This document shows, piece after piece, positions 1-43,207 of a stretch of DNA of 43,207 nucleotides (the stretch's first letter is position 1; the number at the start of each line of letters is the position of its first letter). The notes beneath the pieces are model-generated. The model was given only the letters and a program-made list of their open reading frames with translations. It made no database searches and was not told the origin of the DNA. Made by a program: the position numbers and the translations under genes. Source of the DNA: Allokutzneria sp. NRRL B-24872 (GTDB lineage: Bacteria > Actinomycetota > Actinomycetes > Mycobacteriales > Pseudonocardiaceae). The stretch covers positions 1 through 43,207 of the forward strand of contig NZ_MUMH01000099.1 in the NCBI RefSeq assembly GCF_002155965.1, given 5' to 3'.

Positions 1-36
1 TCAGCACGTTCAACCACATGAATGAGTCATTCAGGG
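1..36. repeat. Edge of a 30-bp-period palindrome array (locus 1)
   Basis: Positions 18-34 hold a 17-bp imperfect palindrome (ATGAATGAGTCATTCAG). Positions 5-17 hold the 13-bp spacer CACGTTCAACCAC, the reverse complement of GTGGTTGAACGTG. Bases 1-4 (TCAG) fit the end of a preceding copy centred 30 bp to the left. The element ends in CAGGGCTT, the same boundary as the arrays at 8843-8950 and 35804-35910. The array is cut by the window edge. Confidence 0.8.
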
Positions 37-175
37 CTTGCGCCGTGGTGATCCACTATCAATACCGGGCGCTGCTCCGACCGCCGCACTCCGGGTGGCG
101 CAGCGGGCGTTGCGACGGACGGCCCGAGTTGGCCGATCTCGCCCAGGAGAGCGTTTTCGCAGGTACCGTCCGCAT

Positions 176-2707
176 GTGCGCCTCCCTTGGACCCGTGCGC
201 CCCGCGCCGCGCTCGCGAGCGCCTCCACCGTGCTGGTGGCCGCGCTCGCCGGACTCGTGCTCTCGTTCGTGGTGACGGCGGCGATCAGCCACACCGTCGC
301 GAGCGGCTCGGCGGCGGTCGCCTACCAGACCGGTCGGGGCTGCCCGATGATCGTCACGCCCACCGTCGACGGTGCCCGACTGCGCCCGGCCGAGGTCGAG
401 CAGGCGGTGCGGACGAGCACGGAAGCCGCTGCGCGCAACGGTTTCGACGGTGCCCTCGCGGGTCGCTACGCGGCGGTGGCGCGGACGGACTTCAACGGCA
501 GGACGCCGTGGCTGCGCCTCGGCCACCGCGAGGGCGCCGCCGACCACGTCAAGGTCATCGCCGGGGGCGAGCGCTCCGGGCTGTGGCTGCCGAGGAGCGT
601 CGCGGAGGCGGGCGCGGTGAAGCTCGGCGACCGGGGGCGCGGCGGTCTGCTGCCCCCGGTGACGGCGATCTTCGAGGACATCGCGGCGCCGAGCGGGGAC
701 TGGTGGTGCAGCGAGGAGCGCTACGTCGTCGCCAATCCGCTCGCGGGCGAGGGCACGACGGCCCCGCTGGGCTTGCTGCCCGACCGCGCCGAGTTCGACC
801 AGCTCATGGCGAAGCTCTCCACCAGCTACACGCTCACGCTGCGCTTCCCGCACCAGCTCCCGGCGACGCTGACCGAGGCGCACGAGCTGTCCGCGCGCTC
901 GACCGCGCTGCTGAACGACTTGTCCGCGCTGGGCGGCAGGTTCACCAAGACCGACCTGCTGCGCCGGGGCATCGAGCTGGCGGAGCAGGCGAGGACCAGC
1001 GTGCTGCTCGCGGTGCTCCCGCTGACGGCCGTCACCGTGCTGGTGGGCATGGTCGCGGTCGGCGCGGTCGCGCTCCAGTGGTGCCAGCGCCGCCGCGCCG
1101 AGGTCCGCCTGCTGTGGGTGCGCGGCGTCTCCCCCGCTGCCTTGGGCGGCAAGGCCGTGCTGGAACTGGTCGTGCCGTTCGTGCTCGGCGGCGCGGCCGG
1201 GGTCGGCGTCGGCAGGCTCGCGCTGCCGCTGTTCGCACCGAGCACCGCGTTGGAGCCCGGCACGTTCGGCCTCGTCGCCGCCGTCGTCGCGGCGGTGCTC
1301 GCGGTCGCGCTGCTCGTGGTCGGCGCCACCGCGGCCGTGCACGTGCGCCACACCTACCAGTCCAAGCCGCGAGAACGCCGCGTGCTGCGCTGGATTCCTT
1401 GGGAGCTGGGCACTTCCGCGCTCGCCGTGTGGTCGTGGACGCGGCTGCTCGACGGCGCGCTGACCGTGCAGCGGGGGGAGGTGCTGCCGCGCATCGACCC
1501 GATCGCGCTGGCCTTCCCGCTGCTCGTGGTGCTGACGGCGGCCGGGCTGATCTCGCGGGTGCTCGGCGTGTCCCTCGGCGCTTCGCACCGGCTCGACGTC
1601 TGGTCCTGGCCAGCGGTGCAGCTCGCGGTGCGGCGACTGGCGATCTCCAGGACGACCGCGACCGGCGTGCTGACCGTCGCCGCGCTGGCGGTCGGCACGG
1701 TCGCGGTCGGCTACGGCGTCGCGAGCGCGCAGCAGAACGCCCTCGACGACAAGTCCGGCATGATCGTCGGCGCGAACACCGCCGTGCAGCTGCCGGTCGG
1801 GGTCGCCGAGGGCAAGATCAAGCTCCCTGCCGAGCTGAGCGCCACGACCACGCTCGTCGGTGACGCGCCCGGCCTGGTCAACGGCGAGCAGGTGAAAATC
1901 CTCGTGGTCGACCGCGCGAGCTTCGACCGCGTCGCGTGGTCGTTGTCGTCGGTCGACGCCAGCGAAGCGCTCGCCGAGCTCGGGCCGCGCGACGCCTCCG
2001 GCACAGCACCCGCGCTCCGCGTCGGCAAGTCACCCGACGGCCAGTTGGAGCCGGTGAACGGCGTGAAACTGCGCACCGTCGCATCCGTGCCGCAGTTCCC
2101 CGGCTTCGGCGTCGACCGGGGCTACGTGATCGCGCGCGAGGCCCTGCCGAACGCCTACGACGCGGCGGCGTGGCGGTTGTGGAGCACGTCCACCGACATC
2201 AACCAGCTCACCGCGCAGCTCACGGCGGGCGGGGTCCGCTACTTCAACCCGCAGAGCCGCACCAAGGTGATCGACGCGCTGCCGTTCTACGTCGTCAGCT
2301 GGACGTTCTCCTTCATCACCGCGCTCGGAGCGGTCCTCGCCGTGCTGGCGGCCTGCTCGCTGCTGCTCTCCGTCGAGGTGCGGCGGCGGCAGAACGCCTT
2401 GTTCAGCGCGCTGGCGACGCGCATGGGGCTGCGCCGGAGAACCCTGGTGTCCAGCCATCTCGTGGAGCTGGGCGTGATCGCGGCGCTGGCCACGGTGGTG
2501 GGAACGGCGACCGGTGTGGTCAGCGCGGCCCTGTCGGCGGCGCGGCTGGACCCCGCTCCCCGGCTGGCGCCCTTCCCCGCCGTCCCGAACCCGGCCTCGT
2601 TCGTGCTGCTGACCACGCTCGCCGCCGCGGTGGTCGTGGTGCTCGCGGGCGCGGTCGCGGTGCGGGCGGCCCGAACCGCACGAGCCGGGGAGCTGCTGCG
2701 TGGCTGA
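176..2707 (+). CDS. FtsX-like ABC transporter permease
   Basis: Integral membrane permease of a MacB/FtsX-type ABC exporter, about 843 residues from the GTG at 176. There is one membrane segment near the N-terminus, a large extracytoplasmic domain with several cysteines, a core block of membrane segments around residues 280-530, a second extracytoplasmic domain, and three C-terminal segments typical of FtsX permeases. The stop overlaps the first ATPase gene by 8 bp, so the two are translationally coupled. The frame is open back to a TTG at 38, but 38-88 reads with non-actinobacterial codons (CTA, ATA) and follows directly on the repeat array. I therefore prefer GTG 176 (AGG at 161-163) and am unsure of the exact start; GTG 95 is possible. 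The substrate is unknown. Confidence 0.85.
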   Translation: MRLPWTRAPRAALASASTVLVAALAGLVLSFVVTAAISHTVASGSAAVAYQTGRGCPMIVTPTVDGARLRPAEVEQAVRTSTEAAARNGFDGALAGRYAAVARTDFNGRTPWLRLGHREGAADHVKVIAGGERSGLWLPRSVAEAGAVKLGDRGRGGLLPPVTAIFEDIAAPSGDWWCSEERYVVANPLAGEGTTAPLGLLPDRAEFDQLMAKLSTSYTLTLRFPHQLPATLTEAHELSARSTALLNDLSALGGRFTKTDLLRRGIELAEQARTSVLLAVLPLTAVTVLVGMVAVGAVALQWCQRRRAEVRLLWVRGVSPAALGGKAVLELVVPFVLGGAAGVGVGRLALPLFAPSTALEPGTFGLVAAVVAAVLAVALLVVGATAAVHVRHTYQSKPRERRVLRWIPWELGTSALAVWSWTRLLDGALTVQRGEVLPRIDPIALAFPLLVVLTAAGLISRVLGVSLGASHRLDVWSWPAVQLAVRRLAISRTTATGVLTVAALAVGTVAVGYGVASAQQNALDDKSGMIVGANTAVQLPVGVAEGKIKLPAELSATTTLVGDAPGLVNGEQVKILVVDRASFDRVAWSLSSVDASEALAELGPRDASGTAPALRVGKSPDGQLEPVNGVKLRTVASVPQFPGFGVDRGYVIAREALPNAYDAAAWRLWSTSTDINQLTAQLTAGGVRYFNPQSRTKVIDALPFYVVSWTFSFITALGAVLAVLAACSLLLSVEVRRRQNALFSALATRMGLRRRTLVSSHLVELGVIAALATVVGTATGVVSAALSAARLDPAPRLAPFPAVPNPASFVLLTTLAAAVVVVLAGAVAVRAARTARAGELLRG

Positions 2708-3365
2708 GACAGTTCTGGAACTGAGCGGCGTCCGGGTCGACTACCCGACACCGTCCGGCCCGGTGACCGCCGTGGCCGACGTCGACCTGGCGGTGCCCAA
2801 GCGCGGGCTGACCGTGCTCGCCGGGCCGTCCGGCTCCGGCAAGTCCACGTTGCTGCGGCTGCTCGGCATGGTGGAACAGCCGACCGAGGGCACGGTGTCC
2901 TTCGGCGGTGAGCCGGTGACCGGTCTCGCCCACCGCAGACTGCGCCAGCTGCGCCGCGACCGGGTGGTGATGATCTTCCAGAACCCGCCGGACAACCTGT
3001 TCGACTACCTGACGGTCGGCGAGAACCTGCGTGCGGCCGCCCAGCTGGCCGGACGTTCCTCGGCGCCGCCGGACCTGTTGGAGCGCCTGGGGTTGCCGGG
3101 CACCGAGGACTGGCGGATCAGCGCGCTCTCCGGCGGCCAGCAGCAGCGGCTGGCGTTCGCGTGCGCGCTGGCGACCGGTGCCGAGGTGGTGCTCGCCGAC
3201 GAGCCGACCTCGCAGCTGGACGCGCGCTCGGCGACGCTGGTGCTGGAAACCCTCGCCGAGCTGGCAACCTGGGATGTGACCGTGGTGGCCGCTTCGCACG
3301 ACGACCGCCTGATCGAGCTCGGCGAGCCGGTGGTGCGCCTGCGCGACGGAAGGGTCCAACGATGA
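2700..3365 (+). CDS. ABC transporter ATP-binding protein
   Basis: Cytoplasmic ATPase of 221 residues partnering the FtsX-like permease just upstream. All motifs are intact: Walker [11 protein letters not shown]-loop FQNP, signature LSGGQQQR, Walker B VVLADEPT followed by the D-loop, and the switch His in ASHD. The GTG start at 2700 overlaps the permease stop, and its own TGA overlaps the next ATG (ATGA at 3362), so three genes form one tightly coupled operon. Family knowledge: LolD/MacB-type ATPases drive mechanotransmission through FtsX-like permeases rather than classical pore transport. The cargo cannot be predicted. Confidence 0.92.
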   Translation: MAETVLELSGVRVDYPTPSGPVTAVADVDLAVPKRGLTVLAGPSGSGKSTLLRLLGMVEQPTEGTVSFGGEPVTGLAHRRLRQLRRDRVVMIFQNPPDNLFDYLTVGENLRAAAQLAGRSSAPPDLLERLGLPGTEDWRISALSGGQQQRLAFACALATGAEVVLADEPTSQLDARSATLVLETLAELATWDVTVVAASHDDRLIELGEPVVRLRDGRVQR

Positions 3366-3994
3366 GCGCGGTTCTCAGAGCGCACGCCGTTCGCCGGTCC
3401 TTCGGCGAGGTCGAGGTGCTGACCGGCGTGGACTTGGAGGTCCGCTCCGGTGAGTTCGTGACGCTGGCCGGCCCGTCCGGCTCCGGCAAGAGCGCGTTGT
3501 TCGCGGTGCTGAGCGGCTTCGACAGCGCGGACTCCGGCGAGGTGCTGCTGCTCGGCGAGCGGATGTCCACGCACCCCGCGTGGCAGGACTGCGCGGTGCT
3601 GCCGCAGGTGATGGGCCTCGCCGACGAGCTGACCGTCGCGGAGAACGTGGCGCTGCCGCTGCGCCTTCGCGGCGAGGAGCCGACCGCGCGCGTCCAGGAA
3701 CTGCTCGACGAGCTCGGGATCGGCGCGCTGGGCGATCGCTACCCGACCGAGCTGTCCTTCGGGCAGCGGCAGCGCGCCGCGCTCGCCCGGGCCCTCGCGC
3801 CGCGCCCGCGCCTGCTGCTGGCCGACGAGCCGACCGCTCACCTCGACCACGCGACCGTGCCCGTGGTGCTCGGCCTGCTCAAGCGCGCGGCCGACGAGGG
3901 CACCGCGGTGCTGGTGGCCACCCACGACGACGAGGTCCACGAGGCGGCGCACCGGCGGCTCCGCCTGGTCGAGGGCCGCGTCCGCGCCGCGTGA
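3362..3994 (+). CDS. ABC transporter ATP-binding protein, second subunit
   Basis: ATPase of 210 residues starting at ATG 3362 inside the stop of the preceding ATPase. Walker A reads GPSGSGKSA (Ala where Thr/Ser is usual) and the signature reads LSFGQRQR (Phe for the first Gly). Walker B LLLADEPT and switch His (ATHDD) are normal. With an intact ATPase encoded next door, this looks like an asymmetric heterodimer in which one composite site is weakened, as known for other heterodimeric ABC proteins. That reading is inference. It is the last gene of the operon. Confidence 0.9.
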   Translation: MSAVLRAHAVRRSFGEVEVLTGVDLEVRSGEFVTLAGPSGSGKSALFAVLSGFDSADSGEVLLLGERMSTHPAWQDCAVLPQVMGLADELTVAENVALPLRLRGEEPTARVQELLDELGIGALGDRYPTELSFGQRQRAALARALAPRPRLLLADEPTAHLDHATVPVVLGLLKRAADEGTAVLVATHDDEVHEAAHRRLRLVEGRVRAA

Positions 3995-4090
3995 GCGGAC
4001 ACCGCGGACACCGCGGGCGAACCGACCCGGAACGCCACCCCGGACGGCACCGACACCGGTACCGCCGGGCACCGGGACCCACCCCAACCT

Positions 4091-4103
4091 GTCCACAGTG
4101 GAC
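4091..4103. repeat. Dispersed palindrome GTCCACAGTGGAC (representative copy)
   Basis: A perfect 13-bp palindrome with a one-base centre. Other copies are 16248-16260 (inside the Eis-type gene), 20207-20219 (inside helY), and single-mismatch forms at 36469-36481, 36527-36539, 40786-40798 and 40948-40960. Copies occur in both coding and intergenic DNA and on both strands. Confidence 0.7.
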
Positions 4104-4125
4104 GGTCTGGCCGCACCGGCCGTCC
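4091..4125 (+). terminator. Possible terminator hairpin, overlapping a dispersed palindrome
   Basis: GGACGG (4100-4105) pairs with CCGTCC (4120-4125) around a G/C-rich loop about 100 bp after the ABC operon. The left arm overlaps the perfect palindrome GTCCACAGTGGAC (4091-4103), one of several copies in the window. There is no T-tract, so the termination role is weakly supported. Confidence 0.35.
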
Positions 4126-4354
4126 CCACTGCGAGGGACTTCCCGACGATCACAGCCAGTGATCACCCCGCGAATACCCGACGAACAATGCCGCTTCTCC
4201 GGAAACCTTTCCTCGCGGGCGCGGTCGAACAGCTTCGCGACCGTTCACCGAATAGGGCGACGCACGCCTCCGCGACCGCTCGTTCCCTTTCGCCAACCAA
4301 CGTGAACCGCGCTCACGCTCGCGCTTCGACCGGGGCCGGTTCCGCACTGTGACC

Positions 4355-4521
4355 GGGATAACGCCCTTATCCGAAAGGTGGCCGGAGGCCGCGAAAAGGA
4401 ATCGAAACGTTTCCCGGCGCGATTGCCCGGAACGGGGGACACACACGGCGTGGCGACGCCGTCACGGCCCGCCAACGCGCATTCGTGACGAAGATCGCAT
4501 CGACATCAAGGACATGCGATC
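4355..4521. promoter_or_regulatory. Three dyad symmetries upstream of the small gene at 4577
   Basis: The gap 3995-4576 (582 bp) has no convincing gene. Its right half holds three clean dyads. GGATAA (4356-4361) and TTATCC (4367-4372) are separated by 5 bp. GAAACGTTTC is a perfect palindrome at 4404-4413. GATCGCAT (4493-4500) and ATGCGATC (4514-4521) are separated by 13 bp. The last ends 55 bp before the start codon, where an operator or a leader-RNA stem could sit. No regulator is assigned. Confidence 0.5.
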
Positions 4522-4576
4522 GCCGGAACTCTGCGTTAGCCTTCCCAGGTTCCGGTTAGACCAATAGGGGGACCCC

Positions 4577-4729
4577 ATGGATCAGGCAGCAGCCACACCG
4601 ATCTACGACGAGCTGGTCGACGAGATCTTCAAGGGCATCACCGAGACCGTCAGCACCGAGACCGCCGAGGCCACCGCCGCCGAGGACGAGGTCGAGTCCT
4701 CCGGGCACCGCCACCGCGAAGCGTCCTGA
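4577..4729 (+). CDS. Small acidic protein, 50 residues, unknown function
   Basis: ATG at 4577 is preceded by a strong ribosome binding site, AGGGGGA (4566-4572), and reads 50 codons with G or C at almost every third position to a TGA at 4727-4729. The product begins MDQAAATPIYDELVDEIFKG, continues with a Thr/Glu/Ala-rich acidic stretch, and ends SSGHRHREAS. There is no signal peptide, membrane segment or cysteine. I do not recognise the family. An N-terminal amphipathic helix (PIYDELVDEIF) and an acidic tail are all that can be seen. It could be a regulatory peptide or a ribosomally made precursor, but no modification enzyme is adjacent. The strong RBS, codon bias and dyads upstream make it likely real. 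Confidence 0.6.
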   Translation: MDQAAATPIYDELVDEIFKGITETVSTETAEATAAEDEVESSGHRHREAS

Positions 4730-4781
4730 CGCCTGCCTGAGAAGCACTCGAAACGCCCAGTCTCCGCGCCGCGCGCCTCGA

Positions 4782-4794
4782 TAGAATCGACGTG
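4782..4794 (+). promoter_or_regulatory. Predicted leaderless promoter of the SGNH hydrolase gene
   Basis: A TAGAAT -10 box (4782-4787) lies 7 bp before the ATG at 4795, placing the transcript start at the start codon. There is no Shine-Dalgarno sequence. The -35 is weak. Confidence 0.5.
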
Positions 4795-5883
4795 ATGCGC
4801 GCCCGAGACCGCTTCCGCCCGCTGCGGCTGGTCCTGTTCACGCTCGCGGTGCCGATCATCGGGGTGAGCGTGCTGCTGGCCGACGGCCGCGCCCCCACCG
4901 CCCCCGGTCCGCCCGCCGAGGCCCCGCACGCCGTGGTGGCACTCGGCGACAGCTCGATGTCCGGCGAGGGCGTCGGCGACTACGAGCCGGGCACCAACGG
5001 CGAGAACGGCAACTGGTGCCACCGCTCCAACCGGGCGCTGGTCCACCACACCGCCATGACCAGGGCGATCACCACCATCAACCTCGCCTGCTCCGGTGCC
5101 GTGGCGCGCGACGTCGGCCTGACCGACGCCACCCACCACACCGAGCGCTCCCAGGCGCGGCGCCTCGCCGAGCTGGCCCGCCGGTACCGGGTCACCACCG
5201 TGGTCGTGCAGATGGGCGCCAACGACGACCCCGGCTTCGCCCGCACCGTGACCGACTGCGCCGGGGCGTGGCTGCTCGGGCGCGTCACCGGGTGCGCGGC
5301 GAACCTCACCGAGGAGTGGCCCAGGCGGGTCGAGCGCATGGTGCCCAAGGTCAGCGCCGCGCTCGCCGACATCCGCACCGTGATGCGCGAGGCCGGTTAC
5401 CGGGACTCCGCGTACTCGCTGGTCGTGCAGTCCTACGCCGCGCCGGTCGGCCCCGACGTGCAGACGAGCCTGCAGAGCCTCGCGGGCTGCCCGTTCCGCC
5501 TCGAAGACCTGACGTGGGTGCGCACCAAGGCCGTCCACCAGCTCTCCGACGGCCTGCGCCGCGCCGCCGACACCGCGGGCGCCCGCTTCCTCGACCTCGC
5601 CGGGGCGGGCACCGGCCACGAGGCGTGCACGTCGGCGGTGGAGGACCGCTCGGAGTGGTTCACCCGGTTGACGGTGAACTGGGGGGATCTGCGGCACGAC
5701 GACCGCGCGCGGCACGCGATGCAGGAGTCCTTCCACCCCAACGGCAGCGGCCACGAGCAGATCGGCCGGTGTCTGGGCCGCTTCCTGAGGACGCCCGAGC
5801 GCTTCGGCGCGTGCGTGCCCACCGCCGCAGGGGACCTCGACCTCCTCACCGGCGCGGCCGCGCTCAAACCCCCCTCCCGCTGA
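4795..5883 (+). CDS. Secreted SGNH/GDSL hydrolase
   Basis: Predicted exported lipase/esterase of about 362 residues. An N-terminal basic stretch and one hydrophobic segment (about residues 10-29) form a signal peptide or anchor, followed by a Pro/Ala linker. The SGNH blocks are present in order: GDSSMSGEG (nucleophile Ser53), NLACSGA (oxyanion Gly), MGAND (oxyanion Asn), and SFHPNGSGH near the C-terminus (catalytic His). Several paired cysteines fit an extracytoplasmic enzyme. The layout matches actinobacterial secreted SGNH lipases. The start is ATG 4795 rather than GTG 4792 because a TAGAAT -10 box lies 7 bp before the ATG. The natural ester substrate is unknown. Confidence 0.88.
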   Translation: MRARDRFRPLRLVLFTLAVPIIGVSVLLADGRAPTAPGPPAEAPHAVVALGDSSMSGEGVGDYEPGTNGENGNWCHRSNRALVHHTAMTRAITTINLACSGAVARDVGLTDATHHTERSQARRLAELARRYRVTTVVVQMGANDDPGFARTVTDCAGAWLLGRVTGCAANLTEEWPRRVERMVPKVSAALADIRTVMREAGYRDSAYSLVVQSYAAPVGPDVQTSLQSLAGCPFRLEDLTWVRTKAVHQLSDGLRRAADTAGARFLDLAGAGTGHEACTSAVEDRSEWFTRLTVNWGDLRHDDRARHAMQESFHPNGSGHEQIGRCLGRFLRTPERFGACVPTAAGDLDLLTGAAALKPPSR

Positions 5884-5889
5884 TCCCCG

Positions 5890-5927
5890 CCCCGTGCGTT
5901 TGCCTCACTGACGCCTCGCGCACGGGG
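5890..5927 (+). terminator. Terminator-like hairpin after the SGNH gene
   Basis: CCCCGTGCG (5890-5898) and CGCACGGGG (5919-5927) form a perfect 9-bp stem with a 20-nt loop, beginning 7 bp after the stop codon. There is no T-run, as is common for actinobacterial terminators. Confidence 0.55.
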
Positions 5928-5963
5928 TTCTGGCGCACCGCGGCCACGACTACGGTCATGATC

Positions 5964-6890
5964 ATGGAGCCGTTGGTCAGCGTTGTGGTGCCGACGAAGG
6001 ACCGCCCGGCGTGCCTGGCCGCGGCGCTGGAAAGCGTTGCGGCGCAGACGCTCTGCGATCCGGGCTCGGCGCACCGGGTCGAGGTCGTGGTGGTCAACGA
6101 CGGCGGGGCGAGCGTCGAGGACGTCGTGGCCGACGCCGGGCTCGACGACGTCAGGCTGATCGAGTCGCCGACCTCGCACGGCCACGCCAGCGCGCGCAAC
6201 ACCGGCATCGAGGCCGCCACGGGCCGCTACCTGGCGTTCCTGGACGACGACGACCTCCACCTGCCGGAGCACCTGGAGTCCGCCGTCGCCGCGCTGAGCG
6301 GGGCCGGCGCCGACCTGGTCCACGCGCACTGCCTCACCAGCGAGCGCCGCCTCGAACCGGGCGAGGAACCCTTGCACGCCAAGGCTTTCTTCGACATGGA
6401 GTTCGACCCCGGCCTGCTGCTCGTCGGCAACTACATCCCGACGTCGACGATCGTGTGCCGCAACGACCTCGCGGCGCGCTTCGACCCGTCCATCCCGGTG
6501 CTCGTGGACTGGGAACTGTTGCTGCGCTTGGTGCACGGCCACGGTTGGCGGGCCTCGACGACCGGACGGCCCACCGTGGTCTACCACCGCGTCGCCGATC
6601 AGCGCAGCGACACCGTCGACGCCACGCGGATCGTCGACGGGTTCGACCGCTACCGCCACGGCTACCAGGCCCTCATCGAGCGGTGGCCGGTGCTCGACGA
6701 CTCGCCGATCGCGGTACTGCGCAAGCACATGACGGACTTCAGCGACGTGTGCCACGAGCGCTTGGTGCGCGGTGACGGCCTGCCGCACCTGCTGTACGAG
6801 CGGGCCTTCCAGGTGCTGAGCGCCGCCCACGCGGGCCGGGTCGAGCTCGCCGAGGTCCCCGCGCTGCTCCACGGGACCCTCGCGAGCTGA
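5964..6890 (+). CDS. Family 2 glycosyltransferase
   Basis: GT-A fold glycosyltransferase of 308 residues. The N-terminal nucleotide-binding strand is SVVVPTKDRP. The acidic metal/nucleotide-sugar motif is FLDDDDLHLPEHL near residue 95, preceded by SARNTGIEAATGRYLAF, a signature of GT2 enzymes. A downstream WELLLRL segment resembles the acceptor region. There is no membrane segment, so it acts in the cytoplasm. The start is uncertain between ATG 5958 and ATG 5964. A TACGGT -10 box at 5951-5956 places the transcript start at 5964, favouring a leaderless start there. It ends 1 bp before the convergent AsnC gene. No other sugar genes are adjacent, so donor and acceptor are unknown. Confidence 0.85.
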   Translation: MEPLVSVVVPTKDRPACLAAALESVAAQTLCDPGSAHRVEVVVVNDGGASVEDVVADAGLDDVRLIESPTSHGHASARNTGIEAATGRYLAFLDDDDLHLPEHLESAVAALSGAGADLVHAHCLTSERRLEPGEEPLHAKAFFDMEFDPGLLLVGNYIPTSTIVCRNDLAARFDPSIPVLVDWELLLRLVHGHGWRASTTGRPTVVYHRVADQRSDTVDATRIVDGFDRYRHGYQALIERWPVLDDSPIAVLRKHMTDFSDVCHERLVRGDGLPHLLYERAFQVLSAAHAGRVELAEVPALLHGTLAS

Positions 6891-6891
6891 G

Positions 6892-7344
6892 CTACACCGC
6901 TGGCGGGCGCGCCTCGTACGGGGTGGAGAGCACGACGGTGGTCTTGGTGGAGACGTTGGCCGACTCGCGGATGCGGCGCAGCAGGTCCTCCAGCGCCGTG
7001 GCGCGGGCGACGCGCACGAGCAGGATGTAGGAGTAGTCCCCAGCGACGGAGTAGCACGCCTCGATCTCGCGGAGGTGCTCCAGCCGCTGCGGGTAGTCAT
7101 CCGGCGCCGAGGGGTCGATCGGCGTGACGGAGATGAAGGCCGTCAGCGGCAGCCCGACCTGCTCGTAGTCCAGCTGGCCCTGGTAGCCGCGCAGCACCCC
7201 GCGCTGCTCCAGCCGCCGCACGCGCTGGTGCACGGCGGAGACGCTCAGGCCCACGCGCTCGGCGAGGTCGGTGAAGCTGCACCGCCCGTCCTCGCTGAGC
7301 TCGCGCAGGATCGCCCGGTCGATGGCCTCCAACGAGCTGTTCAC
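6892..7344 (-). CDS. Lrp/AsnC-family transcriptional regulator
   Basis: A 150-residue protein with an N-terminal AsnC-type helix-turn-helix (DRAILRELSEDGRCSFTDLA, then VGLSVSAVHQRVRRLEQRG) and a C-terminal AsnC/RAM ligand-binding domain (about residues 68-145), the usual two-domain layout and length. Its GTG start at 7344 overlaps the stop of the M24 peptidase by 4 bp (GTGA), so the two are co-translated. Family knowledge: such regulators sense amino acids. Co-expression with a peptidase that releases amino acids suggests feedback control, which is inference. Paired palindromes at 8488-8530 are candidate binding sites for this protein or for the small HTH protein. Confidence 0.92.
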   Translation of the reverse strand: MNSSLEAIDRAILRELSEDGRCSFTDLAERVGLSVSAVHQRVRRLEQRGVLRGYQGQLDYEQVGLPLTAFISVTPIDPSAPDDYPQRLEHLREIEACYSVAGDYSYILLVRVARATALEDLLRRIRESANVSTKTTVVLSTPYEARPPAV

Positions 7345-8468
7345 AGCACCACCAGTTCATGCGGCTGGTTGTTCAGCGAGCGGCGGCCGTCCTCGGTGAC
7401 CACCACGATGTCCTCGATCCGCGCGCCCCACCGGCCCGGCAGGTAGATCCCCGGCTCCACGCTGAAGGCCATCCCCGGCTCCAGCGGGATGTCGTTGCCC
7501 GCCACCACGTACGGCTCCTCGTGCACGTCGAGCCCGATGCCGTGGCCGGTGCGGTGCACGAAGTGCTCGCCGAGCCCGGCGGCGGTGATCGCCGAGCGCG
7601 CGGCGTCGTCGACCGACTCGGCGGTGACTCCGGGGCGCACCGCGCGGACGGCGGCGTCCTGGGCGATCCGCAGGATCTCGTAGGCGTCCGCGACACCCGC
7701 GCCCGAGGGCTGGCCGATCGAGTAGGTCCTCGTGCAGTCGGAGTTGTAGCCGCTCGGCATCGGCCCACCGATGTCGACCACCACGACGTCGCCCCGCTCG
7801 ATGACGCGATCGGAGACCTCGTGGTGCGGGCTGGCGCCGTTGGGGCCGGAGCCGACGATCACGAACTCGGCGGTGACGTGGCCCTCGGCGACGATCGCGG
7901 CCGCGATGTCCGCGCGAACCTCGGCCTCGGTGCGGCCCGCGCGCAGCCACTCGCCCATCCGCGCGTGCACGCGGTCGATCGCCGCGCCCGCCTCGGCCAG
8001 CGCCTCGATCTCGGCGGCGTCCTTGCGCATCCGCAGTTCCCGCACGATCGGCCCGGCCAGGTCCTGCCGCGCGTCGCCGAGCGCGTCGCGCAGCTGCAAC
8101 GCGTGCAGCGCGGGCATCATGTCCGACACCGCGAACGCCGCCGCGCCGGAGAGGTGGTCGGCCGCCATCCGGAACGGGTCCTCGCCGTCCACCCACGTGC
8201 GCTGCTCGACGCCGAGCTCGGCCAGCGGCAGGTGCGCGTACCCGGGAGCCTCCAGCGCGGGCAGCAGCAACACCGGCACGCCGTCGGCGGGCAGCAGCAG
8301 GCAGCTCAGCCGCTCGTGCGAGCCGCCGCCGACGCCGAGCAGGTACCGCAGATCCGATCCGGGAGCGATCACCAGGGCGTCCACCCCGGCCTTCCCGGTG
8401 GCCTCCGCGGCACGGCCCAGGCGGGCGCGAAGCGCTGGGACGTCGAGCGTCCCGGTGTTCGTGGACAT
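7341..8468 (-). CDS. M24 family metallopeptidase (Xaa-Pro peptidase, PepE-like)
   Basis: Cytoplasmic pita-bread metallopeptidase of 375 residues. An N-terminal creatinase-like domain spans about residues 1-135. The M24 catalytic domain has the dinuclear-metal ligands in order: Asp in VVDIGGPM, Asp in NSDCTRTY, His in GHGIGLDVHEEP, Glu in FSVEPGIY, and Glu in ARIEDIVVV. The length matches mycobacterial PepE (Rv2089c), whose genomic neighbours are also conserved here. Predicted role: removal of an N-terminal residue before proline, or cleavage of Xaa-Pro dipeptides. The start at ATG 8468 is chosen because a TAGTCT -10 box (8476-8481) lies 7 bp upstream, giving a leaderless transcript. An upstream TTG (8492) falls inside the operator palindrome. 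Confidence 0.92.
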   Translation of the reverse strand: MSTNTGTLDVPALRARLGRAAEATGKAGVDALVIAPGSDLRYLLGVGGGSHERLSCLLLPADGVPVLLLPALEAPGYAHLPLAELGVEQRTWVDGEDPFRMAADHLSGAAAFAVSDMMPALHALQLRDALGDARQDLAGPIVRELRMRKDAAEIEALAEAGAAIDRVHARMGEWLRAGRTEAEVRADIAAAIVAEGHVTAEFVIVGSGPNGASPHHEVSDRVIERGDVVVVDIGGPMPSGYNSDCTRTYSIGQPSGAGVADAYEILRIAQDAAVRAVRPGVTAESVDDAARSAITAAGLGEHFVHRTGHGIGLDVHEEPYVVAGNDIPLEPGMAFSVEPGIYLPGRWGARIEDIVVVTEDGRRSLNNQPHELVVL

Positions 8469-8475
8469 GCGTACC

Positions 8476-8550
8476 AGACTAGTCGAAGTCAACCAAAGTT
8501 GACGCGCCTTTCAAGTCAACCTAGATTGACGTCAGTGGAGCACGTAGGTT
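8476..8550. promoter_or_regulatory. Divergent promoter region with two 16-bp operator palindromes
   Basis: GTCAACCAAAGTTGAC (8488-8503) and GTCAACCTAGATTGAC (8515-8530) are near-perfect palindromes sharing the half-site GTCAAC, with centres 27 bp apart. The first lies next to the M24 peptidase -10 (TAGTCT on the minus strand, 8476-8481). The second lies where the -35 of the small HTH gene should be (its -10 is TAGGTT, 8545-8550). Each palindrome therefore covers one of the two divergent promoters. Confidence 0.7.
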
Positions 8551-8556
8551 GAGCGG

Positions 8557-8790
8557 ATGGAGGTCGACAGGTTGGCAACGCTGGTCGGGCAGGCGGGCGA
8601 CGACGACCCGCTCAAGGCACTGCGCGCCGCCGCCGAGATCCGGCACGAGGCCGAGCGCATCGAGGCCGTCCAGGTGCGGCGCGCCCGCACCCGGGGCGTG
8701 CCGTGGGCGCTCATCGCCGAGTCGCTCGGCGTCTCCAAGCAGGCCGTGCACAAGAAGTACGGCGGCAGCCGCTTCAGCGCGCGCGGCTGA
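8557..8790 (+). CDS. Small helix-turn-helix protein
   Basis: A 77-residue protein. A helical N-terminal half (about residues 15-45, rich in Ala, Arg and Glu) is followed by a clear helix-turn-helix: PWALIAESLGVSKQAVHKKYG (about 49-69). This two-part layout is common in small actinobacterial HTH proteins. There is no ligand domain. ATG 8557 is preceded at 6 bp by a TAGGTT -10 box, so the mRNA is probably leaderless. It is divergent from the M24 peptidase/AsnC operon, and the shared region carries two palindromes it may bind. Its function is unknown beyond likely DNA binding. Confidence 0.8.
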   Translation: MEVDRLATLVGQAGDDDPLKALRAAAEIRHEAERIEAVQVRRARTRGVPWALIAESLGVSKQAVHKKYGGSRFSARG

Positions 8791-8842
8791 CCACCGTCCT
8801 CTGTGGACACTCCCCCTCGGCCCGCGAAGCACTCCGCCCCCA

Positions 8843-8950
8843 CGAACGCCCCGTTCGGTGCGTCCAACTCCCTGAATGACCCCTTCGGGTACTTCAACGC
8901 ACCAAACGACCCGTTGAGTGCTACCAACGCACCAAACGGGTCGTTCAGGG
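8843..8950. repeat. 30-bp-period palindrome array (locus 2, four copies)
   Basis: Four imperfect palindromes are centred at 8850, 8880, 8910 and 8940, exactly 30 bp apart. They are CGAACGCCCCGTTCG (8843-8857), CTGAATGACCCCTTCGG (8872-8888), CCAAACGACCCGTTGAG (8902-8918) and CCAAACGGGTCGTTCAG (8932-8948). The 13-bp spacers are related (containing TNCAACNC). The array ends CAGGGCTTAA, as at locus 3. It lies between convergent genes (stops at 8790 and 8993). Confidence 0.85.
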
Positions 8951-8992
8951 CTTAAGCGGCGGAGTGGGGCGGAGTGCAGCTGAGCGGGGTGG

Positions 8993-10264
8993 TCAGCGGG
9001 CGTCCATCTGGCGCCAGATGGGGAAGATCAGCGGGCAGAGGGTGGCGCAGAGGTAGATGAGGCCGCCCGCCGCGAAGGTCAGGTGCACCTCCCAGGTCTC
9101 CACGGCCAGCCCGCCGAGCAGGGAGCCCAGCGGCATGCCGACGAGCGCGCACGCGCCGATCGCGCCGATCACGGTGCTGCGGATGTGCACGGGGATGCGG
9201 CCGTACTCCACCACCGCGAGCAGCGGGTTGATCGAGCCGGCGGCGAACCCGGCGACGGCGACCACCAGCAGGATCGCGGGCAGGCCGGGGTCGACGGTGT
9301 AGATCAGCAGGCGCACGGGGCCGACGAGGATGAAGGCCGTGGTGAACAGCAGCCTGCGCTGGTGGATGCGGTGCCCGATCCAGCCGTAGACCAGCGTCCC
9401 GGTCAGCGCGCACGCGCCGAAAACGCCGATGATCATGCCGAGGGCCACGCTGCTGTGCAGCACGTCGCGGGCGTAGGAGGGCATGAGCACGGTGATCGTG
9501 GCGCTGTCGAGCGCGTTGGTCACCGCGATCATCCCGGCGATGGCCGCGATCAGGCGGTCGGAGCGCAGGTACGCCAGGCCCTCGCGCAGCTCGGCGAAGT
9601 AGTGCCTGCGCGCGGGGCGCTCGGTGTCGAGGTCGCGCACGCCGACGGCGATCACCAAGGCGGAGAACAGGAAGGTCACCGCGTCGATCACCAGCACCTG
9701 CGGCGGCCCGGTCAGCGCGATCAGCGAACCGGCGAGCGGGCCGCCCAGCATCCTGGTCGCCCGGCCCGCGCCGTCGTAGCCGCTGGCGGCGCGCTCCATC
9801 GAGGTCCCGGCCAGCTCGGTCAGCCTGGGCAGCATGCTGTAGCGCGCGGTGTCACCGGGCGCGCGGCTGAGCCCGAGCACCATCGCGAGCACCACCAGCT
9901 GCCAGATCGGCAGGCCGTTGGCCGCGTGCAGCAGGGGGATCGACCCGACCGCGACGGCGGCGACGAGGTCGGAGGCCATGCTGACGCGCTTGGCGCCGAA
10001 GCGGCCGACCAGCGGGCCGCCGAGCACCGAGGACAGCACGAGGCCGACCGCCTCGATGGCCGCGACGAGGCCGGTCTGGGTGGCACTGCCGGTCGTCTGG
10101 AGCACGAACCACGGGATGGCCATCAGGGTCATGGTCGTCCCGCACCCGGAGACCGCGTTCGCGACGAGCACCGAGGCGAGCGGCCCTCGCGCGCGCTCGG
10201 GTGCCCGCGCCGGGAACGACCCGACTCCTGCGCGCGGTAGCGGGGCGGGTTCGGCAAGGGTCAA
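8993..10264 (-). CDS. MFS transporter
   Basis: Major facilitator of 423 residues with about 12 membrane segments in two six-helix halves. The loop after helix 2 carries GGPLVGRFGAKRVSMASD, a variant of the MFS motif A. It resembles drug/metabolite exporters of the enterobactin-exporter type, but the substrate cannot be told. The start is a TTG at 10264, overlapping the upstream regulator's stop (TTGA) and preceded by a perfect GAGGAG eight bases away inside the regulator gene. This supports translational coupling and outweighs the later GTG at 10171. The operon is regulator then transporter, so the ArsR-type protein probably controls export. The gene ends next to the repeat array at 8843-8950. 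Confidence 0.9.
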   Translation of the reverse strand: MTLAEPAPLPRAGVGSFPARAPERARGPLASVLVANAVSGCGTTMTLMAIPWFVLQTTGSATQTGLVAAIEAVGLVLSSVLGGPLVGRFGAKRVSMASDLVAAVAVGSIPLLHAANGLPIWQLVVLAMVLGLSRAPGDTARYSMLPRLTELAGTSMERAASGYDGAGRATRMLGGPLAGSLIALTGPPQVLVIDAVTFLFSALVIAVGVRDLDTERPARRHYFAELREGLAYLRSDRLIAAIAGMIAVTNALDSATITVLMPSYARDVLHSSVALGMIIGVFGACALTGTLVYGWIGHRIHQRRLLFTTAFILVGPVRLLIYTVDPGLPAILLVVAVAGFAAGSINPLLAVVEYGRIPVHIRSTVIGAIGACALVGMPLGSLLGGLAVETWEVHLTFAAGGLIYLCATLCPLIFPIWRQMDAR

Positions 10265-10851
10265 GGCTGCTGCTCCTCGTTGCGGGTGCGGGGGAATGCC
10301 TGCAACTGCACCCGGACCGCCTCGTCGCCCTCGGCGCCCGCGCGGCGGTAGCGCTCGACGACGGCGCCCAGCTCCTCGACGAGCCGGGCCAGCTCCGGGG
10401 CGGTGAGCCGCAGGTCCCAGTCGGACAGGGTCGAGGCGCACACCCACTCGCGGCGCCAGGACTCCACGGCGGCGACGAAGGCGACGGCGTGGCCGAAGTC
10501 GCGGTTGACCACCTCGTGCATCAGCACCCGCAACGCGCCCCACGAGTCGGGGTCGTCCAGGAACTGGGCCTTGTCGAAGGTGGTCACCTCGTGCCGGGCG
10601 CGCCACCAGCGGTCGCGCCGGTTGCCGCGATCCGGGTCCTCCTCGATGAACCCGTACTCGGCGAGCTGGCGCAGGTGCCAGCTGGTGCTGCCGGAGCTCT
10701 CACCGAGCAGGGCGGCGAGCCCGGAGGCGGTCGCCGGGCCGTCCGCGCGGAGCAGCCCGAGGATGCGCAGGCGCAGCGGGTGCGCCAGCCCCCGGAGGCT
10801 GCGGGCGTCCAGTGGCTGCCCTCGCCGCGTGGAGTCGGTCGTTGTCGGCAC
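10261..10851 (-). CDS. ArsR-type winged-helix regulator
   Basis: A 196-residue regulator. The N-terminal winged helix-turn-helix (about residues 15-90) reads LAHPLRLRILGLLRADGPATA, then a recognition region SGSTSWHLRQLAEYGFI, and a wing rich in Arg and Trp (GNRRDRWWRARH). The C-terminal half (about 95-190) is helical with several Trp residues and may form the effector or dimer domain. There is no cysteine metal site typical of true ArsR, so a small organic ligand is more likely. It is coupled to the MFS transporter downstream. A GTG start at 10851 follows a TACCTT -10 box by 7 bp, suggesting a leaderless transcript. Confidence 0.88.
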   Translation of the reverse strand: MPTTTDSTRRGQPLDARSLRGLAHPLRLRILGLLRADGPATASGLAALLGESSGSTSWHLRQLAEYGFIEEDPDRGNRRDRWWRARHEVTTFDKAQFLDDPDSWGALRVLMHEVVNRDFGHAVAFVAAVESWRREWVCASTLSDWDLRLTAPELARLVEELGAVVERYRRAGAEGDEAVRVQLQAFPRTRNEEQQP

Positions 10852-10858
10852 CCGCGGA

Positions 10859-10935
10859 AAGGTAGTTCGCCAAGGAGCCTTTGCAATGCGTTCTTGGCAA
10901 ATCAGTTACCGAAAGCGATCGGTAGTCGTAACCGA
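10859..10935 (-). promoter_or_regulatory. Promoter and operator-like palindromes of the regulator/MFS operon
   Basis: On the minus strand, a TTGCAA -35 (10881-10886) and TACCTT -10 (10859-10864) are 16 bp apart. A symmetric element GCCAAG-N6-TTGCAA-N6-CTTGGC (10869-10898) is centred on the -35. Upstream lie TACCGA-N6-TCGGTA (10907-10924) and a further GTAACCGA (10928-10935). These fit autoregulation by the ArsR-type protein. Confidence 0.6.
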
Positions 10936-11045
10936 AGTAATCCGATCAGAGTAGTTGCGAACCCGCCAGACGAGCCGCACTCACGTTTTGACTACGCAGA
11001 GCGGGCGCATCCACACGACCGAGTGGCCCAGTGCAGAGGACGCAA

Positions 11046-11073
11046 CCGCCCCGGCCGAGGGCGACCGGGGCGG
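11046..11073 (-). terminator. Terminator hairpin after the TetR/membrane-protein operon
   Basis: CCGCCCCGG (11046-11054) and CCGGGGCGG (11065-11073) form a perfect 9-bp G/C stem with a 10-nt loop, 15 bp after the stop of the minus-strand membrane protein. Confidence 0.65.
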
Positions 11074-11088
11074 CGGACGAGCGGAGCG

Positions 11089-11655
11089 TCAGGAGCCGGA
11101 GAGCGAGACCTCGCGCTGACGGGGCTCGGGCTTGGGCTTGAAGGTGAACGACAGCGAGTAGACGCCGTCCACGACCAGCACGACGGTCCAGATCATCGCG
11201 ACGTCGGCCAGCGCCTCCGCCCGGCCGAGGTCCCAGTCGGCCAGCCACAGGCCCCCGGCGAGCAGGCTGACGCCCAGCGCCCACGACGCGACGTGCCGGA
11301 ACCAGCCGGAGCGCAGGTGCTGGGCGTGCGCGCGGCCGTGCTCCGGCTTGCGGACCGGCGGCGGCCCCCCGGCGAAGCGGTGGTTCATCCGCTGGTCGGC
11401 CCACTTGATCATCTTGTGCCCCCACACCACGGAGATGCCGAGGTAGAGGGCGGCGACCGCGTGGTGGAACTCCGCCTTGCCGCCGACGGAGAGGTCGTAG
11501 CCGGCGACCGCGAGCAGGAACACGTCGGTCAGCGGGGTGCAGATCAGGAAGACGACGCCGAGCTTGGGCATCTTCAGGACGTAGCGCGAGAACAGCCCCA
11601 GCGCGATGAACAACCAGAACCCGACCTCGGCTCCGATGATGGCCCAGTAGATCAT
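11089..11655 (-). CDS. Integral membrane protein, unknown function
   Basis: A 188-residue polytopic protein with membrane segments at about 2-24, 35-55, 68-88, 130-150 and 155-175. Between the third and fourth lies a conserved-looking cytoplasmic stretch (VWGHKMIKWADQRMNHRF) and a basic loop. The C-terminus is a basic tail (KPKPEPRQREVSLSGS). ATG 11655 overlaps the TetR stop (ATGA) and has a GGGGAG ribosome site five bases upstream, so it is co-translated with the TetR regulator and is probably its target. I do not recognise a named family. It might be a small transporter or a membrane stress protein. Confidence 0.8.
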   Translation of the reverse strand: MIYWAIIGAEVGFWLFIALGLFSRYVLKMPKLGVVFLICTPLTDVFLLAVAGYDLSVGGKAEFHHAVAALYLGISVVWGHKMIKWADQRMNHRFAGGPPPVRKPEHGRAHAQHLRSGWFRHVASWALGVSLLAGGLWLADWDLGRAEALADVAMIWTVVLVVDGVYSLSFTFKPKPEPRQREVSLSGS

Positions 11656-12287
11656 GCGTTCTCCCCTGTGTCCGATGTCGTGAACACGCGCCCGAGCCGC
11701 GCGTCGACGGCGTCGACGACCCGCTCGGCGGTGATGTGCCCGGAGGCGAGCAGCGCCTGCTGCGCCAGCCCCTCGGCGAAGGCCAGCAGGTGCAGCGCCT
11801 CGGCCTCCAGGTCGAGCCCCGGCGCGATCTCCCCCGCCGCCCGCCCGCGCCGCAGCGCGTCGGTCATCTGCTCGACCCGGCGCAGCAGCGCGGTCTCGTA
11901 GACCTTGGCCAGCTGCGGGGTCGCGGCGCCGCGCGCGCAGAAGGCCAGCCAGACCCGCACCTCGTCGGCGCGCTCGTCGTCCAGCGGCATCAGCTGCGAC
12001 AGGGCCTCGCGCACCAGCGAGCGCGCGGGGACCTCCGCCAGGTCCTGGCCGCTGTCCTCCAGCCACCGCCGCAGCCGCTCGTCGAAGCGCTCGTCAATGG
12101 TGTGGAAGGCCAGCAGCAGCATCTCGTCCTTGGTGGCGAAGTAGTGCTGCACCAGGCCGACCGAGACCCCGGCCGCCGCGGCCACCTTGGCGACGCTGAC
12201 CTCGTCCAGCCCGCGCTCGGCGGTGAGCCGCAGCAGGGCGTGGACCACCTGCGCGCGCCGGAGCTCGGGGTCGATCACCTTGGGCAT
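11652..12287 (-). CDS. TetR-family transcriptional regulator
   Basis: A 211-residue TetR regulator. The N-terminal helix-turn-helix (about residues 8-55) reads VVHALLRLTAERGLDEVSVAKVAAAAGVSVGLVQHYFATKDEML, written here in part: AAAAGVSVGLVQHYF is the diagnostic recognition segment. The C-terminal helical domain (about 60-205) resembles the BetI/AcrR ligand domain. Start ATG 12287 lies 3 bp from a near-perfect 26-bp palindrome and 6 bp from a TATTGT -10 box, so the regulator very probably represses its own leaderless promoter. It is coupled to the membrane protein gene downstream. The divergent exonuclease gene starts 82 bp away and might be affected. Confidence 0.93.
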   Translation of the reverse strand: MPKVIDPELRRAQVVHALLRLTAERGLDEVSVAKVAAAAGVSVGLVQHYFATKDEMLLLAFHTIDERFDERLRRWLEDSGQDLAEVPARSLVREALSQLMPLDDERADEVRVWLAFCARGAATPQLAKVYETALLRRVEQMTDALRRGRAAGEIAPGLDLEAEALHLLAFAEGLAQQALLASGHITAERVVDAVDARLGRVFTTSDTGENA

Positions 12288-12289
12288 GT

Positions 12290-12322
12290 TTTTACAATAT
12301 GAACATATTGCAAAACGCGCAA
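12290..12322 (-). promoter_or_regulatory. TetR operator overlapping the tetR promoter
   Basis: CAATATG (12295-12301), AA, CATATTG (12304-12310) is a perfect palindrome, extended by TTTT (12290-12293) and AAAA (12312-12315) with one mismatch. On the minus strand, -35 TTGCGC (12317-12322) and -10 TATTGT (12294-12299) are separated by exactly 17 bp. The operator therefore covers the spacer and the -10. It stands out as A/T-rich in a G/C-rich region. Confidence 0.8.
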
Positions 12323-12368
12323 GGAGGTTCTCCGGCGAGAGTCAGGGGGCGGTGGCAGGCTGTGCCGG

Positions 12369-13301
12369 GTGAGGACTCCCCTGGTGCTGCTCGACTCCGC
12401 GAGCCTGTGGTTCCGTGCCTTCTACGCGCTGCCCGAGTCGATGACGGCGCCGGACGGCACCCCGGTCAACGCCGTGCGCGGCTTCGCCGACATGGTCGCC
12501 AAGATCATCACCGATCGGCGGCCGTCCCGGTTCGTCGCGTGCCTGGACGCCGACTGGCGGCCCGCCTTCCGCGTGGAGGCACTGCCCTCCTACAAGGCGC
12601 ACCGCGTCGCCGAAGCGGAGGAGAACGCCGAAGAGGTGCCCGACACGCTCACCCCGCAGGTCCCGGTGATCCTGGAGCTGCTGGACGCGATGGGCATCGC
12701 CACGGCCGAGGCGGCGGGCTACGAGGCCGACGACGTGATCGGCGCCCTCGCCACGGCCGAGGACCGCGATCCGGTCGAGGTGGTCACCGGCGACCGCGAC
12801 CTCTTCCAGCTCGTGCGCGAGGAGCCGACCCCGGTGCGCGTGATGTACACCGGCAAGGGCATCGCCAAGGCCGAGTTCTTCGGCCCCGAGGAGCTGGCCG
12901 CGCGCTACAACCTGCCGGTGGACCGCGCGGGCCCCGCCTACGCGGACATGGCGGCGCTGCGCGGAGATCCCTCCGACGGCCTGCCCGGCGTCGCGGGCAT
13001 CGGCGAGAAGACCGCCGCGGGCCTGATCACCGCCGTGGGCTCGGTGGAGGACCTGCTCGCCGCGCTCGACGACCCGGCGGACACCCGCATCCCGACGCGT
13101 TCGCGGGGGAAGCTGGAGGCCGCCCGCGACTACCTCCTCGTGGCGCCGAAGGTGGTCCGCGTTGCCGTGGACGCCCCGGTCAGCCTGGACCGCGACGACG
13201 TGCTGCCGAGCGCCCCGGTCGACCTCGACCGCGTGCGCGCGTTGCAGGAGCAGTGGGGCCTCAGCCGCTCGGTCGACCGCCTGCTGGCCGCCCTCGGCTA
13301 G
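12369..13301 (+). CDS. 5'-3' exonuclease / flap nuclease (PolA N-domain type)
   Basis: A stand-alone 310-residue protein equivalent to the 5'-nuclease domain of DNA polymerase I. The N-domain carries the metal-binding acidic residues: Asp8 in [12 protein letters not shown], Asp in [12 protein letters not shown], the EADD cluster in [12 protein letters not shown], and [12 protein letters not shown]. The helix-3-turn-helix DNA-binding region is [22 protein letters not shown]. There is no polymerase domain. Its mycobacterial counterpart is Rv2090, next to pepE as here. Role: removal of RNA primers and flaps in repair and replication. A GTG start at 12369 follows a CAGGCT -10-like box by 7 bp with no ribosome site, suggesting a leaderless message. 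Confidence 0.92.
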
Positions 13302-13405
13302 CGACTCAGCCCGTACCGCTCGGGCATCAAGGTGAAGTTCGCTCGCGATGATGGCGAAAGCGGGGTCAGCGCGAGCACCAGGTCGCTACGCTGCGCGCTC
13401 AGGGG

Positions 13406-13440
13406 GTCGGCAGGCACTGCCGACGAGGTCCGAGAGGACC
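13406..13440. promoter_or_regulatory. Two dyads in the 5' region of the lipoprotein gene
   Basis: GTCGGCAG-GCA-CTGCCGAC (13406-13424) is a perfect 8-bp inverted repeat. GGTCC-GAGA-GGACC (13427-13440) follows 2 bp later. They lie 35-69 bp before the start codon and could be an operator or RNA stems. Confidence 0.45.
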
Positions 13441-13474
13441 GATCAGAGCAGCACCACGCATCCTGGGGGACGCC

Positions 13475-14323
13475 ATGCGCAGGATCTCGCTCGTCGTCAT
13501 GAGCACCACCGTGCTGGCGGCGCTGGCCGCCTGCACGACCACACCACCACCGGCACCGGCACCGCCCGCCCCACCCACGCTGACCAGCCCGGCCGCGCCC
13601 GCGCTCACGAAGCTGGGCAGCGCATCCGAGTTCGTCACCGCCGTCAACGAGGGCATGCGGGCGAAGAAGACCGCCACCGTCACCGCCGAAGCCCAAGCCG
13701 GCGAGGGCATCACCTCGACGCACGTCACCGGGCTGCTGCGCTTCGACGGCGGCGATCGGGTGTCCACCTCGACGGTCACCACCACTCCCGAGGGGCGCGC
13801 GACGGTCCTCATGCTGGCCGGGGAGAACTTCATGCAGAGCCTCAACACGGCCAAGCAGAACCCGGCCAAGCCCTGGAAGCGGCTCGCCCCGCCGGGCAAG
13901 TACGGCGACATGAGTTCGGACCTGTTGCTGTCCAAGAGCCTCGCGGAGGAGGTGCACCCGGTGTTGAAGATCGACTGGCTGCGCAGCTCCGGCACGCTGG
14001 AGGCGACCGCGGAGGAGTCCGTGGACGGGGTGCCCACGATCCGGTACACGATCACCGTGGACATGGCCAAGGTCCTCAAGAGCGTGGCCACGCAGAACAA
14101 CCTCCAGCTCAACGCCCAGCTGGAGCACGACATCAGCGCCGGCAAGACCAGCGTCAAGCACGAGGTGTGGGTGGGGCAGGGCACCGTCCCGCTGCGCTGG
14201 CGGACCACCGCGCCGGGGCCGGACAAGAAGCCGCTGTCCACCACGACCACCTTCCAGGACTGGGGCAAGCCGGTCGAGCTCACCGCGCCCCCCGCCGACC
14301 AGACCATCACCGAGAAGCGCTAG
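13475..14323 (+). CDS. Secreted lipoprotein, LppX/LprG-like
   Basis: A 282-residue precursor with a lipoprotein signal peptide: basic MRR, a hydrophobic core, and lipobox LAAC with the lipidated Cys at residue 20, followed by a Thr/Pro/Ala linker (about 21-50). The mature part has the size and alternating strand pattern of LolA-like actinobacterial lipoproteins (repeated DGVPTIRYTITVDMA and VWVGQGTVPLRWR elements). Family knowledge: LppX/LprG proteins carry or transfer lipids at the outer face of the membrane. The assignment rests on pattern rather than motif, so it is tentative. GGGGGA lies a few bases before ATG 13475. It ends overlapping the convergent MerR gene by 4 bp. Confidence 0.82.
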   Translation: MRRISLVVMSTTVLAALAACTTTPPPAPAPPAPPTLTSPAAPALTKLGSASEFVTAVNEGMRAKKTATVTAEAQAGEGITSTHVTGLLRFDGGDRVSTSTVTTTPEGRATVLMLAGENFMQSLNTAKQNPAKPWKRLAPPGKYGDMSSDLLLSKSLAEEVHPVLKIDWLRSSGTLEATAEESVDGVPTIRYTITVDMAKVLKSVATQNNLQLNAQLEHDISAGKTSVKHEVWVGQGTVPLRWRTTAPGPDKKPLSTTTTFQDWGKPVELTAPPADQTITEKR

Positions 14324-14733
14324 GTCCGGGTGCGCGGCAGGCTGACCGTCGCGCGGAAGCCAGGACAGTCGCTGTCGCCCTGGTGGGAGCAGTCGCGGAG
14401 GTGGCGGAGGTAGTCGCGGGCGTCCTCCAGCCGGCGAATGCGGCCGTCGACGGCCTCGATGGCTCCGGTGATCACGCGGTGCCAGGTCGTCGCGTCGCGC
14501 CCAGCGGTGAGCAGTTCGCGGATCTGGTCGATGCCGAACAACGCCGTGTCCCGCCACCGCTTCACGACCGCGATCCGGTACAGCTGCTCGACGTCGTAGC
14601 AGCGCTGGTTGGCGCGGCGGTGCGAGCTGAGCAGGCCTTCGTGCTCCCAGAAGCGCAACGTGGACAGCGGCAGCTCGAAGTGCTCGGCGGCCTCGGTGAT
14701 CGAAGTCCTGGCGATCGACGTCTGCTGGTCCAT
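14320..14733 (-). CDS. MerR-family transcriptional regulator
   Basis: A 137-residue MerR protein: helix-turn-helix TSITEAAEHFELPLSTLRFW followed by the wing motif EHEGLLSSHRRANQRCYDVEQ, then a coiled-coil dimerisation helix (about 85-115). Three cysteines are present, one in the wing and two near the C-terminus (DCSHQGDSDCP), which could bind metal or sense redox state (inference). ATG 14733 is preferred over the upstream in-frame starts since the family begins just before the HTH. It is divergent from an NmrA-type oxidoreductase 80 bp away, the usual arrangement for regulator and target, and a candidate iron box lies between them. Confidence 0.88.
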   Translation of the reverse strand: MDQQTSIARTSITEAAEHFELPLSTLRFWEHEGLLSSHRRANQRCYDVEQLYRIAVVKRWRDTALFGIDQIRELLTAGRDATTWHRVITGAIEAVDGRIRRLEDARDYLRHLRDCSHQGDSDCPGFRATVSLPRTRT

Positions 14734-14766
14734 ACCGACAGTTGACCTCAACCACACTTCAGCGGG

Positions 14767-14785
14767 CAAGGTGAGGCTTACCTAA
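14767..14785. promoter_or_regulatory. Candidate IdeR/DmdR iron box
   Basis: CAAGGTGAGGCTTACCTAA matches the actinobacterial iron-box consensus TTAGGTTAGGCTAACCTAA at 15 of 19 positions, with the core palindrome kept. It lies 28 bp before the ATG of the NmrA-type gene and overlaps a likely -10 (CCTAAT/TAATAG, 14781-14788). Iron-bound IdeR/DmdR would block transcription there. It could also affect the divergent merR gene. Confidence 0.6.
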
Positions 14786-14813
14786 TAGTCACGCCGAACG
14801 CGAGGTGCCGACC

Positions 14814-15707
14814 ATGAACAACGTCCTGGTGCTGGGCGCGACCGGGAAGGTCGGCCGGCACGTGGTCGGCCAGCTGCGCGAGCGGGGCCGCCGCGTGCGG
14901 GCGGTGTCCCGGTCCAGCCCGGACCGCTTCGACTGGGCGGACCGGGACACCTGGCGGCCCGTGCTCGCCGATGTGGACACCGTGTACCTCAACGTGTGGG
15001 GCGTGGTCGGGGTCGCCGACCCGGCGGAGTTCACCCAGCTGGCCGCGCGGTCGGGGGTCCGCCGGATCGTGGCGCTCTCCGGGCGGGGCGACGGCGGCGA
15101 GGACTTCCTGCTGACCACCCCGTACGGACCGTGGGCCAAGGCCGTCGCCGACGGCGAGCGCGCCGCCCAGGACAGCGGCACGGAGTGGACGGTCGTGCGG
15201 CCGTGCTGGTTCGCGCAGACCTTCGAGGAGGACCCGAAGCTGTCCGACGTGCGCGCGGGCGAGGTGCTGATCCCCGTCGGCGAGGGCACGGTGCCCTTCG
15301 TGGACGCCGTCGACATCGCCGCGGTCGCCATCGCCGCGCTCACCGAGGACGGCCACCAGGAGCAGGTCTACGAGGTGTCCGGGCCGAGGGCGATGACCTT
15401 CGCCGAAGCGGTGGCCGAGATCGCCGCGGCGACCGGCCGGGACATCACGTGCGTGCCGGTGCGGCTGGCCGAGTACGTCGAACACCTGGTGGACCGGGGG
15501 TACGACCGCGACGCGGCGCGGGCGCAGGCCGGGCCGTTCCAGTGGCTGCACCGCGGGAACACCGGCTTCCTCAGCGACGGGGTGCTGCGAGCGACCGGGC
15601 GCGAGCCCCGCGACTTCGCCGCCTACGCCCGGCGGGCGGCGGCCACCGGCGTGTGGTCGGCCTCGGGCGTCAGAAGAACGTCCCGGAGTGGGGTGAGCGG
15701 GCGGTGA
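14814..15707 (+). CDS. NAD(P)-binding NmrA-type oxidoreductase
   Basis: A 297-residue atypical short-chain dehydrogenase. The N-terminal Rossmann motif is VLVLGATGKVGRHV (GxxGxxG), and then VVRPCWFAQTF and the later GTVPFVDAVDIAAVAIAAL are typical of NmrA/quinone-reductase-like proteins that bind NAD(P). There is no classical YxxxK pair, so the protein may be a reductase of the QorB type or a redox sensor. ATG 14814 is preferred because GAGG lies 8 bases upstream. Its promoter carries a candidate iron box and it is divergent from a MerR gene with cysteines, pointing to iron- or redox-linked regulation. Its 3' end overlaps the convergent Eis-type gene by 38 bp. Confidence 0.87.
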   Translation: MNNVLVLGATGKVGRHVVGQLRERGRRVRAVSRSSPDRFDWADRDTWRPVLADVDTVYLNVWGVVGVADPAEFTQLAARSGVRRIVALSGRGDGGEDFLLTTPYGPWAKAVADGERAAQDSGTEWTVVRPCWFAQTFEEDPKLSDVRAGEVLIPVGEGTVPFVDAVDIAAVAIAALTEDGHQEQVYEVSGPRAMTFAEAVAEIAAATGRDITCVPVRLAEYVEHLVDRGYDRDAARAQAGPFQWLHRGNTGFLSDGVLRATGREPRDFAAYARRAAATGVWSASGVRRTSRSGVSGR

Positions 15708-16884
15708 CGAAGAGCCGGTCGGCCCGCTCCAGCGCGGCGGGCTCGTGCGCGACGAGCCTGCCCGTCGCGGCCAGCTGCGACGCGGGCAGGTCGCCGAGGT
15801 AGAGCATGGCCAGCGCGTCCACCGGCAGTTCCAGGTCGGCCGGGGCGTCCGTGCGCTCAACGCCGTCCTGGCCGACGCGGTAGCGCCCGGAGTTCTCCGG
15901 CAGGAGCCGGTCGTGCACCTCCACGACCACCGGCTCGGCCGCGCCGTAGGACCGCGCGGCCAGCGCCGTCGGCACGTCGACCAGCCGCAGCCAGGTCTCC
16001 TCGTCCAGGTTCACGGTCCGGCAGTCGCCCCGGTTCGGCAGGATCAGCTCGACGGGCTCGTCCAGCGGCCTGCCCCACGCGCGCACCCAGCGGACCAGGT
16101 CGGCTCCGAGCAGGAAGCGCCACAGCGCGAGCACGACGCCGAGCGAGCTCCCGTGCATGTCGTGCACATCGATGCGGCGGTCCTGCCGGTCCGGCCCGGA
16201 ATCCACCATGGTCGTCTCGTAGAGCGCGTACCCGTCGTCCCCGTCCGGTCCACTGTGGACGATCCCGACCAGCCGCTCCTTCAGCGCGAGCCTGCGCTCC
16301 AGCTGCATCAGCCACCAGCCGCGCGGGCGGCTCATCATGCCCGGCCGGTGCAAGCCGACCCGCTCGTAGATCCTGGGCAGCTCGGCGGCCAGCTCCTCGG
16401 TGTCCAAGATCCGGACCTCGCCGACGCCGGGCAACGGCGGGGCCGGACGTCCTCGCGCCGCCTCCACCTCCACGGTGCGGCCCCGGCAGGCCACGCCGTA
16501 GCCGAAGCGGCCGTAGATCACCGACTCCGTGGCGTGCAGCGAGGCCAGCGGCTCGCCCAGCTCGCGGATCTGCCGCAGCTGCGCGCTCATCAGCTCGGTC
16601 AGCACACCGCGGCGGGTGTGGTCGGCGCGCACGCCCACCCGGCTCACCGCGGCCAGCGGCAGCACCGCGCCACCGGGGACCGCCATGGTCGCACCGAAGG
16701 ACTGGGCGCTGCCGACGATCCGGCCCGCGCGGAAGGCGCCGAAGCAGCGCTCAAGCGGATAGCCCCGCGAGCCGAACTCCCACGACTCGTCGGAGGTCGG
16801 GGCACTGTGCAGGCTGCCGAGGAACAGCGTGTGCGCCGCGCGCTTCTCGGACTCCTCCAGCAGACGGACCTGGTAGTCGCTCAC
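15670..16884 (-). CDS. Eis-type GNAT N-acetyltransferase
   Basis: A 404-residue protein with the three-part Eis layout: N-terminal GNAT domain (acetyl-CoA motif VGVRADHTRRGVLTELM at about 83-99), a second GNAT-like domain, and a C-terminal SCP2-like domain. YGRFGYGVA (near 125) carries the Tyr that is the general acid in mycobacterial Eis, and the chain ends ...SGTFF. In Eis the C-terminal carboxylate of a terminal Phe acts as catalytic base, so the ending is functionally meaningful. Family role: acetylation of amines such as aminoglycosides and lysine side chains, in the cytoplasm. The natural substrate here is unknown. The last 38 bp overlap the convergent NmrA-type gene. Confidence 0.92.
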   Translation of the reverse strand: MSDYQVRLLEESEKRAAHTLFLGSLHSAPTSDESWEFGSRGYPLERCFGAFRAGRIVGSAQSFGATMAVPGGAVLPLAAVSRVGVRADHTRRGVLTELMSAQLRQIRELGEPLASLHATESVIYGRFGYGVACRGRTVEVEAARGRPAPPLPGVGEVRILDTEELAAELPRIYERVGLHRPGMMSRPRGWWLMQLERRLALKERLVGIVHSGPDGDDGYALYETTMVDSGPDRQDRRIDVHDMHGSSLGVVLALWRFLLGADLVRWVRAWGRPLDEPVELILPNRGDCRTVNLDEETWLRLVDVPTALAARSYGAAEPVVVEVHDRLLPENSGRYRVGQDGVERTDAPADLELPVDALAMLYLGDLPASQLAATGRLVAHEPAALERADRLFVTARSPHSGTFF

Positions 16885-16911
16885 GCCGCGATCCTCTCCG
16901 GAAAAGGCGAA

Positions 16912-16939
16912 CGGGGCGACCGGATATCCGATCGCCCCG
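16912..16939 (-). terminator. Terminator-like hairpin after the DUF4333 gene
   Basis: CGGGGCGA (16912-16919) pairs with TCGCCCCG (16932-16939). The loop itself contains the palindrome CGGATATCCG (16921-16930). It lies 20 bp beyond the DUF4333 stop on the minus strand and before the Eis-type gene. Confidence 0.6.
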
Positions 16940-16959
16940 CTCCCGTCAGGTGTGCCGTG

Positions 16960-17670
16960 CTACTTCGGGTAGCCGACCTCGTAGCGGCCCTCCGCGGTCT
17001 TCACCGTGATCGGGATGACCTTGTCCTTGCCGTCGATCTTGGCCTTGCACTCGAAGGTGGCGTTGAGCGCGACCTTCTGGCTGGCCGGGCAGGTGACCGA
17101 CTCGGTCTTGGTCTGGCCGTAGCGCTCGGTGAGCATCTTCTTCACGTCGTTCTGCATCGCCGTGTTGTCGAAGACCTTGCTCACGAAGAAGCCCGGGGTG
17201 ATGAACCCGGTGACGCCGACTGCCGCCAGCACCACGATCGCCACGATGCCGATGATCAGCGGCATCTTGGACTTCTTCTTCTCCGGCTGCGCGCCGTAGG
17301 GGTTCTGGCCGAACTGCCCCGGCTGGCCCTGCTGCTGGCCCTGCTGACCGGGGTAGCCCTGCTGGCCCGGGTACTGGCCGGGCTGCTGCTGGCCGGGTTG
17401 CTGGCCGAACTGACCGGGCTGGCCGGGCTGCTGCTGGTGGCCGGGCGGCGGGTAGCCACCGGGCTGCTGCGGCTGCCCGAACTGGCCGGGCTGGCCCGGC
17501 TGCTGGCCGAACTGGCCCTGGTTCGGGTCGTACGGGGGCTGCTGGCCGGGCTGCTGGGGGAAACCGCCGGACGGAGTGCCCTGCTGGCCGTACCCCCCGC
17601 CGTAGGGCTGCTGACCCCACTGCTGCTGGTTGGGGTCGTTCCCTCCGGGCGGGCCGTAGGGGCTGGTCAT
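16960..17670 (-). CDS. DUF4333 membrane protein with Gln/Pro/Gly-rich N-terminus
   Basis: A 236-residue protein. Residues 1-130 are a cytoplasmic low-complexity region of repeated GQQPGQ, GQFGQ and QPGQ units. A basic KKKSK stop-transfer stretch is followed by one membrane helix (about 137-158). The extracytoplasmic C-terminal DUF4333 domain (about 165-235) has two cysteines (TCPASQ and FECKA) likely forming a disulfide. Its position between the 5'-nuclease and helY matches Rv2091c in M. tuberculosis, a membrane protein of similar length. ATG 17670 has GGAGG upstream. The function of DUF4333 is unknown. It has its own promoter region (17671-17869 shows no gene). Confidence 0.85.
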
Positions 17671-17869
17671 TCTTCGTTCGCCTCCGGAATCGAGGTCGCG
17701 CCATGGACGACGGAACACCCCCGCGTGGGCAGGGAGGACGACATCCGGGCAAAGGGCAGTGCATCAGCCATTGGCGCGGTGTGCGTCGCTGCGCGCGATC
17801 CAACCACAGCTTCGGCCGTCTTTCGCAGCGGACCGGCGAATTGGGTCGCAGTGGTGTCCAGCGGGCCGC

Positions 17870-20629
17870 TCACAGGGTGCCCATCGCCACCACGCCGCGG
17901 CGCAGCGAGCTCGCCGCCTTGGCCGCGGTCGCCCCGACCGGATCGGCGCGCCCGACCACGTCCCTGACCTGCTCCAGCAGGTCGATCACCTGGCGGCACC
18001 ACCGGACGAAGTCGCCCGCCGAGAGCTCCTGGCCGTTGACCTCGGCCGCGGTGAGCACCTTCTCCAGCGACTCGCCCCGCGCCCAGCGGAAGATCGGCCA
18101 CGCGAAGCCGATGTCGGGCTCCCTGGTGCGGTTGTGCAGCCGGAACCGGCGCTCGTCGTCCTCCAGGTCCACCCACAGCCGCACGGTCGCGGCCAGCGCC
18201 TCGGTCACCGGGCCCGCGGGCACCCTCGGCGCGCCGAGCGGGTCCCTGCGCGCCTCGAAGACCAGCGCCGAGATGACCGCGGCCAGCTCGGGGGCGTCCA
18301 GCCCGCGCCACACGCCGTGCCGCAGGCACTCCGCCGCGAGCAGGTCGCACTCGCTGTAGAGCCGGGTCAGCCTGCGCCCGTGCTCGGTGACCTGCTCGTC
18401 GTTGCCCTCGCCGTCGAGGTAGCCGCGCTCGCGCAGCAGCGCCCTGATCCGGTCGAAGGCCCGCGCCAGCGAGTGCGTCGTCCCGGCGACCTTGCGCTCC
18501 AGCTGCTCGGTCTCGGTCTCCAGCCGCGAGTACCGCTCGCCCCAGCGGGCGTGGTCCTCGCGCTTGTCGCAGCCGTGGCAGGGGTGCGCGCGCAGCGCCC
18601 TGCGCAGTGCGGCCAGCTCGCCGTCCTCGTTCACGTCCGATCGCTTGCGGCCGCCCCGCGTCGGCACGCTGATCCCGCTGGCGCGCAACGTGGAGGCGAG
18701 GTCGCGGCGGGACTTGGGCGAGCGCACGTCGACCTGCTTGGGCAGCCGCACCTGGCCCAACGGCTCGACCGGGGCGGGGAAGTCGGCCGCGGAGAGCCGT
18801 CCGGCCCAGCGGTCCTCGTTGACCACCAGCGGCCGGGTCTCCCCGCGCTGGTCGAGCCCGGGGTCGATGACGATGGCCAGCCCGCTGCGCCGCCCGGTCG
18901 GCACGGCGATCACGTCACCCTTGTGCAGCCGCGCCAGCGAGGTCTCCACCTCGGCGCGCTTGGCCGAGCTGTTCTGCTTGGCCAGCGCCTTCTCCCTGGT
19001 GGAGATCTGCTTGCGCAGGCCCGCGTACTCGCCGAAGTCGCCGAGGTGGCAGCTCATCGACTCGGCGTAGCCCGCCAGCGCCTCGCGGTTGCGCTCGATC
19101 TTGCGCGCGACGCCCACCACCGAGCGGTCGGCCTGGAACTGCGCGAAGGACTGCTCCAGCATCTCCCTGGACTGCACCACGCCCAGGCGCTGCACCAGGT
19201 TCACGGCCATGTTGTAGGCGGGCCGGAACGAGGAGCGCAGCGGGTAGGTGCGGGTGGAGGCCAGGCCGCCGACCTGCTTGGGGTCGATGCCCGGCTGCCA
19301 GACCACGACCGCGTGGCCCTCGATGTCGATGCCCCGCCGCCCGGCGCGCCCGGTGAGCTGCGTGTACTCCCCCGGCGTCAGGTCGACGTGGGCCTCGCCG
19401 TTGTACTTGACCAGCTTCTCCAGCACCACCGTGCGCGCGGGCATGTTGATGCCCAGCGCCAGCGTCTCGGTGGCGAAGACCGCCTTGCACAGGCCGCGGA
19501 CGAACAGCTCCTCCACGGTCTCCTTGAAGGCCGGCAGCATCCCGGCGTGGTGCGCGGCGATGCCCCGCTCGAGGGCCTCCCGCCACTCCCAGAAGCCGAG
19601 CACCGTCAGGTCGCCCTCGGGCAGGTCGGCGGTCTTCTCCTTGATGATCTCGCGGATCTGCTCGACCTCGGACTCCACCGTCAGCCGCACGCCCGCGCGC
19701 AGGCACTGGCGGACGGAGTCGTCGCAGCCCGCGCGGCTGAAGATGAACAGGATCGCGGGCAGCAGCCCGGCCCCGTCCAGCCGCTCCACCACGTCGGGGC
19801 GCGACGGCGGGCGGTAGCGCTGACCGCGTCCACCCCCGCGCGGCCCGCGCGCCCGGGAGAACGGGGTGTAGTGCCGGTCCAGCTCGCCGACCTGCCGCGC
19901 CAGCTCGGGGTTGATCCGGGTGTCACCGGAGTTCGCCGCGTCCTCCGCCGCGAACAGGTCGTACATCCGGTTGCCCACCAGCATGTGCTGCCACAGCGGC
20001 ACCGGGCGGACCTCGTCGACGACGATGGTGGTGTCCCCGCGCACGGTCTTGAGCCACTCGCCGAACTCCTCGGCGTTGCTGACCGTCGCCGACAGGCTGA
20101 CCAGCCGCACGTGGTCGGGGAGGCTGAGGATGACCTCCTCCCACACCGCGCCGCGGAAGCGGTCGGCGAGGTAGTGCACCTCGTCCATCACCACGTAGCC
20201 GAGGTTGTCCACAGTGGACGAACCCGCGTAGATCATGTTGCGCAGCACCTCGGTGGTCATCACCACCACGGGCGCGCCGCCGTTGACGGAGGTGTCCCCG
20301 GTCAGCAGGCCGACGTTCTCCGCGCCGTAGCGCGCGACCAGATCGGCGTGCTTCTGGTTGGACAGCGCCTTGATCGGCGTGGTGTAGAAGCACTTGCGGC
20401 CCTCGCCGAGCGCCATGTGCACGGCGAACTCGCCGACGACCGTCTTGCCCGCGCCGGTCGGGGCGCACACGAGCACGCCGTGCCCGTCCTCCAGCGCCTC
20501 GCAGGAGGAGCGCTGGAACGGGTCGAGCTCGAAGGAGACCAGCTGTTCGAAGTCGGTGAGCCGGGGGTGGGAGGCCCGCCGCTTCGCCGTCGAGTAGGCC
20601 TCTGCTGGAGAAGAGCCGCTAGCTGACAC
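17870..20629 (-). CDS. helY: Ski2-like DEAD/DEAH helicase HelY
   Basis: A 919-residue superfamily-2 helicase. RecA-like domain 1 has Walker A APTGAGKT, motif Ia TTPIKALSNQK, DEVH box (VMDEVHYL) and SAT motif. Domain 2 has FSRAGCDDSV, the LALGINMPA stretch, and motif VI QLTGRAGRRGID. The C-terminal half carries the Ski2/Mtr4-like insertion and DSHCT helical domain. HPCHGCDK (about residue 680) is a small Cys/His cluster. It is the counterpart of Rv2092c and sits in the same order beside tatC. Predicted to unwind RNA or structured nucleic acid using ATP. The GTG start follows a CAACCT -10 by 6 bp, and a PafBC-like motif lies upstream, suggesting a leaderless, damage-linked promoter. Confidence 0.93.
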   Translation of the reverse strand: MSASGSSPAEAYSTAKRRASHPRLTDFEQLVSFELDPFQRSSCEALEDGHGVLVCAPTGAGKTVVGEFAVHMALGEGRKCFYTTPIKALSNQKHADLVARYGAENVGLLTGDTSVNGGAPVVVMTTEVLRNMIYAGSSTVDNLGYVVMDEVHYLADRFRGAVWEEVILSLPDHVRLVSLSATVSNAEEFGEWLKTVRGDTTIVVDEVRPVPLWQHMLVGNRMYDLFAAEDAANSGDTRINPELARQVGELDRHYTPFSRARGPRGGGRGQRYRPPSRPDVVERLDGAGLLPAILFIFSRAGCDDSVRQCLRAGVRLTVESEVEQIREIIKEKTADLPEGDLTVLGFWEWREALERGIAAHHAGMLPAFKETVEELFVRGLCKAVFATETLALGINMPARTVVLEKLVKYNGEAHVDLTPGEYTQLTGRAGRRGIDIEGHAVVVWQPGIDPKQVGGLASTRTYPLRSSFRPAYNMAVNLVQRLGVVQSREMLEQSFAQFQADRSVVGVARKIERNREALAGYAESMSCHLGDFGEYAGLRKQISTREKALAKQNSSAKRAEVETSLARLHKGDVIAVPTGRRSGLAIVIDPGLDQRGETRPLVVNEDRWAGRLSAADFPAPVEPLGQVRLPKQVDVRSPKSRRDLASTLRASGISVPTRGGRKRSDVNEDGELAALRRALRAHPCHGCDKREDHARWGERYSRLETETEQLERKVAGTTHSLARAFDRIRALLRERGYLDGEGNDEQVTEHGRRLTRLYSECDLLAAECLRHGVWRGLDAPELAAVISALVFEARRDPLGAPRVPAGPVTEALAATVRLWVDLEDDERRFRLHNRTREPDIGFAWPIFRWARGESLEKVLTAAEVNGQELSAGDFVRWCRQVIDLLEQVRDVVGRADPVGATAAKAASSLRRGVVAMGTL

Positions 20630-20635
20630 CCGACC

Positions 20636-20658
20636 AGGTTGTCACACACCACCGACAG
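20636..20658 (-). promoter_or_regulatory. Candidate PafBC-type promoter of helY
   Basis: Reading the minus strand, CTGTCGGTG (20658-20650), 8 bp, then CAACCT (20641-20636). The PafBC/RecA-NDp motif is TTGTCRGTG-N8-TANNNT, so 8 of 9 bases of the first part match, the spacing is exact, and the -10 differs only at its first base. The GTG start codon lies at the expected transcript start. Confidence 0.55.
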
Positions 20659-20694
20659 CACGGCGGCGACAGCCGCAACGCCACGCAAACTTGA

Positions 20695-21594
20695 TCATTC
20701 CGGCACCAGCACGCGCAGCGCGCCGGGCACCGAGGTCACGGTCAGCGGCAGCTCCGCCTGGCGCTCGCCGTCGGCGTAGGCCACCCAGTCGTTGTCCCCG
20801 CCCAGCCGCACCGAGCGCGCCCGCAGCGTCCGCACCTCGGGCAGCTCCACGTGCCTGCCGGAGCGCAGCCGGGGCAGCATCTTCACCATCAGCGCGCGCG
20901 GAGCCGCGGTCACCACGGTCAGGTCGAGCAGCCCGTCACCGGCGTCCGCGTCCGGGCAGACGGGGATTCCGCCGCCGTAGCACCGGGTGTTGCCGACCGC
21001 GACGAGCGTGGCGTCCAGTTCCAGGCGCTCGTGCTCGGTCTCCACGACCAGCGGCCGGGCGCGCAGGTGCGCCAGCTCGGCCAGGATCGCCAGGTCGTAG
21101 CGCTTGGGCCCGCGCGGCCAGCGCATCCGGTTGGCGCGCTCGTTGACCGCCGAGTCGAAGCCCGCGCAGAGCACCGTGGCGAACCACGCGCCGCCCTCCA
21201 CCCGCCCCAGGTCCAAGCGCCCCCACGAGCCCCTGACCAGCGCGGAGGCAAAGGCGTCTGCCGCTGCGAGCGAGGTCTTCGGCCAGCCGAGCGCGGCGGC
21301 CAGGTCGTTGCCCGTGCCCGCCGGGATCACCGCGAACGCCGTCGCCGACTCGGCGCACGCCTGCAAGCCCGCGTGCGCGGCACCGTCACCGCCGAGCATG
21401 GCCAGCACGTCCACACCGGACTCCACCGCGCGGTGGGCCAATTCAATCGCGTGCTCGCCGCTGCGCGCGATTGACTGCACGAGTTCCCCGGCGGCGGGCC
21501 GAATCCGAGCCGCGACACCACCCGCGACCCGTGCCGCCGCGCCAGCCCCAGAAGCGGGGCTGACGACTAACGCGACCTTGGGCCCGCTGCTCAC
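20695..21594 (-). CDS. Diacylglycerol/sphingosine kinase-family lipid kinase
   Basis: A 299-residue soluble lipid kinase. The N-terminal catalytic domain has SPASGAG (phosphate-binding loop), the MLGGDGAAHA motif (GGDG) and IPAGTGNDLA. The C-terminal beta-sandwich domain contains CPDADAGDGLLDLTVV and YADGERQAELP, a metal-linking and structural region of the DgkB/YegS family. Predicted role: phosphorylation of diacylglycerol or a related lipid at the membrane, feeding phosphatidate back into phospholipid synthesis. Its GTG overlaps the tatC stop by 4 bp, so it is co-translated with the Tat genes. In actinobacteria a lipid kinase commonly follows tatC or helY. Confidence 0.92.
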   Translation of the reverse strand: MSSGPKVALVVSPASGAGAAARVAGGVAARIRPAAGELVQSIARSGEHAIELAHRAVESGVDVLAMLGGDGAAHAGLQACAESATAFAVIPAGTGNDLAAALGWPKTSLAAADAFASALVRGSWGRLDLGRVEGGAWFATVLCAGFDSAVNERANRMRWPRGPKRYDLAILAELAHLRARPLVVETEHERLELDATLVAVGNTRCYGGGIPVCPDADAGDGLLDLTVVTAAPRALMVKMLPRLRSGRHVELPEVRTLRARSVRLGGDNDWVAYADGERQAELPLTVTSVPGALRVLVPE

Positions 21595-22565
21595 GTGGCG
21601 TCGTCGTAGCGGTTGCGCGGAAGCTCAGCGGAAGCGGCGGGCTCCGGCGTCGCGGTCTCCGGCACGCTCGGCGTCAGGTCCAGCGGCGCGGCCTCGTCGG
21701 GCGAGATGTTCGCCCACTTCGAGGTCTCGTCGCGCTTGGCCTTGCGCTTGTCGTGCACGCGGCACACCTGCAACGCGAACTCGAAGAGCACCGTCAGCGC
21801 GAGCGCCAGCACCACCATGCCGACCGGGTCGGTGCCCGGCGTGGCCACGGCCGCGAAGACGAACAGGCCGAAGATGATGCCCCGGCGCCACTTCTTCAGC
21901 TTCTCGTAGGTGACCGCGCCGATCCGGTTGAGCATCACGATGACCAACGGCATCTCGAAGCTCACGCCGAACACGATCAGCATCGTCAGCACGAAGCTCA
22001 CGTAGGAGGAACCGCTGAGCGCCGTCACGTAGAACTCGCCCGCGAAGCCGACCAGCACCGACAGCCCCGCCGGGATCACCACGTAGGCGAGCACGGTGCC
22101 GACGATGAACAGGAAGCTGGCCGAGAAGACGAAGATCCGCGCGAACTTGCGCTCCTTGGCGTACAGGCCCGGGGTGATGAACGCCCACACCTGGTACAGC
22201 CACACCGGGCTGACCAGCGCGGCGCCCGCGCCGAGCCCGACCTTGAGCTGGATCATGAACGCCTCGAACGGCTGCTGCTGGATCAGCACGCACTGGTCGC
22301 TCGGGAAGCGCTGCGCCGCGGGAATCCCGCAGTAGGGCTCCCGGAGCAGCGTCTCCAGCGCGGGCAGCCCCGCGATGCGGGTGGTGAACCAGATCCAGCC
22401 GATGATGCCGCCGACGGTGAGCGCCAGCGAGATGATCGCCACCCGGTGCTTCAGCTCGCGCAGGTGATCCAGCAGCGTCATGGTGCCGTCCGGATTGTGC
22501 TTCCGGCTCCACGGCTTGCGCTTGCGCCCGCTCGGGATCAGGCGGCGCAGCGGATTGCTCGCCAC
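21591..22565 (-). CDS. tatC: Sec-independent translocase subunit TatC
   Basis: A 324-residue protein with six membrane helices. The signature N-terminal region (MTLLDHLRELKHRV) and the conserved first periplasmic loop with PFEAFMIQLKVGL are the parts that recognise twin-arginine signal peptides, and WAFITPGLYAKERKF and FGVSFEMPLVI are also typical. A hydrophilic C-terminal tail of about 65 residues carries acidic and Pro stretches, as in other actinobacteria. It acts with TatA to move folded proteins across the cytoplasmic membrane. The GTG start at 22565 lies 19 bp after tatA, and the stop overlaps the lipid kinase start. Confidence 0.95.
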   Translation of the reverse strand: MASNPLRRLIPSGRKRKPWSRKHNPDGTMTLLDHLRELKHRVAIISLALTVGGIIGWIWFTTRIAGLPALETLLREPYCGIPAAQRFPSDQCVLIQQQPFEAFMIQLKVGLGAGAALVSPVWLYQVWAFITPGLYAKERKFARIFVFSASFLFIVGTVLAYVVIPAGLSVLVGFAGEFYVTALSGSSYVSFVLTMLIVFGVSFEMPLVIVMLNRIGAVTYEKLKKWRRGIIFGLFVFAAVATPGTDPVGMVVLALALTVLFEFALQVCRVHDKRKAKRDETSKWANISPDEAAPLDLTPSVPETATPEPAASAELPRNRYDDAT

Positions 22566-22584
22566 CTCGTGGTCCCGGCCTCTC

Positions 22585-22896
22585 TCAGCGGTTGTCGGTG
22601 CGCGGCTGCTGCTGCTCCAGCGGCGGCGCCACCTGCGGGGCGGGCTGCTGCTGGACCGGCTGCGCCGGGGGCAGCGGAGCCGGGGCGGGCTGCTGGTACT
22701 GCTGCTGCGGCGCCTGCTGCTGGGCGGGAGCCTGGCCCTCGGGCTGGCCGTCCTTGTTCATGGCCTTGGTCTCGGCCTTGAAGATGCGCATCGACTGCCC
22801 GATGGATCGCGCCATCGTCGGCAGCTTGGCAGCGCCGAAGAGCAGCACCACCACGAGCGCGATGATGATGATCTCGAAGCCTCCGAGATTGGGCAC
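22585..22896 (-). CDS. tatA: Sec-independent translocase subunit TatA
   Basis: A 103-residue protein with one N-terminal membrane helix (about residues 8-22, [19 protein letters not shown]), the FG hinge, an amphipathic helix with [19 protein letters not shown], and a long Gln/Pro-rich tail. The FGxxKLP hinge is diagnostic of TatA. It oligomerises to form the Tat pore. The GTG start at 22896 follows a GGAGG ribosome site. It is cotranscribed with tatC, as in mycobacteria (Rv2094c-Rv2093c). Confidence 0.95.
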
Positions 22897-22918
22897 GGTG
22901 TCCTCCTCGTCTCTCCCG

Positions 22919-23167
22919 CTAGATGGTACGTGCGGAAGAGTCGTCGCTGTCGTTGGCGGATCTGGTGGACCTGCGCTCCGCGATGGCCACCTTCAGGGCG
23001 GCGGTCCGGGCGCGGAGCAGGCCGGCGCGGTCGTCCACGTGCCCGCCGACGGCCGCCGCCGCCGCGCCGAAGCGGCTCAGCGAACGGAAGACCCTGACCG
23101 CGACGAACAGCAGGACCGCCAGTCCGACGAGGACCAGCAGCAGGCTCAGCAGGTACGGCACTGGCAC
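22919..23167 (-). CDS. Small single-pass membrane protein
   Basis: An 82-residue protein from GTG 23167 (GTG 23161 is equally possible). There is one hydrophobic helix (about residues 5-22, [19 protein letters not shown]), then a basic and Ala-rich cytoplasmic part ([14 protein letters not shown]), a coiled-coil-like segment ([22 protein letters not shown]) and an acidic/Ser tail. No named family is recognised. It lies between pafC and tatA on the same strand, a conserved place for a small membrane protein in actinobacteria. It may belong to the Tat operon; a role in Tat function is only inference. Confidence 0.72.
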
Positions 23168-23278
23168 ACCGTAACCGCCGGGAGCCCCCGAGAGAACACC
23201 GGTCCTACCCGGTTGGCCCAAGGTTCGCCCCAGGTTGTCCGGCCTGCCGGAATTCCCGAGCTGATCTTCACCGGCACC

Positions 23279-24253
23279 TCACACGCGGGCCTGCGCGGCG
23301 GCCGCCCTGCGCAGCGCGGTGGCGGCCCGCTCGGCCACCAGGCGGGCCAGCGAGGCGGGTTCCTCCACGCTCACCCGCCCGCCCTGACCGAGCAGCAGCC
23401 GCACCATCCACGACTCGTCGCCGTAGCGCATCACGACCCGCATCCGCCCGTCCGGCAGGTCGGTGACCTCCTCGACGGGGTAGTACTCCGCGATCCAGCG
23501 CGCGTCCGGGTCCAGCAGCAGCACCGCCGTCCCCTGCCCGTCCCTGGCCCGGAACACGCCGTCGGAGACGTCGGTGGGGCGGGCGTGCGGCGGCAGGGCG
23601 GCGCGCTCCTCCAGCGCGGTCACCTCGTCGACGCGGTCCAGCCGGAACAGCCGCACGCCCTCGGCCCGGCGGCACCACGCCTCCAGGTAGCTGCGCCCGT
23701 CCACCAGCAGCAGCCGCATCGGGTCGACCACGCGCTCGGTGATCTCGTCGCGGGAGACCGTGTAGTAGCGGATGCGGATCGCCACGCCCCGGTGCAGCGC
23801 CTCCTGGATCGGCTCGCGCATCTCCGCCGTCGCCTGGTTCTCGCGCCCGGCGAGGCCGACCGCGACCCCGGCGGGCTTGGCGTTGCCCACCGCCGACTCG
23901 ACCTTGGCCAGCGCCCGCTGCACCGCGTCGGTGTCGGCCACCCCCGGGGTCTCGCCCACCGCGCGCAGGGCCACCAGCAGCGCGGTCGCCTCCTCGGCGG
24001 TCAGCCGCAGCGGCCGCTGCATGCCGGCGTCGAAGGCGACGGTGATCGTCTCGCCCTCGAAGGAGATGTCGATCAGGTCGCCCGGCCCGTAGCCCGGCAG
24101 CCCGCACATCCACAGCAGCTCAAGATCGCGCCGCAGCTGCTTCTCGGTGACGCCGAAGTCGGCCGCCGCGTCCGCGACGAAGATCCCGGGCCTGGCCAGC
24201 AGGTACGGCACCAGCGCGAGCAGCCTCGGCAGCCGGTTCTGCGCGGAGTCCAC
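23279..24253 (-). CDS. pafC: WYL-domain transcriptional regulator PafC
   Basis: A 324-residue partner of PafB. The N-terminal winged helix-turn-helix (about residues 1-65) is followed by a WYL domain (about 140-215; SYLEAWCRR replaces the WYL triplet, and FRLDRVDEV follows) and a C-terminal WCX domain. Family knowledge: PafB and PafC act as a heterodimer that activates the LexA-independent DNA-damage genes by binding a degenerate promoter motif, and they sense single-stranded DNA. GTG 24253 overlaps the last base of the pafB stop (TAGTG), so the two are translated together. It is the ortholog of Rv2095c by order and length. Confidence 0.93.
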   Translation of the reverse strand: MDSAQNRLPRLLALVPYLLARPGIFVADAAADFGVTEKQLRRDLELLWMCGLPGYGPGDLIDISFEGETITVAFDAGMQRPLRLTAEEATALLVALRAVGETPGVADTDAVQRALAKVESAVGNAKPAGVAVGLAGRENQATAEMREPIQEALHRGVAIRIRYYTVSRDEITERVVDPMRLLLVDGRSYLEAWCRRAEGVRLFRLDRVDEVTALEERAALPPHARPTDVSDGVFRARDGQGTAVLLLDPDARWIAEYYPVEEVTDLPDGRMRVVMRYGDESWMVRLLLGQGGRVSVEEPASLARLVAERAATALRRAAAAQARV

Positions 24254-25227
24254 TACACCGCCCCCTTCGCGAAACCGGACATCAGCATCTGGACGTGCGC
24301 GCGCAGCGAGTCCGGCTCCAGCACCACCACGTCGGGGCCGTACCCGGCGAGCCAGCTGGCCGCCGAGTCCGGGTAGATCAGGTCGATCTCCACCACCTCG
24401 CCCGGTTCGCCGTCCAGCGCCAGGTCCTCGATCGGCTTGGCCCGCCTGCGCAGCCCCTGCGCCCGGCCCGCCGCCACCCAGACCCGCGCGGTGGCCGAGG
24501 CGGGCGGGGCGTCGTTCTGCTTGGCCACCATGCCCAGCAGGTCCACCTCCGGCGGGCGCTGCACCACGCCGTCCTTGCCCGTGGCGCGGACCGCCCCGAC
24601 GATCCGGGAGAGCCGGAAGCAGCGCGGCGCGTCCCGCATCCGGTCCTGGCCGACCAGGTACCACCGGCCGCGCCAGGACACCACGCCCCAGGGCTCCACC
24701 GTGCGGCGCGCCGGTCGCGGCGAGGACTGCTTGCGGTAGTCGAACTCCACCACGCGGCCCCGGTTCACCGCCGTGAGCAGCGGCGCGAACGCGGGCTCCG
24801 AGGTGCGGACCTTGGGCTCGACCACGGCGGGGGCGTCCGGGTCCACCTCGACCCCGGCCGCGCGCAGCTTGATCAGCGCCCCGTGCGCGGCCCCGGTCAG
24901 GTCCGGGGAGTCCCACAGCCGCACGGCCAGCGCCACGGCGGCGGCCTCGTCCGGCTCCAGGTCGATCTCGCCCAGCTCGTAGTCGCGGCGCGCGATCCGG
25001 TAGCCGTCCACGGCGTCGAACACGGAGTTGCGCCCGGTCTCCAGCGGGATGCCCAGGTCGCGCAGCTCCGCCTTGTCCCGCTCGAACATGCGGAAGAACG
25101 CGTCGTCGCTGGGCGCGTCGGTGTAGCCGGGGACGATCCCCCTGATCCGTTCAGCGGTGAGGTACTGGCGGGTGGCCAGCAGGCACAGCACCAGGTTCAC
25201 CAGGCGTTCGGCACGTACGGTCGGCAC
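24253..25227 (-). CDS. pafB: WYL-domain transcriptional regulator PafB
   Basis: A 324-residue regulator. The N-terminal winged HTH (about residues 1-70; AERLVNLVLCLLATRQYLTA is its first helix) is followed by a linker, a WYL domain (WRGRWYLVGQDRMRD at about 180-195, then CFRLSRIVGAV) and a WCX C-terminal domain. It forms the DNA-damage activator with PafC. The GTG start at 25227 is 7 bp after a TAAGGT -10 box (25235-25240), suggesting a leaderless mRNA. pafA is 1.1 kb away and separated by DinB and HTH genes, whereas in mycobacteria pafA directly precedes pafB. This is therefore a small rearrangement of the usual operon. Confidence 0.94.
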   Translation of the reverse strand: MPTVRAERLVNLVLCLLATRQYLTAERIRGIVPGYTDAPSDDAFFRMFERDKAELRDLGIPLETGRNSVFDAVDGYRIARRDYELGEIDLEPDEAAAVALAVRLWDSPDLTGAAHGALIKLRAAGVEVDPDAPAVVEPKVRTSEPAFAPLLTAVNRGRVVEFDYRKQSSPRPARRTVEPWGVVSWRGRWYLVGQDRMRDAPRCFRLSRIVGAVRATGKDGVVQRPPEVDLLGMVAKQNDAPPASATARVWVAAGRAQGLRRRAKPIEDLALDGEPGEVVEIDLIYPDSAASWLAGYGPDVVVLEPDSLRAHVQMLMSGFAKGAV

Positions 25228-25275
25228 GCCGGGAACCTTAGCCCCTCATCACCCTGCGTGTGTCGAACACCTGTG

Positions 25276-25833
25276 CTAACGATCTCCGCCCCAGGTCCGC
25301 CCCGCCCCGCTCGCCCGGTAGAGGTCGCGCAGCGTGGCCACCTCGGCCCCGTGGTGCACCACCTCCCGGTTGACGTGCAGCACGAGCGCGGCGAACGGCA
25401 GGTGCCCGTACGGCCCCTCCTTCGGCCCGCAGGGCCTGGCCAGAGCGTCCTCGTCGAGCGCGGCGACCCCGCTCGACCACGCGCGGTAGCCCTCGTCCAG
25501 GTACTCCAGCGCGGCCGAGGCACTCCCCGGCCAGGTGATCGTGTCCAGGCTGAACGAGCCGTCCCCGAAGTGGTTGGACGCCCGCATCGCCAGCACCACG
25601 CTGCCGATGTGCGCCAGCCGCCACGCGATCGTGGTGAACGGCGGCGGCTCCGGCGCGGGGAAGGCCCAGTCGCAGGTCAGCACGCCGTCCGGCCCCGGGC
25701 GCACCGACCAGCAGCCGGGAACGGGCTCCCAGAAGTACTCCTCGTCGGTCAACCCCTCCAGCCTCGGCCGGAGCATGTGCTTCCAGTACCAGTCGAGCTG
25801 CTCGCCGAGCTGGTCGTGCCACGTGGTTCCCAT
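25276..25833 (-). CDS. DinB-superfamily protein
   Basis: A 185-residue four-helix-bundle protein of the DinB/DUF664 type. Metal-ligand candidates are His in LAHIGSVV, His in LVLHVNREVVHHGAEV, and Asp/Glu in neighbouring helices. The three-His pattern separated by about 50 and 4 residues is the family signature. Members include thiol-dependent S-transferases and maleylpyruvate isomerase-like enzymes of mycothiol-using actinobacteria, but the substrate here is unknown. It lies between pafB and the short HTH gene, and its start (ATG 25833) is divergent from the HTH gene with a shared operator-like region. Confidence 0.8.
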   Translation of the reverse strand: MGTTWHDQLGEQLDWYWKHMLRPRLEGLTDEEYFWEPVPGCWSVRPGPDGVLTCDWAFPAPEPPPFTTIAWRLAHIGSVVLAMRASNHFGDGSFSLDTITWPGSASAALEYLDEGYRAWSSGVAALDEDALARPCGPKEGPYGHLPFAALVLHVNREVVHHGAEVATLRDLYRASGAGRTWGGDR

Positions 25834-25850
25834 GATCCGAGCGTATGGTC

Positions 25851-25892
25851 GATTCCCGACACGCCGGGACGGGAATCACCGTGACGGGAATC
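25851..25892. promoter_or_regulatory. GATTCCCG/CGGGAATC operator-like repeats
   Basis: GATTCCCG (25851-25858) is followed by CGGGAATC at 25870-25877 and again at 25885-25892. The first and second form an inverted repeat with an 11-bp gap. They lie between the divergent DinB and short HTH genes, so the HTH protein probably binds here. Confidence 0.6.
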
Positions 25893-25895
25893 GGG

Positions 25896-26255
25896 ATGAC
25901 CTACGAACAGGTGCACCTGGGCGCTCCGCTGGTCGAGCGGCAGCACCGGCTGATCGAGGAGCTGCGCGCGAGCGCCGCCCAACGCCTCTCCGGCGAGACC
26001 CTGGCCAGCCGACTCGGCGTCAGCGTGCGCACCGTCGAACGCGACGTGGCGCGCCTGGTCGAGGCCGGTGTGCCCATCAGCGTCCGTCGTGGCCCGCGCG
26101 GCGGCTACGCCTTCACCACCCGCGCCACCGTCGCCCCGGTACCGCTCACCCCGGGCGAGATCGCCGCCCTCGTCGCCGCCGTGGTCGCCGTCGGCCCCTA
26201 CTCCTCCGCCTCCGCCCGCACAGCTCTCGACAAACTCCTCACCGCCCTCACCTGA
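25896..26255 (+). CDS. Short YafY-like HTH regulator lacking a WYL domain
   Basis: From ATG 25896 it is 119 residues. An HTH_11-type winged helix (about 15-72; LASRLGVSVRTVERDVARLVEAG, then a PRGGYAF wing) is followed by the linker seen in YafY regulators (PLTPGEIAALVAAV, then SSASARTALDKLLTAL), after which the protein simply stops. The usual WYL ligand domain is absent. Longer in-frame starts at 25845 or 25881 would run through the GATTCCCG repeats, so I prefer 25896. It probably regulates the divergent DinB gene. Whether this is a stable short form or an old truncation is not clear; no WYL remnant is seen downstream. Confidence 0.75.
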   Translation: MTYEQVHLGAPLVERQHRLIEELRASAAQRLSGETLASRLGVSVRTVERDVARLVEAGVPISVRRGPRGGYAFTTRATVAPVPLTPGEIAALVAAVVAVGPYSSASARTALDKLLTALT

Positions 26256-26269
26256 CCCAGCTCCGTCTC

Positions 26270-26334
26270 TCGCGTTTTGGCAACTCCTTGCGATAGTTGA
26301 ACGTTCACATTCACATCACGTTGCCAAAACGCGA
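26270..26334. repeat. 15-bp perfect inverted repeat with a 35-bp centre
   Basis: TCGCGTTTTGGCAAC (26270-26284) and GTTGCCAAAACGCGA (26320-26334) match perfectly. The A/T-richer centre holds a palindrome TGAACGTTCA (26298-26307). It lies between the convergent HTH and pafA genes. It may be part of a two-way terminator or a tiny mobile remnant. No target-site duplication can be asserted. Confidence 0.6.
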
Positions 26335-26338
26335 AAAG

Positions 26339-26364
26339 GGGCGCCGCGCGGGGACGCGGCGCCC
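26339..26364 (-). terminator. Rho-independent terminator of pafA
   Basis: GGGCGCCGCG (26339-26348) pairs with CGCGGCGCCC (26355-26364) in a perfect 10-bp stem with a 6-nt loop, 17 bp after the pafA stop. On the minus strand the stem is followed by CTTTTCGCGTTTTGG, giving T-runs of four. Confidence 0.8.
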
Positions 26365-26380
26365 TTTCGGAGTGCGGGTG

Positions 26381-27739
26381 TCAGAGGGAGGCGATGAGGC
26401 GTTCGACGCGTTCGTCGACCGCGCGGAAGGGGTCCTTGCAGAGCACGGTCCGCTGGGCCTGGTCGTTGAGCTTGAGGTGCACCCAGTCGACGGTGAAGTC
26501 GCGACCCGCCTCCTGCGCGGCGGCGATGAAGTCCCCGCGCAGCTTGGCCCTGGTGGTCTGCGGGGGCGTGTCCTTGGCAGCCTCGATCTCGCTGTCGTCG
26601 GTCACCCGCAGCACCTGGTCCTTGCGCTGCAACAGGTCGAAGATGCCGCGCCCGCGCCGGATGTCGTGGTAGGCGAGGTCCAGCTGCGCGACGCGGGGGC
26701 TGGAGAGCTCCATGTCGTGCTTGGCCCGGTACCGCTCGATCAGCCGGTGCTTGATCGCCCAGTCGATCTCGCGGTCGATCAGCGTCAGGTCCTGGCGCTG
26801 CACCGCGTCCAGGGTGCGGCCCCACAGCTCGATGACCTTGTCGGCCATCGGGTCGGGCTGCCGCTGCGCGACGTGCTCGACCGCCTTCTCGTAGTACTCC
26901 CGCTGGATGTCCAGCGCGGAGGCCTCGCGCCCGCCGGCCAGCCGCACCAGGCGGGTGCCGGTGAGGTCGTGGCTGATCTCGCGGATGGCCCGTATCGGGT
27001 TGTCCAGGGTGAAGTCCTTGAACTGCACCCCGGCCTCGATCATCTCCAGCACGAGGTTGGCGCTGCCCACCTTGAGCAGCGTGGTCACCTCGGACATGTT
27101 CGAGTCGCCGACGATCACGTGCAGGCGCCGGTAGCGCTCGGCGTCGGCGTGCGGCTCGTCGCGGGTGTTGATGATCGGGCGCGAGCGCGTGGTGGCGCTG
27201 GAGACGCCCTCCCAGATGTGCTCGGCCCGCTGCGACAGGCAGTACACCGCGCCGCGCGGGGTCTGGAGCACCTTGCCCGCGCCGCAGATCAGCTGCCGCG
27301 TCACCAGGAACGGCAGCAGCACGTCGGCGATCCTGGAGAACTCCCCGGCGCGCGCCACGAGGTAGTTCTCGTGGCAGCCGTAGGAGTTGCCCGCGGAGTC
27401 GGTGTTGTTCTTGAAGAGGAAGATGTCCCCGCCGATGCCCTCGTCGGCCAGCCGCCGCTCGGCGTCGATGAGCAGGTCCTCCAGGATCCGCTCCCCCGCC
27501 TTGTCGTGGGTGACCAGCTGGGCCAGGTCGTCGCACTCGGCCGTGGCGTACTCCGGATGCGAGCCCACATCCAGGTACAGCCGGGAGCCGTTGCGCAGGA
27601 ACACGTTGGACGATCTGCCCCAGGACACCACACGACGGAAGAGGTAGCGCGCCACCTCATCCGGCGAGAGCCTGCGCTGCCCGTGGAAGGTGCAGGTCAC
27701 CCCGAACTCAGTCTCGATGCCGAAGATCCGCCGCTGCAT
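26381..27739 (-). CDS. pafA: Pup ligase PafA
   Basis: A 452-residue carboxylate-amine ligase that joins the C-terminal glutamate of Pup to a lysine of target proteins, using ATP. It is near-identical to mycobacterial PafA from the N-terminus ([20 protein letters not shown]) onward. Seen motifs include the ATP/Mg Glu in GIETEFG, the catalytic Asp in [33 protein letters not shown], and [19 protein letters not shown]. The C-terminal domain ends in [19 protein letters not shown]. Start ATG 27739 is 6 bp after a TACTGT -10 box, so it is probably leaderless. Length and conservation leave no real doubt. Confidence 0.98.
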
Positions 27740-27745
27740 ATGTCC

Positions 27746-27751
27746 ACAGTA
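27746..27751 (-). promoter_or_regulatory. Predicted leaderless promoter of pafA
   Basis: TACTGT on the minus strand (27751-27746), 6 bp from ATG 27739. It overlaps GTCCACAGTAGG, a partial copy of the dispersed GTCCACAGTGGAC palindrome. Confidence 0.5.
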
Positions 27752-27878
27752 GGGGGTCTTCGGGCGATCACCTGTGCGCCGATCGGGGAGAGAAGATCCG
27801 CGTGTCCCAAACGTCATCCCCACGGCGCACAACCGGGGCCGGTGTGCGCGCACATGTGACATTGCATAGCGTCGTGCT

Positions 27879-29378
27879 GTGATCGAGAAGCTGCACGCGG
27901 CCACGGAAGCCGTCATCGAACTGGATCAGGCGCTGGTGCGGCGCAGCGCGAGCCTGCCGCGCAGCAAGGCCGACCGCGCGCTCAAGACGCTCTCCCGGGC
28001 CGCCAACCACGGTGTGCTCTGGTTCGCCGTCGCGGGCCTGCTCGCCGTCCGCAAGGGACCGACCCGACGGGCCGCCGCGCGGGGTGTCGCGGCGATCGCG
28101 GGCACCAGTCCCACCGTGAACCTGGCGATGAAGCTGCTGCTGCCGCGCAGGCGCCCGGCCGCCGAGCTGATGCCGCCGCGCCGCAGGCTCTCCAGCCCGC
28201 CGACGTCCTCCTCCTTCCCCTCCGGTCACGCCGCCTCCGCCGCCGCGTTCACCACGGCGGTCGCCATGGAGTCACCGCTGGTCGGCGCCGCGATCGCGCC
28301 GCTGGCCGCGGCCGTGGCGTACTCGCGGGTGCACACCGGCGTGCACTGGGGCAGCGATGTGATCGCGGGCGCCGCCGTCGGCACCGGCATCGCGCTGGCG
28401 ACCCGGCGATGGTGGCCGGTGCACCCGGACGAGCCCGCCGAGGTCCGCCCCGACGTGGAGGCCGCCGCGCTGGACGAGGGCCGGGGGCTGTTGGTGCTGG
28501 TCAACCCGAACTCCGGGATCGACGGCGAGGACCCCTCCGAGCAGGTGCGCAGCGTCTGGCCGAACGCGCGGATCGTCAACCCAAAGGAGGGGATGGACCT
28601 CATCGAGCAGATCGACAAGGAGATCTCCGACTCCGTCGACGAGGTCAAGGCGCTCGGCGTGGCGGGCGGGGACGGTTCGGTCGCCGCGATGGCCTCGCTG
28701 GCCGCGCGCAAGAAGCTGCCGCTGGCGGTGATCCCGGCGGGCACGCTCAACCACTTCGCCCGCGACATCGGGATCGAGGGCATCCTCGACGTCGACGACG
28801 CGGTGCGCGAGGGCCACGCGGTCGGCGTCGACCTGGCCACGGTGAAGGTCGACGGCCAGCCCAAGCGCTGGTTCATCAACACCGCCAGCCTCGGCGGCTA
28901 CCCGGACATGGTGTCGCTGCGCGAGAAGTGGCAGGGCAAGTGGGGCAAGTGGCCCGCGGCGGCGGTCGCGCTGGTCCGCGTGCTGCACCAGGCCCAGCCG
29001 TTGGAGGTGCGGATCAACGGCAAGAGGCACAAGGTGTGGTTGCTCTTCGTCGGCAACGGCCCCTACCGGCCGCGCGGGTTCGCGCCCACGCGCAGGCCGC
29101 GCCTGGACGACGGGCTGCTGGACATCCGCTACGTGCGCGCGGACATCAAGTGGTCGCGCATCCGGTTCGTGGCCTCCGCGCTGGCCGGGGCGCTGCACCG
29201 CAGCCGCACCTACGTGCAGCAGGAGCGGCCGAACCTGGTGGTCGAGGTCCTGGGCTCGCCCGTGGCCATCGCCACCGACGGCGAGGTCGGGCCGGAGGGC
29301 AACCGGTTCCGCTTCGCCGCGCACGAGGCGGCGCTGCACGCCTACCGCGAGGAGCACGGCCGCAACAACCTCACCTGA
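27879..29378 (+). CDS. PAP2 phosphatase / diacylglycerol kinase fusion protein
   Basis: A 499-residue bifunctional protein. The N-terminal PAP2 (type 2 phosphatidic acid phosphatase) domain has all three signature motifs: [17 protein letters not shown] and [12 protein letters not shown], with four hydrophobic stretches between about residues 45 and 185. The C-terminal lipid-kinase domain (about 205-495) has [29 protein letters not shown] and [10 protein letters not shown]. Such fusions are common in actinobacteria and presumably turn over phosphatidate and diacylglycerol at the membrane. GTG 27879 follows a TAGCGT box by 6 bp (leaderless). It is separated from the CDPS gene by a hairpin, so it is probably not part of that pathway. 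Confidence 0.92.
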
Positions 29379-29387
29379 GCCACCCGG

Positions 29388-29427
29388 GCGGCGGCGTGAC
29401 GACCGGTGAACCCGGCCGCGCCGCCGC
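29388..29427 (+). terminator. Terminator-like hairpin after the PAP2/kinase gene
   Basis: GCGGCGGCG (29388-29396) and CGCCGCCGC (29419-29427) form a perfect 9-bp stem. The loop of 22 nt has its own CCGG elements. It starts 10 bp after the stop and separates this gene from the CDPS operon. Confidence 0.5.
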
Positions 29428-29503
29428 ACCCCCCGTTCAGTGGATTGCGGCCGGGCGTTCACGTGTTCGCAGGGTGATGTTCGGCCGCGACGAGGGAAAT
29501 GCC

Positions 29504-29549
29504 GTCACGCGCACGGGCAATACCGTGACCGGGGTCACCGATCTACGTT
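29504..29549 (+). promoter_or_regulatory. CDPS-P450 promoter with GTGAC palindromes
   Basis: GTGACC-GG-GGTCAC (29525-29538) is a perfect palindrome just upstream of a TACGTT -10 box (29544-29549). A further GTCACG lies at 29504-29509, inverted to CGTGAC at 29524-29529. The -10 is 6 bp from GTG 29556, so the message is leaderless. The palindrome covers the -35 region, so a repressor binding here would shut the operon. Confidence 0.6.
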
Positions 29550-29555
29550 GAGCGG

Positions 29556-30326
29556 GTGGCGATGAATCCCGGAGTTGTCTCCCGTTGTTCCGATCCGATC
29601 GTCCGTCCCTACACGGAGCGTTGCGCCGATCTGCTCAGCACCGGCGAGCACGCTCTGCTGGGGATCAGCTCGTTCAACAGCTACTACACCGACGAGCGCG
29701 TCGATCAGCTGCTGAGCTGGGCCTTCTGCGAGTTCTCCCGCGTCAACGTGCTGCTGCCGGGTGCCGAGGCGAGCTGGATCCCCAGCATGCGCGGCGCCGA
29801 CCCCGGCCGGGCCAAGAAGCGGGCGCGGCAGGAGGTGGCGCGACTGCGCAGGCGGGTGCAGCGGACGCTGGAGGACCTCGGCGTCGACGACCCGGACGCG
29901 GTCACCTTCACCTGGACCGAGGTGGCCGACAACGCCCACTACGACCGGCTCCTGGAGCAGGCGTGGGCCGGCTACCAGGACAACGAGGAGTTCCGCGAGG
30001 CGTGCGAGGCGATCTCCACGCGCGTGCTCCAGACGAACTTCGGCTCGGCCAACCCCGACCCGTGGACCCGTGAGTCGCTGATCGGCTACCTCTTCGCCGA
30101 GCTGCCGTTCCTGGTCGACACCCCGCGCATCCTCGGCGTGCCCAACTCGGTGTTCTGCTACCACCGGGAGAGCCCGCTGGTGGAACTGCTCTCGCGCAGC
30201 TCCTTCTCCCCCAGGATCAGCCCGGACCAGGGTCACGTCGTCGTCTCGATCGAGTCCGAGCCGATCGTGCCCGCGCCGCGAGCCGCCGCAGACGACCACG
30301 CCCGGGAGGGTCTTTCGGTGCGATGA
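29556..30326 (+). CDS. Cyclodipeptide synthase (CDPS)
   Basis: A 256-residue enzyme that joins two aminoacyl-tRNAs into a cyclic dipeptide (2,5-diketopiperazine). The diagnostic N-terminal motif LLGISSFNSYY contains the catalytic Ser38 that holds the first aminoacyl group, and Asn41 aligns with Asn40 of AlbC. The second diagnostic stretch, GYLFAELPFLVDTP, has Tyr178 and Glu182 at the same numbers as the AlbC catalytic pair. VPNSVFCYHR holds Tyr202. Asn41/Tyr202 favour the NYQ-type subfamily over XYP. The basic helix around residues 85-104 (Lys/Arg-rich) fits tRNA binding. The amino acids used cannot be predicted. GTG 29556 follows TACGTT (leaderless), and the stop overlaps the P450 start (ATGA). 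Confidence 0.92.
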   Translation: MAMNPGVVSRCSDPIVRPYTERCADLLSTGEHALLGISSFNSYYTDERVDQLLSWAFCEFSRVNVLLPGAEASWIPSMRGADPGRAKKRARQEVARLRRRVQRTLEDLGVDDPDAVTFTWTEVADNAHYDRLLEQAWAGYQDNEEFREACEAISTRVLQTNFGSANPDPWTRESLIGYLFAELPFLVDTPRILGVPNSVFCYHRESPLVELLSRSSFSPRISPDQGHVVVSIESEPIVPAPRAAADDHAREGLSVR

Positions 30327-31552
30327 CCGCACCGTCACCGTCGGCCGCCCCGTCGTCCCCACCGGCGTGGCCGAGGGTGGACTACCCGTTCGCCAGGGAC
30401 CCGCACGGCGGACCGCCGCCGGTCTTCGACGAGCTGCGCCAGCGGTGGCCGGTGTGCCCGATGCGGATGCCCGACGGTGAGCGGGTCTGGCTGGTCACCC
30501 GCTACCGCGACGTGGCCACCGTGCTCTCCGATCCACGCTTCTCCCGCGCCCTGACCTGCACCGGAGACGCGAAGCTGTTGCGCGTCGGGGTGTTCGGGGA
30601 CCCGGCGAACATGTTCAACATGGACGCGCCCGACCACACCAGGCTGCGCCGCATCCTGGCCCCCGTCTTCGCCCCGGGGGCCGTGCGCGGCCTGCGGCCC
30701 TTCGTCGAGCGCTCGATCGGCGCGCTGGTCGAGCACCTCGCCCAGCTGACGCCGCCGGTGGACCTGATGACGCAGCTGGCGATCCCGCTGCCGATCTCGG
30801 TGAACTGCGACCTGTTCGGCATCGCGGCGAAGGACTGGGCCGAGGCCGCGATGCTGGCCTCCGGGTTCAACGCCACCACGACGGCTCCCGGCGACCTGCG
30901 GCGGCAGTACCGGCGGCTGCTGGCGCTGCTGGAGCGACTCGTCGCCGAGCAGCGCGCGCGGCCGGGGATCGGCGTGCTGTCGATGATGATCGCAGCCCGC
31001 GACGAGGAGGACCGGCTCAGCGACGACGAACTGCTGGCCACGGCGGCGGTGCTGCTGGTCGGCGGCACCGAGACGGTGTCCTCGGTCGTCGGCCTGGGCG
31101 TGCAGTCGCTGCTCAACCACCCCGAGCAGCTGGCGGCCTGCACCGCCAACCCCCGGCTGTGGAAGACCGCGGTCGAGGAGGTCATGCGCTACCGCCCGGG
31201 CTTCGACCTGAGCGCGCTGCGCGTCGCCCGCGAGCCGGTCGAGCTGTCCGGCACGGTGATCCCGCAGGGGGCCTCGGTGTGCGCTCCGGTGCTCGCGGCG
31301 GCCTACGACCCGTCGGTGTTCCCGGACCCGCACCGCTTCGACATCCACCGCGACAACGCCTCACCCATCCACTTCGGGCACGGTCCGCACTACTGCATCG
31401 GCGCGGGGCTGTCCCGGCTCGAACTGGAGGTGACGTTCTCGAAGCTGTTCCAGCGCCTGCCCGGGCTGCGCTTGGCCACCAGCCCGGAGCGCATCCCGTT
31501 CCAGCGCGGCTCGGCGCACATGCGGCCCACCCGGCTGATGGTCACCTGGTGA
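30323..31552 (+). CDS. Cytochrome P450 paired with the CDPS
   Basis: A 409-residue bacterial class I P450. Seen: I-helix GGTET (247-251, oxygen-activating), K-helix ExxR (EVMR, 286-289), and the heme-binding loop FGHGPHYC with Cys358 as the axial ligand. There is no membrane anchor. ATG 30323 overlaps the CDPS stop by 4 bp, and a GGAGG lies upstream. In known CDPS-P450 pairs (for example Rv2275-CYP121, making mycocyclosin) the P450 couples, hydroxylates or links aromatic rings of the diketopiperazine. That role is inferred from position. No ferredoxin or reductase gene is adjacent, so it must borrow redox partners. Confidence 0.94.
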   Translation: MTAPSPSAAPSSPPAWPRVDYPFARDPHGGPPPVFDELRQRWPVCPMRMPDGERVWLVTRYRDVATVLSDPRFSRALTCTGDAKLLRVGVFGDPANMFNMDAPDHTRLRRILAPVFAPGAVRGLRPFVERSIGALVEHLAQLTPPVDLMTQLAIPLPISVNCDLFGIAAKDWAEAAMLASGFNATTTAPGDLRRQYRRLLALLERLVAEQRARPGIGVLSMMIAARDEEDRLSDDELLATAAVLLVGGTETVSSVVGLGVQSLLNHPEQLAACTANPRLWKTAVEEVMRYRPGFDLSALRVAREPVELSGTVIPQGASVCAPVLAAAYDPSVFPDPHRFDIHRDNASPIHFGHGPHYCIGAGLSRLELEVTFSKLFQRLPGLRLATSPERIPFQRGSAHMRPTRLMVTW

Positions 31553-31557
31553 CGCGC

Positions 31558-31592
31558 GACCGCCCCCTGGCCAGTGAGGCCAAGGGGCGGTC
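31558..31592 (+). terminator. Terminator of the CDPS-P450 operon
   Basis: GACCGCCCCCTGGCC (31558-31572) and GGCCAAGGGGCGGTC (31578-31592) form a 15-bp stem with one mismatch and a 5-nt loop, 5 bp after the P450 stop. Confidence 0.8.
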
Positions 31593-31610
31593 GGAGACCT
31601 TCGCGGAGGG

Positions 31611-31639
31611 GGTTCGCCGGTCCTGAAGACCGGGGAACC
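31611..31639 (-). terminator. Terminator-like hairpin after prcA
   Basis: GGTTCGCCGGTC (31611-31622) pairs with GACCGGGGAACC (31628-31639) around loop CTGAA, 12 positions with one G-G mismatch. It lies 9 bp beyond the prcA stop on the minus strand. With the neighbouring P450 hairpin it seals two convergent operons. Confidence 0.65.
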
Positions 31640-31648
31640 TCGCGGCGG

Positions 31649-32458
31649 TCAGGACTTGTCGGGGTCGGCAGGCTTGTCGGTCTCCGCCTTGTCCGGGGCG
31701 GGAGTGTCCGCGGTGTCTGCCGCGGGGGCGGGGAGCAGCGCCTCCAGTTCGGCCCCGGTGATCCGGCGGAACGCCCGCTGCGGACGGGCGCGGTCCAGGA
31801 TCGCGACCTCCAGCTTGCCGCCGGAGCCGCCCTGGGCCGGGACCGCCGCCGCGGCGGTGGCCTGCTTGGCGCTGGCGGAGGCGCCAGGGGCGCTCGCGCT
31901 CAGCGCCGCCGCCGCGACCTGGAGGGCGTCGGAGAGCCCCATGTCCTCCCGGTAGGACGCCTTGAGGGCGCTGCTGATCGCCTCCGCGTGCCCGCCCATG
32001 ACCACGAACTGCGGCTCGTCGAAGATCGAGCCGTCGTAGGTGAGCCGGTAGAGCTGGTCCTCGGCGGAGGAGGCGCCGACCTCGGCGATGCAGATCTCCA
32101 CCTCGAAGGGCTTGAGCTGCTCGGTGAAGATCGAGCCCAGGCTCTGCGCGAAAACGTTTGCCAGCGCCCGGGCGTTGACATCGCGCGGGTGGTAGGAGTA
32201 GCCGCGCACGTCCACCCAGCGGATGCCCGCGGTGCGCAGGTTCTCGAACTCGCTGTAGCGGCCGACGGCGGCGAAGCCGATCCGGTCGTAGATCTCGGAG
32301 ACCTTGTGCAGCGTGGTGGACATGTTCTCGGCGACGAAGAGCACGCCGCCGGCGTAGGTGAGCACGACGACGCTGCGGCCCTTGGCGATGCCCTTGCGGG
32401 CCAGCTCCGAGCGGTCCCGCATCACCTGTTCGGCGGATGCGTACAACGGCATGGTCAT
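31649..32458 (-). CDS. prcA: Proteasome alpha subunit PrcA
   Basis: A 269-residue 20S proteasome alpha subunit, forming the outer rings and gate. The N-terminal gating segment and H0 helix ([25 protein letters not shown]) are followed by the Ntn-fold core ([50 protein letters not shown]). There is no propeptide and no catalytic Thr, as expected. The Ala/Pro/Asp-rich C-terminal tail (about 235-269) is longer than in M. tuberculosis. ATG 32458 is chosen because GGAG lies 6 bases upstream (ATG 32452 is the alternative). It ends the dop-pup-prcB-prcA operon. Confidence 0.97.
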
Positions 32459-32513
32459 GGCGAGCTCCAGGCGTGAAGAGTGCGGTCAGGGGCCGGGGTG
32501 GGACGGCGCGGTC

Positions 32514-33383
32514 TCAGCCGCCGGGGCGTTCGTGGCGCCCGCGCACCACGGCCTCGGCGACCTCGGCCACCTCGTCCGCGCCGAGCCGGACCGAGCCGCT
32601 CTCCTCGACGGTGGCCACGATCGGGTAGATCCGCCTGGTCAGGTCGGGCCCGCTGGTGGCGGAGTCGTCGTCGGCGGCGTCGTAGAGCGCTTCGACGGCG
32701 TTGCGCACGGCCGTGTCCCGGTCCGCGCTCACCTCGTGCCGCTTCTTCAGCGCGCCCTTGGCGAACACCGAGCCGGAGCCCACCGCGTGGTAGCCGCCGT
32801 GCTCGTCGTAGCGGCCGCCGGTGACGTCGTAGGAGACGATCCGGCCCCTGCGCTCGTCGAGGTCGTAGCCGACGAACAGCGGCAGCACCGCCAGGCCCGC
32901 CATGGCCGCGTCGAGGTTGCCGCGCAGCATCGTGGCCAGCTTGTTCGCCTTGCCGTCCAGCGACAGCGGCACGCCTTCGAGCTTCTCGTAGTGCCGCAGC
33001 TCGACGGTGAACAGCCGGACCATCTCCACCGCGAGCCCCGCGGCGCCGGCGATGCCGACCGCGGAGTACTCGTCGGTGAGGAAGACCTTCTCCATGTCGC
33101 GCTGGGCGATCACGTTGCCCATGGTGGCCCTGCGGTCACCGGCGATCAGCACGCCGCCGTCGTAGACCAGCGCGACGATCGTGGTGCCGTGCGGGGCGCG
33201 CGCCTCGCTCCCGTGCCCACCGCCGTGGCTCCCGTGGAGTGCGCCGCCGGGGGCGTGTCTGCGCCCCGGCAGCAGGTCGGGCGCGGCGGCCTGCAAGAAC
33301 TCGCTGAACGACGACACGCCCGGGGTGAAGAAGGCGGACGGCAGGGCTGCGCCCGGGTAGGACCGGGCCGAGGGGTTGTCCAT
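32514..33383 (-). CDS. prcB: Proteasome beta subunit PrcB (catalytic)
   Basis: A 289-residue precursor of the catalytic subunit. A propeptide of 66 residues ends APHG just before Thr67 ([21 protein letters not shown]), which becomes the N-terminal nucleophile after autocleavage; the Asp and Lys partners lie in AGDRRAT and MEKVFL. Propeptide residues 43-65 are rich in His and Gly (five His), unlike the mycobacterial one. [20 protein letters not shown] and [13 protein letters not shown] are core beta-subunit motifs. ATG 33383 has GGAG nine bases before it and is preferred to TTG 33398. It lies 57 bp after pup. Confidence 0.97.
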
Positions 33384-33440
33384 CGGCTTTGTCTCCAAGG
33401 GTTTCTCGGCTGGGACGGGAGCGGGGCGGACCCGCTGCGG

Positions 33441-33635
33441 CTACTCGCCGCCCTTCTGCACGTAGGCCCGGACGAAGTCCTCGGCGTTCTCCTCGAGGAC
33501 GTCGTCGATCTCGTCGAGGATCGAGTCGACGTCCTCGCCCATCTTCTCCCGGCGTTCCTGTCCGGCCGCCGCCGCGTCGTCCGACCCGTCGTCGCCGTCG
33601 CCGCCGCCCTGCCGCTGCTTCTGCTCCTGTGCCAT
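33441..33635 (-). CDS. pup: Prokaryotic ubiquitin-like protein Pup, ending GGE
   Basis: A 64-residue disordered tag. The N-terminus is Gln/Gly/Asp rich (MAQEQKQRQGGGDGDDGSDD), and the helix-forming part binds ARC and the ligase (DSILDEIDDVLEENAEDFV, then RAYVQKGGE). The last residue is Glu encoded by GAG before TAG, so Pup is made in the ligation-ready form and does not need deamidation by Dop, unlike mycobacterial Pup that ends GGQ. ATG 33635 has a strong GGAGGG site. An upstream in-frame start would add a leader with no resemblance to Pup. Confidence 0.98.
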   Translation of the reverse strand: MAQEQKQRQGGGDGDDGSDDAAAAGQERREKMGEDVDSILDEIDDVLEENAEDFVRAYVQKGGE

Positions 33636-33669
33636 CTCGCCCTCCGGTTCGATAGGCGCCTGTGTCCAA

Positions 33670-33692
33670 ACAGTACCGATCGGGACCGACAC
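33670..33692 (-). promoter_or_regulatory. Candidate PafBC-type promoter of pup
   Basis: On the minus strand, GTGTCGGTC (33692-33684), 8 bp, TACTGT (33675-33670). This matches TTGTCRGTG-N8-TANNNT at 7 of 9 bases with exact spacing and a full -10. The transcript would start near 33663, giving a 27-nt leader that includes the pup ribosome site. Confidence 0.45.
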
Positions 33693-33738
33693 TCGTCCCG
33701 CACCGGGCGTTGCTCCGTCTGATCGATCTTGTTACGGA

Positions 33739-35238
33739 TCAGCGTCGGGTCAGGGTCGCCACCAGCTGTTCGGCGGTTTCGGAGTCCTGCAGCAGCTGTT
33801 CCACGTGCGCCTTGGTGCCGCGCAGCGGCTCCAGCGTGGGGATGCGCACCAGCGACTCCCGGCCCAGGTCGAAGATCACCGAGTCCCAGGACGCCGCGGC
33901 CACCTCGCCGGGGTAGCGGGACAGACAGCGGCCGCGGAAGTAGGCCCTGGTGTCCTGCGGCGGCTCCTTGATCGCCTCGCGGACCTCCTCCTCGGTGACC
34001 AGCCTGCGCATCGAGCCGCGCGCCACCAGCCGGTTGTACAGGCCCTTGTCCAGCCGCACGTCGGAGTACTGCAGGTCGACCAGCTGGAGCCGGGGCGAGG
34101 CCCAGGTCAGGCCGTCGCGGGCGCGGTAGCCCTCCAGCAGCCGCAGCTTGGCGGGCCAGTCGAGGCGGTCGGCGCACTCCATCGGGTCCCTGGCCAGCGC
34201 GTCGAGCACCTCGCCCCACACCCGCAGCACGTCCAGGGTGGACTGCGCGGCGCCGTGGCGGTGGTAGAACTCCACGGCGCGGTCGTGGTACGCGCGCTGG
34301 ATGTCCAGCCCGGTGTACTTGCGCCCGCCGACGAGGTCGACGCGGACCTTCAGCGAGGGGTCGCGGCTGATCGTGTGCACCGCGCGGACCGGGTCGGACA
34401 GCCGCAGGTCGTCGAAGCGCATGCCGGACTCGATCATGTCGAGCACGATCGCGGCGGTGCCCACCTTGAGGTAGGTGGAGTACTCGGCGAGGTTGGCGTC
34501 GCCGATGATCACGTGCAGCCTGCGGTACTTGTCCGCGTCGGCGTGCGGCTCGTCGCGGGTGTTGATGATGCCGCGCTTGAGCGTGGTCTCCAGGCCGACC
34601 TCGACCTCGATGTAGTCCGAGCGCTGGGAGAGCTGGTAGCCCGCGTCCTCGCTGGCGGTGCCGAGGCCGACCCGGCCGGAGCCGACCACGACCTGGCGGG
34701 AGGCGAAGAACGGGGTCAGGCCCGCGATCACCGCGGTGAACGGGGTGGAGCGCGACATCAGGTAGTTCTCGTGGGTGCCGTAGCTGGCGCCCTTGCCGTC
34801 GATGTTGTTCTTGTAGAGCTGGATCTTGGGCTGGCCGGGCACGCTCGCCGAGCGCAGCGCGGCCTCCTCCATGATCCGCTCACCGGCCTTGTCCCAGATC
34901 ACCACGTCCCTGGCGTTGGTCAGCTCGGGGGTGGAGTACTCCGGGTGCGCGTGGTCGACGTACAGGCGCGCGCCGTTGGTGAGGATGACGTTGGCCGCGC
35001 CCAGGTCCTCGACGTCCGGGTCGGTCGGGGGCAGCCCGGGCGCGCCCAGGTCGAAGCCCCGCGCGTCCCGCAACGGTGACTCCACCTCGTAGTCCCAGCG
35101 CGCGCGTCGCGCCCTGGGGATCTCGGCCGCCGCCGCGTAGGCGAGGACGACCTGGGTGGAAGTGAGCACCGGGTTGGCCGCAGGGTCGCCCGGCACTGAG
35201 ATGCCGTACTCCACCTCGGTTCCCATGATCCGCCGCAT
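33739..35238 (-). CDS. dop: Deamidase/depupylase Dop
   Basis: A 499-residue enzyme homologous to PafA that removes Pup from tagged proteins and deamidates Pup-Gln to Pup-Glu where needed. Seen: MGTEVEYGI (ATP/Mg Glu), the Dop-specific loop region ([15 protein letters not shown]), the catalytic Asp in [36 protein letters not shown], and [21 protein letters not shown]. Start ATG 35238 follows a TAAGGT -10 box by 7 bp, so leaderless translation is likely; GTG 35247 is the longer alternative. With Pup ending GGE, depupylation may be its main activity here. It heads the dop-pup-prcB-prcA cluster. Confidence 0.97.
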
Positions 35239-35245
35239 GTGGTGC

Positions 35246-35251
35246 ACCTTA
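35246..35251 (-). promoter_or_regulatory. Predicted leaderless promoter of dop
   Basis: TAAGGT on the minus strand (35251-35246), 7 bp before ATG 35238. It is the same hexamer and spacing as upstream of pafB (25235-25240). Confidence 0.5.
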
Positions 35252-35281
35252 CGGCCTCCGTGTGACGATCAGGGGGTGGCG

Positions 35282-35800
35282 GTGATCGACGAGTTGGTTG
35301 CGATCTTCGACGCGCACGGTGACAGGGTCGGCTCAAGGCCGCGTTCGGTGATGCGCGCCCAGGGTCTGTGGCACGCGTCGACGGCGGTCCTGGTGCGCTC
35401 CGGCGACGGGACGCGGGTGTACGTGCACAAGCGCAGCGACTCCAAGGACTTCGCGCCGGGGATGCACGACTGCTGGGCGGGCGGGGTGCTCGGCGCCGAC
35501 GAGGACCCGGCCTCGTGCGCCGAGCGCGAGCTGGCCGAGGAGCTGGGGATCTCCGGCGTGCCGGTGCGGCCCCTGTTCACCGCCACCTACCTCCAGCCAC
35601 CCGTGCGCGCCCACATGTTCGCCTTCGAGGCGCGGTGGGACGGCCCCGTGGTGTGGCAGCCGGAGGAGGTCGTCGCGGGCGGTTGGATGTCCCTGCCCGA
35701 CCTGCGCGCCCGCCTCGCCGACCCCACCTGGCCCTTCGTCCCCGACGGCCGCCAACTCATCGACCACTGGCTCACCCACCACCGCCCCACCGACGCTTAA
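35282..35800 (+). CDS. NUDIX hydrolase
   Basis: A 172-residue NUDIX protein. The NUDIX box is complete (residues about 67-89): Gly in GVLGADE, then RELAEELGI, matching Gx5Ex7REUxEExGU. GTRVYVHKRSDSKDF and MHDCWAGGVLGADE resemble the YfcD/IPP-isomerase-like subgroup that hydrolyses nucleoside diphosphate-linked compounds. The substrate is unknown. GTG 35282 is chosen since AGGGGG ends five bases before it (GTG 35276 is possible). It is divergent from dop. Its TAA stop lies at the edge of the repeat array (TTAAGCCCTGAA). Confidence 0.87.
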   Translation: MIDELVAIFDAHGDRVGSRPRSVMRAQGLWHASTAVLVRSGDGTRVYVHKRSDSKDFAPGMHDCWAGGVLGADEDPASCAERELAEELGISGVPVRPLFTATYLQPPVRAHMFAFEARWDGPVVWQPEEVVAGGWMSLPDLRARLADPTWPFVPDGRQLIDHWLTHHRPTDA

Positions 35801-35803
35801 GCC

Positions 35804-35910
35804 CTGAATGACTCCTTCAGGTGGTTGGACGTGCTGAATGACTCGTTCAGCACTTCTAACCACCTCAATGACTCGTTCATGTGGTTGAGCGTGCTGAACG
35901 AGTCATTCAG
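35804..35910. repeat. 30-bp-period palindrome array (locus 3, four copies)
   Basis: Four 17-bp imperfect palindromes lie at 35804-35820, 35834-35850, 35864-35880 and 35894-35910, with centres exactly 30 bp apart (35812, 35842, 35872, 35902). The consensus is CTGAATGACTCGTTCAG; the fourth copy is its exact reverse complement. The 13-bp spacers are GTGGTTGGACGTG, its approximate reverse complement CACTTCTAACCAC, and GTGGTTGAGCGTG, so spacer direction alternates and copies 2 and 3 sit in 43-bp palindromes. It lies between convergent NUDIX and DUF1304 genes. Confidence 0.9.
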
Positions 35911-35931
35911 GTGGTGTCAGGGCGATTGGGG

Positions 35932-36294
35932 TCAGGTGGCGATGAGGAGGGCGGCGAGGGTGAGCGCGCCGGGGATGACCTGGACGAAGAGGATGCGCTT
36001 GGTGGCGGTGGCCGCGCCGTAGACGCCCGCGACGATGACGCAGACGGTGAAGAAGACCTTGAACTGGAAGCCGACGTCGCCGCCCACGATCAGGCCCCAC
36101 GCCAGGCCCGCAGCGAGGAAGCCGTTGTAGAGGCCCTGGTTGGCCGCGAGCGGGGCGGAGGCGGCGGCGAACTCCGGGTCGGTGCCGAAGGCGGCCCGCG
36201 CTCGGGGTGTCTGCCAGAGGAACATTTCCAGCACCAGGATGTAGGCGTGCAGGACGGCGAGGACGCCGACCAGGAAGTTCGCCAGGAGCTGCAT
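35932..36294 (-). CDS. DUF1304 membrane protein
   Basis: A 120-residue polytopic protein with four membrane helices. It has the DUF1304 signature NQGLYNGFLAAGL in the middle and LHAYILVLEMFLW near the start. The function of the family is unknown. ATG 36294 follows a strong GAAGGAGG site. A perfect dyad CGCTACG-GGAT-CGTAGCG (36328-36345) about 35 bp upstream overlaps a probable TACGAT -10 box and suggests tight regulation, perhaps by a distant TetR-type protein. It is convergent with the NUDIX gene across the palindrome array. Confidence 0.87.
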   Translation of the reverse strand: MQLLANFLVGVLAVLHAYILVLEMFLWQTPRARAAFGTDPEFAAASAPLAANQGLYNGFLAAGLAWGLIVGGDVGFQFKVFFTVCVIVAGVYGAATATKRILFVQVIPGALTLAALLIAT

Positions 36295-36327
36295 CGGGGC
36301 AGCCTCCTTCAGGGGTCGGGATGGTTT

Positions 36328-36345
36328 CGCTACGGGATCGTAGCG
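36328..36345 (-). promoter_or_regulatory. Operator-like dyad upstream of DUF1304
   Basis: CGCTACG (36328-36334), GGAT, CGTAGCG (36339-36345) is a perfect inverted repeat containing TACGAT on the minus strand, a plausible -10. Confidence 0.55.
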
Positions 36346-36352
36346 CAGCGGG

Positions 36353-36379
36353 CGGTGCCCACTGGACGGTGCCCACTGG
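36353..36379. repeat. Direct repeat CGGTGCCCACTGG, two copies
   Basis: CGGTGCCCACTGG at 36353-36365 and 36367-36379, period 14 bp, just upstream of the DUF1304 dyad. It could be a tandem protein-binding site or a chance duplication. Confidence 0.45.
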
Positions 36380-36561
36380 GCGGAGCCCGCGCGCAGCGAA
36401 CCAAAACCGGCCCCGGCCTGCCACAGGAGTCATCCGATCAGTGTCAGCCGGAGGACGCCGCAACCTGTGACCACAGTGGACGAACGTTCACCGGAGTCCC
36501 GGCGGCACAACGGAAGGCGCCCCACCATCCACAGTGGACAGCGGGGCGCCCCGTCATCGGC

Positions 36562-39069
36562 TCAGTCCGTGGCCAGCGCCTGCAACGGGCTGGTCCGCGC
36601 CGAGCGCCGGGCCGGGCCGACGGCCGCGACCAGGGTCAGCAGCAGCAGGCCGCCGCCGACGACGGCCAGCTGGCCGTAGGGGATGCTGATGATGTCGAAC
36701 TCGCCGAGCGAGCGGACCCCGAGCGAGCCGTAGAGCGAGCCGAGCAGCAATCCGAGCACCGCCGCGCAGGCGCCGAAGACCACCGCCTCCCACGCCAGCG
36801 TCGCCCGCATACCGCCCCTGGTCAGGCCGAGCGCGCGGAGCAGGCCGTTCTCCTGGGTCCGCTCCACCACCGACAGCGACAGCGTCACCGCGACGCCGAC
36901 CACCGCGACGAGCACGGTCATCCCGACCAGGCCGAGCGCGATCAGCGTCATGGTGCTGAACATCTTCTCCATCTCGGCCTTCTCCTCCCCCGGCGCCATC
37001 ACCGACAGGGTCGTGTCGTTGCCGAGCGCGGTGCGCACCGCCGACTTGAGCTTGTCCTTGTCCACCCCCGCGGCCGGGTCGACGAGCATGATCTTGGGCT
37101 TGTCGGCGGGCCGCACCTTGGCGAAGTCGCCGGGGTGCAGCACTGCGGAGCCCAGCGCGGCGTTGCCCCGGTAGACCGCGATCACCTTGGCCTGCACCGG
37201 TTGCCCGCCTGTCCCGGTGATCGCGACGGTCTGGCCGAACTTCACGCCGAACTTCTCCGCGTAGGTGCGCGAGACCGCGACGGTGCCGGGGGCGAGGTCC
37301 TTCAGCGAGCCCTCGTCGGCGTTGGTCCGCGCGACCGGCGGGTAGGCGGCCACGTCCATGCCCGCGACGTGGACCTCCGAGCTGCCGATCTTCACCTCGC
37401 CCCGGGACACCAGGGAGAACGTGCCGGTCTCGGGGAGCGTGCGGACCTTCTCGGCGAGCTTCGGGTCGATCCCGGAACCGCTCTCCGAGGAGCCGGAGGA
37501 GCTGACCTGCACCACGGCCGGGTAGCGCGAGGACAGCCGGTCGGCGCTGCTGGCCTGGATCGAGCTCATCCCGACCAGCACGGCGCTCACCAGCACCACG
37601 CCGAGGGTGAGCACGGTGGTGGTGTTCGCGGTGCGCTTGGGCACCCGCAGCGCGTTGCCGACGGCGAGCCGGCCGGGCGTGCCGCCGACCAGCCGGACCA
37701 GGCCGCCGAGCAGCTTCGCCAGCAGCGGCATGATCACCGGCCCGGCCGCGATCAGCGCGAAGAAGGCCATCAGCCCCGAGCCCGCGACGGCGACGAGCGC
37801 GATCATCGGCTCCTTGCCCACCGGGAGCAGCAGCAGCCCGACCGCCGCGGCCGTGAACAGCGCCGCGAAGATCATCCGCCGGGTGAACCGCGCCTGGCCG
37901 GCGTCGGTGACCTTGGCGGCGCCGAGCGCGGCGATCGGCGGCACCCTGGTCCCGCCGACGGCAGGAGCCAGCGCGGCGATCACCGTGACCACCGTCGCGA
38001 GCAGCACGCACAGCAGCAGCGAAGTGACCGAGACCTGCAACGGCGGCAACGGCTCCTCGGTGAAGTTCCCGGCGACGGCCAGGCCCGCGTAGCCGAGGCC
38101 GACCGCCGCCAGAACGCCGACCACACCGGCCGCGATCCCGGACAGCCCGGCCTCGAACAGCAGCGACCGCAGCACCTGTCCCCTGGTCGCGCCGACGCAG
38201 CGCATCAGCGCGGTGCGGCGACGGCGCTGGGCCACCACGATCCGGAACGTCGAGGCCACCACGAGCGCGGCCGCGACCAGCGCGACACCGGTGAACACCG
38301 ACAGGATCGCGAAGAGCGCGTCGACCACGCGGAGCGCGGACTTCACCTCGGCGGCACGCGCTTCGGCACCGGACCGCACCGAGACCTCGGTGCCCGCGGC
38401 CGAACGCACGGCGCTGAGCACAGTGCTCTCCGAGCCGGGGGCGGCGGCGATGTCGACCTGCTCCCAGGTGGTCTGCGGGCCGAGGACCGCCTTCACCGTG
38501 TCCGGCGTGCCGACGAGCGTGGAACCGCGGTCCCCCTTGCCCTTGACGACACCGGTCACGGTGACGTCGGTGGCCTGCTTCTTGCCCCACGCGGAGAGCG
38601 ACAGCTTCGCCCCGACGGTCAGGCCGGTGGCCTTCGCGGTGTTCTCGGTGACCGCGACCTGGCCGGGGCCGGACGGGGTGGCGCCGGTGACGACGGAGTA
38701 GCGCGAGAGCGGGCCCTTGCCGCTGTCGGAGTTGATGTCCCAGTAGCCCGGTTCGGCCGTGCCACCGGGCTTGGCGACGGTGACCGAACGCCTGGCCACC
38801 GGTGTGGCCTCAGCGACGCCGGGGACGGCGCGGAGCTGGGTGAGCAGGTCCTCGTCGACGGGCTTGCCCTGGCTCTCCACGACCACGGCCGCGCCCTGCG
38901 GCGTCACGGCGGCCTGGAGCTCCAGGCCCTTGCGCATGGTGTCGGCGAACATGAACGTGCCCGCCGTGAACAGGGTCGCCACGACGACCGCGAGACCGGT
39001 CAGCAGCAGCCGGGTCGGGCGTTGCCGTGCTTCGGCGAGCACGGCGGAGGTGAGTGGGGAACGAGCCAC
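36562..39069 (-). CDS. FtsX/MacB-like ABC transporter permease
   Basis: An 835-residue permease with duplicated FtsX domains. Membrane helix 1 (about 20-42) is followed by a MacB-like extracytoplasmic domain, three helices (about 265-375), a central linker with several helices, a second periplasmic domain (about 490-690), and three C-terminal helices ending in ARRSARTSPLQALATD, the standard end of the family. Family role: coupling ATP hydrolysis to export or extraction of lipids, peptides or drugs. GTG 39069 lies 7 bp after the ATPase gene; together they form a two-gene exporter. The cargo is unknown. Confidence 0.93.
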   Translation of the reverse strand: MARSPLTSAVLAEARQRPTRLLLTGLAVVVATLFTAGTFMFADTMRKGLELQAAVTPQGAAVVVESQGKPVDEDLLTQLRAVPGVAEATPVARRSVTVAKPGGTAEPGYWDINSDSGKGPLSRYSVVTGATPSGPGQVAVTENTAKATGLTVGAKLSLSAWGKKQATDVTVTGVVKGKGDRGSTLVGTPDTVKAVLGPQTTWEQVDIAAAPGSESTVLSAVRSAAGTEVSVRSGAEARAAEVKSALRVVDALFAILSVFTGVALVAAALVVASTFRIVVAQRRRRTALMRCVGATRGQVLRSLLFEAGLSGIAAGVVGVLAAVGLGYAGLAVAGNFTEEPLPPLQVSVTSLLLCVLLATVVTVIAALAPAVGGTRVPPIAALGAAKVTDAGQARFTRRMIFAALFTAAAVGLLLLPVGKEPMIALVAVAGSGLMAFFALIAAGPVIMPLLAKLLGGLVRLVGGTPGRLAVGNALRVPKRTANTTTVLTLGVVLVSAVLVGMSSIQASSADRLSSRYPAVVQVSSSGSSESGSGIDPKLAEKVRTLPETGTFSLVSRGEVKIGSSEVHVAGMDVAAYPPVARTNADEGSLKDLAPGTVAVSRTYAEKFGVKFGQTVAITGTGGQPVQAKVIAVYRGNAALGSAVLHPGDFAKVRPADKPKIMLVDPAAGVDKDKLKSAVRTALGNDTTLSVMAPGEEKAEMEKMFSTMTLIALGLVGMTVLVAVVGVAVTLSLSVVERTQENGLLRALGLTRGGMRATLAWEAVVFGACAAVLGLLLGSLYGSLGVRSLGEFDIISIPYGQLAVVGGGLLLLTLVAAVGPARRSARTSPLQALATD

Positions 39070-39076
39070 CGCCGCC

Positions 39077-39838
39077 TCACACTCCCAGGCGGCGCAGCGC
39101 GTCGAGCACGCTGTCCTGGGTCGGGCGGAAGATCTCCCCCGCGAGCTTGCCGTCGGCCAGCAGCACCACGCGGTCGGCGAAGGTCGCCGCGACCGGGTCG
39201 TGGGTCACCATGACCACGGTCTGACCGAACTCGTGCACCGAGCGGCGCAGCAGGTTCAGCAGCTCGTGCCCGCTGCGCGAGTCCAGGTTGCCGGTCGGCT
39301 CGTCGGCGAAGACCACCTCGGGCCGGGTGACCAGGGCGCGCGCCACCGCCACGCGCTGCTGCTGGCCGCCGGAGAGCTCCGAGGGCCGGTGCCCGAGCCG
39401 CTGGCCGAGGCCGAGCACGCCGACGAGCATGTCCAGCCACTGCTTGTCCGGCTGCCTGCCCGCCAGCTCCAGCGGCAGCAGGATGTTCTGCAGCGCGGTC
39501 AGCTGCGGGAGCAGGTTGAAGGACTGGAAGACGAAGCCGATCCGGTCCCGGCGCAGGGTGGTCAGGTCCCGGTCGGAGAGCGTGGTCAGGTCGGTCGTGC
39601 CGAGCAGGACACCGCCGCCGCTGGCCGCGTCGAGCCCGGCGAGGCAGTGCATCATCGTCGACTTGCCGGAGCCCGAGGGCCCCATGATCGCGGTGAACTT
39701 GCCCGCGTGGATGTCCAGGTCCACCCCGTCCAGCGCCCGCACCGCCGCTTCGCCGCTGCCGTAGACCTTGACGAGGCCGACCGTGCGCGCCGCGACGCGG
39801 AGCTCGGTCCGGCCGCCCACCGGCGGAGCTGAAGTCAC
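39077..39838 (-). CDS. ABC transporter ATP-binding protein (MacB/LolD type)
   Basis: A 253-residue ATPase with Walker [11 protein letters not shown]-loop FQSFN, signature [15 protein letters not shown], Walker [14 protein letters not shown] and switch His (MVTHD), all intact. GNLDSRSG is characteristic of the MacB/LolD group that pairs with FtsX-like permeases. GTG 39838 is chosen because AAGGAGA lies eight bases upstream. The frame remains open far upstream but into MFS-antisense sequence, which is spurious. A dyad (39876-39897) in the upstream region suggests regulation. Confidence 0.94.
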
Positions 39839-39875
39839 TGGGATTCTCCTTGCGTTGACACCGTGTTCGACTGTC

Positions 39876-39897
39876 CACTTCGGACCACGCCGAAGTG
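39876..39897. promoter_or_regulatory. Operator-like inverted repeat upstream of the ABC operon
   Basis: CACTTCGG (39876-39883), 6 bp, CCGAAGTG (39890-39897): a perfect 8-bp inverted repeat 38-59 bp before the ATPase start. Confidence 0.55.
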
Positions 39898-39945
39898 TTG
39901 GCGCAGGTCCGCCGCACAGTCTCCGGACGCTAGCTGAAGGAGTCC

Positions 39946-41160
39946 TCAGGTGCTTCCCCGAGACAGACCCGGAGTTCGCCCGCGCTGCCCCCTTACAACC
40001 CCGGCCCGCGTACGCCCGGAGCGCAGCAGCAGCGCGCCCGCGGACATGGCCAGCGCCAGCGCGCCCACCCCTGTCAACCCGACCCTGAGGTCGCTGGCCT
40101 CGGCCACCACGCCGATCAGCACGGGACCGAGCAGCAGGCCCGTGTAGCCGAGCGCGCCGACCTGGGCGATGGCCGCTCCGGAATGCCGCCGCGGCACCAC
40201 GGACCCGGCGAGGGAGAACGTCAGCGGCACCGCGACGCACACCGCCGCCCCGACCACGGCGAAGCCCAGCAGCACCAGCACCGCCGACTCCGCGAGCACC
40301 ACGAGCACGAAGGCCGCCGCCGTGGCGGTCCCCGACCACACCAGCAGCCGCCGCGCGCCGAAGCGGGCACTGGCCCGGTCCCCGGCCAACCGCCCGGCGA
40401 GCATCGCCACCTCGAAGGCCGGATACCCCAGTGCCGCAAGGGAATCGCCCGCGCCGAGCGCGTCGCGCAGGTACAACCCGCTCCAGTCGGCGACCGAGCC
40501 CTCGATCAGGAAGGCCACGAAGCACAGCGCTCCGACGAGGTAGACGACCTTGGGCAGCCGAACCCCGCCGGAGGTCGACTCCGCGCCCTCGGAGGAGGTC
40601 GGATCGCACAGGTAGTCGCGGCCGAGCACCAGTGCGACCGGAACGGCCAGCGCCCCGGCGAGCGCGAGGGTCGGCGTGAACCCCAGGCCCAGCGCGGCGG
40701 CTCCGGCACCGGCGAGCCCTCCGGAGACGGCGCCCGCGCTCCAGCCCGCGTGCATCCCGCTCATCACGGGCCTGCCCATCGCGAGCTCCACAGTGGACGC
40801 CTGCGCGTTCATCGCGATGTCGGTGAGCCCGAAGGCCATCCCGAACACCACGACGGCGGCGAGCAGCACCGGGTAGGAGCCCGCGACCGACACCGCGAGC
40901 ACGCCGAGCCCGACCGCGGGCGCGGCCAGCCGGAGCACGGTGCGACTGCCCACAGTGGACAGCACGGTCCGGGAGAGCTGCATGCACACCAGCGCGCCGG
41001 TCCCCCACGCGAAGACGGTGAGCCCGACCGCGCCCTCACCGAGGCCGAGCCGATCGGCCAGCGCGGGAATGCGCACGGTCCAGACGCCGAAGACGAACCC
41101 CACGAGTGCGAACGTGGCGATCGTGGACCGCCGTGCGCGCCGAACCCCGGTGGTGGCCAC
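39946..41160 (-). CDS. MFS transporter
   Basis: A 404-residue major facilitator with about 12 membrane helices. It is of the YbjJ/inner-membrane MFS type: RRSTIATFALVGFVFGVWTVRIPALADRLGLGEG is its family start, and ALGYPAFEVAMLAGRLAGDRASARFGARRL is the second-half motif A-like loop. The start is uncertain. GTG 41160 fits the family length; longer forms back to 41328 are open. No regulator is adjacent on the same strand. The substrate is unknown. The C-terminal tail is basic. Confidence 0.87.
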   Translation of the reverse strand: MATTGVRRARRSTIATFALVGFVFGVWTVRIPALADRLGLGEGAVGLTVFAWGTGALVCMQLSRTVLSTVGSRTVLRLAAPAVGLGVLAVSVAGSYPVLLAAVVVFGMAFGLTDIAMNAQASTVELAMGRPVMSGMHAGWSAGAVSGGLAGAGAAALGLGFTPTLALAGALAVPVALVLGRDYLCDPTSSEGAESTSGGVRLPKVVYLVGALCFVAFLIEGSVADWSGLYLRDALGAGDSLAALGYPAFEVAMLAGRLAGDRASARFGARRLLVWSGTATAAAFVLVVLAESAVLVLLGFAVVGAAVCVAVPLTFSLAGSVVPRRHSGAAIAQVGALGYTGLLLGPVLIGVVAEASDLRVGLTGVGALALAMSAGALLLRSGRTRAGVVRGQRGRTPGLSRGST

Positions 41161-41363
41161 CTCCGCGTCACCCTTTCCCGGGGTGAGCGCCGCTGACTGG
41201 GGACACACGAGAAGAACACCACGGTGAACGGGAATTCGCGCCGTGGAATTGACCGGACAACGCGAAAGAGTCCATTCCGGACACGGTGCGCTCTCGTCGA
41301 GCGGCGCTGTCACCCCATAGCTCGACACCCCGTGTTCGCAGATTCCCAGGGGGCCACGGTAAC

Positions 41364-41401
41364 GGAACGGCCCCCCGACCGGCGGGTCGGGGGGCCGTTC
41401 C
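41364..41401 (-). terminator. Terminator of arc
   Basis: GGAACGGCCCCCCGACC (41364-41380) and GGTCGGGGGGCCGTTCC (41385-41401) form a perfect 17-bp stem with a 4-nt loop, 25 bp after the arc stop. It is the longest perfect hairpin in the window. Confidence 0.85.
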
Positions 41402-41426
41402 TGGAACTGCGTCGCGCGCTTTTCGG

Positions 41427-43207
41427 TTACAGGTACTGACCGGTGTTGTTGGCGTTGTCGATCGCCCGGCCCGTCTCCTGGTTCTTGCCCGTGATCAGGG
41501 TCCGGATGTAGACGATGCGCTCGCCCTTCTTGCCGGAGATCCTGGCCCAGTCGTCCGGGTTGGTCGTGTTGGGCAGGTCCTCGTTCTCGGCGAACTCGTC
41601 GACGATCGCGTCCAGCAGGTGCTGCACGCGCAGACCGATCTGCTGGTGGTCGAGCACCGACTTGATCGCGTACTTCTTCGCCCGGTCCACGATGTTCTGG
41701 ATCATCGCGCCGGAGTTGAAGTCCCGGAAGAACAGGACCTCCTTGTCACCGTTGGCGTAGGTGACCTCCAGGAAACGATTGTCCTCCGACTCCTCGTACA
41801 TGCGCTCCACCGTGCGCTGCACCATCGCGTCGATGCAGGCGCGCTTGTCCCCGTGGAACTCGGCGAGGTCGTCCTCGTGGATGGGCAGGTTGTCGGTCAG
41901 GTACTTGGAGAAGATGTCGGTGGCCGCCTCGGCGTCCGGCCGCTCGATCTTGATCTTCACGTCGAGCCTGCCGGGTCGCAGGATCGCCGGGTCGATCATG
42001 TCCTCGCGGTTGGAGGCGCCGATGACGATGACGTTCTCCAGGCCCTCGACACCGTCGATCTCGCTGAGCAGCTGCGGCACGATCGTGGTCTCCACGTCCG
42101 AGCTGACGCCGCTGCCCCGGGTCCGGAAGATCGAGTCCATCTCGTCGAAGAACACGATCACCGGGGTGCCCTCGGAGGCCTTCTCCCGGGCCCGCTGGAA
42201 GATCAGCCGGATGTGCCGCTCGGTCTCGCCGACGAACTTGTTGAGCAGCTCCGGGCCCTTGATGTTGAGGAAGAACGACTTCGCCTGGTCGTGGTTGGCG
42301 TCGCCGCGCGCCTTGGCGACCTTCTTCGCCAGGGAGTTGGCAACGGCCTTGGCGATGAGCGTCTTGCCGCACCCGGGCGGGCCGTAGAGCAGCACGCCCT
42401 TGGGGGGCCGCAGCTCGTACTCGCGGAAGAGGTCCCCGTGCAGGAACGGCAGCTCCACCGCGTCGCGGATCTGCTCGATCTGCCGGAACAGGCCACCGAT
42501 GTCCTCGTACTGGACGTCGGGCACCTCCTCCAGCACCAGGTCCTCGACCTCGGCCTTGGGCACCCGCTCGTAGGCGTAGCCCGCCTTGCTGTCCACGAGC
42601 AGGGAGTCACCGGGCTTGAGCGGCGCGTCCAGCAGCGGGGCCGCCAGCAGCACCACCCGCTCCTCGTCGGCGTGCCCGACCACCAGTGCCCTGGTGACGC
42701 CTTGCACGTCGGACTCGGTGTTGAGCAGCTCGCGCAGGGTGCAGACCTCGCCGATGCGCTCGAAGTCGCCGCCCTCCACCACGGTGAGCGCCTCGTTGAG
42801 CCGGACCGACTGCCCCTGCTGGAGCGAGTCGGTCTCCACCGCCGGGGACACCGCGACGCGCATGCGCCGCCCCGAGGTGAACACGTCCACGGTGTTGTCG
42901 GGATGCCTGGCCAGGAACACGCCGTAGCCGCTGGGCGGCTGGGCGAGCCGGTCCACCTCCTCTCGCAGGGCGAGGAGCTGACCCCGGGCCTCCTTGAGCG
43001 TCTCCACGAGCTTGGTGTTGCGCTCGGTGAGCTGGCTCACCCGGTTGGACGCCTCGGCCAGCCGCTGTTCCAGCAGCCGGACGTGCCGGGGCGATTCGGT
43101 CAGTTTGCGGCGCAACAGCGCCACTTCGTCCTCAAGAAATCGGATCTGCGCGCTCAACTCGGCCGCGCTGCCGCCACTCTTCCGCTCGCCGCCCTGCTCA
43201 GGGCGGC
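41427..43207 (-). CDS. arc: Proteasome-associated ATPase ARC/Mpa (5' end outside window)
   Basis: Hexameric AAA ATPase that binds Pup and unfolds substrates into the proteasome. An N-terminal coiled coil (from [18 protein letters not shown] through [15 protein letters not shown]) binds Pup, then two OB domains (about 75-235 of the visible part). The AAA domain has Walker A GPPGCGKT, Walker B VFFDEMDS, and the arginine-finger region PGRLDVKIK. The chain ends NTGQYL, the penultimate-Tyr motif that docks on and opens the 20S gate. The frame stays open to the edge (upstream codons read ...[15 protein letters not shown]), and TTG 43157 begins mid-domain relative to Mpa, so the true start lies beyond 43207. 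Confidence 0.97.

Follow-up and report, generated by a model that had tools for sequence, protein, structure and literature searches.

What does a cyclodipeptide synthase (CDPS) that shares four bases with a cytochrome P450 gene produce, and does it matter that the two genes lie among those of the Pup-proteasome system? Both questions are raised by a locus in the window, as we call the whole 43,207-nucleotide stretch of Allokutzneria sp. NRRL B-24872 DNA that was analysed here. We consider it probable that the pair forms a minimal Allokutzneria operon, in which the CDPS makes cyclo(Phe-Ile) or a similar hydrophobic cyclodipeptide and the P450 then oxidises it, the proteasome genes being surroundings. 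A first-pass annotation of this DNA had already proposed a minimal CDPS-P450 pathway for a modified diketopiperazine; that reading is right, but two-gene clusters of this type are well known. The features discussed below are collected in the table.

Features of the CDPS-P450 locus and its flanks, in window coordinates
Feature	Position	Strand	Details and evidence
pafA, Pup ligase, flanking	26381..27916 as called, family match from ~27733	-	TIGR03686, 778 bits
PAP2 phosphatase + diacylglycerol/lipid kinase, flanking, outside the pathway	27879..29378	+	Pfam
Conserved non-coding block 5' of the CDPS	29396..29525		96.9% identity, three genomes
CDPS, NYH subfamily (by residues)	29556..30326	+	GTG start, alternative ATG at 29562; Pfam/NCBIfam, catalytic and pocket residues, dN/dS
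Cytochrome P450	30323..31552	+	start overlaps CDPS stop by 4 bases (ATGA); Pfam, sequence, motifs, dN/dS
GC-rich hairpin between convergent P450 and prcA	31557..31593		z -5.5 / -7.3 on the two strands versus shuffles
prcA, flanking	31649..32458	-	TIGR03691, 350 bits
prcB, flanking	32514..33398	-	TIGR03690, 356 bits
pup, flanking	33441..33692	-	ORF ending QKGGE, named by eye
dop, flanking	33739..35247	-	TIGR03688, 752 bits

The first gene of the pair encodes a protein of 256 residues that matches PF16715 with 205.4 bits (cut-off 27) over the full domain (profile positions 3-219 of 220) and TIGR04539 with 215.8 bits (cut-off 45). In CDPSs, a serine together with Tyr178, Glu182 and Tyr202 has catalytic roles, and Asn40, Tyr202 and His203 in AlbC numbering mark the NYH subfamily. 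Aligned to AlbC (3oqv), the window CDPS keeps S38, N41, Y178, E182, Y202 and H203. The annotated synthase with intact Ser38, Tyr178, Glu182 and Tyr202 is thus borne out, with both models far above cut-off, and since N41, Y202 and H203 are kept, the enzyme is by these residues a member of the NYH subfamily, a label taken from Gondry et al. 2018 (PMC5816076). It is the only CDPS found in the window's genome, which is 95% complete.

The product, which the annotation had called not predictable, is a question largely answered for this first enzyme, as far as pocket residues can tell, by a published relative. Gondry et al. assayed 42 CDPSs in E. coli, 32 of which were active (PMC5816076). One of these, the Allokutzneria albata enzyme CDPS 84, gave cyclo(Phe-Ile) along with traces of cLI and cMI; Table 1 of the paper gives cFI as main product for this enzyme only. 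The sole F/I row of Table 2 reads LGLPWFLF for P1 and IRVTRSP for P2; the version of the table used carries no enzyme numbers, and we assigned the row to CDPS 84 as the sole F/I row and the sole main producer of cFI. Mapped by the positions given in the methods of the same paper, the pocket of the window CDPS likewise consists of LGLPWFLF and IRVTRSP, a match to CDPS 84 at 15 of 15 residues, and both sister orthologues carry the same 15. As a control of the mapping, the CDPS of G213 (L060) yielded LGLAWIGC/VAYHRLA, the table's sole F/G row, which fits CDPS 78. The comparison of P1 and P2 with characterised members, which the annotation had suggested, therefore leads to a known, if weak, cyclo(Phe-Ile) synthase, with which the window CDPS also has NYH subfamily and genus in common. 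Pocket identity and genus, rather than a full-length alignment, suggest that CDPS 84, assayed as a lone enzyme in E. coli, is orthologous to the window CDPS, whose native product would then be cyclo(Phe-Ile). The enzyme would use two aminoacyl-tRNAs, with Phe-tRNA and Ile-tRNA as the likeliest pair, link the aminoacyl groups on the catalytic S38 as other members of the CDPS family do, and release cyclo(Phe-Ile) or a closely similar hydrophobic cyclodipeptide.

But how far does the E. coli product reflect the native one? The UV area recorded for CDPS 84 was 54, which makes it nearly inactive, compared with thousands for many other entries of the table (PMC5816076), and because the tested activity is so weak, the native substrate pair of the window CDPS may differ. 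The main rival to our reading is hence the same two-gene pathway with a native cyclodipeptide other than cyclo(Phe-Ile), built from another aminoacyl-tRNA pair that E. coli supplies poorly. Besides the low yield and the traces of cLI and cMI, the published pocket assignment leaves room for it: the authors put a question mark on both pockets of CDPS 84 and likened its P1 to those of enzymes that use prolyl groups and of CDPS 77, which uses leucyl. The long stem (1.23, support 100/100) on which the window CDPS and its two orthologues stand in the CDPS tree would fit it as well. Direct evidence for such a product there is none, and if E. coli expresses an enzyme from an actinobacterium poorly, this would explain the yield equally; we regard a different native product as rather unlikely and retain cyclo(Phe-Ile).

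The tree itself, which the annotation had called for, comprises 59 rows after removal of repeats (identical over residues 21-220) and places the three enzymes in a clade of the genus alone; the nearest other row is reached by a path of 2.37, with an open fork above the clade. Family searches gave CDPS matches in 89 of 386 genomes by protein and in 91 of 390 by HMM. Loci were taken for about 30 matches per family search, and the tree and the pocket table (64 loci including repeats of one CDPS, plus the pockets of 11 class loci) cover part of the family accordingly. Among 394 genomes drawn from the class, matches at E 1e-20 or better turned up in 26, counting the window's own; the top match besides that one is 40% identical. 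Plasmids contributed 23 matching records out of 72,556 (best place 37% identity) and phages none out of 50,697. No CDPS more than 40% identical over the domain was found outside the genus in the 386 family genomes, the 394 class genomes, the plasmids or the phages. Within the genus, the CDPS is present in all three genomes of the set, and a pattern scan of named genomes returned a single match, the 92% identical CDPS of Allokutzneria sp. A3M-2-11 (L002).

Two side observations concern other CDPSs. The sister genome G001 carries a second one (C1:1194171-1194818; L003, L007) that is 34% identical, has the pocket CGFPGLFF/AWVRQVK, of a type seen often among the CDPSs fetched from the family, and has no P450 that we found within 1.5 kb. 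Two CDPS-like loci of one genus (L043, L044) have alanine in place of the catalytic serine and keep the other five residues checked.

Turning to the second gene, it encodes a protein of 409 residues with a PF00067 match of 111.3 bits, a haem loop (FGHGPHYCIG) and an I-helix motif (GGTET); the haem-Cys loop and the acid-alcohol pair are present. The ATGA overlap of the two genes was correctly described before, and the co-oriented P450 adjoins the CDPS in this way in all three genus genomes. Both sisters (G001, G002) have the identical gene order pafA - PAP2/kinase - CDPS - P450 - prcA - prcB - dop, and identity to them is 91-93% for the CDPS and 91-93% for the P450. Pairwise dN/dS among the three genomes is 0.09-0.18 for the CDPS, 0.16-0.17 for the P450 (with the slices of G001 and G002 beginning three codons early) and 0.11-0.14 for the neighbouring PAP2/kinase gene. 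CDPS and P450 are therefore both under purifying selection, that is, kept. The two are presumably co-transcribed and coupled, and gene order, from which alone the substrate is deduced, suggests the product of the CDPS as what the P450 acts on. It would oxidise the cyclodipeptide by hydroxylation, desaturation or ring oxidation, presumably drawing on redox partners encoded elsewhere in the genome.

Could the P450 simply be a bystander, with the cyclodipeptide as final product or signal and the P450 merely downstream? Its relatives would allow this. Matches to the P450 at E 1e-60 or better occur in 162 of 200 genomes of the family, and the 27 best loci outside the genus among those fetched are 38-43% identical to it; none of the 27 has a CDPS within about 1.5 kb. 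The overlap, the retention of both genes in all three genomes under similar purifying selection, and the recurrence of two-gene CDPS-P450 clusters nevertheless make an unrelated P450 improbable, and we continue with the P450 as the tailoring enzyme of the pair.

The same survey bears on where this P450 came from. P450s adjoining other CDPSs are 26-31% identical to it at four family loci and 27-32% at five class loci. These loci come from counts that covered about 1.5 kb on each side of the CDPS and P450s detectable by tblastn with the window P450: 10 of 64 family rows (six of them the three genus genomes entered twice, plus four others) and 5 of 11 class loci. The three genus P450s occupy a long branch (2.78) of their own in a 34-row tree that has open forks and long branches, apart both from the relatives without a CDPS and from the four CDPS-adjacent P450s. 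Since the relatives are not CDPS-linked, the CDPS-adjacent P450s are less similar and the genus branch stands alone, this P450 may well have joined its CDPS independently of other CDPS-P450 pairs. Reading the reaction from the tree was rejected in view of the open forks and long branches. The neighbours of two of the nearest P450s (a TetR regulator, a cytidylyltransferase, a helicase and a DUF885 protein) give no hint of the reaction either. The top solved-structure match, among the best 60 of 480 matches, is 6j82 (254 bits), which we take to be TleB; the likeness is at family level only and has no bearing on the reaction. The annotation had named a close characterised homologue with a known product as the finding that would count against it: the CDPS has one in CDPS 84, but for the P450 we found no published work in the openly licensed literature.

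How does the pair compare with known systems? It is a further case of the two-gene type represented by YvmC-CypX and Rv2275-CYP121, one in which the P450 step is uncharacterised. YvmC-CypX, which serves pulcherriminic acid formation in Bacillus, has the same core of CDPS and P450, and YvmC is the top solved-structure match of the window CDPS (124 bits). However, YvmC makes cLL, and the window P450 scores 131.8 bits with the model for CDPS-associated P450s, TIGR04538, below its cut-off of 500. Rv2275-CYP121 (mycocyclosin) resembles the window pair in combining an NYH CDPS with a P450 in a two-gene cluster, but the Rv2275 product is cYY, and the window CDPS reaches 128.1 bits with the cyclodityrosine synthase model NF052540, below the cut-off of 300. 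GutD, NasB, NzeB, AspB and TtpB share the CDPS + P450 organisation, several of them in two-gene clusters; as described in the part of the review PMC7954767 that we draw on, they act on tryptophan residues of diketopiperazines, which would set them apart from the window P450. The substrates covered there are Trp, Tyr, Leu-Leu or Ile-Leu diketopiperazines. The CDPS pocket differs from Trp enzymes too, as far as the published pocket table goes: its P1 (LGLPW...) is not of the VA/IA type of one Trp group, and CDPS 73-75, the other group, share P at position 4 but have L at position 5, where the window enzyme has W.

The pair had also been described as sealed by its own terminators, a claim that stands on one side only. 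Downstream, the GC-rich hairpin at 31557-31593 is, judged by its predicted fold, a probable two-way terminator without T-tract. Both sister genomes have hairpins at the same place but of different sequence, in an intergenic region that is poorly conserved (55% identical bases in the three genomes). The longest unbroken stems between P450 and prcA measure 10, 14 and 22 pairs in the three genomes; that of G001 has 14 pairs, and the minimum-energy fold of G001 uses only part of it. Terminators of the T-tract type were not found at the pair, and the interval 25500-36000 contains one match where 2.5 are expected. The upstream seal finds no support, as positions 29393-29530 fold no better than shuffles (z -0.9). 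A 75-nt stretch just 3' of the PAP2/kinase gene could form a hairpin (-36.7 kcal/mol, a value without shuffle comparison), and part of its sequence differs in G002.

Upstream of the CDPS lies a block that is far more conserved than the gene it precedes: 96.9% versus 86.6% identical bases in the three genomes, with 68% at the fourfold sites of the CDPS (window versus G001). By alignment, G002 carries the block too. It matches no Rfam family (E cut-off 1) and shows no unusual folding, and because it is highly conserved and non-coding-like besides, the simplest reading of 29396-29525 is a regulatory region, which we consider probable. A small protein was weighed and is unlikely, the changes in the sole open frame falling mostly off third positions (by eye). 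Although 33 of 60 genomes drawn match the block at E 0.01 or better, only G000 and G001 do so along its length (the draw was made without G002); the other matches are short, at most 44 bases, and mostly concern the GC-rich first third. Within the block, GTTC occurs at 29435, 29457 and 29479, a spacing of 22 bp (by eye).

There is also a bolder joint reading: a P450 of a lineage otherwise not linked to CDPSs would have been recruited independently in the Allokutzneria ancestor, would oxidise a Phe/Ile-type diketopiperazine, as no known CDPS-associated P450 does, and so yield a new scaffold, with the conserved 130-bp upstream block controlling expression. We consider this combination less likely than not.

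But what about the proteasome genes? The pair does lie between pafA and prcA, as annotated, with the addition that the PAP2/DAGK gene, absent from the earlier description, separates pafA from the CDPS; a proteasomal ATPase gene is found further along at 41427-43124. As called, the ORFs of pafA and of the PAP2/kinase gene share 38 bases in a head-to-head arrangement (27879-27916). For the pafA-dop region, 60 family genomes were drawn, two of the genus were set aside, and G183, G189 and G021 were left out because their pafA or dop is absent, incomplete or located on a different contig. In the remaining 55, pafA and prcA are always present, and relatives of the window CDPS or P450 between them were found in none (E 1e-8). 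The PAP2/kinase gene belongs to the standing gene order of the family: it sits between pafA and prcA in 41 of these genomes and was not found there in 14. Its distance to prcA in the 41 is below 200 bp in 15, 200-1000 bp in 10 and above 1 kb in 16; overall, the gap before prcA ranges from 46 bp to about 55 kb, the largest being 20 kb (G383) and 55 kb (G188).

What fills these gaps are mostly unrelated genes, judging from the 20 ORFs scanned out of 54 coding-like ones (GC filter) in 14 larger gaps: Hsp70-like, amidohydrolase, FGGY kinase, FAD oxidoreductase, WD40/caspase and LuxR-AAA genes, as well as FtsK-like, MFS, PEP mutase-like and DUF2252 genes and one extra proteasome-subunit-like gene, among others. 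Large gaps with differing cargo are seen, for example, in L102, L103, L104, L117, L120 and L174-L176. In G201, the extra proteasome-subunit-like gene (L099:3556-4458; PF00227, 122 bits) stands between PAP2/kinase and prcA, besides prcA and prcB. A mobile-element origin was considered and dropped: none of the 20 scanned ORFs matched a recombinase model, and one is an FtsK/SpoIIIE ATPase.

With the pair absent from all 55 other genomes and gap size and cargo varying, it is a genus-specific occupant of a gap that took up different genes in several lineages. The place is conserved among relatives within the genus, at the same site in all three genomes, and the annotation's word "unusual" holds in that the position is fixed there and the pair occurs in none of the 55 others, but less so given how widely the gap size varies in the family. 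A functional tie to the Pup-proteasome, in which the product would signal to protein turnover or be controlled by it, could appeal to this fixed position in the three genomes. However, the pair runs on the strand opposite to prcA-prcB with a hairpin kept between them in all three, and its absence from the pafA-prcA region in the 55 other family genomes leaves no evidence that the neighbourhood is relevant to function; such a tie is very improbable. Since the gap before prcA took up different genes in several lineages, proximity to proteasome genes is by itself no sign of function.

Finally, the oxidation of a cyclo(Phe-Ile)-type product by its adjoining P450, our preferred reading, defines a small, testable pathway, which joins the pocket of a published weak producer to a P450 for which our searches brought up no publication. 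Should this P450 oxidise cyclo(Phe-Ile), the pair would extend the CDPS-linked P450 chemistry set out in the 2021 review (PMC7954767), as far as the part of it consulted goes.
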